This document shows positions 1-64,000 of a DNA stretch of 64,000 bases, piece by piece. Location: positions 124,001 through 188,000 of the forward strand of contig NZ_JAAZQQ010000005.1 of the NCBI RefSeq assembly GCF_012395815.1, given 5' to 3'. A model generated the notes under the pieces. That model was given only the letters and a program-made list of their open reading frames with translations, ran no database searches and was not told the DNA's origin. The stretch is from Roseicyclus persicicus (GTDB taxonomy: Bacteria > Pseudomonadota > Alphaproteobacteria > Rhodobacterales > Rhodobacteraceae). Position numbers and translations under genes: made by a program. The first letter of the stretch is position 1. Every line of letters starts with the position of its first letter.

Positions 1-165
1 CCAGCCGTTGTTCAGGAGCGCGACCACGCCGCGCTCGCCGCCCATGAAGATCCAGGCGCCGAGGATGTTGGCGCCGAGAAAGGCCAGCGCCACGGGCATC
101 CCCAGCGCCATCAGCACCATGATGCTGCCGACCAGCAGCGCGAGGGCCTCGTACCACTCCATCAT
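1..165 (-). CDS. dctM: TRAP transporter large permease DctM, N-terminal fragment
   Basis: Only the first 55 codons are inside the window; the gene runs off the left edge. The translation begins MMEWYEALALLVGSIMVLMA and continues with a hydrophobic stretch ending in a GMPVALAFLGAN-like segment, which is the usual start of the 12-helix DctM subunit that forms the substrate channel of tripartite ATP-independent periplasmic transporters. Its start codon overlaps the stop codon of the upstream dctQ (ATGA), so the two are translationally coupled. It is the last visible gene of the leftward operon gntR-leuC-leuD-dctP-dctQ-dctM. Either of two adjacent ATG codons could be the start. Confidence 0.85.
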   Translation of the reverse strand, partial: MMEWYEALALLVGSIMVLMALGMPVALAFLGANILGAWIFMGGERGVVALLNNGW

Positions 166-668
166 TCGTGGATCCCCGCCTCGCCGGAATGCATCAGCTC
201 GGGGCCGAAGACGAAGCGGGCGAACTCGACCGCCATGAAGCTGAAGGCGATCGGGAAGGTGATCGTCAGGAGCCAGCGGGGGTAATAGTAGGCGCGCACA
301 TCGAAGTCGTTGCGCTCGATGTTGGTCAGGAACAGCTGCAGGCCGTACCAGGCCAGGATCAGCGAGATCACGACGCAGCCCGCGGCGACCGCCCGGCTGA
401 CCACGCGCCGCACCCGCGGCGGCAGGGCCGCGGTGACAAGCTCGATGTGGACATGCCCCTTCTCGCGCACGAGCCAGGGCGCGCCGAGCATGGTCATGTA
501 GAGCAACCCGTATTCCGCCGAGGTGAACAGCCAGGCAAAGGGTTGCAGCCCGAGGTTGCGCATCAGCACGGACACCACGACCGACACCATCAGCCACACC
601 AGCGTGGCGGCGGCGATCAGCGCCATCAGGGACAGGAAGGCGTCGTAGACGCGGACGAGGTCGCGCAT
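162..668 (-). CDS. dctQ: TRAP transporter small permease DctQ
   Basis: A 168-residue inner-membrane protein with four predicted transmembrane helices (about residues 10-35, 45-65, 85-110 and 130-155), the size and layout of DctQ, the small subunit that pairs with DctM. I chose the ATG giving MRDLVRVYDAFL because a GGAG sits five bases upstream; a start 13 codons earlier has no better site and would add a charged, Pro-rich extension. It lies between dctP and dctM and overlaps dctM by four bases. DctQ subunits are poorly conserved, so the assignment rests on topology and neighbours. Confidence 0.85.
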   Translation of the reverse strand: MRDLVRVYDAFLSLMALIAAATLVWLMVSVVVSVLMRNLGLQPFAWLFTSAEYGLLYMTMLGAPWLVREKGHVHIELVTAALPPRVRRVVSRAVAAGCVVISLILAWYGLQLFLTNIERNDFDVRAYYYPRWLLTITFPIAFSFMAVEFARFVFGPELMHSGEAGIHE

Positions 669-738
669 GGGGGCTCCGCGGGCGAGTGTGGGGTCGGGCC
701 GGGGCATTGGCGCCCCGGCCCGGGGTCGTCGGGCCGGA

Positions 739-1749
739 TCAGTCGGCGTTCGCGTCGAAGAACAGCTCGATCAGGCGGTCGTAGTCGGACGACGGGGCGG
801 GGTTCGCCTCCATCAGCTCGCGCATCCGCGCCCAGGTCTCCTCGCGGGCGGCGCGCAGGTAGTTGGCGCGGGCCTCGCCCTCCAGTTCCACCACCTGCAT
901 CCCCTGCTCGGCCAGCGCGGCGAAGTCCTGGTCACGGCGCTCGCGCAGCGCGTTCACGCTGTTGATCTCGTGCTGGATGGCCACGTCCTGCAGGATGGTC
1001 TGCGCCTCGGGCGTCAGGCTCTCCCAGGTGTCGAGGTTGATGATGACGCCCAGGTCGGTCGAGAAGAAGCAGGGCTCGATCCGGTAGTTCAGGAACTCGT
1101 TCCAGCGCAGGTCGATCAGGCCGATCTGCGTCCAGCCGGTGGCGTCGACCACGCCGTTCTGCAGCGCCGAGTAGACCTCGCCGGTGGGCAGGTCGATCAC
1201 CTGCGCGCCGAGGTAGTTGGTGAAGAAGGCGTTGTAGACCGCGTTGCCGCGCAGGCGCAGGCCGTCGACTTCGAGGTTGCCGTCGGCGTCGAAGGTGGGC
1301 TCGTTGCGGGTCCACAGGTTGTAGCACACGCCGCTGTCGAACCAGCCGAGGTACATCACGCCCATCCGCTCGCGGTGGAGCTGGTCGATCAGCGCGATGC
1401 CGCCGTTCTCGCGGGTCTCGATCGCGGTCAGGTTCGACGCCACCAGCGCGTCCTTCTCGGGCAGCGCGCCGCCGTAGAAGGAGCCCGGGGTGTAGACCAT
1501 GTCCACGATGCCGTCGCGCACGGCGTCGGGCTGCTGGAAGGTGCCGATCGCCTCGGGGCCGCCGCGGACCTCGATCTGGATCACGCCCTCGCCGGCCTCG
1601 TTCACCGCCTCGACGAAGGCGAGGAAGCTCTGGGTGTAGATCAGCGTCTCGGGGAAGGCGTGCACCGCCGTGATCGTCTGCTGGGCCTGGGCCGCGGCCC
1701 CGACCAGCGTCGCGCCGGCGAAGATGCCGGCCACCAGTTGCGTCTTCAT
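739..1749 (-). CDS. dctP: TRAP transporter solute-binding protein DctP
   Basis: A 336-residue periplasmic binding protein. It starts with a Sec signal peptide (MKTQLVAGIFAGATLVGAAA, cleavage probably after AQA near residue 22). The mature part has the DctP pattern: an early HAFPETLIYTQ strand, RGGPEAIG, LRLRGN about mid-protein (the position of the conserved arginine that binds the substrate carboxylate), and a C-terminal NLDTWESLTPEAQ segment typical of the family. It delivers an organic acid, probably a carboxylate, to DctQM. It lies in the operon with LeuCD-like genes, which suggests the transported acid is their substrate or a precursor. The ligand cannot be read from the sequence. Confidence 0.9.
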   Translation of the reverse strand: MKTQLVAGIFAGATLVGAAAQAQQTITAVHAFPETLIYTQSFLAFVEAVNEAGEGVIQIEVRGGPEAIGTFQQPDAVRDGIVDMVYTPGSFYGGALPEKDALVASNLTAIETRENGGIALIDQLHRERMGVMYLGWFDSGVCYNLWTRNEPTFDADGNLEVDGLRLRGNAVYNAFFTNYLGAQVIDLPTGEVYSALQNGVVDATGWTQIGLIDLRWNEFLNYRIEPCFFSTDLGVIINLDTWESLTPEAQTILQDVAIQHEINSVNALRERRDQDFAALAEQGMQVVELEGEARANYLRAAREETWARMRELMEANPAPSSDYDRLIELFFDANAD

Positions 1750-1821
1750 GTCCTCGTTTCTCCTCTCCCTGTTGCCAGTGCCCTGGCGTTGGTTGTGCGG
1801 ACGGGTGGGCCCGTCGCGCGG

Positions 1822-2439
1822 TTATCGGGCGTGCTCCCCTCGCGGAATGGCCCAAGCTCGGTCGGCCGCCAGCCGCGCGCGGTAGGCGGCGATGGCGGCG
1901 GCGTGGTGGCGGGTCAGGTCGATGTCGTCCCAGCCGTTGATCAGTTTCTCGCGCCAGACCGGGTCGAGCGCGAAGGGCAGCGTCGTGTCGCCCACGGTCG
2001 CGGTGCCGGCGGCCAGGTCGATTGTGGCGGGCGCGGTGCCCTGCCCCAGCGCGGCGATCAGGGCGTCGGCGGCGTCGGCCTCGATCCGGGCGGGCAGAAG
2101 GCCGTTGTTGACGGCGTTCGAGGCGAAGATGTCGCCGAAGCTCGGGGCCAGCACCGCGCGGATGCCGTAATCGACCAGCGCATAGACCGCCGCCTCGCGC
2201 GACGACCCGCTGCCGAAGTTGCGGCGCGTGACCAGCACGCTCGCCCCCGGCGCGCGGTTCAGCACGAAGCTCGGCACCGGTGCGCCACCCGCGTCGAAGC
2301 GCAGGTCGTGCAGCAGGAAGCGGCCATAGCCCTCGGCCCGCGGCGTCGACATGAAGCGCGCCGGGATCAGCTGGTCGGTGTCCACGTTCTCGCGGTCGAG
2401 CGCGACCGCAAGCCCCTCGTGTCGCGCCCATCCGCTCAT
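1822..2439 (-). CDS. leuD: LeuD-like small subunit of an aconitase-family isomerase/hydratase
   Basis: A 205-residue protein of the 3-isopropylmalate dehydratase small-subunit family, the swivelling domain that closes over the LeuC iron-sulfur site. Visible family motifs are ENVDTDQLIPARF near the start and RRNFGSGSSREAA in the middle, which contributes substrate-binding Ser and Arg. The ATG overlaps the leuC stop codon (ATGA). The clustering with a GntR regulator and a TRAP transporter, and the absence of leuB, argues for a catabolic paralogue (citraconate, dimethylmaleate or similar hydratase) rather than the leucine-biosynthesis enzyme. That is inference; sequence alone does not fix the substrate. 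Confidence 0.9.
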   Translation of the reverse strand: MSGWARHEGLAVALDRENVDTDQLIPARFMSTPRAEGYGRFLLHDLRFDAGGAPVPSFVLNRAPGASVLVTRRNFGSGSSREAAVYALVDYGIRAVLAPSFGDIFASNAVNNGLLPARIEADAADALIAALGQGTAPATIDLAAGTATVGDTTLPFALDPVWREKLINGWDDIDLTRHHAAAIAAYRARLAADRAWAIPRGEHAR

Positions 2440-3836
2440 GCCGCGTCCCTCCCCGCCAGCAGGGGGCGCACGTCGGCCAGGTGCCCGGTGACAGCCGCCG
2501 CCGCGACCATGGCGGGCGACATCAGGTGGGTGCGCGCATCGCGCCCCTGCCGCCCGCGGAAGTTGCGGTTGGTGCTGGAGGCGCAGCGCTCGCCCGCGCC
2601 GACGCTGTCGCCGTTCATCGCAACGCACATGGAACAGCCCGCGCCGACCCAGTCGAGCCCGGCCTGCGCGAAGATGCGGTCGAGCCCCTCGGCCTCGGCC
2701 TGCGCCTTGACCGCCTGCGAGCCGGGCGACACCAGCCCCGGCACCCGCGATGTGCGCCCGGCCAGCACGGCGGCGGCGGCGCGCAGGTCCTCGATCCGGG
2801 CGTTGGTGCAGGAGCCGATGAAGACCCGGTCGATGGCGACCGAGGTCAGCGGCCGGCCGGGCACGAGGCCCATGTAGTCGAGCGACGCCTGCACCCGCGC
2901 GGCGTCGGCGGGCGGCAGGCCGGCGGGGTCGGGCACCGTGGCCGTCACCGGCAGCGCCTCCTCGGGCGAGGTGCCCCAGGTGACGATGGGGGCGATCTCG
3001 GCGGCGTCCAGCGTGACCTCGCGGGCGAACACCGCGTCCGGGTCGCTCGGCAGCGCCGCCCAATCCGCCACCGCGCGGTCCCAGTCGGCGCCGGCGGGCG
3101 CATGGGGGCGGCCCTTCAGATAGGCGAAGGTGGTCTCGTCCGGCGCGATCAGGCCAAAGCGCGCGCCGCCCTCGATGGACAGGTTGCAGAGCGTCATCCG
3201 CCCCTCCATCGACAGCGCCCGCACCGCGGTCCCTGCGTACTCGATGGCGTGCCCGCGCGCCCCGTCGGCGCCCAGCCGGGCGATCCAGGCCAGCGCAAGG
3301 TCCTTGGCCCCCACGCCCGGCCCGAGCCGGCCGTCGACCGTGATCCGCATCGCCGCCGGCCGCTTCTGCCAGATCGTCTGGGTCGCCAGCACATGCGCCA
3401 CCTCGGTCGCGCCGATCCCGAAGGCCAGCGCCCCGAAGGCGCCATGGGTCGAGGTATGGCTGTCGCCGCAGTTGATCAGGAGCCCCGGCAGCGTCAGCCC
3501 CTGCTCGGGCCCGATCACATGCACGATCCCCTGCCCCGGATCGGTCAGCCCGAACAGCCGGATGCCATGCGCCGCCGCGTTCGCCTCCAGCGTGGCGATC
3601 ATGCGGGCGATGGCGGGCGTCGCCGGGCCGCCGCGGGTCGGCGCGTAGTGGTCGACCACGCCGAAGGTCAGCCCCGGCTCGGCCACCGGCAGCCCGCGCT
3701 CGGCAATCTTGCCGAAGGCGTGGTGCGAGCCCTCGTGCACCAGGTGCCGGTCGACCCAGAGCAGCGACGCGCCATCGGCGCGGCGCAGGATCTCGTGCGC
3801 ATCCCAGAGCTTGTCGAGGAGCGTCCGTGCGGTCAT
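2436..3836 (-). CDS. leuC: LeuC-like large subunit of an aconitase-family isomerase/hydratase
   Basis: A 466-residue [4Fe-4S] dehydratase large subunit. The iron-sulfur cysteines appear in FIGSCTNARIEDLRAA and in GCSMCVAMNGD; CGDSHTSTHGAFGALAFG and ATQTIWQK are other family signatures. It starts MTARTLLDKLWDAHEI, with the ATG overlapping the gntR stop. With LeuD it would hydrate/dehydrate or isomerise a branched dicarboxylic acid. Family members include isopropylmalate isomerase, citraconase and dimethylmaleate hydratase. The operon context (regulator, transporter, and a lyase in the divergent operon) favours a catabolic role. The length is that of bacterial LeuC rather than of the shorter archaeal-type homoaconitases. 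Confidence 0.92.
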   Translation of the reverse strand: MTARTLLDKLWDAHEILRRADGASLLWVDRHLVHEGSHHAFGKIAERGLPVAEPGLTFGVVDHYAPTRGGPATPAIARMIATLEANAAAHGIRLFGLTDPGQGIVHVIGPEQGLTLPGLLINCGDSHTSTHGAFGALAFGIGATEVAHVLATQTIWQKRPAAMRITVDGRLGPGVGAKDLALAWIARLGADGARGHAIEYAGTAVRALSMEGRMTLCNLSIEGGARFGLIAPDETTFAYLKGRPHAPAGADWDRAVADWAALPSDPDAVFAREVTLDAAEIAPIVTWGTSPEEALPVTATVPDPAGLPPADAARVQASLDYMGLVPGRPLTSVAIDRVFIGSCTNARIEDLRAAAAVLAGRTSRVPGLVSPGSQAVKAQAEAEGLDRIFAQAGLDWVGAGCSMCVAMNGDSVGAGERCASSTNRNFRGRQGRDARTHLMSPAMVAAAAVTGHLADVRPLLAGRDAA

Positions 3837-4627
3837 GGCTCGCGCGCCCCGATCACCGGCGCCCAGTGGCGCTGCTCGCCGTTGCCGACGCGGGTCAGCT
3901 GCATCTCGAGCCGGAACAGGTCGGGCCGGTAGAGCGCCGACAGGTGCTCCACCCCCCGCCCCTGCGCGTCGCGCACCACGCGGGTCACGAACAGGAGCGG
4001 CGAGCCGACGGACACCCCCAGCGCCGCGGCGACATCGGGCACCGCCAGCGCGGCGGTCACGCTCTGGTGCGCCCCGGCCACCGTCACGCCGCTGCGCTCC
4101 AGCAGGCGGAACAGGGGCTGGGTGGCGAGGTCGGCCTCGCCATAGCCCTGCGCGATGTCCTCGGGCACATGGGTGGTGAGGTGGGAAAACGGCTGTTCGC
4201 CGAGGTAACGGACGCGCACGGCCGACTGCACCTTGCCGCCGCGCGGCAGGCCCAGCGCGTCGGCCACGGCGTCGGAGGCCGGGCCGTAGGAAAAGGACAG
4301 GAGCCGCGCGGTGGTGGCGCGGTCCATCTCGACCAGATGCGGGATCAGCGTGGCGAAATCGGCGGCGATGCCCCGCTCGGCAGGGTCGCGTGGCAGCACG
4401 ACCGAGCCCGAGCCGGTGCGCTTCTCGATCCAGCCGTCGGCGGCCAGCGCGTCCAGCGCGCGGCGGATGGTGATGCGGCTGACCTCGAAGGTCTCGGCAA
4501 GCTTGTGCTCGCCCGGCAGGCGGACCCCGGGGGCGAAAGCGCCGTTTGAAATCTCTTCCCGCAGCAACAGGTACACCCGGCGGGCCTTGCCGCCTTCGGG
4601 CAGTGTCGGTTGCGCGTGGATCGTCAC
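3833..4627 (-). CDS. GntR-family (HutC subfamily) transcriptional regulator
   Basis: A 264-residue regulator. The N-terminal winged helix-turn-helix (about residues 15-80) contains LPGEHKLAETFEVSRITIRR and a wing reading KRTGSGSVV. The rest (about 95-255) matches a UTRA ligand-binding domain, as in HutC, which senses small metabolites. It is the first gene of the leftward operon and lies back-to-back with the tautomerase fusion. A perfect dyad in the shared intergenic region (4689-4704) is a good candidate operator. The simplest model is a repressor of both operons released by the substrate or a pathway intermediate. The inducer is not known. Confidence 0.9.
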   Translation of the reverse strand: MTIHAQPTLPEGGKARRVYLLLREEISNGAFAPGVRLPGEHKLAETFEVSRITIRRALDALAADGWIEKRTGSGSVVLPRDPAERGIAADFATLIPHLVEMDRATTARLLSFSYGPASDAVADALGLPRGGKVQSAVRVRYLGEQPFSHLTTHVPEDIAQGYGEADLATQPLFRLLERSGVTVAGAHQSVTAALAVPDVAAALGVSVGSPLLFVTRVVRDAQGRGVEHLSALYRPDLFRLEMQLTRVGNGEQRHWAPVIGAREP

Positions 4628-4688
4628 CGCGGCGCGTCTCCTGTTGGACCCCGGAGGCTAGGGCCGGCTTGGCCCCGGTCAACCCGGC

Positions 4689-4704
4689 TGGCTATGGATA
4701 GCCA
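4689..4704. promoter_or_regulatory. Candidate GntR operator (perfect 16-bp dyad)
   Basis: TGGCTATGGATAGCCA: two perfect 7-bp arms around a 2-bp GG centre, between the divergent gntR and tautomerase-fusion genes. It lies seven bases upstream of the -35 box proposed for the rightward operon and about 60 bp upstream of the gntR start. Size and symmetry fit a HutC/GntR dimer. Binding is inferred from position only. Confidence 0.55.
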
Positions 4705-4710
4705 AGTATT

Positions 4711-4740
4711 TTGACCTTTGCATATCCCAAAACCTGTATT
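4711..4740 (+). promoter_or_regulatory. Candidate promoter of the tautomerase/hyu operon
   Basis: TTGACC (4711-4716), an 18-base spacer and TGTATT (4735-4740) resemble a sigma-70 promoter in an AT-rich pocket of an otherwise GC-rich region. A strong ribosome site (GGGGAGG at 4759-4765) follows before the ATG at 4772. The dyad at 4689-4704 adjoins the -35 box. Confidence 0.5.
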
Positions 4741-4771
4741 ACTGAAAGTGCAGATTTTGGGGAGGCAGACC

Positions 4772-5332
4772 ATGCCGATTGTGGAGGCCCATGTCCTCGA
4801 AGGCTACGCCCCGGAGGCGAAACGCCGGCTGGTCGCGGCGCTGACCGACGCGGTGCGCTTCGTGGTTCCGGCGCCCGACGAGGCGATCACCGTGATGCTC
4901 CACGAACACGCCGCGGCCAACTACGCCCGCGGCGGCGTGACCCGGTCCCCCGCCCCGGCCCTGCCCGACCCCGCCGAGCTGGTGCTGGCCTATCTCCGCG
5001 CGATGGAGGCCCGCGACCTTGCCACGGCGCAAGGAATGCTGGGCGACGGCTTCGCCATGGTGTTCCCCGGCACCGGGCCGATGACGACGCTGGCCGAGCT
5101 TGTCGCCTGGGCCAAGGACCGCTACCGCTTCGTCACCAAGACCTACGAGGCGGTCGAGGCCTTCCCCGCGGGCGGCGCGGCCGTCGTCTACACCCGCGGC
5201 ACGCTGGCCGGCGAATGGCCGGACGGCACGGCCTTTTCCGGCATCCGCTTCATCGACCGTTTCGAGGTGACGGGGGGCCTCATCACCCGGCAGGACGTCT
5301 GGAACGACCTTGGCGAGGTGCGCCCGCGATGA
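4772..5332 (+). CDS. 4-oxalocrotonate tautomerase domain fused to a SnoaL-like domain
   Basis: A 186-residue two-domain protein. Residues 1-55 (MPIVEAHVLEGYAPEAKRRL and on to an NYARGG end) match the 4-oxalocrotonate tautomerase fold, including the N-terminal proline that becomes the catalytic base after Met removal. After a Pro-rich linker, residues from about 67 (AELVLAYLRAMEARDLATAQ) to the end look like an NTF2/SnoaL-type cone domain, with an FPGTGPM segment and an FIDRFEVTGGLI strand. The ATG is set by GGGGAGG six bases upstream and because tautomerase activity needs Pro directly after Met. It heads the rightward operon; hyuB starts within its stop codon. The substrate is unknown. The fusion is unusual, since both domains normally occur as separate proteins. 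Confidence 0.8.
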   Translation: MPIVEAHVLEGYAPEAKRRLVAALTDAVRFVVPAPDEAITVMLHEHAAANYARGGVTRSPAPALPDPAELVLAYLRAMEARDLATAQGMLGDGFAMVFPGTGPMTTLAELVAWAKDRYRFVTKTYEAVEAFPAGGAAVVYTRGTLAGEWPDGTAFSGIRFIDRFEVTGGLITRQDVWNDLGEVRPR

Positions 5333-7023
5333 GTGCCGCCATCGACCCCATCACCCTTGCCGTCCTCGCCGGCCGCATGGAGCAGATCGCCGACGAGATG
5401 GACGCGACGCTGTTCCGCGCCGCCTTCAACCCGATCATCGCCGAGGCCCATGACGCCAGCCACGGCCTCTACCACGCCGTCACCGGCGACACGCTGGTGC
5501 AGGGCAAGGCCGGGCTGCCGATCTTCGTCGGCGTCATGTCCTTTGCCGTCAAGGCCGTGATCGACAAGGCCGCCGAGGCGGGCGACCTGGCCGACGGCGA
5601 CATCTACATCTTCAACGACGCCCACATGGGCGGCACGCACCTGTCGGACATGCGGCTGGTGCGGCCCTATTTCCGCGACGGGAAGCTGTTCTGCTACCTC
5701 GCCAGCGTCGGCCACTGGCACGACGTGGGCGGCGCGGTGCCGGGCAACTACAACCCGTCCGCGACCGAGGCGTTCCAGGAGGCGTTCATCCTGCCGCCCG
5801 TCAAGCTGGTGCGCGCGGGCGTGCTGCAGCAGGACATCGTCGACATCCTGTTGCGCAACACCCGCCTGCCGCAGTCGGCGCAGGGCGACCTGAACGGGCA
5901 GCTGGGCGCGCTCGACCTGGGCGTGCGGCGGCTCGACGAGCTTCTCGACGACTACGGCACCGACACGGTGCGCGCGGCGCTCGACGCGCTGCAGGACCGG
6001 GCCGAGGCGCTGATGCGGGCGGAGCTGTCCGGCCTGCCCGACGGGCGCTGGGAGGCGACGGACTACCTCGACAACGACGGCATCACCGACACCGCCCTGC
6101 CGATCCGCGTGGCGCTGGAGATCGCGGGCGACCGGATGGTGCTGGATTTCGCGGGCACCGCGCCCGTGACGGCCGGCCCGGTGAACATCGCGCGGCCGAC
6201 CGCCGTGGCGACGGCCTATGTCGCGATCAAGCACATCTTCCCCGACCTGCCCGCCAACGCGGGCGTGATGCGCCCGATCGAGGTGCGCGTGCCCGAGGGC
6301 TCGCTGCTGGCGGCCGAGTTCCCGGCGCCGGTGGGCGGCTACACCGAGACCATCCTGCGCATGATCGACGTGATCTTTTCCGCCGCCGCGCAGGCCGCGC
6401 CCGACCGGGTGGTGGCGAACGCCTACGGCACGATCAACGCCCTGTCGATCGCGGGCAAGCGCGCGAACGGGCAGCGCTGGGTGATGTTCAGCTTCTACGG
6501 CGGCGGCCATGGCGGCAGCAGCGAGAGCGACGGGCTCAACCACGGCAACGCGCCGATCTCCACCGCGACGATCCCGCCGATGGAGATCCTCGAGGCCGCC
6601 TACCCGGTGATGTTCCGGCAATGGGCGCTCCGCCCCGACAGCGCGGGCGCAGGCGCCCACCGCGGGGGACTGGGTGCCGTCTACGAGATCGAATTGCTGG
6701 AGGAAAAGGCCGAGGCGTTCCTGTTCGGCGAGCGCGGCCGCTTCGCCCCGCAGGGCGTGGCAGGCGGCGCGCCGGCGGCCAAGAACGTCTTTCACTACGA
6801 ACAGGCCGATGGCTGGCACAGCCCGCCGCTGGCGTCCAAGATGCTGGGGATCAAGCTCCAGAAGGGGCAGGCCGTGCGGCTGGAGACCCCCGGCGGCGGC
6901 GGCTACGGCGCGCCCGCGGACCGCGCGCCCGAGGCGGTCGCCCGCGACGTGGCGCTCGGCTACCTGACCCCCGAGGCCGCGACCGAGGCCTACGGGCCCG
7001 CCTGGCAGGAGGTTCGGCCATGA
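5329..7023 (+). CDS. hyuB: Hydantoinase B/oxoprolinase family protein
   Basis: A 564-residue protein of the HyuB/oxoprolinase-beta/acetone carboxylase alpha family. Typical segments are the start IDPITLAVLAGRMEQIADEM, the INDAH-like IFNDAHMGGTHLSDM, ASVGHWHDVGG with metal-binding histidines, and a Gly-rich ETPGGGGYGAP near the C terminus. It works with HyuA in an ATP-dependent complex that opens cyclic amides (hydantoins, 5-oxoproline, lactams) or, in relatives, carboxylates ketones. The ATG overlaps the upstream stop and its own stop overlaps hyuA, so stoichiometric synthesis is expected. The lack of a third small subunit makes an acetone carboxylase unlikely. Confidence 0.92.
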   Translation: MSAAIDPITLAVLAGRMEQIADEMDATLFRAAFNPIIAEAHDASHGLYHAVTGDTLVQGKAGLPIFVGVMSFAVKAVIDKAAEAGDLADGDIYIFNDAHMGGTHLSDMRLVRPYFRDGKLFCYLASVGHWHDVGGAVPGNYNPSATEAFQEAFILPPVKLVRAGVLQQDIVDILLRNTRLPQSAQGDLNGQLGALDLGVRRLDELLDDYGTDTVRAALDALQDRAEALMRAELSGLPDGRWEATDYLDNDGITDTALPIRVALEIAGDRMVLDFAGTAPVTAGPVNIARPTAVATAYVAIKHIFPDLPANAGVMRPIEVRVPEGSLLAAEFPAPVGGYTETILRMIDVIFSAAAQAAPDRVVANAYGTINALSIAGKRANGQRWVMFSFYGGGHGGSSESDGLNHGNAPISTATIPPMEILEAAYPVMFRQWALRPDSAGAGAHRGGLGAVYEIELLEEKAEAFLFGERGRFAPQGVAGGAPAAKNVFHYEQADGWHSPPLASKMLGIKLQKGQAVRLETPGGGGYGAPADRAPEAVARDVALGYLTPEAATEAYGPAWQEVRP

Positions 7024-9077
7024 GCCGCATGATCGGCGTCGACGTGGGCGGCACCTTCACCGATGTCTTCGTGCTGGACGAGGAAACCGGCGCGGCCAGC
7101 GTCGCCAAGGTGCCCACGACGCGGCCCGACCAGTCGGGCGGCTTCCTAGACGGCATCGCGCGGCAGGTCGACGACCTGTCGGGCGTCGACGTGGTGGTGC
7201 ACGGCACGACCGCCGGGACCAACGCGCTCTTGGAACGCAAGGGCGCGCGGATCGGCGTCATCACCACCGCGGGCCTGCGCGACGTGCTGGAGATGCGGCG
7301 CCGCGACCGGCCCCGGACCTGGGGCCTGCGCGGCGACTTCGACCCGGTGGTGCCGCGCGACCTGCGGCTGGAGGTGCCCGAGCGCACGCTGGCCGATGGC
7401 ACGGTCCGCACGCCCGTCGACCTCGAGGCGGTGCGCGCGGCGGCGCAGACGCTGCTGGACCGCGGCTGCGCGGCCGTGGCGATCCTGTTCGCCAACGCCT
7501 ATGCCAACCCCGAGAACGAGGCCCGCGCGGTCGAGGCCGTGCGCGCGATCTGGCCCAACCCCCATGTCAGCGCATCGTCCGAAATCCTGCCCGAGATCCG
7601 CGAATTCGAGCGGTTCTCGACCGCGGCGCTGAACGCCTACCTGCAGCCCGAGGTGTCGGGCTACCTCGACCGGCTCGATGCCGCGCTGACGAAGGGCGGC
7701 TTCGGCGGCGAGTTCCTGATCGTGCAGTCGAACGGCGGCGTCATGGGCACCGACACCGCCTGCCGCCTGCCGGTGCGCACGGCGCTGTCGGGCCCGGCGG
7801 CGGGCGTGATCGCGGCGGGGCACATCGCGCGCTCGGCCGGGTTCGACAACGTCATCACCGGCGACATGGGCGGCACCAGCTTCGACGTGGCGCTGATCGC
7901 CGGCGGGCGGTCGCAGCTCGCGCCGCAGACGGCCATCGACTTCGGCATGGTGGTGCGCACGCCGATGATCGAGATCACCACCATCGGCGCGGGCGGCGGC
8001 TCCATCGCCTGGGTGGACAAGGGCGGCCTTCTGAACATCGGCCCCGAAAGCGCCGGCTCCACCCCCGGCCCGGTGGCCTACGGGCAGGGCAACACCCGGC
8101 CCACGGTGACGGATGCCAACGTGGTGCTGGGCCGGATCGACCCCGACAAGCCCATCGGCGGCAAGCTGGCGCGCCTCGACGTGGACGCCGCGGCGCGCGC
8201 CATCGACACCCATGTCGGCGCGCCCCTCGGCCTGACGACACTGGAGGCCGCCGAGGCGATCCTGACCGTCGCCAATTCCCGGATGGCCGGCGCGATCCGC
8301 CTCGTGTCGATCGAACGCGGCTTCGACCCCAAGCGCTTTGCCTTCATGCCCTTCGGCGGCGGCGGCGCGCTGCATGCGGGCGCGATGCTGCGCGAGGTCG
8401 GCATCGGCCGGGCCATCGTGCCGCGCTACCCCGGCGTCACCAGCGCGATGGGCTGCGTGATCGCCGACATGCGGCAGGATTTCGTGCAGACGGTGAACAG
8501 CCTGACCGCGGGACTGGATACCGATGCGCTGCGCGACGTCATGCAGCGCCATGTCGACGAGGGGCTGGCGCTGCTTGACGCCGCCCGGTCGCGCTTCGAG
8601 GCGCGCGAGGTGCTGTTCGAGCTCGACATGGCCTATGTCGGCCAGACCCACACCGTCGCCGTGCCCCTGCCCGTCCCCGTCACGGACGGCCGGGTCGCCG
8701 CACCCAGCGTGGCCGGGATCGAGGCCGCCTTCGACGCCACCTACCGCGCGACCTATGGCCGGCTGCTGAAGGCCGGCACACGGCGGGTGATGAACCTGCG
8801 CACGGCCGTGATCGGCCGGCGGCCCAAGTTCGACCTCGCCACCCTCGCGCCCGAGGGCGGCAGCCTCGAGGCCGCCCGCACCGGCAGCCGCCAGGTGCAT
8901 TTCGCCGGGGAATGGCACGAGACGGCGATCTACGACCGCCTGTCCCTGCCCGTCGGCGCCGAGATCCGCGGCCCCGCGATCCTGGTGCAGCCCGACACCA
9001 CCGTGCTGGTCGACCCCGGCCTCGTCGGCCGCGTCGACCGCTTCGGCAACACCATCCTGACACCGGAGGGGGCCTGA
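7020..9077 (+). CDS. hyuA: Hydantoinase A/oxoprolinase family protein
   Basis: A 685-residue protein with an actin/hexokinase-type ATPase fold. The phosphate-1 motif IGVDVGGTFTDVFVLD is at the N terminus, VVHGTTAGTNALLERKGA follows, and GDMGGTSFDVALI is the second phosphate loop; RPTVTDANVVLGR and FGGGGALHAG are further family blocks. It is the ATP-binding partner of HyuB for ring opening of a cyclic amide. It is full length compared with hydantoinase A subunits and shows no breaks. Position between hyuB and an isochorismatase-fold gene fits a degradation pathway for a lactam, imide or hydantoin; the substrate is not evident. Confidence 0.92.
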   Translation: MSRMIGVDVGGTFTDVFVLDEETGAASVAKVPTTRPDQSGGFLDGIARQVDDLSGVDVVVHGTTAGTNALLERKGARIGVITTAGLRDVLEMRRRDRPRTWGLRGDFDPVVPRDLRLEVPERTLADGTVRTPVDLEAVRAAAQTLLDRGCAAVAILFANAYANPENEARAVEAVRAIWPNPHVSASSEILPEIREFERFSTAALNAYLQPEVSGYLDRLDAALTKGGFGGEFLIVQSNGGVMGTDTACRLPVRTALSGPAAGVIAAGHIARSAGFDNVITGDMGGTSFDVALIAGGRSQLAPQTAIDFGMVVRTPMIEITTIGAGGGSIAWVDKGGLLNIGPESAGSTPGPVAYGQGNTRPTVTDANVVLGRIDPDKPIGGKLARLDVDAAARAIDTHVGAPLGLTTLEAAEAILTVANSRMAGAIRLVSIERGFDPKRFAFMPFGGGGALHAGAMLREVGIGRAIVPRYPGVTSAMGCVIADMRQDFVQTVNSLTAGLDTDALRDVMQRHVDEGLALLDAARSRFEAREVLFELDMAYVGQTHTVAVPLPVPVTDGRVAAPSVAGIEAAFDATYRATYGRLLKAGTRRVMNLRTAVIGRRPKFDLATLAPEGGSLEAARTGSRQVHFAGEWHETAIYDRLSLPVGAEIRGPAILVQPDTTVLVDPGLVGRVDRFGNTILTPEGA

Positions 9078-9078
9078 C

Positions 9079-9684
9079 ATGGACGACACGCTCGACCCTG
9101 CGCGCACAGCACTCCTGACCATCGACCTGCAGAACGATTTCCTGCACCCGGACGGCGCCTATGGCCGCGCCGGGCAGGGGTCGGACGCCATCGCCGCCCT
9201 GCCCGCCCGCATCCGCCCGCTGGCCGACGCGCTGCGGGCGAAGGGCGGAACCTACATCAGCGCGCAGTTCACGCTGGTCCCCGGCCCGGGCGGCGAACCC
9301 CTGATCGCGCCGCACCTCAAGAAACTGCGCCCCTTCCTCGGCAAGGGCGATTTCGCGCCCGGCGCCTTCGGCCACGACCTCGTCGACGCGCTGAAGCCCG
9401 CCGACTACACTGTGGAAAAGGTCGCCTATTCCGCCTTCTACCAGACGCGGCTGGAATACATCCTGCGCGCGCTGAACATCGACACGCTGATCGTGGGCGG
9501 CATCGTCACCAACGGCGGCGTCGCCTCGACGGTGCGCGACGCGCATCTGCGCAACATCCACACGGTGCTTTTGTCCGACGGCTGCGCGGCCTTCCGCCCC
9601 GAGGTGCACGAGGCGACGCTGGTCTCGCTCGGCTCGATCACGCCGGTGATGACCTGCGCCGAGGTGCTGGAGGGGCTGACATGA
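9079..9684 (+). CDS. Isochorismatase-fold hydrolase lacking the catalytic cysteine
   Basis: A 201-residue member of the isochorismatase-like superfamily. The acid (D16 in LLTIDLQNDF) and lysine (K114 in VEKVAYSAF) of the usual D-K-C triad are present, and the T-N-x-x-V turn is at residues 144-148. The nucleophile position, normally Cys in nicotinamidases, carbamoylsarcosine hydrolases and RutB, is Gly147 (IVTNGGVASTVRDA). True isochorismatases such as EntB also lack this cysteine. The protein therefore either hydrolyses something other than an amide by direct water attack or is non-catalytic. It follows hyuA by one base, and the next gene starts inside its stop codon. Confidence 0.85.
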   Translation: MDDTLDPARTALLTIDLQNDFLHPDGAYGRAGQGSDAIAALPARIRPLADALRAKGGTYISAQFTLVPGPGGEPLIAPHLKKLRPFLGKGDFAPGAFGHDLVDALKPADYTVEKVAYSAFYQTRLEYILRALNIDTLIVGGIVTNGGVASTVRDAHLRNIHTVLLSDGCAAFRPEVHEATLVSLGSITPVMTCAEVLEGLT

Positions 9685-10550
9685 GCCTGCGCGCCCGCCT
9701 CGCCCGCGACGAGATCCTGGTTGCCCCCGGCGTCTACGACGGGCTGACCGCCGCGCTGGCCGAGCAGGCCGGGTTCGAGGCGCTGTACCTGTCGGGCGCC
9801 GCCGTCGCCTACACGCGCCTCGGCCGGCCCGACATCGGGCTGACGTCGGTATCCGAGATGGCAGACACCATGGCGCTGGTGCGCGACCGGGTGGGGCTGC
9901 CCGTCATCATCGACGCCGACACCGGCTTCGGCAACGCGCTGAACGCGCAGCGCACCATGCGGGTCTACGAGCGCGCGGGCGCCAGCGCCCTGCAGGTCGA
10001 GGACCAGACCTACCCCAAGCGCTGCGGCCACCTGTCGGACAAGTCGCTGATCCCCGCGGCCGAGATGGCCGGCAAGATCGCCGCGATGGCCGACGCCCGC
10101 GCCTCGGACGAGACGCTGATCATCGCGCGCACCGACGCCGTGGCGGTCGAGGGCTTCGAGGCGGCGCTCGACCGGGCCGAGGCCTATGTCGCGGCCGGCG
10201 CCGACGTGCTGTTCATCGAGGCGTTGCGGTCGGAGGCGGAGCTGTCCGCCGCCGCCGCCCGGTTCCGCGGGCGCATCCCGCTGCTGGCGAACATGGTCGA
10301 GGGCGGCGCGACACCCTTGCGCAGCGCCGCGGACCTCGAGGCGCTGGGTTTCTCCATCGTGATCTTCCCGGGCGGCATCGTCCGCGCGCTGGCCCGCAGC
10401 GCCGAGGACTACTACCGGAGCCTCCGCGCCGAGGGCAGCAACCGCCCCTTCGCCGACCGCATGTTCGACTTCGACGGGCTGAACGCGCGGATCGGCACCG
10501 CCGAGATGCTGGCGCTCGGCAAGCGCTACGACGGCGAGCCGAGGGGCTGA
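9681..10550 (+). CDS. Isocitrate lyase/PEP mutase family lyase
   Basis: A 289-residue TIM-barrel enzyme of the ICL/PEPM superfamily. Metal and substrate motifs are visible: LSGAAVAYTRLG, DADTGFGN, LQVEDQTYPKRCGH with the cysteine that acts as general acid in the lyases, and IIARTDA. Presence of the KRCGH loop argues for carbon-carbon lyase activity (methylisocitrate, dimethylmalate or oxaloacetate-type substrates) rather than phosphonate chemistry. With the LeuCD-like hydratase of the divergent operon it could form a hydration-then-cleavage pair, as dimethylmaleate hydratase and dimethylmalate lyase do in anaerobic nicotinate breakdown. The exact substrate is inference. Its ATG overlaps the upstream stop. 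Confidence 0.9.
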   Translation: MSLRARLARDEILVAPGVYDGLTAALAEQAGFEALYLSGAAVAYTRLGRPDIGLTSVSEMADTMALVRDRVGLPVIIDADTGFGNALNAQRTMRVYERAGASALQVEDQTYPKRCGHLSDKSLIPAAEMAGKIAAMADARASDETLIIARTDAVAVEGFEAALDRAEAYVAAGADVLFIEALRSEAELSAAAARFRGRIPLLANMVEGGATPLRSAADLEALGFSIVIFPGGIVRALARSAEDYYRSLRAEGSNRPFADRMFDFDGLNARIGTAEMLALGKRYDGEPRG

Positions 10551-10552
10551 GC

Positions 10553-11944
10553 ATGCCCGTCGCACCGACCCCGCCCGGGGGCTTTGACCTCCATGTCCCG
10601 ATCCTGATCATCGGCGCCGGCGCCTGCGGCCTGATCGCGGCGCTGGCGGCCACGGACGAGGGCGGCGAGGTGCTGGTGGTCGAGGCCGATCCGCTGCCCG
10701 CGGGCTCGACCGCGCTGTCGGCCGGCCTGATCCCGGCCGCCGGCACCCGGTTCCAGGCCGCGGCGGGCATCGACGACGACCCGGCCCGCTTCGCCGCCGA
10801 CATCCAGAACAAGGCCAAGGGGGAAAACCCGCCCGAGCTGGTCGAGACGCTGGCCACAGGCGCGGGCCCCGCCATCGAGTGGCTGGCCGACCGCCACGGC
10901 CTGCCCTTCTCGCTGGTCGAGGATTTCGACTACCCCGGCCATTCCCGCCGCCGGATGCACGGGCTGCCCAGCCGTGCGGGCCGCGAGCTGATCGACCGGC
11001 TCCGCGCCGCCTGCGAGGCGCGCGGCCTCGACATCGTCTGCAACCGCCGCGCGGTGACGCTGTTCCGCGACGGCGACCGCATCACCGGGGTGGAGCTGCA
11101 GGGGCCAGACGGCCCCGAGCGGATCGGCTGCGACGCGCTTGTGCTGGCCTGCAACGGCTATGGCGGCAACCGCGAGATGGTGGCGCGCCACATGCCCGCC
11201 ATCGCCGGCGCGCTCTGGTTCGGCCATGACGGCAACCGCGGCGACGCCGTGACGTGGGGCGAGGCGCTGGGGGCGCGCACCCTGCACCTCGGCGCCTACC
11301 AGGGGCACGGCAACGTCGCCCACCCGCAGGGCGTCCTGATCAGCTGGGCGGTGATCACCGCGGGCGGCGTGCAGGTGAACCTGCACGGCGCGCGGTTCTG
11401 GGACGAAAGCCAGGGCTATTCCGAGGCCGCCCGCGCGGTCATGGCCCAGCCCGAGGGCATCGCCTGGACCATCTTCGACGACCGCATCGCCGCCATCGCG
11501 CGGCAGTTCCAGGACTTCAAAGACGCCGAGGCCATCGGCGCGATCCGGGGCGCGGACAGCGTGGCGGACCTCGCCCGCGTCACCGGACTGCCCGAGGCGG
11601 CACTGACGGCGACGCTCGCCGCCCTGCCCCGCGACGGCACCGACGCCTTCGGCCGCCGCTTCTCCGGCCCGCCGCTTGCCCCGCCCTACCGCGCGGTGCG
11701 GGTCACGGGGGCCCTGTTCCACACCCAGGGCGGGCTCGACGTGACGGCGCAGGCGCGGGTGCGGCGGCAGGACGGCGGCGCCCTGCCCAACCTCTTCGCC
11801 GCGGGCGGCGCGGCGGTGGGCGTGTCGGGCACGGGCGACAGCGGCTACCTGTCGGGCAACGGCCTCCTCTCGGCGGTGGTATTGGGCCGCATCGCGGGGC
11901 AGCAGGCGGCGCGCGAGGCGCGGACGGAACCGGCGCGTCCCTGA
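10553..11944 (+). CDS. FAD-dependent dehydrogenase, fumarate-reductase flavoprotein type
   Basis: A 463-residue flavoprotein. The N-terminal dinucleotide fold reads ILIIGAGACGLIAALAAT and ends in LVVEAD; a second FAD-contact region near the C terminus reads GTGDSGYLSGNGLLSAVVLG. This arrangement is that of the FAD_binding_2 group (fumarate reductases, 3-ketosteroid dehydrogenases, tricarballylate dehydrogenase). No signal peptide or haem motif is seen, so it is cytoplasmic and probably passes electrons to quinone or another carrier. It is the last gene of the rightward operon, two bases after the lyase. A role in desaturating a saturated acid to give the LeuCD substrate is plausible but unproven. 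Confidence 0.85.
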   Translation: MPVAPTPPGGFDLHVPILIIGAGACGLIAALAATDEGGEVLVVEADPLPAGSTALSAGLIPAAGTRFQAAAGIDDDPARFAADIQNKAKGENPPELVETLATGAGPAIEWLADRHGLPFSLVEDFDYPGHSRRRMHGLPSRAGRELIDRLRAACEARGLDIVCNRRAVTLFRDGDRITGVELQGPDGPERIGCDALVLACNGYGGNREMVARHMPAIAGALWFGHDGNRGDAVTWGEALGARTLHLGAYQGHGNVAHPQGVLISWAVITAGGVQVNLHGARFWDESQGYSEAARAVMAQPEGIAWTIFDDRIAAIARQFQDFKDAEAIGAIRGADSVADLARVTGLPEAALTATLAALPRDGTDAFGRRFSGPPLAPPYRAVRVTGALFHTQGGLDVTAQARVRRQDGGALPNLFAAGGAAVGVSGTGDSGYLSGNGLLSAVVLGRIAGQQAAREARTEPARP

Positions 11945-12087
11945 CCGGCGGGGGCTTGGCCGGCCGGACGCCCGGCATCGCCCCGCGCGCTGCCGACGAT
12001 CTTCTTGCTCCGAATCCGGTTTGAAGTCTTAATGCCTGCGTAATGGACCGGCCGGTCGTTCGGCTATTCGTGACGAGGATTCCTGAC

Positions 12088-14850
12088 GTGTCGTTTGCCT
12101 CAAACCCGCTTTATTCCCTCCAGTGGCATTTCAACCTGATCGGCGACATCGAGGCCGTCTGGGCGGACTACAGCGGATACGGCGTCGTGGTCGCCGTCTA
12201 TGACGACGGGGTGGAACAGACCCACGCGGACCTCGACGGCAACTACGACGAGAGCCTCGAACTGCCCTACGACGACGGGGATCCGAACAGCCAGTTCGAT
12301 GGACACGGCACCGCCTGCGCCGGCATCATCGCGGCGGAGAACAACGGCGAGGGCGGCATCGGCGTCGCCTGGGGCGCCACGATCACCAGCGTCGATTTCC
12401 TCGAGGACGTGCAGGTCGGGCCGTACCTGCTGCAGTCCTTCTACGACATGGCGAACTACGACATCGTCAGCAATTCCTGGGGCACATACGGCTTCAGCTC
12501 GTCCGTCGACATCAGCAACCCCGGCTGGGCACAGGACGAGGCGATTGCCGTGGGCATTGCGGTGGCCACGGGCCGGGGCGGTCTCGGGACCATCATCGTC
12601 AAGGCCGCCGGCAACGATGCCCTCACGGACAACCCGAGTGCCCAGAACGATCACCTCAACGTGCCGCACGAGGTGATCTCGGTCGCCGCGACCGACATCA
12701 ACGGCGACACGATGAATTACTCCAACTGGGGCGTGAACCTGCTGATCGCGGCACCGGCGGCCTCGGTCACCACCGACCTCACCGGCAGCGCCGGCTACGA
12801 TCCCGGCGACTACACGGACAGCTTCGGCGGCACCTCGGCCGCGACCCCGGTGGTGTCGGGCGTGATCGCCCTGATGCTCGAGGCCAACCCCGACCTCGGC
12901 TGGCGCGACGTGCAGCAGATCCTCGCCATGTCGGCAAGCCACACCGGCTCGGCCTTCGGCTCGGGCGCGGCCGGGTTCGAAGACGGCGCCTGGTTTTCCA
13001 ACGGCGCCGGCACCTGGAACGGCGGCGGGCTGACCTACCACATCAATTACGGCTACGGCATGATCGACGCCCTGGCCGCCGTGCGCCTCGCCGAGGTCTG
13101 GAGCATCATCCACGGGCCGGCCCAGACCACCGCCAACATGGATTTCTACCTGGAGGAGTTCGCATCCAGCACGGTGTCGCTGGCCCTGAACGATTTCAGC
13201 ACGATCACGCACACGCTGAACGTCACGACGGACATCGACATCGAATACCTCTACGTCCAGGTGGACCTGACCCACAACTATTCGGGCGCCCTGACCATCG
13301 TGCTGGTCGCGCCGGACGGCACCGAGTTCGAGTTGATGGACGGCAATGGCGCCGGCGCGACATTCAACGGCTACACCTTCGGGGTGGCCGCCGCGCTGGG
13401 CATGTCCTCGCTGGGGCAATGGACGCTGAGCATCACCGACACCGACGGGTTCGGGGACTTCGGGACGCTGACCGGCTTCACGCTGGCCTTCAATGGCGAG
13501 ACGCCCGACAACAACGACGTCTACACCTTCACCGACGACTACGTGACCTACGCCGCGTTCGAGGCCGCCCGCGGCTCCATCGCGGACCTCAACGGCGGCG
13601 TCGACTGGCTGAACTTCGCGGCGGTGACCACGGGTGTGTTCGTCGATCTGGTCGACAGCTTCGCGTTCGGCGGCTCGGGCCCCGTGGCGATCGCCGGCGT
13701 CTTCGAGAACGTCGCGACGGGCGACGGCAACGACACGATCCATGGGAACAGCCTCGGCAACATGATCCTCCTGGGCCGCGGCGACGACTACGTCGAAGGC
13801 CTGGAGGGCAACGACACGATCGACGGGGGAGCCGGAAATGACACCCTGATTGACGGCACAGGCGACGACAGCGTCTATGGCGGCGCAGGGGATGACGTTC
13901 TCTACAACACGTCAGGCAGCGACACCTATGACGGCGGTGACGGTTTCGACACGATGTTCGTGGATGTCTCGAGTGTCGCCGCTGGAACCTACATCCTCGA
14001 GGTGAACTTCGTCACCGGCTACATCGGGCGTCTCGGCAACCCGATCCTTTCCGACACCATAGTCAATATTGAAGCGCTCGACTTCATTGGATCGGTGAAC
14101 GTCGTCATGACCGGTGATGCGAACGACAACTGGGTTCGCACGGGCAGTGGCCATGACTCGATCCGGAGCGGTGCCGGCGACGATACGGTCCATGGCGGTG
14201 CCGGGAGCGACACCATCTGGGGCGAGGCCGGTAACGACTTGCTGGAGGGCGGCGACGGCAACGACGTGCTGCACGGCCAGCGCGGTGAGGATCACCTGAT
14301 CGGCGGAAGCGGGCGCGATTGGCTGTTCGGCTACGCCGAGGACGACCGGCTTGAGGGGGGCGATGACGGCGATCGTCTCTACGGCATGCCCGGCCACGAT
14401 TGGCTCGACGGTGGCGACGGGCGGGACTGGCTGTTCGGGAACGGCGGACGGGACACCATCCATGGCGGCGGCGACAACGACCAGGTCTACGGCCTGGCGG
14501 GCCACGACGTGCTGTTTGGCGACGCGGGCAACGACCGGGTCTTCGGCGGCGGCGGCAACGATACGCTCGACGGCGGTGCGGGCAACGACACCCTGACCGG
14601 GGATATCGGCGCCGATGTGTTCGTCTTCGGCGAAGGTCTCGACGTGATCACCGACTTCAAGAACGACGTGGACGAGATCCACCTCGACGATGCGATGTGG
14701 GGCGGCGGGCTGACGGTCGCGCAGGTCATCTCGGCCTTCGGGTCGGTGGTGGGCGGCAACACCGTGCTGGACTTCGGCGGGGGCAACACGCTGACCATCA
14801 ACGGGCTCACCAACACCAGCCTGCTGCTGGACGACATCGTCATCGTCTGA
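12088..14850 (+). CDS. Secreted subtilase with P domain and RTX repeats
   Basis: A 920-residue S8 serine protease. Catalytic Asp39 (VAVYDDGVEQTH), His73 (FDGHGTACAG) and Ser250 (FGGTSAATPVVSG) are all present. The next part (about residues 370-470) resembles a proprotein-convertase P domain, as in kexin-like enzymes. From about residue 540 there are calcium-binding RTX nonapeptides (GGxGxDxUx type, for example GDGNDTIHG and GGAGNDTL) in two blocks separated by a non-repeat stretch, ending in a hydrophobic tail. There is no Sec signal, as expected for type I secretion. I chose the GTG with GAGGA eight bases upstream; the in-frame ATG at 12043 has no ribosome site. No type I exporter genes are adjacent. 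Confidence 0.88.
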   Translation: MSFASNPLYSLQWHFNLIGDIEAVWADYSGYGVVVAVYDDGVEQTHADLDGNYDESLELPYDDGDPNSQFDGHGTACAGIIAAENNGEGGIGVAWGATITSVDFLEDVQVGPYLLQSFYDMANYDIVSNSWGTYGFSSSVDISNPGWAQDEAIAVGIAVATGRGGLGTIIVKAAGNDALTDNPSAQNDHLNVPHEVISVAATDINGDTMNYSNWGVNLLIAAPAASVTTDLTGSAGYDPGDYTDSFGGTSAATPVVSGVIALMLEANPDLGWRDVQQILAMSASHTGSAFGSGAAGFEDGAWFSNGAGTWNGGGLTYHINYGYGMIDALAAVRLAEVWSIIHGPAQTTANMDFYLEEFASSTVSLALNDFSTITHTLNVTTDIDIEYLYVQVDLTHNYSGALTIVLVAPDGTEFELMDGNGAGATFNGYTFGVAAALGMSSLGQWTLSITDTDGFGDFGTLTGFTLAFNGETPDNNDVYTFTDDYVTYAAFEAARGSIADLNGGVDWLNFAAVTTGVFVDLVDSFAFGGSGPVAIAGVFENVATGDGNDTIHGNSLGNMILLGRGDDYVEGLEGNDTIDGGAGNDTLIDGTGDDSVYGGAGDDVLYNTSGSDTYDGGDGFDTMFVDVSSVAAGTYILEVNFVTGYIGRLGNPILSDTIVNIEALDFIGSVNVVMTGDANDNWVRTGSGHDSIRSGAGDDTVHGGAGSDTIWGEAGNDLLEGGDGNDVLHGQRGEDHLIGGSGRDWLFGYAEDDRLEGGDDGDRLYGMPGHDWLDGGDGRDWLFGNGGRDTIHGGGDNDQVYGLAGHDVLFGDAGNDRVFGGGGNDTLDGGAGNDTLTGDIGADVFVFGEGLDVITDFKNDVDEIHLDDAMWGGGLTVAQVISAFGSVVGGNTVLDFGGGNTLTINGLTNTSLLLDDIVIV

Positions 14851-14870
14851 CGCAGACCGACCCCGCGCGG

Positions 14871-14900
14871 CGGCGGACCCTGACCGCAGGGGGGCCGCCG
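14871..14900. terminator. Hairpin between convergent subtilase and RND genes
   Basis: CGGCGG (14871-14876) pairs with CCGCCG (14895-14900), and the CCC/GGG inside can extend the stem. It lies in the 51-base gap between the stop codons of the two convergent genes. No clear T tract follows on either strand, so function as a terminator is only likely. Confidence 0.4.
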
Positions 14901-14901
14901 G

Positions 14902-17900
14902 TCATTCCCCCGCGAGGCGCAGGGCCGGCAGGGCCACGTCGATCCCTGGACGGGCGTCCTCGGCCGGCGCGACATCGGCAAGGCGGCGGCGCGGGAGGGT
15001 CAGGGCGAAGAGCTGCGGCGTCATCGCGAAGGCGAGCGTCACCGACAGCGCCACGCCGCCGGCCACCGCCATCGCGAAGGGCGGCCAGAACCCGCCCCCG
15101 CCCAGGATCAGCGGCAGGAAGCCCCCCACCGTCGTCACCGTGGTCGAGGTGATGTGCCGCGCCGAACCCGCGACCACGTCGACCATCGCGGCCCGGTTCC
15201 CGGCGCTGGCGCGGGCGTCCTCCTGCAGGCCCGACAGCACGATCAGCGCCGCGTTGATCGACACGCCGACGGAGCCGATCACGCCGATGATGGCGTTGAT
15301 CCCGAAGGGGTAGCCGAACACCGCCAGCGCCAGGATCGACAGCCCGGCCGACAGGCCCGCGACCGCAAAGGCGATCAGGGTCAGGCGGAACGAGTTGAAG
15401 GTCATCACCACCACCGCGATCGACAGGGTCACGATCAGGCCGAGCGGCGCCACCAGCGCGCGCACGGTGCTGTCGCGGGCGTCGCTGTCGCCGCCGGTCT
15501 CGAGCCGGATGCCGGGGGGCGGGGCGTAGCCCGCGGCCTGCATCCGCGCCGTCGCCTCGGCCAGCGCCTCGGCCGGCAGGACGCCGGGCAGGAGATGGGC
15601 CTGAACGGTGTTCACGCGTTCGCCGTTGCGGCGGGTGATGGTGCTTTGCGCGGGTTCCAGCCGCAGCGTCCCGAGGGACGAGAGCGGCACGGCGGGGAAC
15701 CGGCCCGACGCCGCCACCTGCGCCGCGCCGGGCGGAAGGATCGGCATGTCGCCGATGGCCACCGCGTCGCCGCGCAGCCCGGCGCCCAGCCGCACCCGGA
15801 CCGGCAGTTCCTCGGTGCCCTCCAGCAGCGAGCCGCCGGTGACCCCCTCCAGCCCCGCCTCCATCTGCCGGGCGATCTGGCCGAGGTCGAGCCCGAGCAG
15901 CCGCGCCCGCGCCTCGTCGACCTCGAGCGTCAGCTGCGGCGCGCCGCCCGCGACCTCGCTGCGCACCGTCACCACCGTGGAGACGCCGGCGAGGATCGCG
16001 CGCAGCTCGTCACCCGCGCGGCGCAGCGCGTCGATGTCCTGGCCGACCAGCCGCAGCTCCACCGGCGCGTTGACCGGCGGGCCCTGGGTCAGCCCGCGGA
16101 GGACAAGGCGGGCGTGGGCGAAGGCGGGCGGAAGCTCGGCCTGAAGCTCGTCCAGCAGGCGGGCGGTGGCCTCGGGCGAGGCGGTGCGGATCAGCGCCTG
16201 GGCAAAGGCCGGGGCCTGCTCCCGGTCGCCGACCATGTTGTAGTAGAAGGCCGGGGCCGAGCGGCCGACGACCCAGGCCACGTCGCGGATGTCGTCTTCC
16301 CCGGCCAGCCGGGCGTCGACCGCGCGGACCACGCGCAGCGTCTCGGCGATGCCGGTGCCGGGGGGCAGGTCCAGCTCGATGTGGAACTGGTCCCGGTCCA
16401 CGCCCGGAAAGAACTGCGGCGTCAGCGTGGGCAGCGACAGGAAGCCCAGGACCGGCAGCGCCAGCGCCAGCATCACGCTGCGCAGCGGGTGCGCCATCGA
16501 CAGCGCCAGCGCCGCCCGGAAGCCCCGCATAACAACCCCGTCCCGCGCGGCCGCGCCGGTGCCCTGCCGCAACCAGTGCCCGGCAAGGGCGGGGGTGATC
16601 GTCACCGCCACGGCAAAGGACCAGGCCAGCATCACGATCACCGCCACCGCGATCGCGCCCACGAAATCGCCCGCCGGCCCCGGCAGCAGCAGGAGCGGCA
16701 GGAAGGACAGGACGGTCGTCACCGTCGAGGCGGCCAGCGGCAGGGCGAGGCGGCGCACCGCGTCGGCGACCGCCTGCAACCGCGCCAGCCCCGCGGCCAG
16801 GCGCTTGCCCACCTCGTCGGTCATCACGATGGCCGCGTCCACCAGCAGCCCCAGCGCCACGATCAGGCCGGTCACGCTCATCTGGTGGATCGGCACCGCC
16901 AGCGCGTTCAGCGTGGCCAGCGACGCGAGCGACACCACCGGCAGCACCATCGCCACGATCAGCGCCGACCGCCAGCCCAGCGTCACGAACAGCACCGCCA
17001 CCACCAGCGCGACGCCGATGACCATGTTCAGCCCGACCTCGGCGAGGCGCGCGACGGTGTAGCGGCTCTGGTCGAACACCGTCTCGACCGACAGACCCCA
17101 GGGCAGGCCGCGCGCCTGCTCGGCGACGGCGGCCGCGACGTCGCCCATCCAGCGGTCGACCTGCAGCCCCTCGCTCAACCGGGCCGAGACCAGGATCGCC
17201 GGGCGGCCCTGGTACATCGCCGCCTCGGCCAGCGGCAGGCGCGGGCCGCGCGTCACCTCGGCCACGTCGCCCAGAAGCGTGACGCGGCCGGCGGCGTCCT
17301 CGCGCAGCACCACGGCGCGCAGCCGGTCGAGCGAGGTGATCTCGCCGGTGATGCCCAGCACGAGGTCGGTCTCGTCGCCGCGCAGGCGGCCGGCCTGCAC
17401 CTTGGCGTCCGCCGCGCGGATGGCGGCCGAGACCTCGTCGGCGGTCAGGCCCAGCGCGGCGGCGCGGTCGGGGTGGAGCGTGACGAGGATCTCCTCCTCG
17501 GGCAGCCCGTGCAGGTCGACGAGGCTGGTGCCGGGCACGCGGCGGATGCGGTCGGCCAGCGCCTCGGCCTCGCGGCCCGCCCGCGCGAGGTTGAAGCCCT
17601 CGGGCATGGTCAGGGCGAAGATCGCGGCGTAGCCCCCTGCCCCGTCGCTGTCGAAGTCCGGGTCCAGCACGCCGTCGGGAAAGGCGCGCCGGGCGTCCTC
17701 CACCGCGTCGCGGACCTGCGCCCAGACCTGTTCGATGGTCTCGGGCGCCAGCGTCTCGATCAGCTCCACGCTGACGACCGAGATGGCGGTGGCCGAGGTC
17801 GAGGTGATCTCGGCGATCTCGGGGATGGTCCGCAGCTCCTCCTCGATCCTGGCGGTCACGAGCGCCTCGACGCGGGCCGGGTCGGCGCCGGGAAAGACCG

Positions 17901-18039
17901 TGGTGACGGTGGCGAAGATGTTGGTGATGGTCGGGTCCTCCTGCCGGCCGATCGAGACCAGCGAGGACAGGCCGGCGGACAGGATGACGAGCAGCGCCAG
18001 CACCACGAGGCGGGGACGGCGGAAGAACAGGGTGTCCAT
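14902..18039 (-). CDS. RND-family efflux transporter, inner-membrane pump
   Basis: A 1045-residue resistance-nodulation-division pump with two six-helix membrane halves and two large periplasmic loops. It starts MDTLFFRRPRLVVLALLVIL, and the membrane segments carry typical RND blocks (GLLVDAAIVMTDEV in helix 4, GVSINAALIVLSGL in the second half). The GLLVDAAIVMTDE pattern and the IGRQEDPTITN start resemble the AcrB-like subfamily common in alphaproteobacteria. It begins five bases after the membrane fusion protein gene, so the two form one operon. No outer-membrane TolC-type gene is adjacent, so it must use one encoded elsewhere. The exported substrate is unknown. Confidence 0.93.
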   Translation of the reverse strand: MDTLFFRRPRLVVLALLVILSAGLSSLVSIGRQEDPTITNIFATVTTVFPGADPARVEALVTARIEEELRTIPEIAEITSTSATAISVVSVELIETLAPETIEQVWAQVRDAVEDARRAFPDGVLDPDFDSDGAGGYAAIFALTMPEGFNLARAGREAEALADRIRRVPGTSLVDLHGLPEEEILVTLHPDRAAALGLTADEVSAAIRAADAKVQAGRLRGDETDLVLGITGEITSLDRLRAVVLREDAAGRVTLLGDVAEVTRGPRLPLAEAAMYQGRPAILVSARLSEGLQVDRWMGDVAAAVAEQARGLPWGLSVETVFDQSRYTVARLAEVGLNMVIGVALVVAVLFVTLGWRSALIVAMVLPVVSLASLATLNALAVPIHQMSVTGLIVALGLLVDAAIVMTDEVGKRLAAGLARLQAVADAVRRLALPLAASTVTTVLSFLPLLLLPGPAGDFVGAIAVAVIVMLAWSFAVAVTITPALAGHWLRQGTGAAARDGVVMRGFRAALALSMAHPLRSVMLALALPVLGFLSLPTLTPQFFPGVDRDQFHIELDLPPGTGIAETLRVVRAVDARLAGEDDIRDVAWVVGRSAPAFYYNMVGDREQAPAFAQALIRTASPEATARLLDELQAELPPAFAHARLVLRGLTQGPPVNAPVELRLVGQDIDALRRAGDELRAILAGVSTVVTVRSEVAGGAPQLTLEVDEARARLLGLDLGQIARQMEAGLEGVTGGSLLEGTEELPVRVRLGAGLRGDAVAIGDMPILPPGAAQVAASGRFPAVPLSSLGTLRLEPAQSTITRRNGERVNTVQAHLLPGVLPAEALAEATARMQAAGYAPPPGIRLETGGDSDARDSTVRALVAPLGLIVTLSIAVVVMTFNSFRLTLIAFAVAGLSAGLSILALAVFGYPFGINAIIGVIGSVGVSINAALIVLSGLQEDARASAGNRAAMVDVVAGSARHITSTTVTTVGGFLPLILGGGGFWPPFAMAVAGGVALSVTLAFAMTPQLFALTLPRRRLADVAPAEDARPGIDVALPALRLAGE

Positions 18040-18044
18040 CGCGC

Positions 18045-19187
18045 CTACTCCAGCGCGCGCACGGGCTGGCCCGGCGCCACCCGGTCGGGCGCCTCGGCCA
18101 CCAGCCGGGCGCCGGGGGGCAGCGCGCCGCGCAGGAACACCCGGGCGCCGTCGCTGTGGATGACCTCTACGGCGGCGGGCCGCGCCCGGTCGCCGTCGGG
18201 CGTCGCCTCGACGGCCATCACCGACCACGACCCCCGCGCGCCCTCGCGCAGCGCCGACAGCGGCGCCCAGAAGCCCGGGTCCGCGACCGCCTGCGCCAGC
18301 CGCAGCGCGACCGTGTCGCCCAGCACCGGCGCCGCGCCCCCGGGCAGGTCCAGCACCACCGACCGGCTGCGCGTGCCGGGGTCGAGGTCGGGCCGGATCT
18401 GCCGGATGGTCGCGTCCCGCAGCGTGCCGCCCGCCTCGACCGCCACGACATCCCCCACCGACAGCGTGGCCGCAAGCTCGGGCGGCAAGCCCACCCGTAC
18501 CTGCGGCGGGGCCGCGTCGAACAGCACCAGCACGGTCTGGCCCGCGCCCACCGTCTGCCCCGGGTCGGCCAGCCGCGCCCCGACGCGGGCCGCGAAGGGC
18601 GCGGTCAGCACCGATTTCCGCAGCTGCACGTCGACGCCCGCGATGCGCGCGCCCAGCGCCGCCATGCCGGCCTCGGCCCGGGCCAGCGCCAGCCGCGCGT
18701 CGTCGAGCGCCGCGACCGACCGCACGCCCCGGTCGGCCAGCGCGTCGTTGCGCGCCAGCGTCAGCCGGGCCAGCTCGGCGTCGGCGGCAAGGCCCGCCAG
18801 CTCGGCCTCCAGCGCCGCGCGCTCGGGGATCAGGGCGCTGGTGTCGAGCCGCGCCAGCACCGCGCCCGCCGCGACGACATCGCCCTCCTCCACCAGGATC
18901 TCCGTCAGCCGCCCGCCCAGCTCGAAGCCGAGATCGGTGCGCGCCGCCGCCTCCACCGTGCCGGTGAAGCGCCGCGTGACCGTGTAGCCCGGGGCAAGGT
19001 CGACCGTCATCACCGCGACCGGCGTCGGGGGCGCCGCGTCCCGGGCCAGCGCCCCGGCCTCGAAGGCGAGCACGGAATAGCCCGCGACCACCGCCGCCGC
19101 GGCGCCCGCCCCCACCAGCAACGTGCCGGCCAGCGTGAGGATGCGGCGCAGGGGCCCGCGTGGCCCAGGGGTCGTCGTGCCGGTCAT
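18045..19187 (-). CDS. RND efflux periplasmic adaptor (membrane fusion protein)
   Basis: A 380-residue adaptor linking the RND pump to an outer-membrane channel. An N-terminal membrane anchor (about residues 15-42, LRRILTLAGTLLVGAGAAAA) is followed by a lipoyl-like half-domain (TDLGFELGGRLTEILVEEGD), a helical hairpin (ALIPERAALEAELAGLAADA), the second lipoyl half (KSVLTAPFAARVGARLADPG) and a beta barrel. The ATG at MTGTTTPG was chosen because GGAGG lies eight bases upstream; a start 11 codons earlier would overlap the proposed operator. It is divergent from a TetR gene that probably represses it. Confidence 0.92.
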   Translation of the reverse strand: MTGTTTPGPRGPLRRILTLAGTLLVGAGAAAAVVAGYSVLAFEAGALARDAAPPTPVAVMTVDLAPGYTVTRRFTGTVEAAARTDLGFELGGRLTEILVEEGDVVAAGAVLARLDTSALIPERAALEAELAGLAADAELARLTLARNDALADRGVRSVAALDDARLALARAEAGMAALGARIAGVDVQLRKSVLTAPFAARVGARLADPGQTVGAGQTVLVLFDAAPPQVRVGLPPELAATLSVGDVVAVEAGGTLRDATIRQIRPDLDPGTRSRSVVLDLPGGAAPVLGDTVALRLAQAVADPGFWAPLSALREGARGSWSVMAVEATPDGDRARPAAVEVIHSDGARVFLRGALPPGARLVAEAPDRVAPGQPVRALE

Positions 19188-19218
19188 GGAGGCTCCCTCC
19201 GCGTGCCAAGTTAGATGC

Positions 19219-19234
19219 ACTTACATATGTTAGT
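19219..19234. promoter_or_regulatory. Candidate TetR operator upstream of the RND operon
   Basis: ACTTACATATGTTAGT is an imperfect inverted repeat (14 of 16 positions symmetric, with a perfect ACATATGT core) in the gap between the RND adaptor and the divergent tetR. On the minus strand a TTGCCA box (19251-19246) would place the -10 region inside this dyad. That is the arrangement expected for repression by the neighbouring TetR protein. Confidence 0.5.
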
Positions 19235-19399
19235 GTCACTCACTTTGGCAAGGGGGTTTGACAGGGGGGCACGTGATCGGCCGTGGGCCACGGCAGGTCG
19301 GCCCCGCCGGCGCGCCGGCCTTGTTCCCCCATGTGAGAGTTGTTAACTTTCGCCGGAGCGGGCGAAGACCCCGCGTCCCAACCGCAAGGCCCGACCGCC

Positions 19400-20035
19400 A
19401 TGGCAGGTCCCGTCGTCGATCCCCCCGCCGCCTCCGCCGTGACGCCCAAGGCCGGCTATCACCACGGCGACCTGCGCGCGCAGCTGATCGCGGCGGTGGC
19501 CGAGCTGGTGGAAAGCCACGGGCCGGACGGGTTCTCGGTGGCCGAGGCGGCCCGGCGGGCGGGCGTCAGTTCGGCCGCGCCCTACAAGCATTTCAAGGAC
19601 CGGCACGAGATCCTGCGCGGGGTGGTCGCCGAGGCGATGGACCGCCTGCACGCCGCGATGGAGGCCGGCGCGGCCGCGCATCCGCGGGGCTCGCTCGAGG
19701 CGATCGCGGCGGTCGGGCTGGCCTATGTCGACTTTGCCCGCACGGGGCCCGGCGTGTTCCGGCTGGTCTTCGGCCTGACCGAAGGGCACGAGGACGACCC
19801 CGACCTGATGGCCAAGGGCGACCAGTGCTTCGGCGTGGTCCAGCAGGCGGTGGCCGACTGCCTGCGGCTGTCGCCCGCCGACCCGGAGGTGGAGCGCCGC
19901 GCCTACATGCTGTGGTCCTTCGTGCACGGGCACTCGTTCCTGACCATCGACATGAAGCACAAGGTCGCCAGCACCGGGACCGACGACTGGACCTACCTGA
20001 TGGCGGTGGCCGAGGCGATCCTGCGGCGGCCATAG
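19400..20035 (+). CDS. TetR/AcrR-family transcriptional regulator
   Basis: A 211-residue repressor. The N-terminal helix-turn-helix region (about residues 20-65) reads HHGDLRAQLIAAVAELVESH, then FSVAEAARRAGVSSAAPYKHF, a clear TetR DNA-binding domain. The C-terminal part with VDFARTGPGVFRLVFG resembles the WHG-type ligand domain found in regulators of efflux or lipid genes. The ATG giving MAGPVVDPP is the most plausible start; an upstream TTG adds 20 residues without a usable ribosome site. Divergent placement from the RND operon indicates that it controls the pump and probably its own gene. Confidence 0.88.
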   Translation: MAGPVVDPPAASAVTPKAGYHHGDLRAQLIAAVAELVESHGPDGFSVAEAARRAGVSSAAPYKHFKDRHEILRGVVAEAMDRLHAAMEAGAAAHPRGSLEAIAAVGLAYVDFARTGPGVFRLVFGLTEGHEDDPDLMAKGDQCFGVVQQAVADCLRLSPADPEVERRAYMLWSFVHGHSFLTIDMKHKVASTGTDDWTYLMAVAEAILRRP

Positions 20036-20070
20036 GCCCGGGATCGCCCCGGGCCGGATCAGCCCCGCGG

Positions 20071-21486
20071 CTAAGGGCGCGGCACCAGCGGCGGGGGGTG
20101 GTCGGCGGGCATCGGGCAGACATAGGGCGTGACGGCGAGGCGGGCCTTGTGCTCGGCTTGCGCCTCGGCCAGCCGGGCGGGGTCGCTGAGCAGGATCTGC
20201 GCGACCCGTCCCATCGCCTTGGCGGCGTGCACCATGCCCTTGTGCGCCGCGCCCGACTGGCCCTGCGCGGTCATCTGCCAGCTGTGGAGCGGCGTGCCGA
20301 TGGCCGCCGTGGCGACCAGCACCTCGGTCGTCGGCACCTTCCACGTCACGTCGCCCACGTCGGTCGACCCGATCAGCACCTCGCCCCCGGGGCGCATCGG
20401 CACCACCCAGTCGCACAGCACCGCGTCCGACGGGGGCTGGTTCACCACCGACCATTCGGCGGCGATGTCGGAAGGCGAGAGCGTCGCGCGGATCCGCGCG
20501 GCATAGGCGCGGTCGGCGTCGTCGAAGGGCACGCCGCCCAGCTCGTCCAGCGCCTCTTGCATGATCTTGTCCATGGTCAGGTTCTCGAAATGGTTCGAGA
20601 CGGCGGCGAACATCTTCGCCTCGACCGTGGTTTCGGTCATCAGGGCGGCGCCCTCGGCCACCTTCTTCACCCGTTCCACCAGCGCCAGCATCTCGTGCAG
20701 CTTGAGCGCCCGGATCGAGTAGCGCACCGAGGCGCGGGCCTGCACCACGTTCGGCGCCTTGCCGCCCGCGTCGAGGTAGGCGTAGTGGATGCGGGCATCC
20801 TGCGGCATGTGCTCGCGCAGGTAGTTCACGCCGACCGACATGAGCTCCACGGCATCGAGCGCCGAGCGCCCGAGATGCGGCTGGGCCGCGGCATGGGCGG
20901 CGCGGCCGGAAAAGTGGAAATCCATCCGCGTGTTGGCCAGCGACAAGGGGTCGTCCACGCGGGTCATGCCGCCCGGATGCCATGTCACGGCGGCGTCCAC
21001 GTCGTCGAAGGCGCCGTCGCGCACCATGAAGGCCTTGGCCGCGCCGCCCTCCTCGGCCGGGCAGCCGTAGTAGCGCACGCGGCCCGGCGTGCCGGTCGCC
21101 TCGAGCCAATCCTTGACCGCGCAGGCGGCGAGCAGCGCGCCCGAACCCAGCAGGTTGTGCCCGCAGCCATGCCCCGGCCCGCCCGCCTCCAGCTCCTGCG
21201 GGTGGTCGAGGCCCGCGACCTGGCTCAGCCCCGGCAGCGCGTCGTATTCCCCGAGGATCGCGATGACCGGCCCGCCCTGCCCCGCCTCGCCCATCACGGC
21301 GGTGGGGATGCCGGCGACGGCCTCGGTCACGCGGAACCCCTTGGCCTGCAGCATTGCGGTGTGTTCAGCGCAGGACCGGAATTCACCGTAGAGCGTTTCG
21401 GGCATGGTCCAGACCCGGTCGGCCAGCCCGACCAGGTCGTCGCGGTGGCGGTCCACCAGCTCGGGGATGCCGGATGTGTTCTGCAT
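20071..21486 (-). CDS. M20-family amidohydrolase (AbgB-like)
   Basis: A 471-residue zinc/manganese-dependent amidohydrolase of the M20D peptidase group. Metal-binding motifs are ILGEYDALPG (acid after the first strand), GHGCGHNLLG and CPAEEGGAAK, with a DAAVTWHPG segment and a lid dimerisation domain containing the GRAAHAAAQPHLGRSALDA sequence typical of AbgB/aminobenzoyl-glutamate hydrolases and aminoacylases. It likely removes an acyl or aminobenzoyl group from an amino acid. Its exact substrate is uncertain; there is no abgA or abgT neighbour. It is transcribed alone, divergent from the CPBP protease gene. Confidence 0.88.
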   Translation of the reverse strand: MQNTSGIPELVDRHRDDLVGLADRVWTMPETLYGEFRSCAEHTAMLQAKGFRVTEAVAGIPTAVMGEAGQGGPVIAILGEYDALPGLSQVAGLDHPQELEAGGPGHGCGHNLLGSGALLAACAVKDWLEATGTPGRVRYYGCPAEEGGAAKAFMVRDGAFDDVDAAVTWHPGGMTRVDDPLSLANTRMDFHFSGRAAHAAAQPHLGRSALDAVELMSVGVNYLREHMPQDARIHYAYLDAGGKAPNVVQARASVRYSIRALKLHEMLALVERVKKVAEGAALMTETTVEAKMFAAVSNHFENLTMDKIMQEALDELGGVPFDDADRAYAARIRATLSPSDIAAEWSVVNQPPSDAVLCDWVVPMRPGGEVLIGSTDVGDVTWKVPTTEVLVATAAIGTPLHSWQMTAQGQSGAAHKGMVHAAKAMGRVAQILLSDPARLAEAQAEHKARLAVTPYVCPMPADHPPPLVPRP

Positions 21487-21739
21487 GTCGTGGGTCCTTT
21501 GCGTCAGCCAGCGGCCGGCCCGCCGGCCCAGGCGGACCCGCTGCCCGGCGGCCCGGGTCGGCCCGTCATAGCCGATCCCTGCGCCCCGGGGGAGGGCCCC
21601 CGCGCCTGCCCGGCGCCCGCCCGTGGGTCGGGGGCGGCGAACCGGCAGGCCGGGCCGCGTCGATTGATCCCGATCAGGGCGGGCCCCGCCCGGAGCGCGT
21701 AGCGTTGCCGCGAGTCATGCAGAAAGCGACGGGGTTCCA

Positions 21740-22579
21740 ATGGCAGTTTCCTCCCCTTTTCCTGACGATCCGGTCGGACCGGGCGGTCTTGCCGCCTTCT
21801 TCGCCGTCACCTTCGCCATCACCTGGGCCATCATCGGGAGCTACGTGCTCTGGCCCGAGGCGATGACCGCCCGCTTCGGCGAGATCAGCGGCGCGCACCC
21901 GTTCTTCTTCCTCGCGACCTGGGCGCCGGCCATCGCCGCCTTTGCGGTGGTGCTGCTCTGGGGCGGGGTAGCGGGTCTGCGCGGGTTCCTGTCGCGGCTG
22001 CTCCTGTGGCGGTGCCCGGCGCCGTGGTGGGCCTTCATCCTGGCGGGGATACCGCTGGTGTTCATGGCCGGGTCGCTGATCAAGGGCGGCCCGCTGCTGG
22101 CGCCGCTGCCGCCCGAGGGGGCCGGGCCGGTCGTGATGCTGATGCTCATGATGCTGGTCCTCGGGCCGATCGAGGAATTCGGCTGGCGCGGCGTCGCGCA
22201 GCCGATCCTGCAGCGCCACGTCGCGCCGATCTGGGCGGGGGCGATCATCGGCACGGCCTGGGGCCTGTGGCACATGCCGGCCTTCTACCTCGCCGGCGTC
22301 GTGTTCGCGGAGTGGAGCTTCCTGCCCTTCTTCCTCGGCAACATCGTGCTGGCGATCCTGGTGACGCCGATCTTCAACGCCGCGCGCGGCAGCCTGGCGC
22401 TGCCGATGCTGTTCCACTGGCAGCTGATCAACCCGTTCTGGCCCGACGCGCAGCCCTGGGACACCTGGATCCTGATCGCGGTCGCGGTGGTCGTGGTCTG
22501 GTGGACCCGCGACTTGATGTTCCGCCGCGAGGGCGCGGTGACCGAGGTGATCCCCGGCCACGGGGGGGCGCAGCCATGA
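21740..22579 (+). CDS. CPBP (CAAX protease/bacteriocin-processing) family membrane protease
   Basis: A 279-residue intramembrane metalloprotease-like protein with about seven or eight transmembrane helices. The diagnostic motifs are EEFGWRG (E145, E146, R150), GTAWGLWHMPAF (H178) and LFHWQLIN (H226), matching the EExxxR, FxxxH and HxxxN/B pattern of the ABI/CPBP family. Such proteins cleave near membrane anchors or give immunity to peptides; the substrate here is unknown. It begins a rightward run in which the next two genes overlap by four bases each, so it is cotranslated with a class C-like serine hydrolase and an alpha/beta hydrolase. Confidence 0.88.
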   Translation: MAVSSPFPDDPVGPGGLAAFFAVTFAITWAIIGSYVLWPEAMTARFGEISGAHPFFFLATWAPAIAAFAVVLLWGGVAGLRGFLSRLLLWRCPAPWWAFILAGIPLVFMAGSLIKGGPLLAPLPPEGAGPVVMLMLMMLVLGPIEEFGWRGVAQPILQRHVAPIWAGAIIGTAWGLWHMPAFYLAGVVFAEWSFLPFFLGNIVLAILVTPIFNAARGSLALPMLFHWQLINPFWPDAQPWDTWILIAVAVVVVWWTRDLMFRREGAVTEVIPGHGGAQP

Positions 22580-23766
22580 TCCGCCGGCTGGTGAGGGGCG
22601 CGGCCCTCGGCGTCGCGCTGGGGCTGGGCGGGGCGGCGGCGGCGCAGGCGCAGGCGCCGGAGGCCGCGCTCGGCGATCTGCTGGGGGCGTTCCAGGCCCG
22701 CTACGGCTTTCCCGGGGCCACCGCCGCCATCGCGCTGCCGACCGGCGAAATCGTGACCGCCGCGACCGGGCTTGCCGATGTCGAGGCCGGCACGCCGATG
22801 CGGCCCGACACGCGGATGCTGGCCGCGAGCATCGGCAAGACCTTCGTCGCGGCCACGGTCCTGTCGGCGGTGGCCGAGGGCCGGATCGCCGAGGCCGACC
22901 TGCTGGCCGACCACCTGGGCGACCGGCCGTGGTTCGACCGGCTGCCCAACGCGGGCGGGATCACCGTCGGGCAGCTCCTGCGCCACGCCGCGGGCCTGCC
23001 CGACCACGTGCACATGGACAGCTTCGCGGCCGAGATGTCCCGCCGCCTGGCCACGGGCGGGGACGCCCTGCCGCCCGAGGGCGCCATCGCCTTCGTGCTC
23101 GACGCGGCGCCCCTGTTCCCGCCGGGCGAGGGCTGGGCCTACACCGACACGGGCTACCTGCTCCTGGGGCTGGTGATCGAGGCGGCGCTGGGCGGGGCCT
23201 ACGACGACGCCGTGACCGCGCGGTTTCTCGTGCCCCTCGGCCTGACCGGGACGGTGCCGTCGAACACCCGGGTCATCCCGGGCCTCGCCGTGGGCTACAC
23301 GGTGCCGGGCAACCCGTTCGGGATGCCGCCCCGCACGATGGACGCCGACGGCGCGCTGGTCTGGGACCCGGCGATGGAGGGCACCGGCGGCGGGCTCGCC
23401 TCGACCTCGCGCGACCTGGCGGCCTGGGGGCAGGCGCTGTTCACCGGGCAGGCGATGGCCGCGCCCTATCTCGACCGGCTGCTCGACGGCGTGCCGGTGT
23501 CGCCCGACGCGCCCGACATCCGCTATGGCGCGGGCGTGGCGATCTATGCCGACACGCCCCGCGGCCCGGTCTACGGCCATGGCGGCTGGATCCCCGGCTA
23601 TGTCTCCAGCCTGCGCCACTACGCCGACCCCGGGGTGACGGTGGCCTTCCAGCTCAACACCGACGCCGGCGTGGTGGACGACAGCAGCGACCTCGTGCCC
23701 GCGCTGGAGGCCGCGCTGGCGGATCTCGCCATCGCCATGGCGCAGGCGGCCGGGGCCGGGCGATGA
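22576..23766 (+). CDS. Serine hydrolase, beta-lactamase class C/esterase family
   Basis: A 396-residue exported serine hydrolase. A signal peptide covers about residues 1-26 (ends AAAQAQA). Ser85 and Lys88 form the SxxK motif (ASIGKTF). The second motif, usually YxN, is Y189-T190-D191 (YTDTGY). The third is HGG near the C terminus (YGHGGWIPGY). This pattern suits a D-alanyl-D-alanine carboxypeptidase-like or esterase enzyme of the beta-lactamase family; it is not evidence of antibiotic resistance. It overlaps the CPBP gene and the next alpha/beta hydrolase by ATGA junctions, suggesting a shared envelope or detoxification role. Confidence 0.87.
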   Translation: MIRRLVRGAALGVALGLGGAAAAQAQAPEAALGDLLGAFQARYGFPGATAAIALPTGEIVTAATGLADVEAGTPMRPDTRMLAASIGKTFVAATVLSAVAEGRIAEADLLADHLGDRPWFDRLPNAGGITVGQLLRHAAGLPDHVHMDSFAAEMSRRLATGGDALPPEGAIAFVLDAAPLFPPGEGWAYTDTGYLLLGLVIEAALGGAYDDAVTARFLVPLGLTGTVPSNTRVIPGLAVGYTVPGNPFGMPPRTMDADGALVWDPAMEGTGGGLASTSRDLAAWGQALFTGQAMAAPYLDRLLDGVPVSPDAPDIRYGAGVAIYADTPRGPVYGHGGWIPGYVSSLRHYADPGVTVAFQLNTDAGVVDDSSDLVPALEAALADLAIAMAQAAGAGR

Positions 23767-24719
23767 CCGCGCGGCGGACCGTCCTGATGGCGCTGGGCGG
23801 CGCGGCGCTGGCGGGGGCGGGCCATGCCACGGGCGCCTTCCGCGCGACGCGCGCGCAGGCCGAGCGGCTGGGGCACGGCCGGTCCAGCGTCATCGACACC
23901 CGCGCGGGCGCGCTGGAATACGCCGTCGCGGGGCACGGCCCGCCGGTGATGATGATCCACGGCACCGGCGGCGGCTACGACCAGGGGTTGCTGTTCGCGG
24001 CAAGGCTCCGCGACCGCGGCTTCGGGATCGTCGCGCCGTCGCGCTTCGGCTACCTGCGCAGCGCCTTTCCCGACGACGCCTCGCCGGTGCACCAGGCCGA
24101 CACGCTGGTCGAGCTGCTCGACCATCTGGGCATCGACCGGCTGCCGGTGCTGGGCGGCTCGGCGGGGGCGCTGACGGCGGCCGAGTTCGCCCTGCGCCAC
24201 CCCGACCGGTGTTCGCACCTCGGCCTGCTGGTGCCCGCGGCGAACCTCACCGGCCGCGACCCGGTGGCCTTCACCGCGGCGCAGCGCCTGGCCGTCGGCG
24301 CGGTGCTGGGGTCGGATGCCGTCTTCTGGGCGCTGGCGCGGCTGGCGCCGGGGCTGATGCTCCGCACGCTGCTGGCGACCGACCCGGCCCTGCTGGAGAC
24401 GGTATCGCCCGAGGAACGGGCGCGGGCGCAGGCGATCCTCGACCAGATCCTGCCCGTCAGCCGCAAGGCCGACGGGCTGCGCACCGACGCGGCCTGGGCC
24501 GGCGCGCCCTCGCCCACCGCCCATGACCGCATCGCGGTGCCGACGCTGATCCTGTCCTGCGAGGACGACCTGTTCGGCACCGCCGAGACCGCCCGCCTGC
24601 TGGCCGCGCGCATCCCCGGCGCCGAGTTGACCATCTACCCAACCGGCGGGCACATCTGGCTCGGCCATGACACCGAGGTCGCGGACCGCATCGCGGCCTT
24701 CCTGCGCACAGCCCCATAG
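23763..24719 (+). CDS. Alpha/beta hydrolase with Tat-like or lipoprotein-free leader
   Basis: A 318-residue alpha/beta-fold hydrolase. The catalytic triad is readable: Ser133 in the nucleophile elbow GGSAGA, an acid in the CEDDLFG segment (D268 or D269) and His297 in TGGHIWLG; the oxyanion segment is MIHGTGGGYD. The first 25 residues (MTARRTVLMALGGAALAGAG) have two arginines followed by a hydrophobic stretch, so export through the Tat or Sec route is possible. It is translationally coupled to the preceding serine hydrolase and lies 11 bases before an oxidoreductase gene. The substrate is unknown. Confidence 0.85.
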   Translation: MTARRTVLMALGGAALAGAGHATGAFRATRAQAERLGHGRSSVIDTRAGALEYAVAGHGPPVMMIHGTGGGYDQGLLFAARLRDRGFGIVAPSRFGYLRSAFPDDASPVHQADTLVELLDHLGIDRLPVLGGSAGALTAAEFALRHPDRCSHLGLLVPAANLTGRDPVAFTAAQRLAVGAVLGSDAVFWALARLAPGLMLRTLLATDPALLETVSPEERARAQAILDQILPVSRKADGLRTDAAWAGAPSPTAHDRIAVPTLILSCEDDLFGTAETARLLAARIPGAELTIYPTGGHIWLGHDTEVADRIAAFLRTAP

Positions 24720-24730
24720 GAGACCCCGAG

Positions 24731-25747
24731 ATGCCCTTTCCCCAAGTCGTCCTCACCGCCTTCGGCGGACCCGACAAGCTGGACCTGCGCAGCGTCGACA
24801 CCCTGCCCGAGCCCCGGCCGGGCGAGGTGCGGGTGCGGGTGCACGTCACCAGCGCCGCCTTCACCGACGTGATGATCCGCAAGGGGATGTACCCGGACGT
24901 GAAGGAGAAGCCGCCCTTCGTGCCGGGCTACGACATGGTCGGCATCGTCGATGCGCTGGGGCCGGGCGTGACGGGCTGGTCCGTCGGCGACCGGGTGGCC
25001 GACCTCACCACCATCGGCGCCTATTCCGGCTACATCTGCCTGCCCGCCGACCGTCTGACCGCCGTGCCCGAGGGCGTGGCGGACGAGGACGCGCTGGCCA
25101 TGATCCTGTCGGCGGTCACGCCCTACCAGATGCTGCACCGCGTGGCGCGGGCGCGGGCGGGCCAGAGCCTGCTGATCCACGGCGCCGGCGGCGCGGTGGG
25201 CACGGCGATGCTGCAGCTGGCGCGGGCGGCGGGGATCACCGCCGTCGGCACCGACATCGCGGCCAAGCACGACCTGATCCGCAGCCTGGGCGCCACGCCC
25301 GTCGACGCCGACGCGCCCGACCCCGAGGCGGCGATCCGCGCGGCGGTGGGCGACGGCGTCGACGTGGTCTTCGACCCGCTTGGTGGCGAAAGCCTGTCGC
25401 GGTCGCTCCACGCGCTGAAGCCCGGCGGGATGCTGGTGGCCTTCGGGTTCCAGAACGAAGTGCTGGGCCGCGGCGGGTCGATCCCGCTGGATTTCGTGAA
25501 GCTGAAGCTCTGGGACTGGCTGCCGAACGGGCACGCCACGGCCTTCTACTCCATCGGCGCGATGCGGCGGCGGCACCCCGAGTGGTTCCGCGAGGATCTG
25601 GCCGCGCTCTTCACGATGCTGGCCGAGGGCCGGTTCGACCCCGCGGTGGCCGAGGTGATGCCCCTGTCCGAGGTCCGCCGCGCCCATGAACGGGTCGAGG
25701 CGGGCACGGTGCCCGGCAAACTGGTCCTGCGGGTGACCGACGCATGA
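24731..25747 (+). CDS. Medium-chain dehydrogenase/reductase, quinone oxidoreductase type
   Basis: A 338-residue NAD(P)H-dependent reductase. The N-terminal GroES-like domain has FVPGYDMVGIVDALGPGV, and the Rossmann domain (from about residue 135) has SLLIHGAGGAVGTAMLQLAR and a VVFDPLGG strand. The catalytic zinc cysteines of alcohol dehydrogenases are missing at the usual sites, which points to the quinone oxidoreductase/zeta-crystallin branch. A GGAG ribosome site precedes the ATG. It follows the alpha/beta hydrolase by 11 bases, probably in the same transcript. Reduction of an enone or quinone is likely, but the substrate is open. Confidence 0.88.
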   Translation: MPFPQVVLTAFGGPDKLDLRSVDTLPEPRPGEVRVRVHVTSAAFTDVMIRKGMYPDVKEKPPFVPGYDMVGIVDALGPGVTGWSVGDRVADLTTIGAYSGYICLPADRLTAVPEGVADEDALAMILSAVTPYQMLHRVARARAGQSLLIHGAGGAVGTAMLQLARAAGITAVGTDIAAKHDLIRSLGATPVDADAPDPEAAIRAAVGDGVDVVFDPLGGESLSRSLHALKPGGMLVAFGFQNEVLGRGGSIPLDFVKLKLWDWLPNGHATAFYSIGAMRRRHPEWFREDLAALFTMLAEGRFDPAVAEVMPLSEVRRAHERVEAGTVPGKLVLRVTDA

Positions 25748-25805
25748 GCCGGCACCCGGCGGCACCCCCCTCGCCTGACGGCACCGCGCCCGGCGCGACG
25801 GGGGG

Positions 25806-25823
25806 CCGGCCGCGCGCGGCCGG
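25806..25823. repeat. GC-only perfect palindrome between two genes
   Basis: CCGGCCGCGCGCGGCCGG is an 18-bp perfect palindrome in the 93-base gap between the quinone oxidoreductase and the next hydrolase. It could form a strong hairpin and reduce readthrough, but it has no T tract and sits only 18 bases before the next start codon. Confidence 0.35.
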
Positions 25824-25840
25824 GGTCTGAGGTGCGGATC

Positions 25841-26920
25841 ATGGGCATCGGCCTGATCGGTCTCGTGCTGGCGCTGGCCTTTGGCCTCGGCTGGCTCCGG
25901 GCCGTCAGCCCGGGCCGGCCCGCCCCCCTGCGCGACGCGGGCGGCGAGGTCATTCCCGGCAGCATCTCCGAGCGCGTGACCGTCGAGATCGGCGGCATCC
26001 CGCAAGGCATGATCATCCAGAGCGCCGACCCCGCGAACCCGGTGCTCCTGTTCCTGCACGGCGGCCCCGGCATGGTCGAGTTCTTCATGGAGGAGAACTA
26101 CCCCACCGGCCTGTCCGATCATTTCACCATGGTCTGGTGGGAACAGCGCGGCGCGGGCATGTCGTTTTCCCCCGATATCCCGCCCGAGACGATGACGCTG
26201 GAGCGGATGATCGCGGACACCATCGAGGTCGCGGACTACCTGCGCGCCCGCTTCGGGCAGGACCGGATCTTGCTGCTGGGGCATTCCTGGGGTGCCTACC
26301 TCGGCATCCAGGTCGCGGCCGCCGCGCCCGACCGGTTCCTCGCCTATGTCGGGATGGCGCAGATCGCGCACCAGATCCGGTCCGAGATCATGGCCCGCGC
26401 GCGGATGATCGAGCTTTACCGCGCCCGCGGCGACGACGCGATGGTGCGACGGCTGGAGGCGGCCGAGGTCAGCCTGGAGGCGGGCACCTCGCCCGCCTGG
26501 ATGCGCCTGCGCGACGCCGCCATGCACCGGATCGGCGCGGGCCACATGCGCGACATGCGGTCGGTCGTCACCGGCATCTTCCTGCCCATGTGGCGGGTGC
26601 GGGCCTACACGCTGGCGGAAAAGGTGAACATCTGGCGCGGCAAGCTCTGGTCGCGGCCGTTCTTCTGGGACGCCCTGCTGCGCGACGACCTCGCCGCGCG
26701 GCTGACGAGGTTCGACGTGCCGGTGCATTTCTTCGTCGGCGCCCATGACCTGACCGCCAACCCGGACCTGTCGCGGGCCTATTTCGACGTGATCGCGGCG
26801 CCCGAGACGGGGTTTCACCTGTTCGGGACTTCCGCGCACAGCCCGCTGTTCGAGGAACCCGGCCGCGCCGTCCCGCTCCTCCGCCAGATCGCGGCGGCCG
26901 CGATGGCCCCCCCGCCCTGA
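25841..26920 (+). CDS. Alpha/beta hydrolase, proline iminopeptidase-like
   Basis: A 359-residue hydrolase with an N-terminal membrane anchor or signal (MGIGLIGLVLALAFGLGW). The HGGPGM oxyanion motif (LLFLHGGPGMVEFF) and WWEQRGAGMS segment are characteristic of the S33 proline iminopeptidase group; the nucleophile elbow is LLLGHSWGAYLG and a late VGAHD supplies the acid. The final histidine is probably in TSAHSPLFEEP. ATG at 25841 was chosen because GAGG lies eight bases upstream; a GTG at 25832 is possible. It is the last of the rightward run and is followed by a convergent AraC gene. The substrate is not known. Confidence 0.83.
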   Translation: MGIGLIGLVLALAFGLGWLRAVSPGRPAPLRDAGGEVIPGSISERVTVEIGGIPQGMIIQSADPANPVLLFLHGGPGMVEFFMEENYPTGLSDHFTMVWWEQRGAGMSFSPDIPPETMTLERMIADTIEVADYLRARFGQDRILLLGHSWGAYLGIQVAAAAPDRFLAYVGMAQIAHQIRSEIMARARMIELYRARGDDAMVRRLEAAEVSLEAGTSPAWMRLRDAAMHRIGAGHMRDMRSVVTGIFLPMWRVRAYTLAEKVNIWRGKLWSRPFFWDALLRDDLAARLTRFDVPVHFFVGAHDLTANPDLSRAYFDVIAAPETGFHLFGTSAHSPLFEEPGRAVPLLRQIAAAAMAPPP

Positions 26921-27124
26921 CGGCGGCGCGCCGGGCGTGCCGGCGGACGTCGGCGCAGTCTGCCTTGCGGAACCGGGGGATGGGGTCGGTGGCGGAGGGG
27001 ACGGGACCGCGATCCGACGTTCTCCACCCTGTCGCACGCGGTTTTCATGTTCTGGATGCGATCTGGGCTGGCGATCGGCACAAGAAGCGACCGTCATCCA
27101 GACCGAAATGCCGGCGACGGACGC

Positions 27125-28015
27125 CTAGTCTGCCGCCTGGAGGACGCGGTCCTCTCTTGGAGGGAGGCCGAACTTTCGGGCGTATTCCCGCGAGAACTGG
27201 GCGGAGCTTTCGTACCCGACCCCAAAGGCGATCTCGGACACCTTTGCGTTCGAGCTGCGCAAGGCCTCCCGCGCACGCAGGAGGCGGAGATCCTTCTGGT
27301 ATTGCAGCGGCGAGGTTCCCGTGACCGCCCGGAAGTGTTCGAAGAACGCCGAACTGCTCATGCCCGCCCGCTCCGCGAGGGCGCCGACCACGAGGGGGCG
27401 GGCGAGGTCGGTCTGGATCTCGCGCGTGGCCGCGAAGATGCGGCTGGCCGTCGTTTCATGCCAGAGCAGCTTGCGCAACGGGTCGGCATGGGGGCCGAGG
27501 AGGAGCCGGGCATGGATCTCCCGCGCCGTGATCGGCGCGAGCAGGCGGCGCGCCGCCTGGCTGTCGCTGTGCCGCAGATGGCGCAGGAGCGCGTCCTCCA
27601 TCTCCAGGTCGGTCGGGCAGAGCGTGATCGAGAACGGGTCCGTCCGGCTCGCGCCCTGGGCCGGTGCCACGTCGGCGGCCATCCCGCGCAGCAGGTCGAG
27701 GTCGATCGGGAAGACCAGCGCGACATAGGGGCGGTCCGGCGCCGCCTCGGTGATGCGCGAGACGACCGGCAGGGCGTGGCTGACGACGAGGGATTGCCCG
27801 TCGGCGACGCGCACGGTCTTGTGGCTCGTGCCCACCTCCTTGGCGCCCTGCAGCACGAGGCAGAGGAGCGGGCGGTAGACCGTGGCGTCCTGTGCGGTGG
27901 GCGCGGTGTGCCGCAGGAGATGCAGGCCGCTGGGGCGATGGGCAAGCGCGCCCTGGGCCGGTCCGTCCCGGTCGAGCAAGGCCGAGACATGCTGCAAGAG
28001 GGTTGTGCGGATCAT
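27125..28015 (-). CDS. AraC-family transcriptional regulator
   Basis: A 296-residue regulator. The N-terminal half matches the AraC_N type ligand domain (LLCLVLQGAKEVGTSHKTVR and SLVVSHALPVVSRITEA), often found next to oxidoreductase genes. The C-terminal double helix-turn-helix reads LAERAGMSSSAFFEHFRAVT and SEIAFGVGYESSAQFSREYA. The ATG giving MIRTTLLQH was chosen because GGGGAG lies six bases upstream; a longer frame adds 28 residues without support. It is divergent from two short-chain dehydrogenases, which it probably activates or represses in response to an unidentified compound. Confidence 0.9.
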   Translation of the reverse strand: MIRTTLLQHVSALLDRDGPAQGALAHRPSGLHLLRHTAPTAQDATVYRPLLCLVLQGAKEVGTSHKTVRVADGQSLVVSHALPVVSRITEAAPDRPYVALVFPIDLDLLRGMAADVAPAQGASRTDPFSITLCPTDLEMEDALLRHLRHSDSQAARRLLAPITAREIHARLLLGPHADPLRKLLWHETTASRIFAATREIQTDLARPLVVGALAERAGMSSSAFFEHFRAVTGTSPLQYQKDLRLLRAREALRSSNAKVSEIAFGVGYESSAQFSREYARKFGLPPREDRVLQAAD

Positions 28016-28171
28016 GGCTGTCTCCCCGGAGGTCGTGTAGCACAGCGCCGCCAGTTTCTTGCAGGAAATTTGCCTCGGCTGGAGGATCAGGCAAGTCATC
28101 CGGTCAATCGGGAAAGAATGGCCGTCATCGCCGTATTAGGTTCGACCGGACCGCATACGAGGAGGACGATC

Positions 28172-29041
28172 ATGGCGAAGGTGTTCATCACGGGGATCGC
28201 GGGCGGCTTCGGCAGGCCCACCGCGCTGGCGCTGCTGGACCGCGGGCACGCGGTCGCGGGCAGCGTGCGCAGGCGCGGGGGGCGGAGCGCCGAGACGGTC
28301 GCCGAACTGGAGGCCGCCGGCGCAGGGATCGTCGAGATGGACGTGACCGACACCGCCAGCACCGAGGCGGGCGTGGCCGAGGCCATCGCGTTGCTCGGTG
28401 GTCTCGACGTCCTGTTCAACAACGCCGGGATCGGGTCCTACGGGATCCAGGAGCTGATGTCGCCGGAGGACATGGGTCGCGTCTTCGACGTGAACGTGAC
28501 GGGCGTGCAGCGGGTGATGCGCGCCGCCCTGCCCCATCTGCGGGCGCAGGGGCGCGGCACGGTCCTCTACACCTCCAGCCTGATCGGCCGGATCGCCACG
28601 CCCTTCTACGGCACATACTCGGCGTCGAAATGGGCGCTCGAGGCGATCGTGGAATGCTACCGGACGGAGCTGTCGGGCTTCGGCATCGAATCCTGCATCA
28701 TCGAGCCAGGCGCGATGCCGACGGCCTTCTTCGACGGCATGGTCGCGCCGGACGATCCCCACCGCGAGGCCGGCTACGGCCCCTTTGCGCAGGTGCCGGC
28801 CATGTCGGCGTCCGGCCTTGCGCAGCTGCTGGACGCGACACCTGCCCAGCGGCCCGAGCGGATCGCCGAGGCGGTGGTGGCCCTCCTGGACATGCCGCAC
28901 GGCCGGAAACCCTTCCGCACGGTCGTCGACCACACGGGCGTCGGCCCCCAGATCGAGCGCTACAACGACGTGCTGCACGACGTGACGCGCACCGTCCTGA
29001 GCAAGTTCGGCATCGCGCAGATGCTCGACCTGAACGCCTGA
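28172..29041 (+). CDS. Short-chain dehydrogenase/reductase (first of pair)
   Basis: A 289-residue classical SDR. The cofactor motif is TGIAGGFG (residues 7-14) and the NNAG motif follows at FNNAGIG; the catalytic set is Ser136, Tyr149 and Lys153 (YTSS, then YSASK). GAGGAGG six bases before the ATG fixes the start. It is divergent from the AraC gene and 18 bases ahead of a second SDR, which suggests that both act on a common compound under AraC control. NAD(P) preference and substrate cannot be judged. Confidence 0.88.
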   Translation: MAKVFITGIAGGFGRPTALALLDRGHAVAGSVRRRGGRSAETVAELEAAGAGIVEMDVTDTASTEAGVAEAIALLGGLDVLFNNAGIGSYGIQELMSPEDMGRVFDVNVTGVQRVMRAALPHLRAQGRGTVLYTSSLIGRIATPFYGTYSASKWALEAIVECYRTELSGFGIESCIIEPGAMPTAFFDGMVAPDDPHREAGYGPFAQVPAMSASGLAQLLDATPAQRPERIAEAVVALLDMPHGRKPFRTVVDHTGVGPQIERYNDVLHDVTRTVLSKFGIAQMLDLNA

Positions 29042-29059
29042 ATGCCCAAGGAGAGAGAC

Positions 29060-29872
29060 ATGCAGACCATCCTGATTACCGGCGCCTCCTCCGGCATCGG
29101 CAAGGCCACCGCCCTGCGCTTTCAGGCCGAGGGCTGGACCGTCATCGCCACGATGCGCGACCCGTCCGCCGGGGGCGACCTGGCGGCGCGCGACAACGTC
29201 CATATCACGCGGCTCGACGTGACCGACGCGGGCTCCATCGCCGCCGCCGTGGCCGACGGGCTGTCCCGGTTCGGCCGGATCGATGCGCTCCTGAACAATG
29301 CCGGATACGGCGCCTACGGCCCGCTCAAGGCCTTCTCGGCCGAGCGCATCCGGCGCCAGTTCGACACCAACGTGATCGGCCTTCTGGAGGTGACGAAGGC
29401 CGTTCTGCCGCACATGCGCGCCAACCGCTCCGGCACCATCGTCAACATCTCGTCGATCGGCGGGCAGATCACCTTTCCGCTCGGGACGCTCTACCACGGC
29501 ACCAAGTTCGCCGTCGAAGGCCTGTCCGAGGCGCTGCACTACGAGCTGGAGCCCCTCGGGATCCGGGTGCGGATCGTGGAACCCGGCATGATCCGCACCG
29601 ACTTCGGCGGTCGGTCCTTCGACTTCGCGATGGATGAAACGCTCCCGGATTACGCCCCGACCGCCGAGGCCATGGGGCGGCTGTTCGGCAAGCTGGCCGC
29701 GGCGCCCTCCGAGCCCGAGGTCGTCGCCGAGGTGATCTGGCAGGCCGTCAACGAAACCGGGGACCGCCTGCGCTTCCGCGCGGGCGCCGATGCACAGGCT
29801 TTGCTCGAGGACCGGAAGGCCAAGGATGACGCGGCCTTCATCGGTGGCATCAAGGACATGATGGGGCGCTGA
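29060..29872 (+). CDS. Short-chain dehydrogenase/reductase (second of pair)
   Basis: A 270-residue classical SDR with TGASSGIGKATAL (residues 7-19), LNNAGYGAYG, Ser132, Tyr145 and Lys149 (NISSIGG, then YHGTK). I chose MQTILITG because GGAGAGAG precedes it; the in-frame ATG at 29042, which directly follows the previous stop, adds six residues (MPKERD) and has no separate site. It is related to, but clearly different from, the preceding SDR, so the pair is not a recent tandem duplication. Probable oxidoreductase of an AraC-controlled pathway. Confidence 0.88.
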   Translation: MQTILITGASSGIGKATALRFQAEGWTVIATMRDPSAGGDLAARDNVHITRLDVTDAGSIAAAVADGLSRFGRIDALLNNAGYGAYGPLKAFSAERIRRQFDTNVIGLLEVTKAVLPHMRANRSGTIVNISSIGGQITFPLGTLYHGTKFAVEGLSEALHYELEPLGIRVRIVEPGMIRTDFGGRSFDFAMDETLPDYAPTAEAMGRLFGKLAAAPSEPEVVAEVIWQAVNETGDRLRFRAGADAQALLEDRKAKDDAAFIGGIKDMMGR

Positions 29873-29998
29873 CGTCAGCCTCCTCGGCCATCACAGATCG
29901 GGCCTGGCGAGCCGGGAGGGTCAGCGCCCGGATTGAACGGCCCGCTGTCCACGTCGAGCAGGTCGTGAAGGGGGGGCGATCCGGGTCGCGAAAGGTGG

Positions 29999-30085
29999 CG
30001 GACAGTGAGGGATTCGAACCCTCGAGACGGTTTCCCGCCTACACACTTTCCAGGCGTGCGCCTTCGACCACTCGGCCAACTGTCC
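29999..30085 (-). tRNA. tRNA-Ser (anticodon GGA)
   Basis: Read on the minus strand, GGACAGTTGGCCGAGTGG begins a type II tRNA with a seven-base acceptor stem (GGACAGT/ACTGTCC) and discriminator G. The anticodon loop is CTGGAAA, giving anticodon GGA, which reads UCC and UCU serine codons. A long variable arm and the T arm GGGTTCGAATCCC are present. CCA is not encoded. Length is 87 bases, normal for bacterial tRNA-Ser. Confidence 0.96.
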
Positions 30086-30213
30086 GTGCCGGGCGGGATA
30101 GCCCAAGCGCCGCCGGCGACGCAAGCCCCAAGCCACCGGTCCCCCTGCATGTAAAGCAGATTCACTTTTTTCGCCGGCACCCCCTTGCGGGCCCGGCGGG
30201 CGCGTCCATATGC

Positions 30214-30234
30214 GTGAATGTGATTAACATTTAC
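30214..30234. promoter_or_regulatory. Dyad upstream of the DUF2852 gene
   Basis: GTGAATGT-GATTA-ACATTTAC: 8-bp arms with a single mismatch, 5-bp spacer, in an AT-rich island 30 bp before the DUF2852 start. It overlaps the region where a promoter is expected and could be an operator. No linked regulator is seen, so the cognate protein is unknown. Confidence 0.4.
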
Positions 30235-30263
30235 ATTCTGTCCCGACCCGAAAGGAGACACCG

Positions 30264-30689
30264 ATGACCGCAACCGTTCCCGCCGCCGGACCCGCCATGG
30301 AAGCCCGCGGCTGGCTGGCACGCGCCGAGGCCTGGCTCGACGATCGCGGCAAGCCCGCCTGGATCGCCGCCATGGTGCTTGCCTTCATCCTGTTCTGGCC
30401 GCTCGGCCTCGCAATTCTCGCCTACCTGATCTGGAGTAAACGCATGTTCAACGGATCCTGCTCGTCCCGCCGTCACGCCCGCATGGGGCACACCGCGCTC
30501 CGCTCCTCCGGCAACAGCGCCTTCGACGCCTACAAGGCCGACACGCTGCGCCGCCTCGAGGAAGAACAGGAGGCCTTCGAGGCCTTCCTGCAGCGCCTGC
30601 GCGACGCCAAGGACAAGGCCGAGTTCGACCAGTTCATGGACGACCGCGCCCGCTCCCGGAAGGCCGACGCCGACCCCGCCGAGGCGTGA
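30264..30689 (+). CDS. DUF2852 family protein
   Basis: A 141-residue protein of the DUF2852 family, found mainly in Rhodobacterales and related groups. One transmembrane helix lies at about residues 35-57 (WIAAMVLAFILFWPLGLAIL). A short basic stretch follows (KRMFNGSCSSRRHARMG), and then an acidic, probably helical or coiled tail (RRLEEEQEAFEAFLQRLRDA) that ends in a charged segment. The function is not known. AAGGAGA seven bases upstream supports the start. It is followed by an RDD membrane protein gene, and an inverted repeat upstream may regulate it. Confidence 0.85.
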   Translation: MTATVPAAGPAMEARGWLARAEAWLDDRGKPAWIAAMVLAFILFWPLGLAILAYLIWSKRMFNGSCSSRRHARMGHTALRSSGNSAFDAYKADTLRRLEEEQEAFEAFLQRLRDAKDKAEFDQFMDDRARSRKADADPAEA

Positions 30690-30774
30690 TCCCCCCGCGC
30701 CCCGGCCCCGCGGCCCCCGGTTGTCCCCCCGGGGGCCGCACCCTTTCCCCTTCCCGAATCTCGCGAGACGCGCC

Positions 30775-31221
30775 ATGACCGCCGCCATGATCCACGGCCT
30801 GCCCGACCCCGACTACGACCGCGCCTTCTACGACGGCGTCCCGGCCAAGCGCCTGTTCGCCTGGCTGGTGGACGTGGTGATCACGGTGGTGATCACCTTC
30901 CTGCTGGGCCTGTTCACCCTGTCGCTGCTGTGGTGGGTCTGGCCGGTCACCTTCGTCGTGGCGAGTTTCCTGTACCGCGCCGGCACCATCGCGGCGGGCT
31001 CGGCCACGCTGGGGATGCGGCTGATGAACCTGGAGCTGCGCGGCCCCACCGGCCATCGGCTGACCCCGGGCGAGGCGGTGCTGCACACGCTGGGCTATAT
31101 GGTGGCGACGGGCTTCGTGATCGTGCAGCTGGTCTCGATCTGGATGATGGCCTTCGGCCGCCGCCACCAGGGCCTGCACGACCTCGTGCTCGGCTCGGTC
31201 GCGATCAACCGCCCGCGCTGA
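30775..31221 (+). CDS. RDD family membrane protein
   Basis: A 148-residue RDD protein. The signature residues appear as [13 protein letters not shown] (R and first D in helix 1) and the later [15 protein letters not shown] region, and there are three hydrophobic segments (about residues 28-48, 50-68 and 105-125). [18 protein letters not shown]-like sequence between helices 2 and 3 is typical of the family. RDD proteins are inner-membrane proteins, some linked to ion exchange; the role here is unknown. A GAGA ribosome site precedes [15 protein letters not shown] four codons later is an alternative start. Confidence 0.85.
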
Positions 31222-31312
31222 GCCGGGCACGAAAAAACCAGTTGCCGGGCGGGGCATGGCTGGTGCAGGCTCGGCCCGTTCCCAGACGGACGGCCCCGGC
31301 CGCACCAACGCC

Positions 31313-32149
31313 ATGCGCCATACGCTTCCCATCGCGCCGCAATTCTACGTGACGGCCCCGCAGAGCTGCCCCTACCTCGACGGGCGGCGCGAACGGAAAC
31401 TGTTCACCGCGCTGCAGGGCGAGCAGGCGGAAAAGCTGAACAACGCGCTCAGCAAGCAGGGCTTCCGCCGGTCGCAGAACGTGCTCTACCGGCCGTCCTG
31501 CACCGACTGCGCGGCCTGCCTGTCGGCGCGGATCCGGGTGGCCGACTTCACCCCGCGCAAGCGCCACCGCCGCATCCTCAAGCGCAACGCCGCGCTGGCC
31601 CGCACGGCGCGGTCCGCCTGGGCGACCGAGGCGCAGTACGAGCTGTTCCGCCGCTACCTCGACGCGCGCCACGCCGATGGCGGCATGGCCGACATGGACG
31701 TGTTCGAATTCGCCGCGATGATCGAGGAAACCCCGGTGCGCACCCGGGTGGTGGAATACCGCGACGAATCCGCCGCCGGCCCGGGCGAGGAGGCGCCGCT
31801 GACCGCGGTGTGCCTGACCGACATCCTCGATGACGGGCTGAGCCTGGTCTACTCGTTCTTCGACCCCGCCCGCACCGCCGACAGCCTGGGCAGCTACGTC
31901 ATCCTCGACCATGTCGAGCTGGCGCGCGAGGCGGGTCTGCCCTACGTCTACCTCGGCTACTGGGTGCCGGGCTCGCCCAAGATGGGCTACAAGGCCCGCT
32001 TCCCGGCGCTCGAGGTCTATGTCGGCGGGCGCTGGCAGGATCTCGGCGATCCCCATGCCTATTCCAACCAGCAGCACCCCCTGTCGGTCGACCCGATCGC
32101 GCAGCAGGTGGCCCAGATCAGCCTGCCGGACCTGCGCGCGGACGCCTGA
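31313..32149 (+). CDS. bpt: Aspartate/glutamate leucyltransferase (Bpt)
   Basis: A 278-residue member of the arginyl-tRNA-protein transferase (ATE) family. Bacterial Bpt adds leucine from leucyl-tRNA to N-terminal Asp or Glu, creating an N-degron for ClpS/ClpAP. Family blocks seen are [20 protein letters not shown] with the conserved cysteine near the N terminus, [16 protein letters not shown] with a Cys-x2-Cys-x2-Cys pattern, and [20 protein letters not shown] near the C terminus. Length is usual for the family. The start at MRHTLPIAP follows the conserved family N terminus. A VOC protein gene begins one base after its stop (TGAGTG). Confidence 0.93.
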
Positions 32150-32533
32150 GTGCTGTCCCTCGTCACCCTGATCGTGCCGGACTACGAGGCCGGGCTGCGG
32201 TTCTTCGTGGACGGGCTCGGCTGGACCTGCACCGCCGACGAGGACGAGGGCCGCAAGCGCTGGGTCACCGTGGCGCCGCCGGGCGGCGGCACCGGGCTGG
32301 TGCTGTCCCGGCCGACCAGCGACGCCCAGCACGCGGCGCTGGGGGCGCAGGCGGGCGACCGGGTGGGGTTCTTCCTGACGACCGACGACTTCGCCCGCGA
32401 CGCCGCCCGCATCGCGGCGGCCGGCGGCCGGTTCCTCGAGGCGCCGCGGCACGAGCCCTACGGCACCGTCGCCCAGTGGCGCGACCCCTGGGGCAACCTG
32501 TGGGACCTGCTGCAGCCCGCCGCCGCCCGCTGA
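32150..32533 (+). CDS. VOC family (glyoxalase/bleomycin-resistance fold) protein
   Basis: A 127-residue protein with the paired beta-alpha-beta-beta-beta modules of the vicinal oxygen chelate fold: LVTLIVPDYEAGLRFFVDGL at the start, a GTGLVLSRPTSD strand, and FRDPWGN-like QWRDPWGNLWDLLQ at the end. The probable start is the GTG that follows the bpt stop directly. It is too general a family to give a function; candidates range from metal-dependent isomerases to binding proteins. A strong terminator-like hairpin follows at 32554-32575. Confidence 0.8.
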   Translation: MLSLVTLIVPDYEAGLRFFVDGLGWTCTADEDEGRKRWVTVAPPGGGTGLVLSRPTSDAQHAALGAQAGDRVGFFLTTDDFARDAARIAAAGGRFLEAPRHEPYGTVAQWRDPWGNLWDLLQPAAAR

Positions 32534-32553
32534 CGCCACCCCCCGGAACGCGA

Positions 32554-32575
32554 CAGGGGGGCCGAAGCCCCCCTG
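32554..32575. terminator. Intrinsic terminator-like hairpin between VOC and TRAP genes
   Basis: CAGGGGGGC and GCCCCCCTG form a perfect 9-bp stem with a CGAA tetraloop in the gap between two convergent genes. No U-rich tail follows on either strand, but the stem is very stable and serves both directions. Confidence 0.6.
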
Positions 32576-32601
32576 CACTGTCCTTGCGATGCGCGGCCGC
32601 C

Positions 32602-34956
32602 CTAGTTCAGCAGGTCGGGCAGGATCGTGACGATGCCCGGGAAGAAGTAGAGCAGCACGAGGCACAGCACCTGGATGCCGACGAAGGGCAGCACCCCGCG
32701 GTAGATGTGGCCGGTGGTCACCGTCTTGGGTGCCACGCCGCGCAGGTAGAACAGCGCAAAGCCGAAGGGCGGGGTCAGGAACGAGGTCTGCAGGTTGATC
32801 GCGATCATGATCGTCACCCAGGCCGGGTCGAGCGTGCCGCCGTAGATCACGGGGCCGACGATCGGGATCACGATGTAGATGATCTCGAGGAAGTCGAGCA
32901 CGAAGCCGAGGATGAACAGGATCGCCATCACGACGAAGAACACCACCAGCTCGTTGTCGAAGCTGCGCAGGAACTGCTGGATGTGGTGCTCGCCGCCGAA
33001 GGAGATCAGCACGAGGTTCAGGAGCTGCGAGCCGATCAGGATGGTGAACACCATCGACGTCACCTTGGCCGTCTCGCGGACCACCGGGCTCAGGATGTTG
33101 GACCGGAACAGGACCCAGCAGCTGTAGAGCAGGCCGAAGAAGGCGAAGTGATAGGCGATCTGGGTGATGACATAGGCCACCCAGTCCTGGAACGGCACTT
33201 CGGCGCGGGTGATCCGCAGGTCGAAGTTGACGCCGAACAGGATCATGATGACCAGCGCGAAGGACGACCAGATCACGATCTTGGACTTGCCGTTCTCGTC
33301 CTTCAGCTTGCGGTAGGCGGCCAGCATGATCGCGCCGGCCGCGCCCAGCGCCGCGGCGGGCGTCGGGTTGGTGATGCCGCCGAGGATCGAGCCCAGCACC
33401 GCCACGATCAGCACGAGCGGCGGGAACACCACGCGCAGGAGCTCGTTGCGGGACAGCCGGATCATCGCCTCGCGGCAGCCGTAGAGGGTCAGCGCGAAGG
33501 GGATGGCGAGGATCAGGAACTCGTTGCCCGAGCTGGTGCCGGGGCCGACGAAGAGCACGTCGGCCAGCAGCGCCAGCACGACCCCGATGCCGCCCACGAT
33601 CAGCGGGACGGGCGTGGCCGAGGGCGAGCTGCCGCGGGCGAGGATCAGCACGAGCGCCAGCAGGCCGAACACCGCGATCACGCCCGAGCCGATCGGCGGC
33701 GCGTTGGCGATGGCCTGCTCCAGCGCGACGGCGCGCTCTTCCTCGGTCAGCTGGACCACGGCACCGGTGTCGCCGGCCGCCGCGTTGGACGCGCGCAGCG
33801 CGACCGACTCGTCCCACAGCTCCTGCCCGTGCAGCTCGATCATGGCCGCCTGGCAGGTCGGGGAGACGTTGGTCCGCAGCGCCGGCTGTTCCGACTGCTC
33901 GGCGTAGTCCGAGACGGTGATGTTCTGCGCCCCGACAAGGCCCGTGCTGCCGCCGATGACGATGGCCAGCACCAGCACGACCGGCGCGGCCAGATACCAG
34001 GTCAGCGCCTCGTTGCGGGTCACGGGCTCGCCGCTGATGGTGCCGTCGACCTGCACCGGCGGGGCGCTGGAGGGCCGCAGCAGGGCGAAGCCGAAGGCGT
34101 AGAGACCGTAGAGCAGCGCCAGGAACAGGCCCGGCAGCAGCGCCGCCTGGAACAGCGTGCCCACCGACAGCACGGCCGGCTTGCCCAGGTAGGTCAGAGC
34201 GTCCGAGCACCCGGCCAGCTGCGCGCGGGTTTCCTGCCCGGTGGCGTAGAGGTCACCGACCAGCGTGCCGAGCAGAACGATCACGATCGAGGGCGGGATG
34301 ATCTGCCCCAGCGTGCCCGAGGCCGCGATCACGCCCGTGGCAAGCTCGGGCGAATAGTTGTTGCGCAGCATGGTGGGCAGGGCGAGCAGGCCCATGGTCA
34401 CCACGGTGGCGCCGACGATGCCGGTCGAGGCGGCGAGGAAGGCGCCCACGATCACGATCGACACGGCCAGGCCGCCGGGCAGCGGCCCGAACACGCGGGC
34501 CATGGTGGTCAGCAGGTCCTCGGCGATCTTGGACCGCTCCAGCACGATGCCCATCATCACGAACATCAGCACCGCGAGCAGGGTCTCGATCGACTGGCCG
34601 GCGATGACGCGCTCGTTCATCCGGTTGACGATGAAGGAGATGTTGCGCTCCATCGCCATTTCCCAGCCACCCGGGAACAGCGGCACCTCGACGGTGGGCA
34701 GGTCGGGGTATCGGAACACGGATATGCTGTCGCGGATCACGCCTTCGGCCAGCAGGGCCGCGTATTCCGCCGACGAGGTGTCGATGGACTGGTGGATCAG
34801 CAGCCCCGCGCTGTCGAGCGCGGCGATGATGGCGAAGGAGATGACGCCGGCCCCGGCGATGGCGAAGGCGACCGGAAAGCCGGTCATGATCCCCGCGAAG
34901 AGGGTCAGGAAGACGATGATCAGACCGATCTCGACCCCGTCCAATCCGAAAAGCAT
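32602..34956 (-). CDS. dctM: TRAP transporter large permease, extended form
   Basis: A 784-residue DctM-type permease, much longer than the usual 430 or so. DctM sequence is seen at both ends: the N-terminal part has LFAGIMTGFPVAFAIAGAG, GRSKIAEDLL-like segments and PSIVIVLLGTLVG; the C-terminal part has FILGFVLDFLEIIYIVIPIVGP and TSFLTPPFGFALFYLRGVAP. Between them (about residues 290-540) lies an insertion with a soluble stretch (LRTNVSPTCQAAMIELHGQE) and extra transmembrane helices. It pairs with the 303-residue small subunit and the TakP-like binding protein that precede it in the operon. Probable uptake of 2-oxo acids or related monocarboxylates. Confidence 0.88.
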   Translation of the reverse strand: MLFGLDGVEIGLIIVFLTLFAGIMTGFPVAFAIAGAGVISFAIIAALDSAGLLIHQSIDTSSAEYAALLAEGVIRDSISVFRYPDLPTVEVPLFPGGWEMAMERNISFIVNRMNERVIAGQSIETLLAVLMFVMMGIVLERSKIAEDLLTTMARVFGPLPGGLAVSIVIVGAFLAASTGIVGATVVTMGLLALPTMLRNNYSPELATGVIAASGTLGQIIPPSIVIVLLGTLVGDLYATGQETRAQLAGCSDALTYLGKPAVLSVGTLFQAALLPGLFLALLYGLYAFGFALLRPSSAPPVQVDGTISGEPVTRNEALTWYLAAPVVLVLAIVIGGSTGLVGAQNITVSDYAEQSEQPALRTNVSPTCQAAMIELHGQELWDESVALRASNAAAGDTGAVVQLTEEERAVALEQAIANAPPIGSGVIAVFGLLALVLILARGSSPSATPVPLIVGGIGVVLALLADVLFVGPGTSSGNEFLILAIPFALTLYGCREAMIRLSRNELLRVVFPPLVLIVAVLGSILGGITNPTPAAALGAAGAIMLAAYRKLKDENGKSKIVIWSSFALVIMILFGVNFDLRITRAEVPFQDWVAYVITQIAYHFAFFGLLYSCWVLFRSNILSPVVRETAKVTSMVFTILIGSQLLNLVLISFGGEHHIQQFLRSFDNELVVFFVVMAILFILGFVLDFLEIIYIVIPIVGPVIYGGTLDPAWVTIMIAINLQTSFLTPPFGFALFYLRGVAPKTVTTGHIYRGVLPFVGIQVLCLVLLYFFPGIVTILPDLLN

Positions 34957-35019
34957 GCTCTCAGGTCCCTATTGCTTGCGTGCGGCGCGGCGCATGTCGT
35001 GGTGTCGGTTGTTCGCGGA

Positions 35020-35931
35020 TCAGCTGGAGCCGCTGTGAAGCGCGTGCTCGATGTCCTCGGCCTCGTCGCCGGTCTTGTCGCGGTCGAGGTACTTGCCCTC
35101 GCTCGCCTCGCCCTCGCGCCACTCCAGATAGGAGCGCCAGAAGAAGGCCATCGCGTGCAGGAACACGAGCGCGCAGAACAGGACGATCAGCACCTTGAAC
35201 AGGAAGTAGGCGTTGAAGCCGTTGGGGCTGAAGCCGATGGTCTCGACGTTCCAGCGGAAAATGCGGGCCTGCGCCAGCATCCGGTCCAGCTCGGAGGTCG
35301 AGGTGATGGTGGGCGTCATCAGGTGGCGCCACATGAAGAACCACGCATAGAGGTATGTGATGACGATGGCCGGCATCATGAAGATGAGCGAGCCGACCAT
35401 GTCGATCATGCGCTTGGTGCGGAACTTGACCGCGGAATAGACGAGGTCGACGCGGACATGGCCGCCCTGCACGAAGGTGTAGGTCACGCACAGGCAGACG
35501 ACGATGGCGTTCCAGAACTTGAGCCCCTCGGCCCACCAGCTCAGGTCCTGCGTCAGCGCGGTGCCGAACGGCCCGAGCTGGATCTCCGCGACGCGGAAGA
35601 TGCGCTGCAGGAACACGATGATGACCTGGATCAGCACCATCAGCAGGCCCGCCCAGGCGGCGGTGCGCCCGACGGCGTTGGCGAAGGTCTCGAGGATGCG
35701 GACGCCCCACCACAGGATCTCACGGTTCCAGGCCATGCCCAGCACCGTGATGATCAGGAAGGTGGTGAAGACGACGAAGAACAGCTCGACCGAGGCGCCG
35801 TAGTAGATGAACCGCATCACGGCCTCGGGGTTGGACCAGTCGAGCCAGGCCCCCGGATTGGTGATCGCCGTGAACAGGTAGTAGGGCGCAAGTGCGATGT
35901 TATGCAGCACCCACAGGATGAAGTCGATCAT
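35020..35931 (-). CDS. dctQ: TRAP transporter small permease, extended form
   Basis: A 303-residue small TRAP permease, about 130 residues longer than usual. It has at least six hydrophobic segments: MIDFILWVLHNIALAPYYLF at the N terminus, a second near residue 55, then a DctQ-like core (AGLLMVLIQVIIVFLQRIF; GGHVRVDLVYSAVKFRTKRM; IVITYLYAWFFMWRH), and a last helix near 260 (FLFKVLIVLFCALVFLHAM). The ATG at MIDF is preceded by GGGGGA. It lies between the binding protein and the large permease, the order of TakP-type systems. A stable hairpin separates it from the binding-protein gene. Confidence 0.87.
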   Translation of the reverse strand: MIDFILWVLHNIALAPYYLFTAITNPGAWLDWSNPEAVMRFIYYGASVELFFVVFTTFLIITVLGMAWNREILWWGVRILETFANAVGRTAAWAGLLMVLIQVIIVFLQRIFRVAEIQLGPFGTALTQDLSWWAEGLKFWNAIVVCLCVTYTFVQGGHVRVDLVYSAVKFRTKRMIDMVGSLIFMMPAIVITYLYAWFFMWRHLMTPTITSTSELDRMLAQARIFRWNVETIGFSPNGFNAYFLFKVLIVLFCALVFLHAMAFFWRSYLEWREGEASEGKYLDRDKTGDEAEDIEHALHSGSS

Positions 35932-35998
35932 GCGGTGGTCCCCCGGCACGCAGGCCCCCGCAGGGGCGCGTCAAGTCTCGGATCGAGCGCAAGCAAGA

Positions 35999-36032
35999 GC
36001 CCTGCCCGGGCCGCGACGGCACCGGGCAGGGC
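35999..36032 (-). terminator. Hairpin between TRAP binding-protein and permease genes
   Basis: An 11-bp perfect stem (35999-36009 with 36022-36032, GCCCTGCCCGG / CCGGGCAGGGC) with a 12-base loop lies just after the dctP stop codon. There is no U-rich tail in the direction of transcription, so it would be expected to reduce readthrough or stabilise the 3' end of the binding-protein message. The binding protein is usually needed in excess over the permease. Confidence 0.5.
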
Positions 36033-36048
36033 AGTGGTCAGGCTGGGA

Positions 36049-37134
36049 TCAGCCGGCGTTGGCGCGGTTGCGCTGACGGATGTACTCGCCGTCGCCGATT
36101 TCCCACCACGCCGAGGTCGAACCCATCGACCCGAAGTAGCTTTCGGCGATCTGGGCGTAGATCGGGTCGCCCATGTTCTCGGCGCGGACTTCCGCGGCGG
36201 CGCGGCCGAAGGCATCCCACACGTCATCGGGGAACTCGCGGGCCTGCACGCCCGAGGCCTGCAGACGGGCGAGCGCCGCGCCGTTCTCGGCCCAGGACAT
36301 GCCGAGGTTGTTGGCGTGGGTGGCCTCGCAGGCGATCTCGACGATCTTCTGCTGGGCGGGGGTCAGCGATTCCCACACGTCGAGGTTCATCGACAGCGCG
36401 AGCGCCGAGCCCGGCTCGTGGAAGCCGGCGGTGTAGTAGATCTGCGTGACTTCCTGGAAGCCGAGACGCTCGTCCGCGAAGGGGCCGATCCACTCGGCGC
36501 CGTCGATCTGGCCCGAGGCCAGCGCCTGGTAGATCTCGCCGCCGGGGATGTTCTGCACCGAGGCGCCGAGGCGACCCAGCACCTGACCGCCCTGGCCCGG
36601 CATACGGAAGCGCAGGCCCTGCAGGTCCTCGGCCGAGGTGATCTCGCGGTTGAACCAGCCGCCCGGCTGCATCGCGGTGTTGCCGCACAGGAAGGGCTTG
36701 AGGTTGAACAGGCTGGCGAGCTCGTGGTGCAGCGCCATGCCGCCCTGGTGGTAGTACCATGCCAGCAGTTCGACGCCAGTCATGCCGAAGGGCACGGCGG
36801 TGAAGAAGGCGAAGGCCGGGTGCTGGTTGAGGAAGTAGTACTCGGCCGAGTGGTAGAGGTCGGCCTGGCCGGCCGAGACGGCGTCGAACACCTCGAAGGC
36901 GCCCACGAGCGAGCCGGCGGGCATCTTGTTGATGGTCAGCTGGCCATCGGTCATCTCGGTGATGGCGCGGGCCGCGTAGTTGGCGGCGTCATCGAAGATC
37001 GCGAAGCCATCGGGAACCGAGGTGACCATGGTCAGCGTGCGGTTGCCCTGGGCGTAGGCCGGTGCGGCCAGCGTGGTGGTAGCGGCAGCGGCGCCGCCGA
37101 GCGCAGACGTTCTCAGAAAAGAACGACGATCCAT
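36049..37134 (-). CDS. TRAP transporter binding protein, TakP-like
   Basis: A 361-residue solute-binding protein with a twin-arginine signal (MDRRSFLRTSALGGAAAATT, cleavage after about residue 28, AYA|Q). The body resembles TakP, the 2-oxo acid receptor of Rhodobacter: a GNTAMQPGGWFNREITSAED segment with the ligand-contact region, LRFRMPGQGGQ with the conserved arginine, and GGEIYQALASGQIDGAEWIG. Such proteins dimerise and bind keto acids with a cation. It is the first gene of its operon. Two dyads (37261-37301 and 37332-37345) lie 130-210 bases upstream. The ligand is inferred from family similarity only. Confidence 0.9.
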   Translation of the reverse strand: MDRRSFLRTSALGGAAAATTTLAAPAYAQGNRTLTMVTSVPDGFAIFDDAANYAARAITEMTDGQLTINKMPAGSLVGAFEVFDAVSAGQADLYHSAEYYFLNQHPAFAFFTAVPFGMTGVELLAWYYHQGGMALHHELASLFNLKPFLCGNTAMQPGGWFNREITSAEDLQGLRFRMPGQGGQVLGRLGASVQNIPGGEIYQALASGQIDGAEWIGPFADERLGFQEVTQIYYTAGFHEPGSALALSMNLDVWESLTPAQQKIVEIACEATHANNLGMSWAENGAALARLQASGVQAREFPDDVWDAFGRAAAEVRAENMGDPIYAQIAESYFGSMGSTSAWWEIGDGEYIRQRNRANAG

Positions 37135-37260
37135 TCGGTATCCTCCCCGTAACTATGGAGTTGCCCGCGACCCCCCTCGGACCGCGGATGTGGTTATGAC
37201 CCACAAGTGCCGGCACGTTAGCGAAGGCCATCGGCACAGAAAACAGGTTTTCGACCCCGA

Positions 37261-37301
37261 ACGGGCGATTTTTGTAAAATGATCTTACCAAAATCGCCCG
37301 T
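37261..37301. promoter_or_regulatory. Long-armed dyad upstream of TRAP operon
   Basis: ACGGGCGATTTT (37261-37272) and AAAATCGCCCGT (37290-37301) are perfect 12-bp arms around a 17-base centre that contains GTAA...TTAC. It lies in the only AT-rich part of the TRAP/ilvB intergenic region. It could be an operator or a cruciform/hairpin. Its arms resemble in style the palindromes found near 47.5, 62.4 and 63.9 kb, but it is not a copy of them. Confidence 0.5.
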
Positions 37302-37331
37302 AACCCACGAATGCGCGCCATGGTTGTGCCC

Positions 37332-37345
37332 TGTGAGCGCTAACA
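37332..37345. promoter_or_regulatory. LacI-family-type operator-like palindrome
   Basis: TGTGAGCGCTAACA has the TGT...AGCGCT...ACA form of many LacI/GalR operators, with 12 of 14 positions symmetric. It lies about 200 bases upstream of the TRAP binding-protein start. No LacI-type gene is in the window, so the regulator would be unlinked. Confidence 0.4.
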
Positions 37346-37522
37346 GCCCCGGCCGGCTCCTGCGACAGCCCGCCGCAGGGCGCCCCGCGTCCCGCCGCGG
37401 CTTCCCGGCCGGCGGCCGCACCCGGCGAGTCGCCGCCGAAGTTTCCTTGTCGCGGCGGAGCCTCCGCTTTCGATTCGTTGCGCGCGGAGCGCCGCCCGCG
37501 ACAGTTTCCTCCATTTTCGCGG

Positions 37523-37551
37523 TTGACGCCCGCCGGGCCGCTTTCTAGTGT
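37523..37551 (+). promoter_or_regulatory. Candidate ilvB promoter
   Basis: TTGACG (37523-37528), 17 bases, TAGTGT (37546-37551). Transcription would begin near 37558, about 20 bases before the leader-peptide start codon. The spacing and the attenuator downstream make this the most likely promoter of the ilvBN operon. Confidence 0.6.
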
Positions 37552-37580
37552 CCCGCGCACGCATCCGGACGGAGTGGCAG

Positions 37581-37631
37581 ATGATCGCCCGCATCCTTGT
37601 AATCGTAGAGGCTTGGCGCATGGGTCGGTGA
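37581..37631 (+). CDS. ilvB leader peptide (attenuation)
   Basis: A 16-codon open frame, MIARILVIVEAWRMGR, with GGAG (37571-37574) six bases upstream. Six of its first nine residues are Ile, Leu or Val (residues 2, 5, 6, 7, 8, 9), including CTT and two GTA codons that are rare in such a GC-rich genome. Ribosome stalling on these when Ile, Leu or Val-charged tRNA is short would leave the following stem arm free. It is followed by an antiterminator/terminator pair before ilvB. Too short for gene finders, but the codon content and position make it convincing. Confidence 0.85.
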   Translation: MIARILVIVEAWRMGR

Positions 37632-37684
37632 CGGCAGCCATACCGGTACCCCATGCGCCCTCGGATCACCCCCGGGGGCGTTTT
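37615..37684 (+). promoter_or_regulatory. ilvBN transcription attenuator
   Basis: GGCGCATGGG (37615-37624, at the end of the leader peptide) can pair perfectly with CCCATGCGCC (37650-37659). Alternatively CGCCCTC (37656-37662) pairs with GGGGGCG (37674-37680, one G-U pair), followed by TTTT (37681-37684): an intrinsic terminator. The two structures share bases 37656-37659 and exclude each other. A ribosome stalled on the Ile/Leu/Val codons favours the first (antiterminator); one reaching the stop codon covers the 5' arm and allows termination. Confidence 0.82.
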
Positions 37685-37743
37685 CATGTTCAGAGACGAG
37701 CGCGCAGACAGACGATGACGTCGACAACAGAAGGACAGACGCG

Positions 37744-39498
37744 ATGACACGGCAGATGACCGGCGCGAAGATGGTGGTCGAGGCCCTCAAGGAGCAGGGC
37801 GTCGAGGTCGTATTCGGCTATCCGGGCGGTGCCGTGCTGCCGATCTACGACGAGATCTTCCAGCAGAACGCGATCCGGCACATCCTGGTGCGCCACGAGC
37901 AGGGCGCGGTCCACGCCGCCGAGGGCTACGCGCGGTCGACCGGCAAACCGGGCGTGGTGCTGGTGACATCGGGGCCGGGCGCGACCAACGCGGTCACGGG
38001 CCTTGTCGACGCGCTGATGGATTCGATCCCGCTCGTCGTGCTGACCGGCCAGGTGCCGACCTTCATGATCGGCTCCGACGCCTTCCAGGAGGCCGACACC
38101 GTCGGCATCACCCGACCCTGCACCAAGATGAACTGGCTGGTGAAGGACACCGACCGCCTGTCGGGCACGATCCACGAGGCGTTCCACATCGCCACCAACG
38201 GCCGCCCGGGCCCGGTGCTGATCGACATTCCCAAGGACGTGCAGTTCGCCACCGGAGGCTACACCGAGAAGCCCAAGGCGCGGGTCGCGCATTACCAGCC
38301 CCGCGTGAAGGGCGACCCCGAGATGATCGAGCGGCTGGTCGAGGCGATGGAGACCGCCGAGCGCCCGGTGTTCTACACCGGCGGCGGCGTCATCAACTCG
38401 GGCCCCAAGGCCAGCGTGCTCCTGCGCGAGCTGGTCGAGGCGACGGGCTTTCCGATCACCTCCACGCTGATGGGCTTGGGCGCCTACCCGGCCTCGGGCG
38501 ACAAATGGCTGGGGATGCTGGGGATGCACGGGCTCTACGAGGCCAACCTCGCGATGCATGGCTGCGACCTGATGATCAACGTGGGCGCCCGCTTCGACGA
38601 CCGCATCACGGGCCGCATCGCCGATTTCAGCCCGGGCAGCCGCAAGGCGCACATCGACATCGACCCGTCCTCGATCAACAAGGTGATCCACGCCGATTTC
38701 CCGATCATCGGCGACGTGGCCCATGTGCTCGAGGACATGCTGCGCATGTGGAAGGCGCGCGGCCGCAAGACCAACTCGGCCGCGCTCAAGCAGTGGTGGG
38801 AACGGATCGACACGTGGCGCAAGGTCGACTGCCTGCGCTACAAGAATTCCGAGGCGACCATCAAGCCGCAGTATGCCGTCCAGCGCCTTGAGGCCCTGAC
38901 CCGCGGCCGCGACCGCTACATCTGCACCGAGGTCGGCCAGCACCAGATGTGGGCGGCCCAGTTCCTCGGCTTCGAGGACCCCAACCGCTGGATGACCTCG
39001 GGCGGCCTCGGCACCATGGGCTACGGCACCCCGGCCTCGATCGGCGTGCAGGTGGCGCACCCCGACGCCCTGGTCATCAACGTGGCCGGCGAGGCGTCGT
39101 GGCTGATGAACATGCAGGAGATGGGCACCGCGGTGCAGTACCGCCTGCCGGTCAAGCAGTTCATCCTGAACAACGAACGCCTGGGCATGGTGCGCCAGTG
39201 GCAGGAGCTGCTGCACGGCGAGCGCTACAGCCACAGCTGGTCCGAGGCGCTGCCCGATTTCGTCAAGCTGGCCGAGGCCTTCGGCTGCAAGGGCATCCTG
39301 TGCACCGACCCCAAGGACCTCGACGACGCGATCATGGAGATGCTGGACTACGACGGCCCGGTGATCTTCGACTGCCTGGTGGAAAAGCACGAGAACTGCT
39401 TCCCGATGATCCCGTCGGGCAAGGCGCACAACGAGATGCTGCTCGGCGACGCCGAGACCCAGGGCGTGATCGACGCCGAGGGCGGCGTTCTGGTCTGA
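37744..39498 (+). CDS. ilvB: Acetolactate synthase large subunit
   Basis: A 584-residue ThDP-dependent enzyme that condenses pyruvate with pyruvate or 2-oxobutyrate, the first common step of valine, leucine and isoleucine synthesis. Glu52 in ILVRHEQGAVHAAEGYAR is the ThDP-activating residue; VFGYPGGAVLP, the FAD-binding central domain and the ThDP/Mg motif (GEASWLMNMQEMGTA, with NNERLGMVRQWQ following) are present. Length matches anabolic AHAS. GAAGGA precedes the ATG. It is preceded by a leader-peptide attenuator and followed by the small regulatory subunit 66 bases later. Confidence 0.96.
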   Translation: MTRQMTGAKMVVEALKEQGVEVVFGYPGGAVLPIYDEIFQQNAIRHILVRHEQGAVHAAEGYARSTGKPGVVLVTSGPGATNAVTGLVDALMDSIPLVVLTGQVPTFMIGSDAFQEADTVGITRPCTKMNWLVKDTDRLSGTIHEAFHIATNGRPGPVLIDIPKDVQFATGGYTEKPKARVAHYQPRVKGDPEMIERLVEAMETAERPVFYTGGGVINSGPKASVLLRELVEATGFPITSTLMGLGAYPASGDKWLGMLGMHGLYEANLAMHGCDLMINVGARFDDRITGRIADFSPGSRKAHIDIDPSSINKVIHADFPIIGDVAHVLEDMLRMWKARGRKTNSAALKQWWERIDTWRKVDCLRYKNSEATIKPQYAVQRLEALTRGRDRYICTEVGQHQMWAAQFLGFEDPNRWMTSGGLGTMGYGTPASIGVQVAHPDALVINVAGEASWLMNMQEMGTAVQYRLPVKQFILNNERLGMVRQWQELLHGERYSHSWSEALPDFVKLAEAFGCKGILCTDPKDLDDAIMEMLDYDGPVIFDCLVEKHENCFPMIPSGKAHNEMLLGDAETQGVIDAEGGVLV

Positions 39499-39564
39499 CA
39501 GGCACATACCGGGGCGGCCGGACGCTGCGCGCGTCCGCCGCCGCCCCCACCACAGGATTTTCCC

Positions 39565-40125
39565 ATGTCCCCTCTGAACATCGAAAAAGGCTCCACCAGC
39601 CATTCCGCCTACGACCTGCGCAGCCACATGTCGGACACGGTGGAGACGCACACGCTGGCGGTGCTGGTGGAGAACGAGCCGGGCGTGCTCGCGCGCGTCA
39701 TCGGCCTGTTCTCGGGCCGCGGCTACAACATCGAGAGCCTGACGGTGGCCGAGGTGGACCACACCGGCCGCCGCTCGCGCATCACCATCGTCACCAGCGG
39801 AACGCCGCAGGTGATCAACCAGATCAAGATGCAGCTCGACCGCATGGTGCCCGTGCACGAGGTCGCCGACCTGACCGTCGAGGGGCCCTTCGTCAGCCGT
39901 GAACTGGCGCTGATCAAGGTCATCGCCAAGGGCGAGCACCGGGTGGAATCGCTGCGCATCGCCGAGATCTTCCGCGCCAACGTGGTCGATTCGACGCTGC
40001 AGAGCTTCGTGTTCGAGATCACCGGCACGCCCGAGAAGGTCGACGCCTTCTGCGAGCTGATGCGCCCGCTGGGCGAGGTGCGGCTGGCGCGCACCGGCGT
40101 CGCGGCCATCGCGCGCGGCGTCTGA
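39565..40125 (+). CDS. ilvN: Acetolactate synthase small (regulatory) subunit
   Basis: A 186-residue regulatory subunit with an N-terminal ACT domain (HTLAVLVENEPGVLARVIGL, then FSGRGYNIESLTVAEVD) that binds valine and confers feedback inhibition on the large subunit, and a C-terminal ALS_ss_C domain (about residues 105-180). The first 27 residues are a less conserved extension; a start at MSDTVETHTL (residue 22) is possible. It also corresponds to what other annotations call ilvH. A strong convergent terminator follows at 40142-40175. Confidence 0.95.
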   Translation: MSPLNIEKGSTSHSAYDLRSHMSDTVETHTLAVLVENEPGVLARVIGLFSGRGYNIESLTVAEVDHTGRRSRITIVTSGTPQVINQIKMQLDRMVPVHEVADLTVEGPFVSRELALIKVIAKGEHRVESLRIAEIFRANVVDSTLQSFVFEITGTPEKVDAFCELMRPLGEVRLARTGVAAIARGV

Positions 40126-40141
40126 CCCGAGGACAGGGAAC

Positions 40142-40175
40142 GGGGGGCGGGGCCGTCTGCCCTGCCCCACCCCCC
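40142..40175. terminator. Terminator between ilvN and the convergent EF-hand gene
   Basis: GGGGGGCGGGGC (40142-40153) pairs with GCCCCACCCCCC (40164-40175) with one mismatch and a 10-base loop, followed by TTAGA. It ends the ilv transcript and also faces the EF-hand gene from the other side. Confidence 0.6.
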
Positions 40176-40200
40176 TTAGACCGCGGCGCGGCCGGGCCGG

Positions 40201-40461
40201 TCAGCCGAGCGTGATCAGCCCCGCCTCGGCCGCCGCGGCCAGCTCGTCGGCATCGAGCAGCCCGTCGCCGGTGCTGTCGAGCGCGAGGAACTCCGCCTCG
40301 GTCATCCCGGGCATCGCCACCTGGATCTCGGCCAGGCTGATCAGGCCGTCGCCGTCGGTGTCGAGGGTTTCGGCCGGGCCCATGGCGTGGCCGGCGCCGA
40401 CCACGCCGAGGACCAGCGCGGCAAGGCCCGCGGTGCGGGACAGCAGTCGTAGGATCGTCAT
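40201..40461 (-). CDS. Small exported EF-hand protein
   Basis: An 86-residue protein with a signal peptide (about residues 1-26, ends VGAGHA) and two EF-hand loops: DTDGDGLISLAE (34-45) and DSTGDGLLDADE (62-73), both with the acidic ligands for Ca2+. It is likely a periplasmic calcium-binding protein of unknown partner. It is divergent from an ECF sigma factor gene across a 303-bp gap. GGAG nine bases before the ATG supports the start. Confidence 0.85.
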   Translation of the reverse strand: MTILRLLSRTAGLAALVLGVVGAGHAMGPAETLDTDGDGLISLAEIQVAMPGMTEAEFLALDSTGDGLLDADELAAAAEAGLITLG

Positions 40462-40764
40462 CTCGGGGTTCTCCCTGTCTGAGACATGTGGACGAGGCCG
40501 CACCGGAATGCGCCCTCGACCCCAAGGACCGGGCCGGCGGCGGTTCGATCCCATGGCCCCGGGCCATCGGCGGGCCCTTGCCCGTTCCGGCCCGCGGCCC
40601 TGCGGGGAGCCGCCGACCGGGGTCCGGCCTGCGCCCGCACCGGCGGCGGCCCGCCCATCCTCGGCGGCGGCCGGCGCATCGCGGCGGGGCGGCGAGCGGG
40701 CGGCTTGCCAGGGCCGGGGGCGGTCGCCCCAGTCTGGCGCCCAGAGCCGCCGGAGACCGCCGCC
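40462..40764. other. 303-bp gap between EF-hand and ECF sigma genes
   Basis: Very GC-rich divergent intergenic region. Apart from the two ribosome sites at its ends I see no gene, repeat or clear promoter. Long open frames cross it on several strands, but these are the by-product of few stop codons in GC-rich DNA. Confidence 0.5.
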
Positions 40765-41331
40765 ATGCCCGACCCGCGCCCCCCTGCCCCGCCCACCGCG
40801 TCGCCCGCGGCCTTCGTCGCGCTCCTGCCCGACCTGCGCCGCGCGGCGCGGCGGCTGGCCCGCAGCGCCGAGGATGCCGACGACCTGGTGCAGGACACGC
40901 TGCTGCGGGTCTGGGCGCGGCTGGCGATGGCGCGGCGCGGGCAGGACGACGCCGCCCCGGTGGCAGACCTGCGGGCCTATGCCTTCGCCACCCTGCGCAA
41001 CCGGGCGCGCACCCGCCCCGCCGGGCTGACGCCGCACCCGGCGGGCGAGGGCGCGGCCTGCGCCGACCCGCGCGCCGACCCGGCGGCCCGCATCGCCGCA
41101 ACCGAGGCGCTGCGCGCGCTCGACGCCCTGCCCCAGAGCCAGCGGAGGTTGATGCGCCTGCGGGCGATCGAGGGCCTGAGCTATGCCGAGATCGCCGCCG
41201 AGACGGGGCTCGCCCTGGGCACCGTGACCTCGCGGCTGTCGCGCGGGCGGCGCGCCCTGCGGGCGGCGCTGGACCTGCCGCGGGACGCGCCGCTGGCGGA
41301 CCTGTTCGCGCCGCCGCCCGGGGGCGGCTAG
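40765..41331 (+). CDS. ECF-type RNA polymerase sigma factor
   Basis: A 188-residue sigma-70 factor of the extracytoplasmic function type. Region 2 (about residues 18-85) contains SAEDADDLVQDTLLRVWARL; region 4 (about 118-170) has DALPQSQRRLMRLRAIEGLSYAEIAAETGL and a helix-turn-helix GTVTSRLSRGRRAL. No anti-sigma factor gene is adjacent, only the divergent EF-hand gene. A CGGAGA sequence precedes the chosen ATG; earlier in-frame starts would add Pro/Gly-rich residues. Its target promoters cannot be deduced here. Confidence 0.85.
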   Translation: MPDPRPPAPPTASPAAFVALLPDLRRAARRLARSAEDADDLVQDTLLRVWARLAMARRGQDDAAPVADLRAYAFATLRNRARTRPAGLTPHPAGEGAACADPRADPAARIAATEALRALDALPQSQRRLMRLRAIEGLSYAEIAAETGLALGTVTSRLSRGRRALRAALDLPRDAPLADLFAPPPGGG

Positions 41332-41433
41332 CGGGCGGCTCGGCGCGCCGGGGCGCTTCTCGCCGGGGCCATCTGGCTCAGGCGGCGGCCGGTGACGGCG
41401 GGGGGAAGGTCTGGCCGGAAGGGCCCGGACGCC

Positions 41434-42024
41434 TCAGCCCGAGCCGAGGATGCGGCGGACGTAGTCCTGCGTCTCGGCATAGGGCGGGATGCCGTCATGC
41501 TCGCGCACCGCCTCGGGGCCGGCATTGTAAGCGGCCAGCGCGTGATCCCAGCGGCGGAAGCTGCGGTATTGCAGCGCGAGGTAGCGCGCGCCGCCCTCCA
41601 GGTTCGCGGTCGGGTCATGGGGGTCGACGCCCAGAAGCTCGGCCGTCTCGGGCATCAGCTGCGCAAGCCCGATGGCGCCGCGGTGGCTGACCGCCTCGGT
41701 GTTCCAGCCCGATTCCTGCTGCACGAGGCGCAGGAACAGGTCCTCGGGGATGCCGTGGCGGCGCGCGGCCTCGCGGGCGACCTCGAGCCAGGGGCCGGCG
41801 TATTCGCCCTCGAAGCGGGGGATCTGGGTCTCCTGCCCTTCCTCGTAGTCGGGCCGGAGCCGGACCGAGGCCGCGTATTGCGTGGAAGCGCGGCTGTCGA
41901 GCACGGTGAGCGCGCGGGTGAACCGATCCATCGGGTCGGCGGCCGCCGGGGCGGCGACGAGCGCGACCGCGACGGCGGCGAGGAACGGGCGCGGGCTGCG
42001 CGGCATCTGGCGGCGGTCCTTCAT
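41434..42024 (-). CDS. Lytic transglycosylase (SLT family 1)
   Basis: A 196-residue exported murein-cleaving enzyme. Signal peptide about residues 1-29 (ends AAPAAA). Catalytic Glu104 lies in [11 protein letters not shown], followed by [28 protein letters not shown] and [10 protein letters not shown], all hallmarks of the Slt70/MltC-like domain. The preceding 70 residues are not recognisable and may bind a partner. A second in-frame ATG at codon 7 with AAGGA upstream is an equally good start. It is divergent from ssb. Confidence 0.88.
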
Positions 42025-42182
42025 GGAATTCCCGCGCAGAGAGGTACGGCATTTCGCGCCGAATTTCCAGCCCGCCGCCTGCGGAGGGCTTGCAGCGGGG
42101 CGCGTTTAACCTTTCCTTGACCAAAGCGGGATGATCTAAGCGGGACCGTCCGATGACTCGGGGAGACCACCGACCCCGCGCG

Positions 42183-42212
42183 GACGACCGACGACACGAC
42201 GACCGACGACAC
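42183..42212. repeat. Tandem 15-bp repeat in the ssb upstream region
   Basis: GACGACCGACGACAC occurs twice head to tail (42183-42197 and 42198-42212), about 35 bases before the ssb start, with partial continuation. It would be in the 5' untranslated region of ssb. Function unknown. Confidence 0.6.
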
Positions 42213-42246
42213 CACACGACACGCAGCGACCGGGGGAGATCGAGAC

Positions 42247-42762
42247 ATGGCCGGATCCGTCAACAAGGTAATCCTGATCGGCAACCTGGGCCGCGACCCC
42301 GAGGTGCGCAGCTTCCAGAACGGCGGCAAGGTCTGCAACCTGCGCATCGCCACCTCGGAAACCTGGAAGGACCGCAACACCGGCGAACGCCGCGAGCGGA
42401 CGGAATGGCATTCGGTCGCGATCTTCAACGAGGGTCTGGCGCGGATCGCCGAGCAGTATCTGCGCAAGGGCTCCAAGGTCTACATCGAGGGGCAACTGGA
42501 AACCCGCAAATGGCAGGACCAGTCGGGGCAGGACCGCTACACGACCGAGGTGGTGCTGCGAAACTACGGCGGGTCGCTGACGCTGCTTGACGGGCGCGAC
42601 GGCGGCGGCTCGGGCGGCGGTGGCGGCTATGGCGGCGGGGATGACCGCGGCTATGGCGGCGGTGACCGCGGGGGCTATGGCGACGACCGCGGCGGCCCGG
42701 GCTTCGGCGGCGGCAGTGGCGGCGGTGGCGGCGGGGACGTCGACGACGAGATCCCGTTCTGA
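42247..42762 (+). CDS. ssb: Single-stranded DNA-binding protein
   Basis: A 171-residue SSB. The OB fold (residues 1-110) starts [20 protein letters not shown] and includes [12 protein letters not shown] and [20 protein letters not shown] long Gly-rich linker (about 115-162) with [13 protein letters not shown] repeats is followed by the acidic tip DVDDEIPF that recruits replication and repair proteins. Tetrameric in relatives. A GGGGGAG site precedes the ATG. No GTTC-N7-GTTC or GAAC-N7-GAAC LexA box was found in its upstream region by eye. Confidence 0.96.
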
Positions 42763-42798
42763 CGACCCGCGCGCCCGTGGCAGGCTGCGGGAGCCTCC

Positions 42799-42829
42799 GG
42801 CGGGAGTATTTTTCCAAGCAAAGATGAGA
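42799..42829 (+). repeat. Dispersed intergenic motif, copy a (degenerate)
   Basis: CCGGCGGGAGTATTTTTCCA then AGCAAAGATGAGAT: a diverged copy of the GTATTTGGGGAAAGATGAA family, preceded by GCCTCCGGCGGG, which also flanks copy c at 59718. It lies between ssb and the aminotransferase gene. Confidence 0.55.
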
Positions 42830-42877
42830 TGCGAGCAGGATCGGGCCCGATGACGCGGCCCGATCCGGGGAGCGGGG

Positions 42878-44065
42878 ATGCAGCCGATCAATCCGACCTA
42901 CCGGACCACATTTGCGCCGCCGGTGATGGAGGCGCGGCGCTGGATCGCGGGCAAGAACTTTGCCCCCGACCGGCCGCTGATCAACCTCAGCCAGGCCGCG
43001 CCGGTGGACCCGCCGCCCGAGGCGCTGGCCCGCGCCATGGCCGAGGCGCTGATCATGAACCCCGCCGCGCATCTCTACGGCCCCGTGCTGGGGATGCCGG
43101 AACTGCGCGCGGAGCTGGCAACGCAGTGGACGGCGGGCTACGGCGGCACCGTGCGCGAGACCCAGGTCGCGATCACCGCGGGCTGCAACCAGGCCTTCAC
43201 GGCGGTGATGTCGACGCTGGCGGGCGCCGGCGACGAGGTGATCCTGCCCCTGCCCTTCTACTTCAACCACAAGATGTGGCTCGACATGGAGGGCGTCCGC
43301 GCGGTCTACCTGCCGACGGGCGACGACCTGCTGCCCGACCCCGACCGCGCCGCGGCGCTGGTCACCGACCGGACCCGCGCGATCGTGCTGATCAGCCCCA
43401 ACAACCCCGCCGGCGTGGAATACCCGCCCGAGCTGTTGCGCGCCTTCCATGACCTCGCGCGGGCGCGCGGCCTCGCGCTGATCCTCGACGAGACCTACCG
43501 CGACTTCCACAGCCGCGAGGGGGCGCCGCATGACCTGTTCACCGATCCCGACTGGGACGACACGCTGATCCACCTCTATTCCTTCTCCAAGGCCTACCGC
43601 CTGACCGGCCACCGGGTCGGGGCGATCATGGCCTCCGAGGCGCGGCTGGCCGAGGTCGAGAAGTTCCTCGACACCGTGGCCATCTGCGCCCCGCAGGTGG
43701 GCCAGATCGGCGCGCTCTGGGGGATGCGGCACCTGGGCGACTGGCTGGCGGGGGAGCGGGCCGAGATCCTGGCCCGCCGCGACGCGCTGGTGGCGGGGTT
43801 CCAGCGGCTGGCGGGCTGGCAGCTCCTGGGCTGCGGGGCCTATTTCGCCTATGTCCGCCACCCCTTCGCCAAGACGTCCGACGTGGTGGCGCGCGAGATG
43901 GTGGACGCCGCGGCCCTCCTGACGCTGCCCGGCACCATGTTCGGGCCGCTCGTGGCCGAGGGCGGCAGCGGCCAGGCCGAGGCGACGCTGCGCATCGCCT
44001 TTGCCAATGCCGACCGGGCGGGGCTGGCCGAGGTGGTCGACCGGCTCGCCGCGCTCGATCTCTGA
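42878..44065 (+). CDS. Pyridoxal-phosphate aminotransferase (class I/II)
   Basis: A 395-residue fold-type I PLP enzyme. Lys238 in LYSFSKAYRLTGHRVG is the Schiff-base lysine; LISPNNPAGV (Asn in position to contact the cofactor), LILDETYRDF with Asp204 and a conserved C-terminal Arg-containing segment (TLRIAFANAD) complete the active site. The N-terminal LINLSQAAP is typical of aspartate-aminotransferase-like proteins. Amino donor and acceptor are not determined. It stands between ssb and ppiD, transcribed in the same direction, with 115 bases to ssb. Confidence 0.9.
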   Translation: MQPINPTYRTTFAPPVMEARRWIAGKNFAPDRPLINLSQAAPVDPPPEALARAMAEALIMNPAAHLYGPVLGMPELRAELATQWTAGYGGTVRETQVAITAGCNQAFTAVMSTLAGAGDEVILPLPFYFNHKMWLDMEGVRAVYLPTGDDLLPDPDRAAALVTDRTRAIVLISPNNPAGVEYPPELLRAFHDLARARGLALILDETYRDFHSREGAPHDLFTDPDWDDTLIHLYSFSKAYRLTGHRVGAIMASEARLAEVEKFLDTVAICAPQVGQIGALWGMRHLGDWLAGERAEILARRDALVAGFQRLAGWQLLGCGAYFAYVRHPFAKTSDVVAREMVDAAALLTLPGTMFGPLVAEGGSGQAEATLRIAFANADRAGLAEVVDRLAALDL

Positions 44066-44168
44066 GGGCGCCGCCCCGGGCCTTGCCGCGCCGCGCGCGA
44101 GGGCGTAATCAACCCCGAAACCAGGGGCCGCCCACGCGGCCCGGGCCACGACAGGAAGGACCCGCGTG

Positions 44169-46021
44169 ATGGTGAAATCGGCTGCGAAAAAGGCCTCGAA
44201 CCTCTTCGTCTGGCTGATCCTCGGGCTTCTGTTCGTGGCGCTGGCGGGCTTCGGCATCGGCTCCTTCTCGGGCGGCGGCAGCCGGGTGGGCGAGGTCGGC
44301 GACGTCGAGATCACCGCCGAGCAATACGCCCGCGCCCTCGACCAGGAGATCCGCGCCCGCATCGCCCAGACCGGCCAGCCGGTGACGCTCGCCACGCTGC
44401 GGGCGCAGGGTATCGACCAGGCGGTGCTGAGTTCGCTGGTGGCGCGCGCGGCCCTGGCCCACGAGGCACAGGGCATGGGCCTGTCGGTGGGCGACGCCGA
44501 GGTCGCGCGCCAGATCACCCAGATCGAGGCGTTCCAGGGCCTCGACGGCGCCTTCGACCGGGAGAGCTACGAGTTCACCCTGCGCCAGAGCGGGCTCGAC
44601 CCCGCCGATTTCGAGGCCGACGTGCGCGCCGACACCGCGCGGAGCCTCCTGCAGCTGGCCGTCGTCGGCGGGCTCCGGCCCGACGTGACGCTGACCGAGA
44701 CGCTGGTCGCCTACCAGGGCGAGACCCGCGACTTCAGCCTGCTGACGATCACCGAGGGCAGCCTGCCCACCGGCCTGCCCGCCCCCACCGACGCCGAGCT
44801 CGAGGCCTACTACACCGACAACCCGCAGCGCTTCACCCGCCCCGAGGCGCGGCGCATCACCTATGCCTGGGTCACGCCGTCGATGCTGATGGACAGCGTG
44901 CCGGTGGACGCGGCGGCGCTGCGCGCGCTGTACGAGGAGCGCGCGAACCTCTACCGCCAGCCCGAGCGCCGGCTGCTGGAGCGGCTGGTGTTCCCCGACG
45001 CCGCCGCGGCCCAGGCGGCCTATGATGCCATCATCGCCGGCGACACCGACTTCGACGCGCTGGTCGCCGAACGCGGCCTGACGCTGGAGGACGTGGACCT
45101 GGGCGAGGTGGCCCGCGGCGACCTGGCGCCCGAGGCGGCCGAGGCGGTGTTTTCCGACACCGAGAGCGAGATCATCGGCCCGGTGCAGTCGGCGCTGGGG
45201 CCCGCGCTGTTCCGGGTGAACGCGGTGCTCGACGCGAGCGAGGTCAGCTTCGAGGAGGCCGAGGAGGAACTGCGCGCCGAGCTTGCCTCCGAGGCGGCAC
45301 GGCGGGTGATCGACGACCTGCGCGACCCGGTCGACGACCTGCTCGCCGGCGGCGCGACGCTGGAGGAGCTGGCGGCCTCGACCGAGATGGTGCTGGGCCA
45401 GATCGACTACACCCCGGTGTCCGAGGCGGGCATCGCGGGCTACGACGCCTTCCGCGAGGCCGCGCAGGCGGCGCAGGAGGGGGATTTCCCCGAGCTTCTG
45501 GAGCTGAGCGACGGCGGCCTGTTCGCGATCCGGCTGGACGAGCTGGTGCCCCCCACCCTGCCCCCGCTGGCCGAGATCCGCGACGAGGTCGCCGAGGCCT
45601 GGCGCGCCACCGCCCTGCGCGAGCAATTGGCCGCCCGCGGCGAGGCGCTGGTCGCGCAGCTGGCGACGGGGCTGGCCTTCGAGGATCTCGGCCGCGTCGA
45701 GACCGAGCGGCAGGTGCGCCGGCAGGACTTCATCCCCGACGCGCCGCCGACCCTGGTGGCGCAGGTCTACCAGTTGGCCGCCCCCGGCGACGTGGTGCTG
45801 GTGCCGGGCGCCGAGGTGGCGATCATCGCGCGGCTCGACCGCATCAACGCCGCCGCGCGGGACGACGCCAGCGTGCAGATCCTGACCCAGATCTTCGAGC
45901 AGACCGTGGCGCAGTCGATCGCGCAGGACCTGTTCGAGGCCTATGGCCAGGCGGTGCAGGCCGAGGCGGGCATCCGGCTCGACCAGTCGATGATCAACGC
46001 CGTGCACGCGACCTTCCCCTG

Positions 46022-46022
<1 letters not shown>
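44169..46022 (+). CDS. ppiD: Peptidyl-prolyl isomerase PpiD/SurA-type chaperone
   Basis: A 617-residue inner-membrane anchored periplasmic chaperone. A single N-terminal helix (about residues 12-36, LFVWLILGLLFVALAGFGIG) is followed by SurA_N-like sequence (ITAEQYARALDQEIRARIAQ and GLSVGDAEVARQITQI) and a PPIC-type rotamase region in the middle (YRQPERRLLERLVFPDAAAA to LGPALFRVNAVLD). It helps fold outer-membrane proteins. ATG at 44169 was chosen because AGGAAGGA lies upstream with good spacing; a GTG three bases earlier is possible. trpE starts at the last base of its stop codon. Confidence 0.9.
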
Positions 46023-47533
<1,511 letters not shown>

Positions 47534-47538
47534 GGGCG

Positions 47539-47654
47539 GCGAAAATCACGTGATTTTCGCACGGGAAACCTCGAGGTTTCCCGTGCGTTTTCCTCGAGGA
47601 AAACGACGCCGAAAAACTGCAGTTTTTCGGATGGGAAAACTGCAGTTTTCCCAT
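47539..47654. repeat. Array of five consecutive perfect palindromes
   Basis: Between convergent trpE and yibQ-like genes there are five adjacent perfect palindromes: 47539-47560 (22 bp, centre CACGTG), 47558-47587 (30 bp, CTCGAG), 47586-47605 (20 bp, CTCGAG), 47609-47630 (22 bp, CTGCAG) and 47631-47654 (24 bp, CTGCAG). Each has GC-rich ends, A or T tracts of three to five and a self-complementary hexamer centre. Together they fill the gap. Probably bidirectional transcription stops, but the array is more than one terminator needs. A related array lies at 63855-63922. Confidence 0.9.
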
Positions 47655-47671
47655 ACCTGGCGGAAACCGCC

Positions 47672-49306
47672 CTACTCGGCCAACCTGAGCAGCACGGCTG
47701 ATACCGGCGCCAGCGCCACGCCTTCGGTGCGCCCGCCGAGCGCCCAGGAAAACAGCGCCGTCACCGTGTCGGGCCGGGTGCGGCCGACCACCACCGCTGC
47801 CCCCTCCTGCCCCGCGGCAAAGGCCGCCCGGCCAAGAAAGCGCGTGATCACCGGCGCGCTCTGGTCCTCGTCGTCGAGGAGCCGGAACACCGTCGCCGCG
47901 GGCAGGCCGTTGCGCCGCGCGGTCTCCTCGCCGGGGTTCAGGCCGCGCGGGAAGGCCAGCAGGCCGTGGCCGGTCTCGGCCAGCGCGGCCACCGTCGCGT
48001 CGAGCACCGGGCGGTCGCCCTGGATGCGGCCCTCGGGGTCGTCCATCAGCGCCACCGCCTGCGGCAGGGCGGTCTGCGCGGCGGCGAGCGCCACCTCGAC
48101 GTCGGACGGGGTGGCGCCGGCCGGAATCGCCCCGGCGCCGAGGATCACCACCTCGAACCCCGCGGCCCGGAGCTCGGCGGCACGGGCGGCGGCATCGGGG
48201 CGCAGCGGGTCGAGCGCGAAGCTGACCGGAAAGCCCAGCCCGGCCAGCGTGGCGGCGTCGAGGCCGCCCTCGGGCGTGTCGATCAGCACGACGGCAAGCA
48301 GCGCCTGGTCGGCCGGCGCGTCGAAGGGCACGGCATTGTCCCGCAGGGCGCGCGGCGCGGCGGGTGCGGGCGGGGCGGCGGCCTCGGCCACGGGCGGCGG
48401 CGGCTCGGGCGTGCCCGTCTGCGGCAGGCGCGTGCTGCCGGGGCTTGCCACCTGCGGCAGGCGCGGGGCCGGGGCGGCGGCCACGGCCTCGGGCATCGCG
48501 GGGGCGGTCACTTGCGGCAGGCGCGACGTCGCGGTCGCCTCCCCGGTCGGGGCCTCGGTTGCGGCGCCGACCTGCGGCAGGCGAGGCGCGGGGGCCGGGT
48601 CAGGGGCCGGGTCGGGCGCGGGGGCCGCGGCGACGGGGGCCGGGGCCGGCGGCGCGGTGTCGATGGCGGCGGGTGCGTCGGCGGGCTGAGGGACGGTCAG
48701 GCGGCGCGGCGCGGCGCCCCCGGCGCTGGCGTCGGCGGTGCTGCTGAAGCTGGGGCTCGGGGCCGGGGCCGGCTCGGGGCGCGGCGGCTGCGGCGCGGCG
48801 GCGACGACGGGCGTGGGCGCGGGGGCCGTTTCGGGGGCGGGGGGCGGCGTCTCGGCCTCGGCGGCGGAGGCCACGGGCGGCACCGAGGCCGGGGCGGCGT
48901 CGACCTGGGGCAGGCGCGCCGGGGCCTCGGGCGCGGCGGAGGTCGCGGGCAGCGCGGCGGGGGCCGGGGCGATGGCGGGCGCCTCCTCGGCCGCGGCCTC
49001 GTCGGCGGGTTCGGGCGACGGGGTCGGCTCCGGCTCCGGCTCGGGCGCAGGCGGCGGCTCGGGCGTCGCTGCGGCCGGGGGTTCCGGCGCGGGGGGCGGC
49101 GCGGGCTCGGGGATCGGCTCGGGCTGGGGCTCGGGCGCGGGCGCCGGCTCGGGCGCGGCGGGCGGTGTCTCCGCCGGGGCCTCAGGCGCCATCGGCGCAG
49201 GCGCATCGGCGCGGTCCGGCAACGGCGTGCTGAGCGAGACCAGCGCCAGAACCAGGGCCGAGACGAACATGCCCCAGACCAGACCCGTCAGAACTCCACG
49301 ACCCAT
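47672..49306 (-). CDS. Divergent polysaccharide deacetylase (YibQ/DUF610) with long Pro/Ala/Glu-rich linker
   Basis: A 544-residue protein. A membrane anchor lies at about residues 4-27 ([20 protein letters not shown]). The next 290 residues are a low-complexity Pro-Ala-Glu linker containing RLPQ five times (RLPQV four times, RLPQT once). The C-terminal 220 residues match the divergent polysaccharide deacetylase family: [38 protein letters not shown] and [10 protein letters not shown]. Such proteins are periplasmic and likely act on envelope polysaccharide; the enzymatic activity is unproven. It is on the strand opposite to trpE and trpG. GAGGG upstream of the ATG fixes the start. Confidence 0.87.
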
Positions 49307-49453
49307 GCTGCCCTCTTTCGCCCCGCCACCCGATGCGCGCCTGTCTTCGGGCGCTTGACCGCCCTGCCCGGCTTTGAAACATGTATAGCCCGGGCGCGCG
49401 CCGCCTTCACCCCTTTTTCCTCCCCTGCGCCCGCGGGCGCGCCGGACACCGCC

Positions 49454-50041
49454 ATGCTGCTCCTCATCGACAACTACGACAGCTTCACCTGGAACCTCGT
49501 CCATTACCTGGGCGAGCTCGGGGCCGAGACGCGGGTCGTGCGCAACGACCAGATCACGGTGCAGGAGGCGCTGGCGCTGGCGCCCGAAGCCATCGTGCTG
49601 TCGCCCGGCCCCTGCGACCCGGCGCAGGCGGGCATCTGCCTGCCCCTGACGCGGGCCGCGGCCGGGGCGGGCGTGCCGCTTCTCGGTGTCTGCCTCGGGC
49701 ACCAGACCATCGGCGAAGCCTTCGGCGGCAAGGTGCAGCGTCACACCGAGATCGTGCACGGCAAGCTGGGCGAGATCCACCACGAGGGCAAGGGCGTCTT
49801 CGCCGGCCTGCCCTCGCCCCTGATGGCGACGCGCTACCATTCGCTGGTCGTCGACCGCCCGAGCCTGCCCGCCGAGCTGGAGGTGACGGCCGAACTGAAG
49901 GACGGCACCATCATGGGGCTGCGCCACCGGACCCTGCCCATAGAGGGCGTGCAGTTCCACCCCGAGAGCATCCGCTCGCAGCACGGGCACCAGATGCTGC
50001 GGACGTTCCTGACCATGGCCAAGGAGGCCGCCCCGGCATGA
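49454..50041 (+). CDS. trpG: Anthranilate synthase component II (glutamine amidotransferase)
   Basis: A 195-residue class I glutamine amidotransferase that supplies ammonia to TrpE. It starts [20 protein letters not shown]; the nucleophile is Cys80 in [17 protein letters not shown], and the His-Glu pair is in [13 protein letters not shown]. Length fits TrpG (or PabA, which can serve both pathways). It is divergent from the YibQ-like gene and begins a tightly coupled run trpG-trpD-trpC-moaC; its stop codon overlaps the trpD start. Confidence 0.95.
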
Positions 50042-51054
50042 CCGACGCGATGAAACCGCTGATCTACGCGGCCTCCGAGGGGCCGCTGTCGCGCGCGCAG
50101 GCCGAGGCGGCCTTCGAGGAGCTGTTCGAGGGCACGGCGACGCCGGCGCAGATCGGGGGGCTGTTGATGGCGATGCGGGCGCGGGGCGAATCCGTGGCCG
50201 AATATGCCGCCGCCGCCAAGGTGATGCGCGACCGCTGCATCAAGGTGGCCGCGCCCGAGGGGGCGATGGATATCGTCGGCACCGGCGGCGACGGGATGGG
50301 GACGCTGAACATCTCGACCGCGGCGGCCTTCGTGGTGGCGGGCGCGGGCGTGCCGGTGGCCAAGCACGGCAACCGCAACCTCAGCTCGAAATCGGGGGCG
50401 GCGGATGCGCTGGGCGAGCTCGGCATCGACGTGATGGTTGCGCCCGAGGTGGTGGAGCGCGCCATCCGCGAGGCCGGGATCGGCTTCATGATGGCGCCGA
50501 TGCACCACCCGGCGATGAAGCAGGTGATGCCGGTCCGGCAGGAGCTGGGCTGCAAGACCATCTTCAACATCCTCGGGCCCCTGACCAACCCCGCCGGCGT
50601 GAAGCGCCAGCTGACCGGGGCCTTCGCGATCGACCTGATCTTCCCGATGGCCGAGACGCTGCAGGAGCTGGGGTCCGAGGCGGCGTGGCTGGTGCATGGC
50701 GAGGACGGCACCGACGAGATCTCGATCGCGGGGCCGACCTCGGTCGCGGTGCTGAAGGACGGCAAGGTGCGCGGCCGCGAGGTGCACCCCGAGGACGCGG
50801 GCCTGCCGGTGCACCCGTTCCGCGACATCCTGGGCGGCACGCCGGCCGAGAACGCGGCGGCGCTCAGGGCGCTGCTGGAGGGCGCGACCGGCGCCTACCG
50901 CGACGCGGTGCTGCTGAACGCGGCCGCGGCGCTGGTGGTGGCGGAGAAGGCGGCCGACCTGAAGGCGGGCGTGGAGATGGCGCGGGAGAGCATCGACTCG
51001 GGCGCGGCGAAGCGGGCCGTGGAGCGGCTCGTGGCGATCACGAAGGGGGCCTGA
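50038..51054 (+). CDS. trpD: Anthranilate phosphoribosyltransferase
   Basis: A 338-residue enzyme that transfers phosphoribose from PRPP to anthranilate. The PRPP/Mg loop is [16 protein letters not shown], followed by [18 protein letters not shown], the [16 protein letters not shown] block that lines the anthranilate tunnel, and [14 protein letters not shown] overlap with trpG indicates coupled translation. Length and motifs are normal. trpC follows six bases after its stop. Confidence 0.96.
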
Positions 51055-51060
51055 GGGGCG

Positions 51061-51861
51061 ATGGCGACGATTCTGGACCGCATCAAGGCCTACAAGTTGG
51101 AGGAGGTGGCGGCGGCGAAAGCCGCGCGGCCGCTGGCGCAGGTCGAGGAGGCCGCCCGCGCCGCGCCGCGGGTGCGGCCCTTTCACAAGGCGTTGAAGGC
51201 CGCCGAGGCCACGGGCTATGGCCTGATCGCCGAGATCAAGAAGGCGAGCCCCTCCAAGGGGTTGATCCGCGCCGATTTCGACCCGCCGGTGCTGGCCCGC
51301 GCCTACGAGGCGGGCGGCGCGACCTGCCTGAGCGTGCTGACGGACACCCCGAGTTTCCAGGGCCGGCCCGAGTACCTGACCCGCGCCCGGGCGGCCGCCG
51401 CCCTCCCCTGCCTGCGCAAGGATTTCCTCTACGACCCCTACCAGGTGGCCGAGGCGCGGGCCTGGGGGGCGGACTGCATCCTGATCATCATGGCGTCCGT
51501 CGAGGACGGGCTGGCCGCCGAGCTGGAGGATGCGGCGGCGCACTGGGGGATGGACGCGCTGATCGAGGTGCATGACGCGGCCGAGCTGGAGCGGGCGCTG
51601 CGGCTGAAGAGCCCGATGATCGGCATCAACAACCGTGACCTGAATACGTTCGTGACGGCGCTGGAGACGACCGAGGCGCTGGCGGCGCGGGTGCCGGGGG
51701 ACCGGATGGTGATTTCGGAGTCCGGGCTGTTCACGCCCGCGGACCTGGCGCGGATGGCGCGGGCGGGGGCGCGGAGCTTCCTGATCGGGGAGAGCCTGAT
51801 GCGGCAGGCCGACGTGACGGCCGCGACCCGCGCGATCCTGGCCGATCCGGCGGTGGTGTGA
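51061..51861 (+). CDS. trpC: Indole-3-glycerol phosphate synthase
   Basis: A 266-residue TIM barrel that closes the indole ring from Cd[22 protein letters not shown] contains the catalytic Lys, and the [29 protein letters not shown] and [16 protein letters not shown] blocks hold the remaining active-site residues. No fused PRAI domain is present, so trpF must be elsewhere. It follows trpD by six bases and precedes moaC by four bases, the usual alphaproteobacterial order. Confidence 0.96.
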
Positions 51862-51865
51862 GGCG

Positions 51866-52342
51866 ATGGCGGAGCTGACCCATTTCGACGAGGGCGGCCG
51901 GGCGCACATGGTGGACGTCTCGGGCAAACCCGTGACCGACCGGGTGGCGGTGGCCGAGGGCTGGGTCAGGATGCGGCCCGAGACGCTGGCGCTGGTGACG
52001 GAGGGCACGGCCAAGAAGGGCGACGTGCTGGCGGTGGCGCGGCTGGCGGGGATCATGGGGGCGAAGAAGACCGCCGACCTGATCCCGCTGTGCCATCCGC
52101 TGCCGATCACCAAGGTGGCGCTGGAGCTGGCCGTGGACCAGGGCCTGCCGGGGGTGCGGATCACGGCGACGGTGAAGACCACCGGCCAGACCGGCGTGGA
52201 GATGGAGGCGCTGACGGCGGTGTCGGTGGCGGCGCTGACGGTGCATGACATGCTGAAGGCGGCGGAGAAGTCGATCGAGATCGGCGGCATCCGGGTGGTG
52301 CTGAAGGACGGCGGCAAGTCGGGGCGCTACGAGGCGGGGTGA
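51866..52342 (+). CDS. moaC: Cyclic pyranopterin monophosphate synthase MoaC
   Basis: A 158-residue molybdenum-cofactor enzyme that forms cPMP with MoaA. Typical features are the start [40 protein letters not shown] with the catalytic region, and [20 protein letters not shown] with KSGRYEAG-like C terminus. Hexameric in relatives. It continues the trp run by proximity (4 bases after trpC), so its expression may follow that operon. moeA is 127 bases downstream. Confidence 0.95.
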
Positions 52343-52428
52343 GCCCGCTCCTCGGGCCCTGCCGGGCCCTCGTCGCCGGAACGGCGGGCGCGCCGGACGG
52401 GCGGGGCGCCGGGCGGAGAGGGCGGGAT

Positions 52429-52450
52429 GCGTATTTTGGGAAAGATGAAG
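52429..52450 (+). repeat. Dispersed intergenic motif, copy b
   Basis: GCGTATTTTGGGAAAGATGA then AG: a near match (one T for G in the central run) to the GTATTTGGGGAAAGATGAA family. It lies between moaC and moeA, 20 bases before the moeA start, in the same direction as the genes. Confidence 0.65.
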
Positions 52451-52469
52451 CCATGAAGGGCGCGCGGGG

Positions 52470-53669
52470 ATGATCTCGGTCGAGGAGGCGCTGGCGGCCT
52501 GCCTGGTGCTGGCTCGGCCGGTGGGGACGGAGCGGCTGCGGCTGGCCGAGGCCGGGGGCCGGGTGCTGGCCGAGAGCGTGATCGCGCGGCGGGACCAGCC
52601 GCCCTTTGCGGCGTCGGCCATGGACGGCTACGCGCTGCGCGCCGCCGACCGGGTGGCCGGCGCGGTGTTGCGCGTGGTGGGCGAGGCGCCGGCGGGCCGG
52701 GCCTGGGACGGGGTCGTCGGTGCGCGCGAGGCGCTGCGCATCTTCACCGGGGCGCCGGTGCCGCGGGGCGCGGACTGCGTGGTGATCCAGGAGGACGTGA
52801 CGCGCGACGGCGACCGGATCGTGCTGGGCGACCGGCTGGAAGCGGCGTCGAACATCCGCCCCGAGGGGGCGGATTTCCGCGCCGGCGCGCGGATCGAGGC
52901 GCCGCGGCGTCTGTCGCCCGCGGACCTTGCGCTCTGCGCGTCGATGAACGTGCCGGAGCTGGTGGTGTCGCGCCGGCCCGAGGTGGCGCTGATCGCCACG
53001 GGGGACGAGCTGGTCAGCCCCGGCGAGGTGCCGCGGGACGACCAGATCGTGGCCTCCAACTCCTACGGGCTGAAGGCCATGGTGGAGGCCGAGGGGGCGC
53101 GGGCGCGGCTCCTGCCGATCGCGCGCGACGACCGCGAGAGCCTGGCGCAGGTGCTGCGGCTGGCCGCCGGCGCCGACCTGGTGGTGACGATCGGCGGGGC
53201 CTCGGTGGGCGACCACGACCTCGTGGGCGAGGTGGCCGCGGCGATGGGGCTGGAGCGGGCCTTCTACAAGGTGGCCATGCGGCCGGGCAAACCGCTGATG
53301 GCCGGGCGGCTGGGGGGCGCGGTGCTGCTGGGGCTACCGGGCAACCCGGTGTCGGCGATGGTCTGCGGCCACATCTTCCTGGTGCCGATGCTGCGCGCGA
53401 TGATGGGGTTGCCCGCGGGCGCGCGGCGGCGGTTCCCGGCGCGGCTGGGCTGCGACCTGCCGGCGAACGGGCCGCGGGAGCATTACCTGCGCTCGGACCT
53501 GATGCCCGGCAACGACTTTCCCGAGATCACGCCCTACCCCAGCCAGGATTCCTCGCTGCTGACCGTGCTGTCGGACGCCAACGCGCTTCTGGTGCGCGCG
53601 CCCGAGGATCCGCCGCGCCGGGCGGGCGAGATCGTGGACTACCTGCCGCTGGTGCCGCTCTTCGCCTGA
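52470..53669 (+). CDS. moeA: Molybdopterin molybdenumtransferase MoeA
   Basis: A 399-residue enzyme that inserts molybdate into adenylated molybdopterin. MoeA blocks present: ARRDQPPFAASAMDGYALRA, FTGAPVPRGADCVVIQED, VALIATGDELVSPGE, TIGGASVGDHDLV and LGLPGNPVSAMVCG. The start MISVEEALAACL is typical. Together with MoaC it supports synthesis of molybdoenzymes such as the dehydrogenases common in Rhodobacteraceae. lexA follows 78 bases later with its own promoter. Confidence 0.96.
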   Translation: MISVEEALAACLVLARPVGTERLRLAEAGGRVLAESVIARRDQPPFAASAMDGYALRAADRVAGAVLRVVGEAPAGRAWDGVVGAREALRIFTGAPVPRGADCVVIQEDVTRDGDRIVLGDRLEAASNIRPEGADFRAGARIEAPRRLSPADLALCASMNVPELVVSRRPEVALIATGDELVSPGEVPRDDQIVASNSYGLKAMVEAEGARARLLPIARDDRESLAQVLRLAAGADLVVTIGGASVGDHDLVGEVAAAMGLERAFYKVAMRPGKPLMAGRLGGAVLLGLPGNPVSAMVCGHIFLVPMLRAMMGLPAGARRRFPARLGCDLPANGPREHYLRSDLMPGNDFPEITPYPSQDSSLLTVLSDANALLVRAPEDPPRRAGEIVDYLPLVPLFA

Positions 53670-53673
53670 TTCG

Positions 53674-53702
53674 TTGACACGGAGGGGGAACAGGGGTAGA
53701 AC
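53674..53702 (+). promoter_or_regulatory. lexA promoter with overlapping LexA (SOS) box
   Basis: TTGACA (53674-53679), 17 bases, TAGAAC (53697-53702) is a near-consensus promoter. GAACAGGGGTAGAAC (53688-53702) is the alphaproteobacterial LexA box GAAC-N7-GAAC and covers the -10 element, so LexA would repress its own gene. The start codon is 45 bases downstream. Confidence 0.85.
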
Positions 53703-53747
53703 ATTCCCCGAACGCGCCAGAGTGCGCCGACCGAGGAGTGCGAGCCG

Positions 53748-54431
53748 ATGCTGACCCGCAAGCAGCGTGATCTTCTTGAGTTCATCCACACCCGCGTGCA
53801 GCGCGACGGGGTGCCGCCCTCCTTCGACGAGATGAAGGAGGCGCTCGACCTGCGCTCGAAATCCGGCATCCACCGGCTGATCACGGCGCTGGAGGAGCGC
53901 GGCTTCATCCGGCGGCTGGCGCACCGGGCCCGCGCGATCGAGATCGTCAAGATGCCCGAGGGGATGGACCGGCCGGGCTTTGCCCCGCGGGTGATCGCGG
54001 GCGACCGGACCGACCCGCCGCGCGGCGCGATGCCGGTCGAGGCGGCGGCGACGGAGCTGCCGGTGATGGGCCGGATCGCGGCGGGCACGCCGATCGAGGC
54101 GATTTCCGAGGTGGCGAGCCACGTGGCGGTGCCGCACCAGATGCTGCGCAGCGGGCGCAGCCACTACGCGCTGGAGGTCCGCGGCGATTCGATGATCGAG
54201 GCCGGGATCAACGACGGCGACATCGTGGTGATCGAGGAAGGCGCGACCGCCGACAACGGCGACATCGTGGTGGCGCTGGTCGAGGGGCAGGAGGCGACGC
54301 TGAAACGGCTCCGGCGCAAGAGCGGAATGATCGCGCTCGAGGCGGCGAACCCGGCCTACGAGACGCGGGTGTTCCGCGACGACCAGGTGGCCGTGCAGGG
54401 CAAGCTGGTGGGGCTGATCCGCACCTATTGA
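53748..54431 (+). CDS. lexA: LexA repressor
   Basis: A 227-residue SOS repressor and self-cleaving S24 protease. The N-terminal winged helix (about residues 1-65) starts [20 protein letters not shown]. Cleavage occurs at Ala112-Gly113 (GRIAAGTP). Ser148 ([11 protein letters not shown]) and Lys186 (EATLKRL) form the catalytic dyad. On RecA activation it cleaves itself and frees SOS genes. The LexA box over its own promoter shows autoregulation. comEC follows on the opposite strand, convergent. Confidence 0.97.
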
Positions 54432-54523
54432 CCGGGCAGCCCGCACCGTCCCGCGGACGGGGGAACCGGCGCGCGCACCGGCCGGACACTGCACAGCATG
54501 TCGCGTCAGCCGTCCCCGCACGC

Positions 54524-56686
54524 TCAGGGCCGCGACGGGGGCGACCACGGCCGCAACCCCTGCGCGCCCCGGGCGGTTGTGACGAGGAGCGCGTCGCCCC
54601 GGGGGGTGATCGCCAGCGCCCCCGTCCGCGCGAGGAGCGGGGCGTCGAGGACGAGGCAGCCGCCCCCCCTGGGCAGCGTGACCGGGCCGGGCGCGTCGAG
54701 ACGGGCGCGCAGGTCGGCCGCCGCGCGGGCGAGCGCGGCATCGGGCGCAGGCTCGGACAGGATCACCAGGTCATGGGTGGCGCAGGCGGCGGCGGCCTCG
54801 GGCAAGGCGCGGCGGCCGGCGCCGTGCCAGATCGTCCAGCCCCCGATCTCGGCCCGCACCCCCTGCCCCGCCGGCGCCCAGCCGGGCCGGGCCGCGGCCT
54901 CGGCGGGGGTGACGCGGTCGCCGTCGTTCTCCAGCCAGATCCCGGCGACGAAGCTGTCGCCGCGCGCACGGCTGAGGGCGCGCGGGCCGTCGTCGCGGAG
55001 CCCGACAAGGCCGCCGCTGTCAGCCACCAGCACCAGCGGCCGCCCCTCGGCCGGCCAGAACAGGAGCGCGCCCACCAGCGGCACCACCCCGAGCCAGCGC
55101 GCCCGGCCCTGCCACAGCAGCACGACCAGCGCCGCGAGCGACACCGCCCCCAGCATCCAGCCGGGCGGCGTCGGCACGCCCTCGACCGCGCCGGGCCAGG
55201 CCGCGACGCGCTCGGCCACGCCGAGGATCCAGGCAAGCCCCCACTCCATGACGCGCCAGACCGGCCCCGACAGGCCCAGCGGCCACAACAGCGCCGCCAG
55301 CACCGCGCCGGGGATGATGACGCTGCCCATCACCGGCACGGTCAGCAGGTTGGCGATCAGGCCGTAGACCGCGACCTGGTTGAAATGGGCCGCGGCGAAG
55401 GGGGCCGTCGCGGCGCCGGCGACGGCGGAGGAGACGACGAGGGCAAAGGCGCCCTTGGCGGGTTTCGGCCAGCCCTGCATCCAGGTCGCGCCGCGGAGCG
55501 CGCCGAAGGCGCCGACAAGGGCCGCCGTCGCCGCGAAGGACATCTGGAAGCCCGGCGACATCAGCGTCTCGGGCCGGTGCAGCAAGACGAGGATCGCCGC
55601 GATCGCGACCGAGCGCAGCGTGATCGCGCGCCGGTCGAGCAGCACCGCCGCGAACATCACCGCGACCTGGATGAAGGCCCGTTCCGTTGCCACGTTGCCG
55701 CCCGACAGCGCGAGGTAGAAGGCGCCCGCCGCCAGCGCCACCGCCGCCGCCCATTTGCGGATCGGGTAGCGCAGCGCCAGCGGCGGGATCAGCGCCAGCA
55801 GCGCCCGGAGCGCGGCATAGACGAAGCCCGTCAGGAGCCCCATGTGCAGCCCCGAGATCGCGAGGAGATGCGCGATGTTGGCCGCCCGCATCGCCTCGGT
55901 CGGGCCGGCCTCGAGCGCCGAGCGGTCGCCGGTCAGGACCGCCGCGGCAAAGGCGCCGGGCTGGCCCGGGATGCGCCCCTGGATCGCCGCCGACAGGCGC
56001 AGGCGCAGGTGGAACAACGCCGCCGCCCCCGGCGCCCGCTCCTCCAGCAGCATCACCGGCGCCCGCGTGTAGCCCACCGCGCCGAGCGACAGGAACCAGG
56101 CGTGGCGCTGGAAGTCGAAGCCGCCGGGTTCCGCCGGGCCCGAGGGCGGGGCGAGGTGCCCGGTCAGCATCACCACCGTGCCCGGGGCGGGCGGCGGCCC
56201 GGTCTGGTCCCCGTGCAGCGCGATCCGCACCCGGAGCGGCGTTCGGGCCGGGTCCATGTCCTCGAGCCGGACCCGGTCGAGCGTCAGGCGCGGCGCGTCC
56301 GAGGCCGAGCGGTCGATCGCCACCACCCGCCCCTCGATCGCGCCGTAGTAGGAAAAGCCCAGCACCGGGCCCGCCACGCCCTGCGTCCGCGCCCCGGCCA
56401 CCAGCAGCCCCAGCGCCACCAGCGCGACCGCCAGCCCCAGCGGCCCCAGCGTCTCGCGCCGGCGCAGCGCCAGCCCGGGGCCCAGCGCCAGCACCGCCGC
56501 CGCCGCCGCGTAGGCCCCCGCCCCCGGCTCCACCGGCAGCGCGAAATAGAGGCCGACGCCCAGGCCCAGCATCACCGCCGACCACGGCATCAGCGCCCCG
56601 CGCTGGCCCTGCTGGACCGCGTTCAGCCAGCCCAGCGCGGCAGGCCAGGGCCCCCGCGCGGGCGCGATGTCGGGCAGGTCGGCCAC
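54524..56686 (-). CDS. comEC: ComEC/Rec2 family DNA-uptake channel
   Basis: A 720-residue polytopic membrane protein. The DUF4131-type N-terminal OB region (about residues 30-215) precedes the competence core, with NIAHLLAISGLHMGLLTGFV and LALSGGNVATERAFIQVAVM as clear ComEC motifs. About ten transmembrane helices are predicted. The C-terminal 190 residues resemble the metallo-beta-lactamase-like domain in placement but carry no HxHxDH motif, so nuclease activity is doubtful. It could transport single-stranded DNA in transformation; other competence genes are not in the window. Divergent from gltX. Confidence 0.88.
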   Translation of the reverse strand: MADLPDIAPARGPWPAALGWLNAVQQGQRGALMPWSAVMLGLGVGLYFALPVEPGAGAYAAAAAVLALGPGLALRRRETLGPLGLAVALVALGLLVAGARTQGVAGPVLGFSYYGAIEGRVVAIDRSASDAPRLTLDRVRLEDMDPARTPLRVRIALHGDQTGPPPAPGTVVMLTGHLAPPSGPAEPGGFDFQRHAWFLSLGAVGYTRAPVMLLEERAPGAAALFHLRLRLSAAIQGRIPGQPGAFAAAVLTGDRSALEAGPTEAMRAANIAHLLAISGLHMGLLTGFVYAALRALLALIPPLALRYPIRKWAAAVALAAGAFYLALSGGNVATERAFIQVAVMFAAVLLDRRAITLRSVAIAAILVLLHRPETLMSPGFQMSFAATAALVGAFGALRGATWMQGWPKPAKGAFALVVSSAVAGAATAPFAAAHFNQVAVYGLIANLLTVPVMGSVIIPGAVLAALLWPLGLSGPVWRVMEWGLAWILGVAERVAAWPGAVEGVPTPPGWMLGAVSLAALVVLLWQGRARWLGVVPLVGALLFWPAEGRPLVLVADSGGLVGLRDDGPRALSRARGDSFVAGIWLENDGDRVTPAEAAARPGWAPAGQGVRAEIGGWTIWHGAGRRALPEAAAACATHDLVILSEPAPDAALARAAADLRARLDAPGPVTLPRGGGCLVLDAPLLARTGALAITPRGDALLVTTARGAQGLRPWSPPSRP

Positions 56687-56835
56687 CGCCTTGCCAGCGC
56701 CTTCCCTGATGCGTAAACGGGCGCCGAGCCTAGCCCGGACATGGTTTCCAACTGGTTAACGCAGGCTGCCTGCAACAGCCCGCCCGCAGCAGTCCGCCCG
56801 GCGCCCGCCCGCGGCCGGCGCGCGAAAGGATCGAG

Positions 56836-58251
56836 ATGGCACAGACCCAGCAGATCGTGACCCGCATCGCCCCCTCGCCCACGGGGATCATGCACATCGG
56901 CACCGCGCGCACCGCGCTGTTCAACTGGCTCTACGCCCGCGGCCGGGGCGGGAAATTCCTGCTCAGGATCGAGGACACCGACCGCGCGCGGTCGACGCCC
57001 GAGGCGACAGAGGCCATCCTCGACGGGATGCGCTGGCTCGGGCTCGACTGGGACGGCGACGCTGTCAGCCAGTTCGAACGCGCCCCCCGCCACGCCGAGG
57101 TCGCCCGCGAGATGCTGGCCCGCGGTCACGCCTACAAGTGCTATTCGACGCAGGACGAGATCGAGGCCTTCCGCGAGGCCGCCCGCGCCGAGGGCCGCTC
57201 CACCCTGTTCCTCAGCCCCTGGCGCGACGTGCCCGAGGCCGGGCATCCCGACGCGCCCTTCGTGATCCGCCTGAAGGCCCCCCGGACGGGCGAGACGGTG
57301 ATCGAGGATGCCGTGCAGGGCACCGTCACCTTCCGCAACGACCAGCTCGACGACATGGTGATGCTGCGCTCGGACGGGACGCCGACCTACATGCTGGCCG
57401 TGGTCGTCGACGACCACGACATGGGCGTGACCCACGCCATCCGTGGCGACGACCACCTGAACAACGCCGCCCGGCAGGCGCAGATCTACCGCGCGATGGG
57501 CTGGGCCGAGCCGGTCTGGGCGCATATCCCGCTGATCCACGGGCCCGACGGCAAGAAGCTGTCCAAGCGCCACGGCGCGACCGGCGTGATGGAATATGCC
57601 GAGATGGGCATTCCGGCGGCGGCGATGCGCAACTACCTGGCACGGCTCGGCTGGTCCCACGGCGACGACGAGCTGTTCACCGACGCGCAGGCGATCGACT
57701 GGTTCGACCTGTCCGGCATCGGCCGCTCGCCGGCCCGGCTCGACATGAAGAAGCTGGAGAACGTGGCCGGCTGGCACATCGCGCGGATGGGCGACGCCGA
57801 GCTCGTGGCCGAGATCGGCAGCTGGCTGGCCGTGACCGGGCGGCCGCTGCTTTCGCAGGCGCAGCAAGACGTGCTGGCGGCTGCGATGTATTGCCTCAAG
57901 GATCGCGCGAAATCCCTGCCCGATCTGCTGGAGAAAGGCCAATTTGCATTGGCCTCCCGGCCCTTGGAGATGGAGCCGCCGGCCGCCGCGCAGCTGGACC
58001 CGGTATCCCGTGGTATACTGCGTGAATTGACTGCGCAGTTGCAGAATGTTAGCTGGGATCGCGACACGCTGGAGGCGACGCTGACCCGGGCCGCCGAAGC
58101 CCACGGGTTGAAATTCGGCAAGCTGGCGGGCCCGCTCCGGGCCGCGCTGGCGGGGCGCAGCGTCACGCCCAGCGTCTTCGACATGATGCTCGTCATCGGC
58201 CGCGAGGAAACCCTCGCCCGCCTGACGGACGCCGCTTCCCGCGACGGCTGA
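56836..58251 (+). CDS. gltX: Glutamyl-tRNA synthetase
   Basis: A 471-residue class I aminoacyl-tRNA synthetase. The HIGH equivalent is [17 protein letters not shown], and the KMSKS equivalent is [22 protein letters not shown] and [20 protein letters not shown] are further catalytic blocks, with an anticodon-binding domain over the last 150 residues. Many alphaproteobacteria have two GluRS, one charging tRNA-Gln; which one this is cannot be decided here. GAAAGGA precedes the ATG. Preceded divergently by comEC. Confidence 0.96.
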
Positions 58252-58362
58252 TCCCGGGGGCGGCCCGAGATCCGCGGGGCCGGGCCAGGGGGGCCGGGCC
58301 CCCGACCATGCTGTGCGGCGCGACACCCGCGCCCGCCAGCCCACGCTGGAGAAGGGACGACC

Positions 58363-59658
<1,296 letters not shown>

Positions 59659-59680
59659 GGCCCCTCCACCGCGTCGGACA

Positions 59681-59707
59681 GGCCGCTCCCCCGGGGGGCG
59701 GCCTTTT
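59681..59707 (+). terminator. gltA intrinsic terminator
   Basis: A 10-bp stem (GGCCGCTCCC with GGGGGCGGCC, one G-T pair, 3-base loop) followed by TTTT (59704-59707). It is the clearest classical intrinsic terminator in the window. Confidence 0.85.
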
Positions 59708-59717
59708 CCTTTGCCCC

Positions 59718-59740
59718 CTTCATCTTTCCCCAAATACGCC
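59718..59740 (-). repeat. Dispersed intergenic motif, copy c
   Basis: Reverse orientation copy of GTATTTGGGGAAAGATGAA; read on the minus strand it follows GCCTCCGGCGGGC, the same flank as copy a. It lies between gltA and the nucleoside hydrolase gene, just after the gltA terminator. Confidence 0.7.
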
Positions 59741-59809
59741 CGCCGGAGGCATTGAAGTCTCCCGCGCGCCGGTGTCACCTGCGCCCCGACCGACAGGAGC
59801 GCGCGCCCC

Positions 59810-60748
59810 ATGACCCGCAAGATCATCATCGACACCGACCCCGGGCAGGACGACGCCGTGGCGATCCTGCTGGCGCTGGCCAGCCCCGAGGAGATCGAGG
59901 TGCTGGGCCTCACCGCGGTGGCCGGCAACGTGCCGCTCGCCCTGACCCAGAAGAACGCCCGCATCGTCTGCGAACTGGCCGGCCGCCGCGACATGCGCGT
60001 CTTCGCCGGCTGCGACCGGCCGCTGGTGCAGCCGCTGGTCACCGCCGAGCATGTCCACGGCAAGACCGGCCTCGACGGCATCGTGCTGCCCGAGCCGACC
60101 ATGCCCCTGCAGGACGCCCACGCCGTCGACTTCATCGTCGACACGCTCCGCAGCCACCCCTCCGAGACCGTCACCCTCTGCCCCCTCGGGCCGCTGACCA
60201 ACATCGCCACCGCCTTCCGCACCGCCCCCGACATCATCGGCCGCGTTCAGGAGATCGTGCTGATGGGCGGCGCCTATTTCGAGGTCGGCAACATCACCCC
60301 CGCGGCCGAGTTCAACATCTACGTCGACCCCGAAGCCGCTGACATCGTGTTCAGATCCGGCGTGCCGCTGACCGTGATGCCGCTCGACGTGACCCACAAG
60401 GTGCTGACCACAAGGCCGCGGATCGAGGCGATCCGCGGCCTCGGCAGCGCGGTCGCCCACGCCGTCGCCGAATGGACCGACTTCTTCGAACGCTTCGACA
60501 TGGAGAAATACGGCCATGACGGCGCGCCGCTGCACGACCCCTGCGTGCCCGCCTGGCTGATCCGGCCCGACCTCTTCACCGGGCGCCGCATCAACGTCGA
60601 GATCGAGACCACCTCGCCGCTGACCCGCGGCATGACCGTGGCCGACTGGTGGGGCATCACCGACCGGCCGAGGAACGCGCTCTTCATGGGCGACGTGGAC
60701 GCGGGCGGCTTCTACGAGCTGCTCACCGGGCGCCTCGCGCGGCTCTGA
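59810..60748 (+). CDS. Inosine-uridine preferring nucleoside hydrolase
   Basis: A 312-residue Ca2+-dependent nucleoside N-ribohydrolase. The [16 protein letters not shown] motif near the N terminus binds Ca2+ and ribose; [16 protein letters not shown] and [20 protein letters not shown] are family blocks, and a [15 protein letters not shown] segment supplies C-terminal ligands. It releases a base from a ribonucleoside for salvage or catabolism; which bases are accepted is not evident. A single gene between gltA and selO, followed by two perfect palindromes. Confidence 0.92.
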
Positions 60749-60754
60749 GCCCGC

Positions 60755-60802
60755 GCAAGGCTCTTGCAAGAGCCTTGCCAAATCCCTTGCAAGGGATTTG
60801 GC
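60755..60802. repeat. Pair of perfect palindromes sharing a CTTGCAAG centre
   Basis: 60755-60778 (24 bp) and 60777-60802 (26 bp) are two perfect palindromes overlapping by two bases. Both have the centre CTTGCAAG; the arms differ (GCAAGGCT... and GCCAAATCC...). They fill the gap between the nucleoside hydrolase and selO, codirectional genes. As RNA they would form stable hairpins and reduce readthrough. The arrangement resembles the arrays at 47539 and 63855 but the sequence is different. Confidence 0.88.
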
Positions 60803-60846
60803 CCGCCCCGCCCCCGCCCCTATCTCTGCCGGGAAAGGATGCCCCG

Positions 60847-62289
60847 ATGACCGCCCGCTTTCCCTTCGACAACAGCTACGCCCGCCTGCCCGAGCGCTTC
60901 TACACCCGCCAGGCGCCCGCGCCGGTGACGGCGCCGCGGCTGCTGGCGGTGAACACGGGCCTCGCCGCGCGCCTCGGCCTCACGCTCCCCGAGGATGACG
61001 CCGAAACCGCCCGCCTCTTTTCCGGCAACGCCCTGCCCGATGGCGCCGAGCCGCTGGCCCAGGTCTACGCCGGCCACCAGTTCGGCGGCTGGTCGCCGCA
61101 GCTGGGCGACGGCCGCGCGATCCTGCTGGGCGAGGTGGTCGCCCCCGACGGCGCGCGCTTCGACATCCAGCTCAAGGGCGCGGGCCGCACCCCCTATTCC
61201 CGCATGGGCGACGGCCGCGCCTGGCTTGGCCCCGTGCTGCGCGAATACATCGTCTCCGAGGCGATGGCCGCCCTCGGCATCCCCACCACCCGCGCGCTCG
61301 CCGCCGTCGCCACCGGCGAGATCGTGGTGCGCGAGGGCTTCCTGCCCGGCGCCGTCTTCACCCGCGTCGCCGCCTCCCACATCCGCGTCGGCACCTTCCA
61401 GTATTTCGCCGCCCGCCGCGACGTGGACGCGCTGCAGGCGCTGGCCGACCACGTCATCGCCCGCCACCACCCGCAGGCCGAGGGGCCGCTGGGCCTGCTG
61501 GAGGCGGTGATCGCCGCGCAGGCGCGGCTTGTCGCGCAGTGGATGGGCGTGGGCTTCATCCACGGCGTCATGAACACCGACAACATGACCGTCTCGGGCG
61601 AGACCATCGACTACGGCCCCTGCGCCTTCCTCGACGCCTACCACCCCGACACGGTGTTCTCCTCCATCGACCACTACGGCCGCTACGCCTACGCCAACCA
61701 GCCCCAGATCGCGGTCTGGAACCTCGCGCAGCTGGCCACCGCGCTCCTGCCGCTGGTCCCCGACCGCGACGAGGGGATCGAGGCCTTCACCGCCGCCGTC
61801 AACGGCTTCTCCGACCGCTTCGACGCCGCCTGGCACGGGGTCCTCCGCGCCAAGCTCGGGCTGGCCACGGCGCGGGACGACGACCCCGCCCTCGCCCTCG
61901 ACCTGCTCGACCGGATGGCGGCCAACGGCGCCGACTTCACCCGCACCTTCCGCGCCCTCTCGGGCCCCGACCCGGCCCTTGCCCGCGACGAATTCATCGA
62001 CCCGACCGCGCTCGACCCCTGGCTCGCCCGCTGGCAGGCCCGCCTCGCCGCCGAGGGCCGCGACGAGCCCGCCCGCATCGCCGCGATGCAGGCCACGAAC
62101 CCCGCCCGCATCCCCCGCAACCACCGCGTCGAGCAGGCCATCGCCGCCGCCGTGGCCGACGACCTCGGCCCCTTCCACGCGCTGATGGCCGCCCTCGCCC
62201 AGCCCTTCGCCGACGACCCGCGCCTCGCCGCCTACGAGGACCCGCCCGCCGAGGCCGAGCGCGTCACCGCCACCTTCTGCGGCACCTGA
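60847..62289 (+). CDS. selO: Protein adenylyltransferase SelO
   Basis: A 480-residue pseudokinase-fold protein of the SelO/YdiU family that attaches AMP to Ser, Thr or Tyr of proteins, linked to redox stress. Blocks seen: [71 protein letters not shown] and [14 protein letters not shown]. The C-terminal end TFCGT carries a cysteine at the place where eukaryotic homologues have selenocysteine; here it is ordinary Cys. Full length. It is convergent with an EamA transporter. Confidence 0.94.
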
Positions 62290-62290
62290 C

Positions 62291-62314
62291 CCCTTCATCT
62301 TTCCCCAAATACGC
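62291..62314 (-). repeat. Dispersed intergenic motif, copy d
   Basis: Directly after the selO stop, on the minus strand, GCGTATTTGGGGAAAGATGA then AGGG: an exact match to the motif core of copies c and e. Confidence 0.75.
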
Positions 62315-62356
62315 AAAGCCCGGCCGCCGCCCCGCGCCCCGGCCGGGCAGAGGGAC

Positions 62357-62378
62357 CGATTTTTCGCACGAAAAATCG
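62357..62378. repeat. Palindrome with CA spacer near the selO 3' end
   Basis: CGATTTTTCG and CGAAAAATCG, perfect 10-bp arms around CA, in the convergent gap between selO and the EamA transporter. The TTTTCGCACG junction also occurs between the first two palindromes at 47539 (ATTTTCGCACGGG), and a TTTTCCGCACGGG variant at 63855, so it is probably a remnant or short member of that family. Confidence 0.75.
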
Positions 62379-62414
62379 CACCCCGGCGACGGCGCAGCCG
62401 GCGCAACCCCTGCC

Positions 62415-63305
62415 CTACGCCCGCGCCGGCCGGTTGATCAGCACGAGCCCCGCCACCACCAGCCCCAGCGCCGCCCCGATCTCCCAGCCCACCCGCTCGT
62501 CCAGCAGGAGCCAGCCGAGGAAGACGCCGAAGACCGGCGACAGGAAGGAAAACGCCGCGACCGAAGCCGCCGGGTAGAGCGACAGGATCCAGAGCCAGAA
62601 CAGGAACCCGCCCGAGGCGATGACCACGATCTGGAACCCCAGCCCCGCCCAGTGGATCACCTCGGGCTCCCGCAGGAAGGGCCCGAAGGCGACAGCGGCG
62701 ATGAGGAGCAGCGGCGCGGAGACCACCAGCTGCCACAGCAGTTGCGTCTCCGGGCGCACCGCCTTGAGCGGCGAGGCCTTGGCGACCAGCGCGATCCCGG
62801 CCCAGGCCATCGCCGCCACCAGCGCGCAGAGATCGCCCGCCAGCGACGCCGCGCCCCCGGGCCCGCCCCGCACCGAGATCGCGATCACCACCCCCGCGAA
62901 GGCGAGCGCCAGCCCCGCCCCCTTGCGGCCCGTGATCCTCTCGCCCGGGATCAGGACGTGGCCCATCAGCGCCAGCCAGACCGGCATGGTGTAGAAGATG
63001 ACCGAGGTCCGGGTGACCGTGGTGAGGTCGAGGGCCACGAACAGGCACACGAACTCCACCGCGAAGAAGACCCCCATCAGCAGGCCCGCGGGCACCGTGC
63101 CGGGGGCGATCCGCACCGGCAGGCCCCGGGCGAGCATCCACAGCCAGATGCACAGCGCCCCGCCCGCCGAGCGCAGCGCGGCGAAGAACACCGGCTGCAG
63201 CCCCTCGTTCACCACCGCGATGACCACCTGGTTGAACGCGAACAGCAGCGCGAAGCCCGTCAGCCCCACCGCCCCGAAGGCGTCGATCCGATCCTTCTGC
63301 GCCAT
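62415..63305 (-). CDS. DMT superfamily (EamA) transporter
   Basis: A 296-residue inner-membrane protein with ten predicted helices in two EamA repeats (about residues 10-140 and 155-290). It starts MAQKDRIDAFGAVGLTGFAL, with ALRSAGGALCIWLWMLARGL and KASPLKAVRPETQLLWQLVV in the second half and SPVFGVFLGWLLLDERVGW near the C terminus. Such proteins export amino acids or metabolites; substrate unknown. Convergent with selO, divergent from the fur gene. Confidence 0.9.
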   Translation of the reverse strand: MAQKDRIDAFGAVGLTGFALLFAFNQVVIAVVNEGLQPVFFAALRSAGGALCIWLWMLARGLPVRIAPGTVPAGLLMGVFFAVEFVCLFVALDLTTVTRTSVIFYTMPVWLALMGHVLIPGERITGRKGAGLALAFAGVVIAISVRGGPGGAASLAGDLCALVAAMAWAGIALVAKASPLKAVRPETQLLWQLVVSAPLLLIAAVAFGPFLREPEVIHWAGLGFQIVVIASGGFLFWLWILSLYPAASVAAFSFLSPVFGVFLGWLLLDERVGWEIGAALGLVVAGLVLINRPARA

Positions 63306-63436
63306 GCCCGCGGCCTCCCTGCCCCGCCCCTGTCGCGCCCCGCCCCGGCCCTGTCAAGCACGCGCGCCGCTGGCGTCTTTTCTCGCCGCGCCAAATCCCC
63401 TAAACCTGCCGCCCACGACCACAGCGGGGGCCGGCC

Positions 63437-63850
63437 ATGACCGACACGATCGAGGCGCGCTGCGAGGCCAGGGGCCTTCGGATGACCGACCAGCGCCGGG
63501 TGATCGCCCAGGTGCTGGAGGCCGCGACCGACCACCCGGACGTCGAGGAGCTCTACGCCCGCGCCTCGGCCCGCGACCCGAGGATCTCGATCGCCACGGT
63601 CTACCGCACGGTGAAGCTGTTCGAGGAATCGGGCATCATCGAGCGGCTGGAGTTCGGCGACGGACGCGCGCGCTACGAGGATGCCGACCGCGACCACCAC
63701 GACCACCTGATCGACATGCACACCGGCGAGGTGATCGAGTTCGTCGACCCCGAGATCGAGGCGCTGCAGGAAAGGATCGCGGAAAAGCTCGGCTACCGGC
63801 TCAAGGGCCACCGGCTGGAGCTCTACGGGGTGCCGCTGCGCCGGCGGTGA
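63437..63850 (+). CDS. fur: Fur-family metalloregulator (Fur/Mur type)
   Basis: A 137-residue repressor with the Fur winged helix (GLRMTDQRRVIAQVLEAATD, then ISIATVYRTVKLFEESGIIE) and metal-site motif DRDHHDHLIDMHTGEVIEF with the HHDH ligands. The CxxC pairs of Escherichia coli Fur are absent (LIDMHTG replaces LICLDCG), as in the manganese-responsive Mur/Fur of alphaproteobacteria. It probably controls iron or manganese uptake; which metal is not shown. It is divergent from the EamA gene and followed by palindromes. Confidence 0.9.
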   Translation: MTDTIEARCEARGLRMTDQRRVIAQVLEAATDHPDVEELYARASARDPRISIATVYRTVKLFEESGIIERLEFGDGRARYEDADRDHHDHLIDMHTGEVIEFVDPEIEALQERIAEKLGYRLKGHRLELYGVPLRRR

Positions 63851-63854
63851 GGGG

Positions 63855-63922
63855 GCGGAAAACGCGCGTTTTCCGCACGGGAAACCCCGGGGTTTCCCGG
63901 GGCGTTGTCCTGGAGGAAAGCG
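63855..63922. repeat. Second palindrome array, homologous to that at 47539
   Basis: 63855-63876 (22 bp, centre CGCGCG) and 63878-63899 (22 bp, centre CCCGGG) are perfect palindromes, and 63903-63922 (CGTTGTCCTGGAGGAAAGCG) is an imperfect one. In order and flanks they match the first three elements at 47539-47605: the third differs from CGTTTTCCTCGAGGAAAACG at only three positions, the second shares ACGGGAAACC...GGTTTCCCG. So the two loci are related copies. Confidence 0.85.
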
Positions 63923-63970
63923 CCCGCGCCGGGCGGCCCGCGCGCGCCGTGGCGGGGTCGCTCCCGAAGG

Positions 63971-63992
63971 GCGTATTTGGGGAAAGATGAAG
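63971..63992 (+). repeat. Dispersed intergenic motif, copy e
   Basis: GCGTATTTGGGGAAAGATGA then AG, an exact core copy in the plus orientation, 120 bases after fur and close to the right window edge. Confidence 0.75.
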
Positions 63993-64000
63993 GGGGGATC

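Follow-up and report, generated by a model that had tools for sequence, protein, structure and literature searches.

Periodic palindrome arrays behind stop codons in Roseicyclus persicicus: a dispersed, probably REP-like repeat family

Why does one gap between two convergent genes hold five different perfect palindromes set back to back? The question arose from a first-pass annotation of the window, by which we mean the whole 64,000-nt stretch of Roseicyclus persicicus DNA that was analysed. A palindrome scan recovered all five exactly as they had been placed and confirmed the hexamers CACGTG, CTCGAG, CTCGAG, CTGCAG and CTGCAG at their centres. The flanking genes also proved to be those proposed, trpE (PF00425/PF04715) on one side and a gene with PF04748, which we take to be the YibQ family, on the other. 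The best match of trpE among named records is in Roseicyclus sp. Amp-Y-6 (92% identity). The parts of the locus are as follows.

46022-47533, plus strand: trpE (anthranilate synthase component I; PF00425/PF04715), stop codon 5 nt before the array
47534-47609, unstranded: module 1, three units; similar three-unit arrays without module 2 at L003, L004 and L005
47539-47560, unstranded: palindrome 1, GCGAAAATCACGTGATTTTCGC, hexamer CACGTG, module 1
47558-47587, unstranded: palindrome 2, core CTCGAG, module 1; recurs as an identical 30-mer at C1:804670-804699 (L003)
47586-47605, unstranded: palindrome 3, core CTCGAG, module 1
47604-47654, unstranded: module 2, two units; without module 1, beside a different third unit, at C3:437459 (L008)
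47609-47630, unstranded: palindrome 4, core CTGCAG, module 2
47631-47654, unstranded: palindrome 5, core CTGCAG, module 2
47659-47671, unstranded: GGCGG-AAA-CCGCC, a small hairpin lying between array and convergent stop codon
47672-49270, minus strand: convergent gene, PF04748 (divergent polysaccharide deacetylase, YibQ-like), start from a codon-usage gene finder

Anatomy and distribution of the arrays

The centres of the five palindromes lie 23, 23, 24 and 23 bp apart, and the array is a mosaic of modules that occur separately elsewhere in the genome. A BLAST search of this 3.71-Mb genome with 47500-47700 gave 101 matches (E <= 10) at dozens of places, and 47534-47656 was matched (E <= 0.001) in 12 of the 13 genomes of the genus, G009 being the exception, and in one of 28 other relatives. 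Three plasmid records were returned for 47400-47800, each aligned over no more than roughly the initial third of the query, and none reaching the array.

For a systematic view we used an 840-kb sample of the genome (C1:1-400000, C6:1-200000 and C3:1-240000), which was picked by position and is not random. An array was called where at least two palindromes of at least 16 bp were adjacent and one of them reached at least 18 bp; genes were called with our own codon-usage finder rather than taken from the public annotation. Arrays hold two to five palindromes. Across 47 array regions (21 from the sample and 26 around BLAST hits, two of these 26 with one perfect palindrome of at least 18 bp), 92 of 105 inter-unit intervals measure 22-23 bp, and the distances between all palindromes of at least 14 bp in the sample peak at 22-23 and at twice 22-23 bp. 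This spacing is constant in both main families, the palindromes themselves ranging from 18 to 30 bp; two minor types, with cores TTCTAGAA and TTCGTACGAA, are spaced at 27-29 bp. Since arrays were seeded by perfect palindromes, the share of perfect units is biased upwards in the 47-region counts and in the 128 of 157 units that are perfect over 18 bp; the tests of B-unit arms, of loops and of pairing in other genera therefore define units by core or stem.

Family A, to which the trpE array belongs, has arms such as GGAAAAC/GTTTTCC around a C-NNNN-G core, and family B has the core CTTGCAAG with arms that vary freely and are perfectly paired. All 27 B units of the 840-kb sample, taken by core and spacing alone, are fully paired at the five core-adjacent arm positions, with 21 distinct arms (0.30-0.87 when shuffled). 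All 13 genus genomes have the pattern GGAAAAC-NNNN-GTTTTCC, at 1 to 55 copies (reversed control 0), and so do six of 120 family genomes, namely our own, G023 with seven copies and four with a single copy and a non-palindromic loop. Paired CTTGCAAG cores are found in five of the 13 genus genomes (69, 36, 35, 35 and 2 pairs; the other eight have 0) and in 21 of 394 family genomes, and both B units are fully paired at 16 of 20 loci from other Rhodobacteraceae genera, scored at one locus per genome. One such genome from another genus, G356, holds 59 CTTGCAAG pairs, and the few places listed are for the most part almost identical in sequence, suggestive of a separate, recent amplification. By eye, L193, L195 and L201 (G348, G053 and G358) carry four-unit arrays with outer TTCGAA and inner TTGCAA cores in symmetric order.

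Further afield, a looser core pattern was matched in 21 of 190 genomes of Alphaproteobacteria including our own, the other 20 at one place each (reversed control 8 of 190), and paired arms were found at none of the 19 places scored among the other alphaproteobacterial CTTGCAAG-type pairs. Viral contigs gave at least 120 stretches with paired CTTGCAAG cores, none of the 120 listed having paired arms, and two matches to a family-A pattern. Of 78 further trpE loci, together 1.5 Mb and mostly Rhodobacteraceae going by their titles, only one shows a clear array, that of Marivita (L072), with spacings of 24 and 23; a GC-rich simple repeat in L058 also yields pairs at 20-23. Beyond the trpE gap, the window itself contains the following.

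60755-60802, unstranded: family-B array of two units with CTTGCAAG cores, flanked by the IU_nuc_hydro gene and selO; none in 7 of 11 genus genomes
62357-62378, unstranded: single near-palindrome with a non-palindromic centre (CGATTTTTCGCACGAAAAATCG)
63855-63899, unstranded: two-unit family-A array, 4 nt past the stop codon of a Fur-family gene (63437-63850)
63902-63923, unstranded: degenerate third unit of the array at 63855

A second dispersed 3'-end element was noticed alongside these, consisting of the motif CATCTTTGCTT or CATCTTTCCCC plus AAATACTCCGGGGG and often followed by a GGGGGC..GCCCCC hairpin. It is seen at 62296, 63979, 59721 and 42816 of the window and in convergent gaps such as C1:85410, C1:173160 and C6:194314, with 24 motif matches in the 840-kb sample and similar strings after trpE in L020 and L032.

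Position at gene ends and turnover among relatives

The 21 arrays of the 840-kb sample comprise 11 in convergent and 10 in codirectional gaps, with none in divergent gaps and none inside genes. When gaps are weighted by length, the probability of 0 of 21 divergent is 0.0016 and that of at least 11 convergent is 3e-6; weighting by gap count gives 0.014 and 7e-5. Of 32 array-flanking gene ends in this sample, 23 lie -5 to 7 nt from the outer palindrome, and eight of the ten codirectional arrays begin within 7 nt past the upstream stop codon, against 2.0 expected for random placement in the same gap (P 5e-5). The question put by the first-pass annotation, whether such arrays sit at gene 3' ends, is answered in the affirmative for this sample, where every array is intergenic, none is divergent and the median distance from the stop codon is 5 nt. 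Family-A units showed no preferred polarity relative to the gene, both orders occurring (by eye).

Samples from other genomes are smaller. In 400 kb sampled from G006 there are six clusters, of which three are convergent and three codirectional; one of the six is a different repeat with a spacing of 38 bp that lies far from stop codons. The 200-kb samples of G005 and G010, with genes called by the codon-usage finder under other training, hold no array and a single cluster with a spacing of 39 bp, respectively. In four other genera, samples around B hits contain six clusters of two and two single palindromes of at least 20 bp, all intergenic. Because these palindromes lie at least 14 nt from the nearest gene boundary, with gene calls that are less sure there (G356 coverage 0.44), the tight 5-nt offset is established for our own genome only. 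At one gene end, a TTCGTACGAA-core array is kept in three species (G006 sample 207111-207166, G010 sample 106467-106526 and, degenerate and by eye, G005), and the species of the window has an unrelated hairpin at that gene end (by eye).

The trpE locus was scored by eye in 11 genus genomes, leaving out G007 (truncated) and G004 (no match). The array is intact in the window's genome, survives as degenerate remnants in two (G005, where the units still stand at 23-bp steps, and G008) and is lacking in eight. With the trpE copy missing or degenerate in 10 of 11 genomes, it is dispensable. It had been argued at the outset that absence from the same locus in close relatives would point to chance or an assembly artefact; the absence is real at trpE (8 of 11), and what it reflects is the gain and loss of a genuine repeat family. 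In L009 (Roseicyclus sp. Amp-Y-6), a four-unit CTTGCAAG array with centres 22-23 bp apart lies upstream of trpE at 1576-1663, and the trpE end is empty.

Two further loci have filled and empty orthologous sites, a mark of transposon-like MITEs. At the DUF58|BatA junction, eight of 12 genomes lack the array and have overlapping stop and start codons (seven ATGA, one TGATG), and four (G000, G003, G004 and G011) have a four-unit B array exactly between stop and start. Both frames are open around the array in our own genome; in the other three array-bearing genomes the DUF58 frame is likewise open, and by eye the sequence from the BatA start runs on as it does in relatives. The gap between the nucleoside hydrolase gene and selO has a two-unit B array in four of 11 genomes and none in seven. 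Over the orthologous arrays of these two loci, 52 of 66 pairs are invariant, eight vary yet pair in every genome and six include a mismatch, which in four cases falls within the outermost two positions. The covariation of arms that the first-pass annotation proposed to test is present in those eight pairs, although the changes are not independent events because the genomes are related. Target-site duplications gave no consistent signal (4 of 47 array regions against 3.2 expected) and a wider test for shared words of at least 8 gave a weak one (7 of 47 against 2.5), with one suggestive case, by eye, at DUF58|BatA. A three-protein FastTree had weak inner support and a misplaced Nioella outgroup, and for this reason gains and losses were not mapped on it. 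In our species and its close relatives, the palindrome arrays show the behaviour of a repeat that inserts, keeps its arms paired and is eventually lost, and the early suggestion of a mobile palindrome fits both the dispersed copies and the filled and empty sites.

Dispersal, 3'-end placement, periodicity, paired arm change and presence or absence between species are direct outcomes of these computations. As to what they amount to, we lean towards reading the trpE array as one copy of a dispersed, REP/BIME-like family of palindrome arrays that would form tandem hairpins at mRNA 3' ends. The arrays could instead be purely selfish, copied by transposition or recombination and tolerated past stop codons as insertion elsewhere is harmful. 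This explanation is helped by the clade-specific B-pair copy numbers given above, by the filled and empty sites and by the decay of the trpE copy in relatives; we consider it unlikely, though still a serious candidate, in view of stem pairs that are kept and change together after insertion and of a placement at stop codons that is tighter than random within the same gap.

Terminators, DNA sites and chance

The first-pass annotation had remarked that one terminator would suffice at a convergent junction, and the array is indeed not just a lone terminator. All the same, arrays might act as tandem bidirectional intrinsic terminators that do without a U-tract or use the T-run of a neighbouring unit. 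Their 3'-end placement, convergent enrichment and stable hairpins agree with such a function, and so do two terminator-like matches at the trpE locus (mean 0.8, sd 1.0 in shuffles), which take the neighbouring unit as their T-rich tail. No U-tract proper follows a GC-rich hairpin at that locus. Tandem and bidirectional intrinsic terminators without a U-trail, U-, X- and I-shaped, were reportedly described by Unniraman and colleagues in 2002, and they resemble the arrays in having adjacent hairpins at convergent gene ends; the arrays differ in their fixed 22-23-bp period, palindromic loops, homologous dispersed copies and occurrence between genes of probable operons.

That last point bears on complete termination. 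Codirectional arrays separate two permease genes at C6:84309, permease and ABC ATPase genes at C1:362933 (an array of a minor type), DUF58 and BatA genes at C1:249478, and genes for a DeoC-family aldolase and an aldehyde dehydrogenase at C1:194773. The genes on either side of these arrays are probably co-transcribed, which makes complete termination unlikely there, and in three of the ten codirectional arrays the next gene starts only 10-23 nt away. The genome also has hairpins with a T-tract at 13 array-less gene ends in the 840-kb sample. As the fixed spacing, the homologous copies at unrelated genes and the palindromic centres would all be left unexplained, we regard terminators as an improbable answer.

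A second alternative places the function in double-stranded DNA, with the arrays as sites for a dimeric protein (or as a supercoil or cruciform sink) at gene ends, dyads being about two helical turns apart. It draws on the 22-23-bp dyad spacing, which stays fixed while palindrome length varies from 18 to 30, on the self-complementary centres, and on the octamer CTTGCAAG, which is common to other genera in which the arms differ. In the 840-kb sample, 61 of 62 array loops (stem of at least 7, any 4-nt loop, a neighbour 20-25 bp away) are self-complementary, the figures for isolated intergenic hairpins and for genic ones being eight of 53 and 14 of 123; among the 157 units seeded by perfect palindromes, 140 central tetramers are. 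Such loops count against an RNA hairpin because an RNA hairpin needs none; a recent expansion from palindromic founders, the dyad of a bound protein or symmetrising repair could each account for them.

Other properties pull towards RNA. The 138-nt array region folds as RNA at -73.5 kcal/mol (z -8.1). Among 41 stem mismatches in the 157 units, 19 fall on the two innermost pairs (P 5e-4), a zone that was searched less strictly; where a unit has just one mismatch, it lies there in 10 of 22 cases. In G011, G005 and G002, a hand count found 44 of 61 loops with intact stems to be self-complementary. That stems outlast loops and the central tetranucleotide favours a hairpin. On the gene strand, the ten stem mismatches of codirectional arrays (four G-T, two A-C) show no clear wobble preference, and Rfam gave no match up to E 1 for 45000-50000 of the window. 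With arms that are free to vary provided they pair, mismatches concentrated at the innermost pairs and divergent gaps of the 840-kb sample that carry no array, we think it rather unlikely that the arrays are protein or supercoil sites.

As for composition, the window has ten palindromes of at least 20 bp, against at most about 0.4 of 20 bp per 64 kb in Markov controls (orders 1, 3 and 5; 30 replicates each), and a 400-kb stretch of the same genome has 51 of at least 18 bp against 12.2 expected, with adjacent pairs averaging 0.0 in five Markov replicates. An origin by chance or as an assembly artefact, to which only the empty or degenerate trpE locus in most relatives scored lends anything, is refuted by these counts, far above the Markov expectation in the window and the 400-kb stretch alike, and by the matches in 12 of 13 genus genomes and in L009, a named contig from the databases, so that we give it practically no weight.

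Known systems and significance of the arrays

Of extragenic palindromes the best known are REP elements, which are linked to RAYT transposases; RAYT-linked REPs and BIMEs have hosts such as E. coli, Pseudomonas, Xanthomonas and Stenotrophomonas, and REPs also occur inside operons. Like REPs and BIMEs, the arrays are dispersed, multi-copy, extragenic and palindromic, form regularly spaced composite units and in many cases lie near stop codons at gene 3' ends. The GT(A/G)G head, by comparison, is present at 6.3% of palindrome ends (eight of 128), and random 10-mers have it in 5.3% of cases. Y1_Tnp (PF01797, the RAYT domain) has no match in any of the 13 genus genomes, controls matching in five of 14, which rules out RAYT/IS200-type mobility in the genus; PF01797 is matched in two of 11 genomes with CTTGCAAG pairs, a set that includes our own. 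The arrays are also mostly perfect to the centre, whereas REPs are imperfect palindromes with a free loop. Excerpts of one study describe REPs by a GT(A/G)G head and an imperfect palindrome, and place RAYTs, by that study's criteria, only in gammaproteobacteria (PMC2817692). Because the head and, in the genus, RAYT are missing, we do not file the arrays as REPs, and the initial impression that no named element fits agrees with their failing the REP marks tested.

Other likenesses are looser. According to excerpts of a survey, bacterial inverted repeats peak at +50 to +80 after stop codons, mainly with 4-5-nt spacers, and are attributed to terminators (PMC13155455); the arrays share perfect inverted repeats after stop codons and differ in having a spacer of 0, an offset of about 5 nt and an arrangement in arrays. 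In giant viruses, as excerpts of another report have it, hairpin-forming palindromes mark transcript 3' ends as a viral polyadenylation signal (PMC4402537), a resemblance at transcript ends for which we claim no relation. Our literature searches found no description of such arrays in titles or abstract openings.

Returning to the reading we lean towards, a possible course of events begins with arrays of two to five perfect palindromes, dyads every 22-23 bp, that sit a few nt past stop codons. Transcription would turn them into tandem hairpins directly at the end of the coding region, almost alike on the two strands. These hairpins may slow 3'-5' decay and hinder ribosomes and polymerase at the stop codon, as E. 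coli REPs do. Ribosome stalling is reported in one paper for REPs that lie no more than 15 nt from a stop codon (PMC12306157). The arrays would then be 3'-end structures rather than obligatory terminators, new copies presumably arising through a copying process that works without a Y1 (RAYT) transposase in the genus, and old copies decaying. A role as 3'-end hairpins, in protection, attenuation or stop-codon stalling, appears favoured on this analogy.

We would further suggest, as a tentative idea that falls short of an even chance, that the arrays represent a new class of mobile repeat. These would be near-symmetric arrays with a 22-23-bp period, copied by a non-RAYT process to sites past stop codons, even splitting overlapping operon genes with both frames kept, and their arms would stay complementary through selection on the hairpin or through strand-symmetrising repair of hairpin or cruciform DNA. 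A REP-like system of strictly periodic arrays placed at stop codons, with no REP head and, in this genus, no RAYT, would mean that repeats of this kind have originated more than once. The filled and empty sites within one operon of sister species are a natural experiment on how translation, transcript ends and stability respond to a hairpin array directly past a stop codon, and the symmetric arms allow selection to be tested against symmetrising repair.
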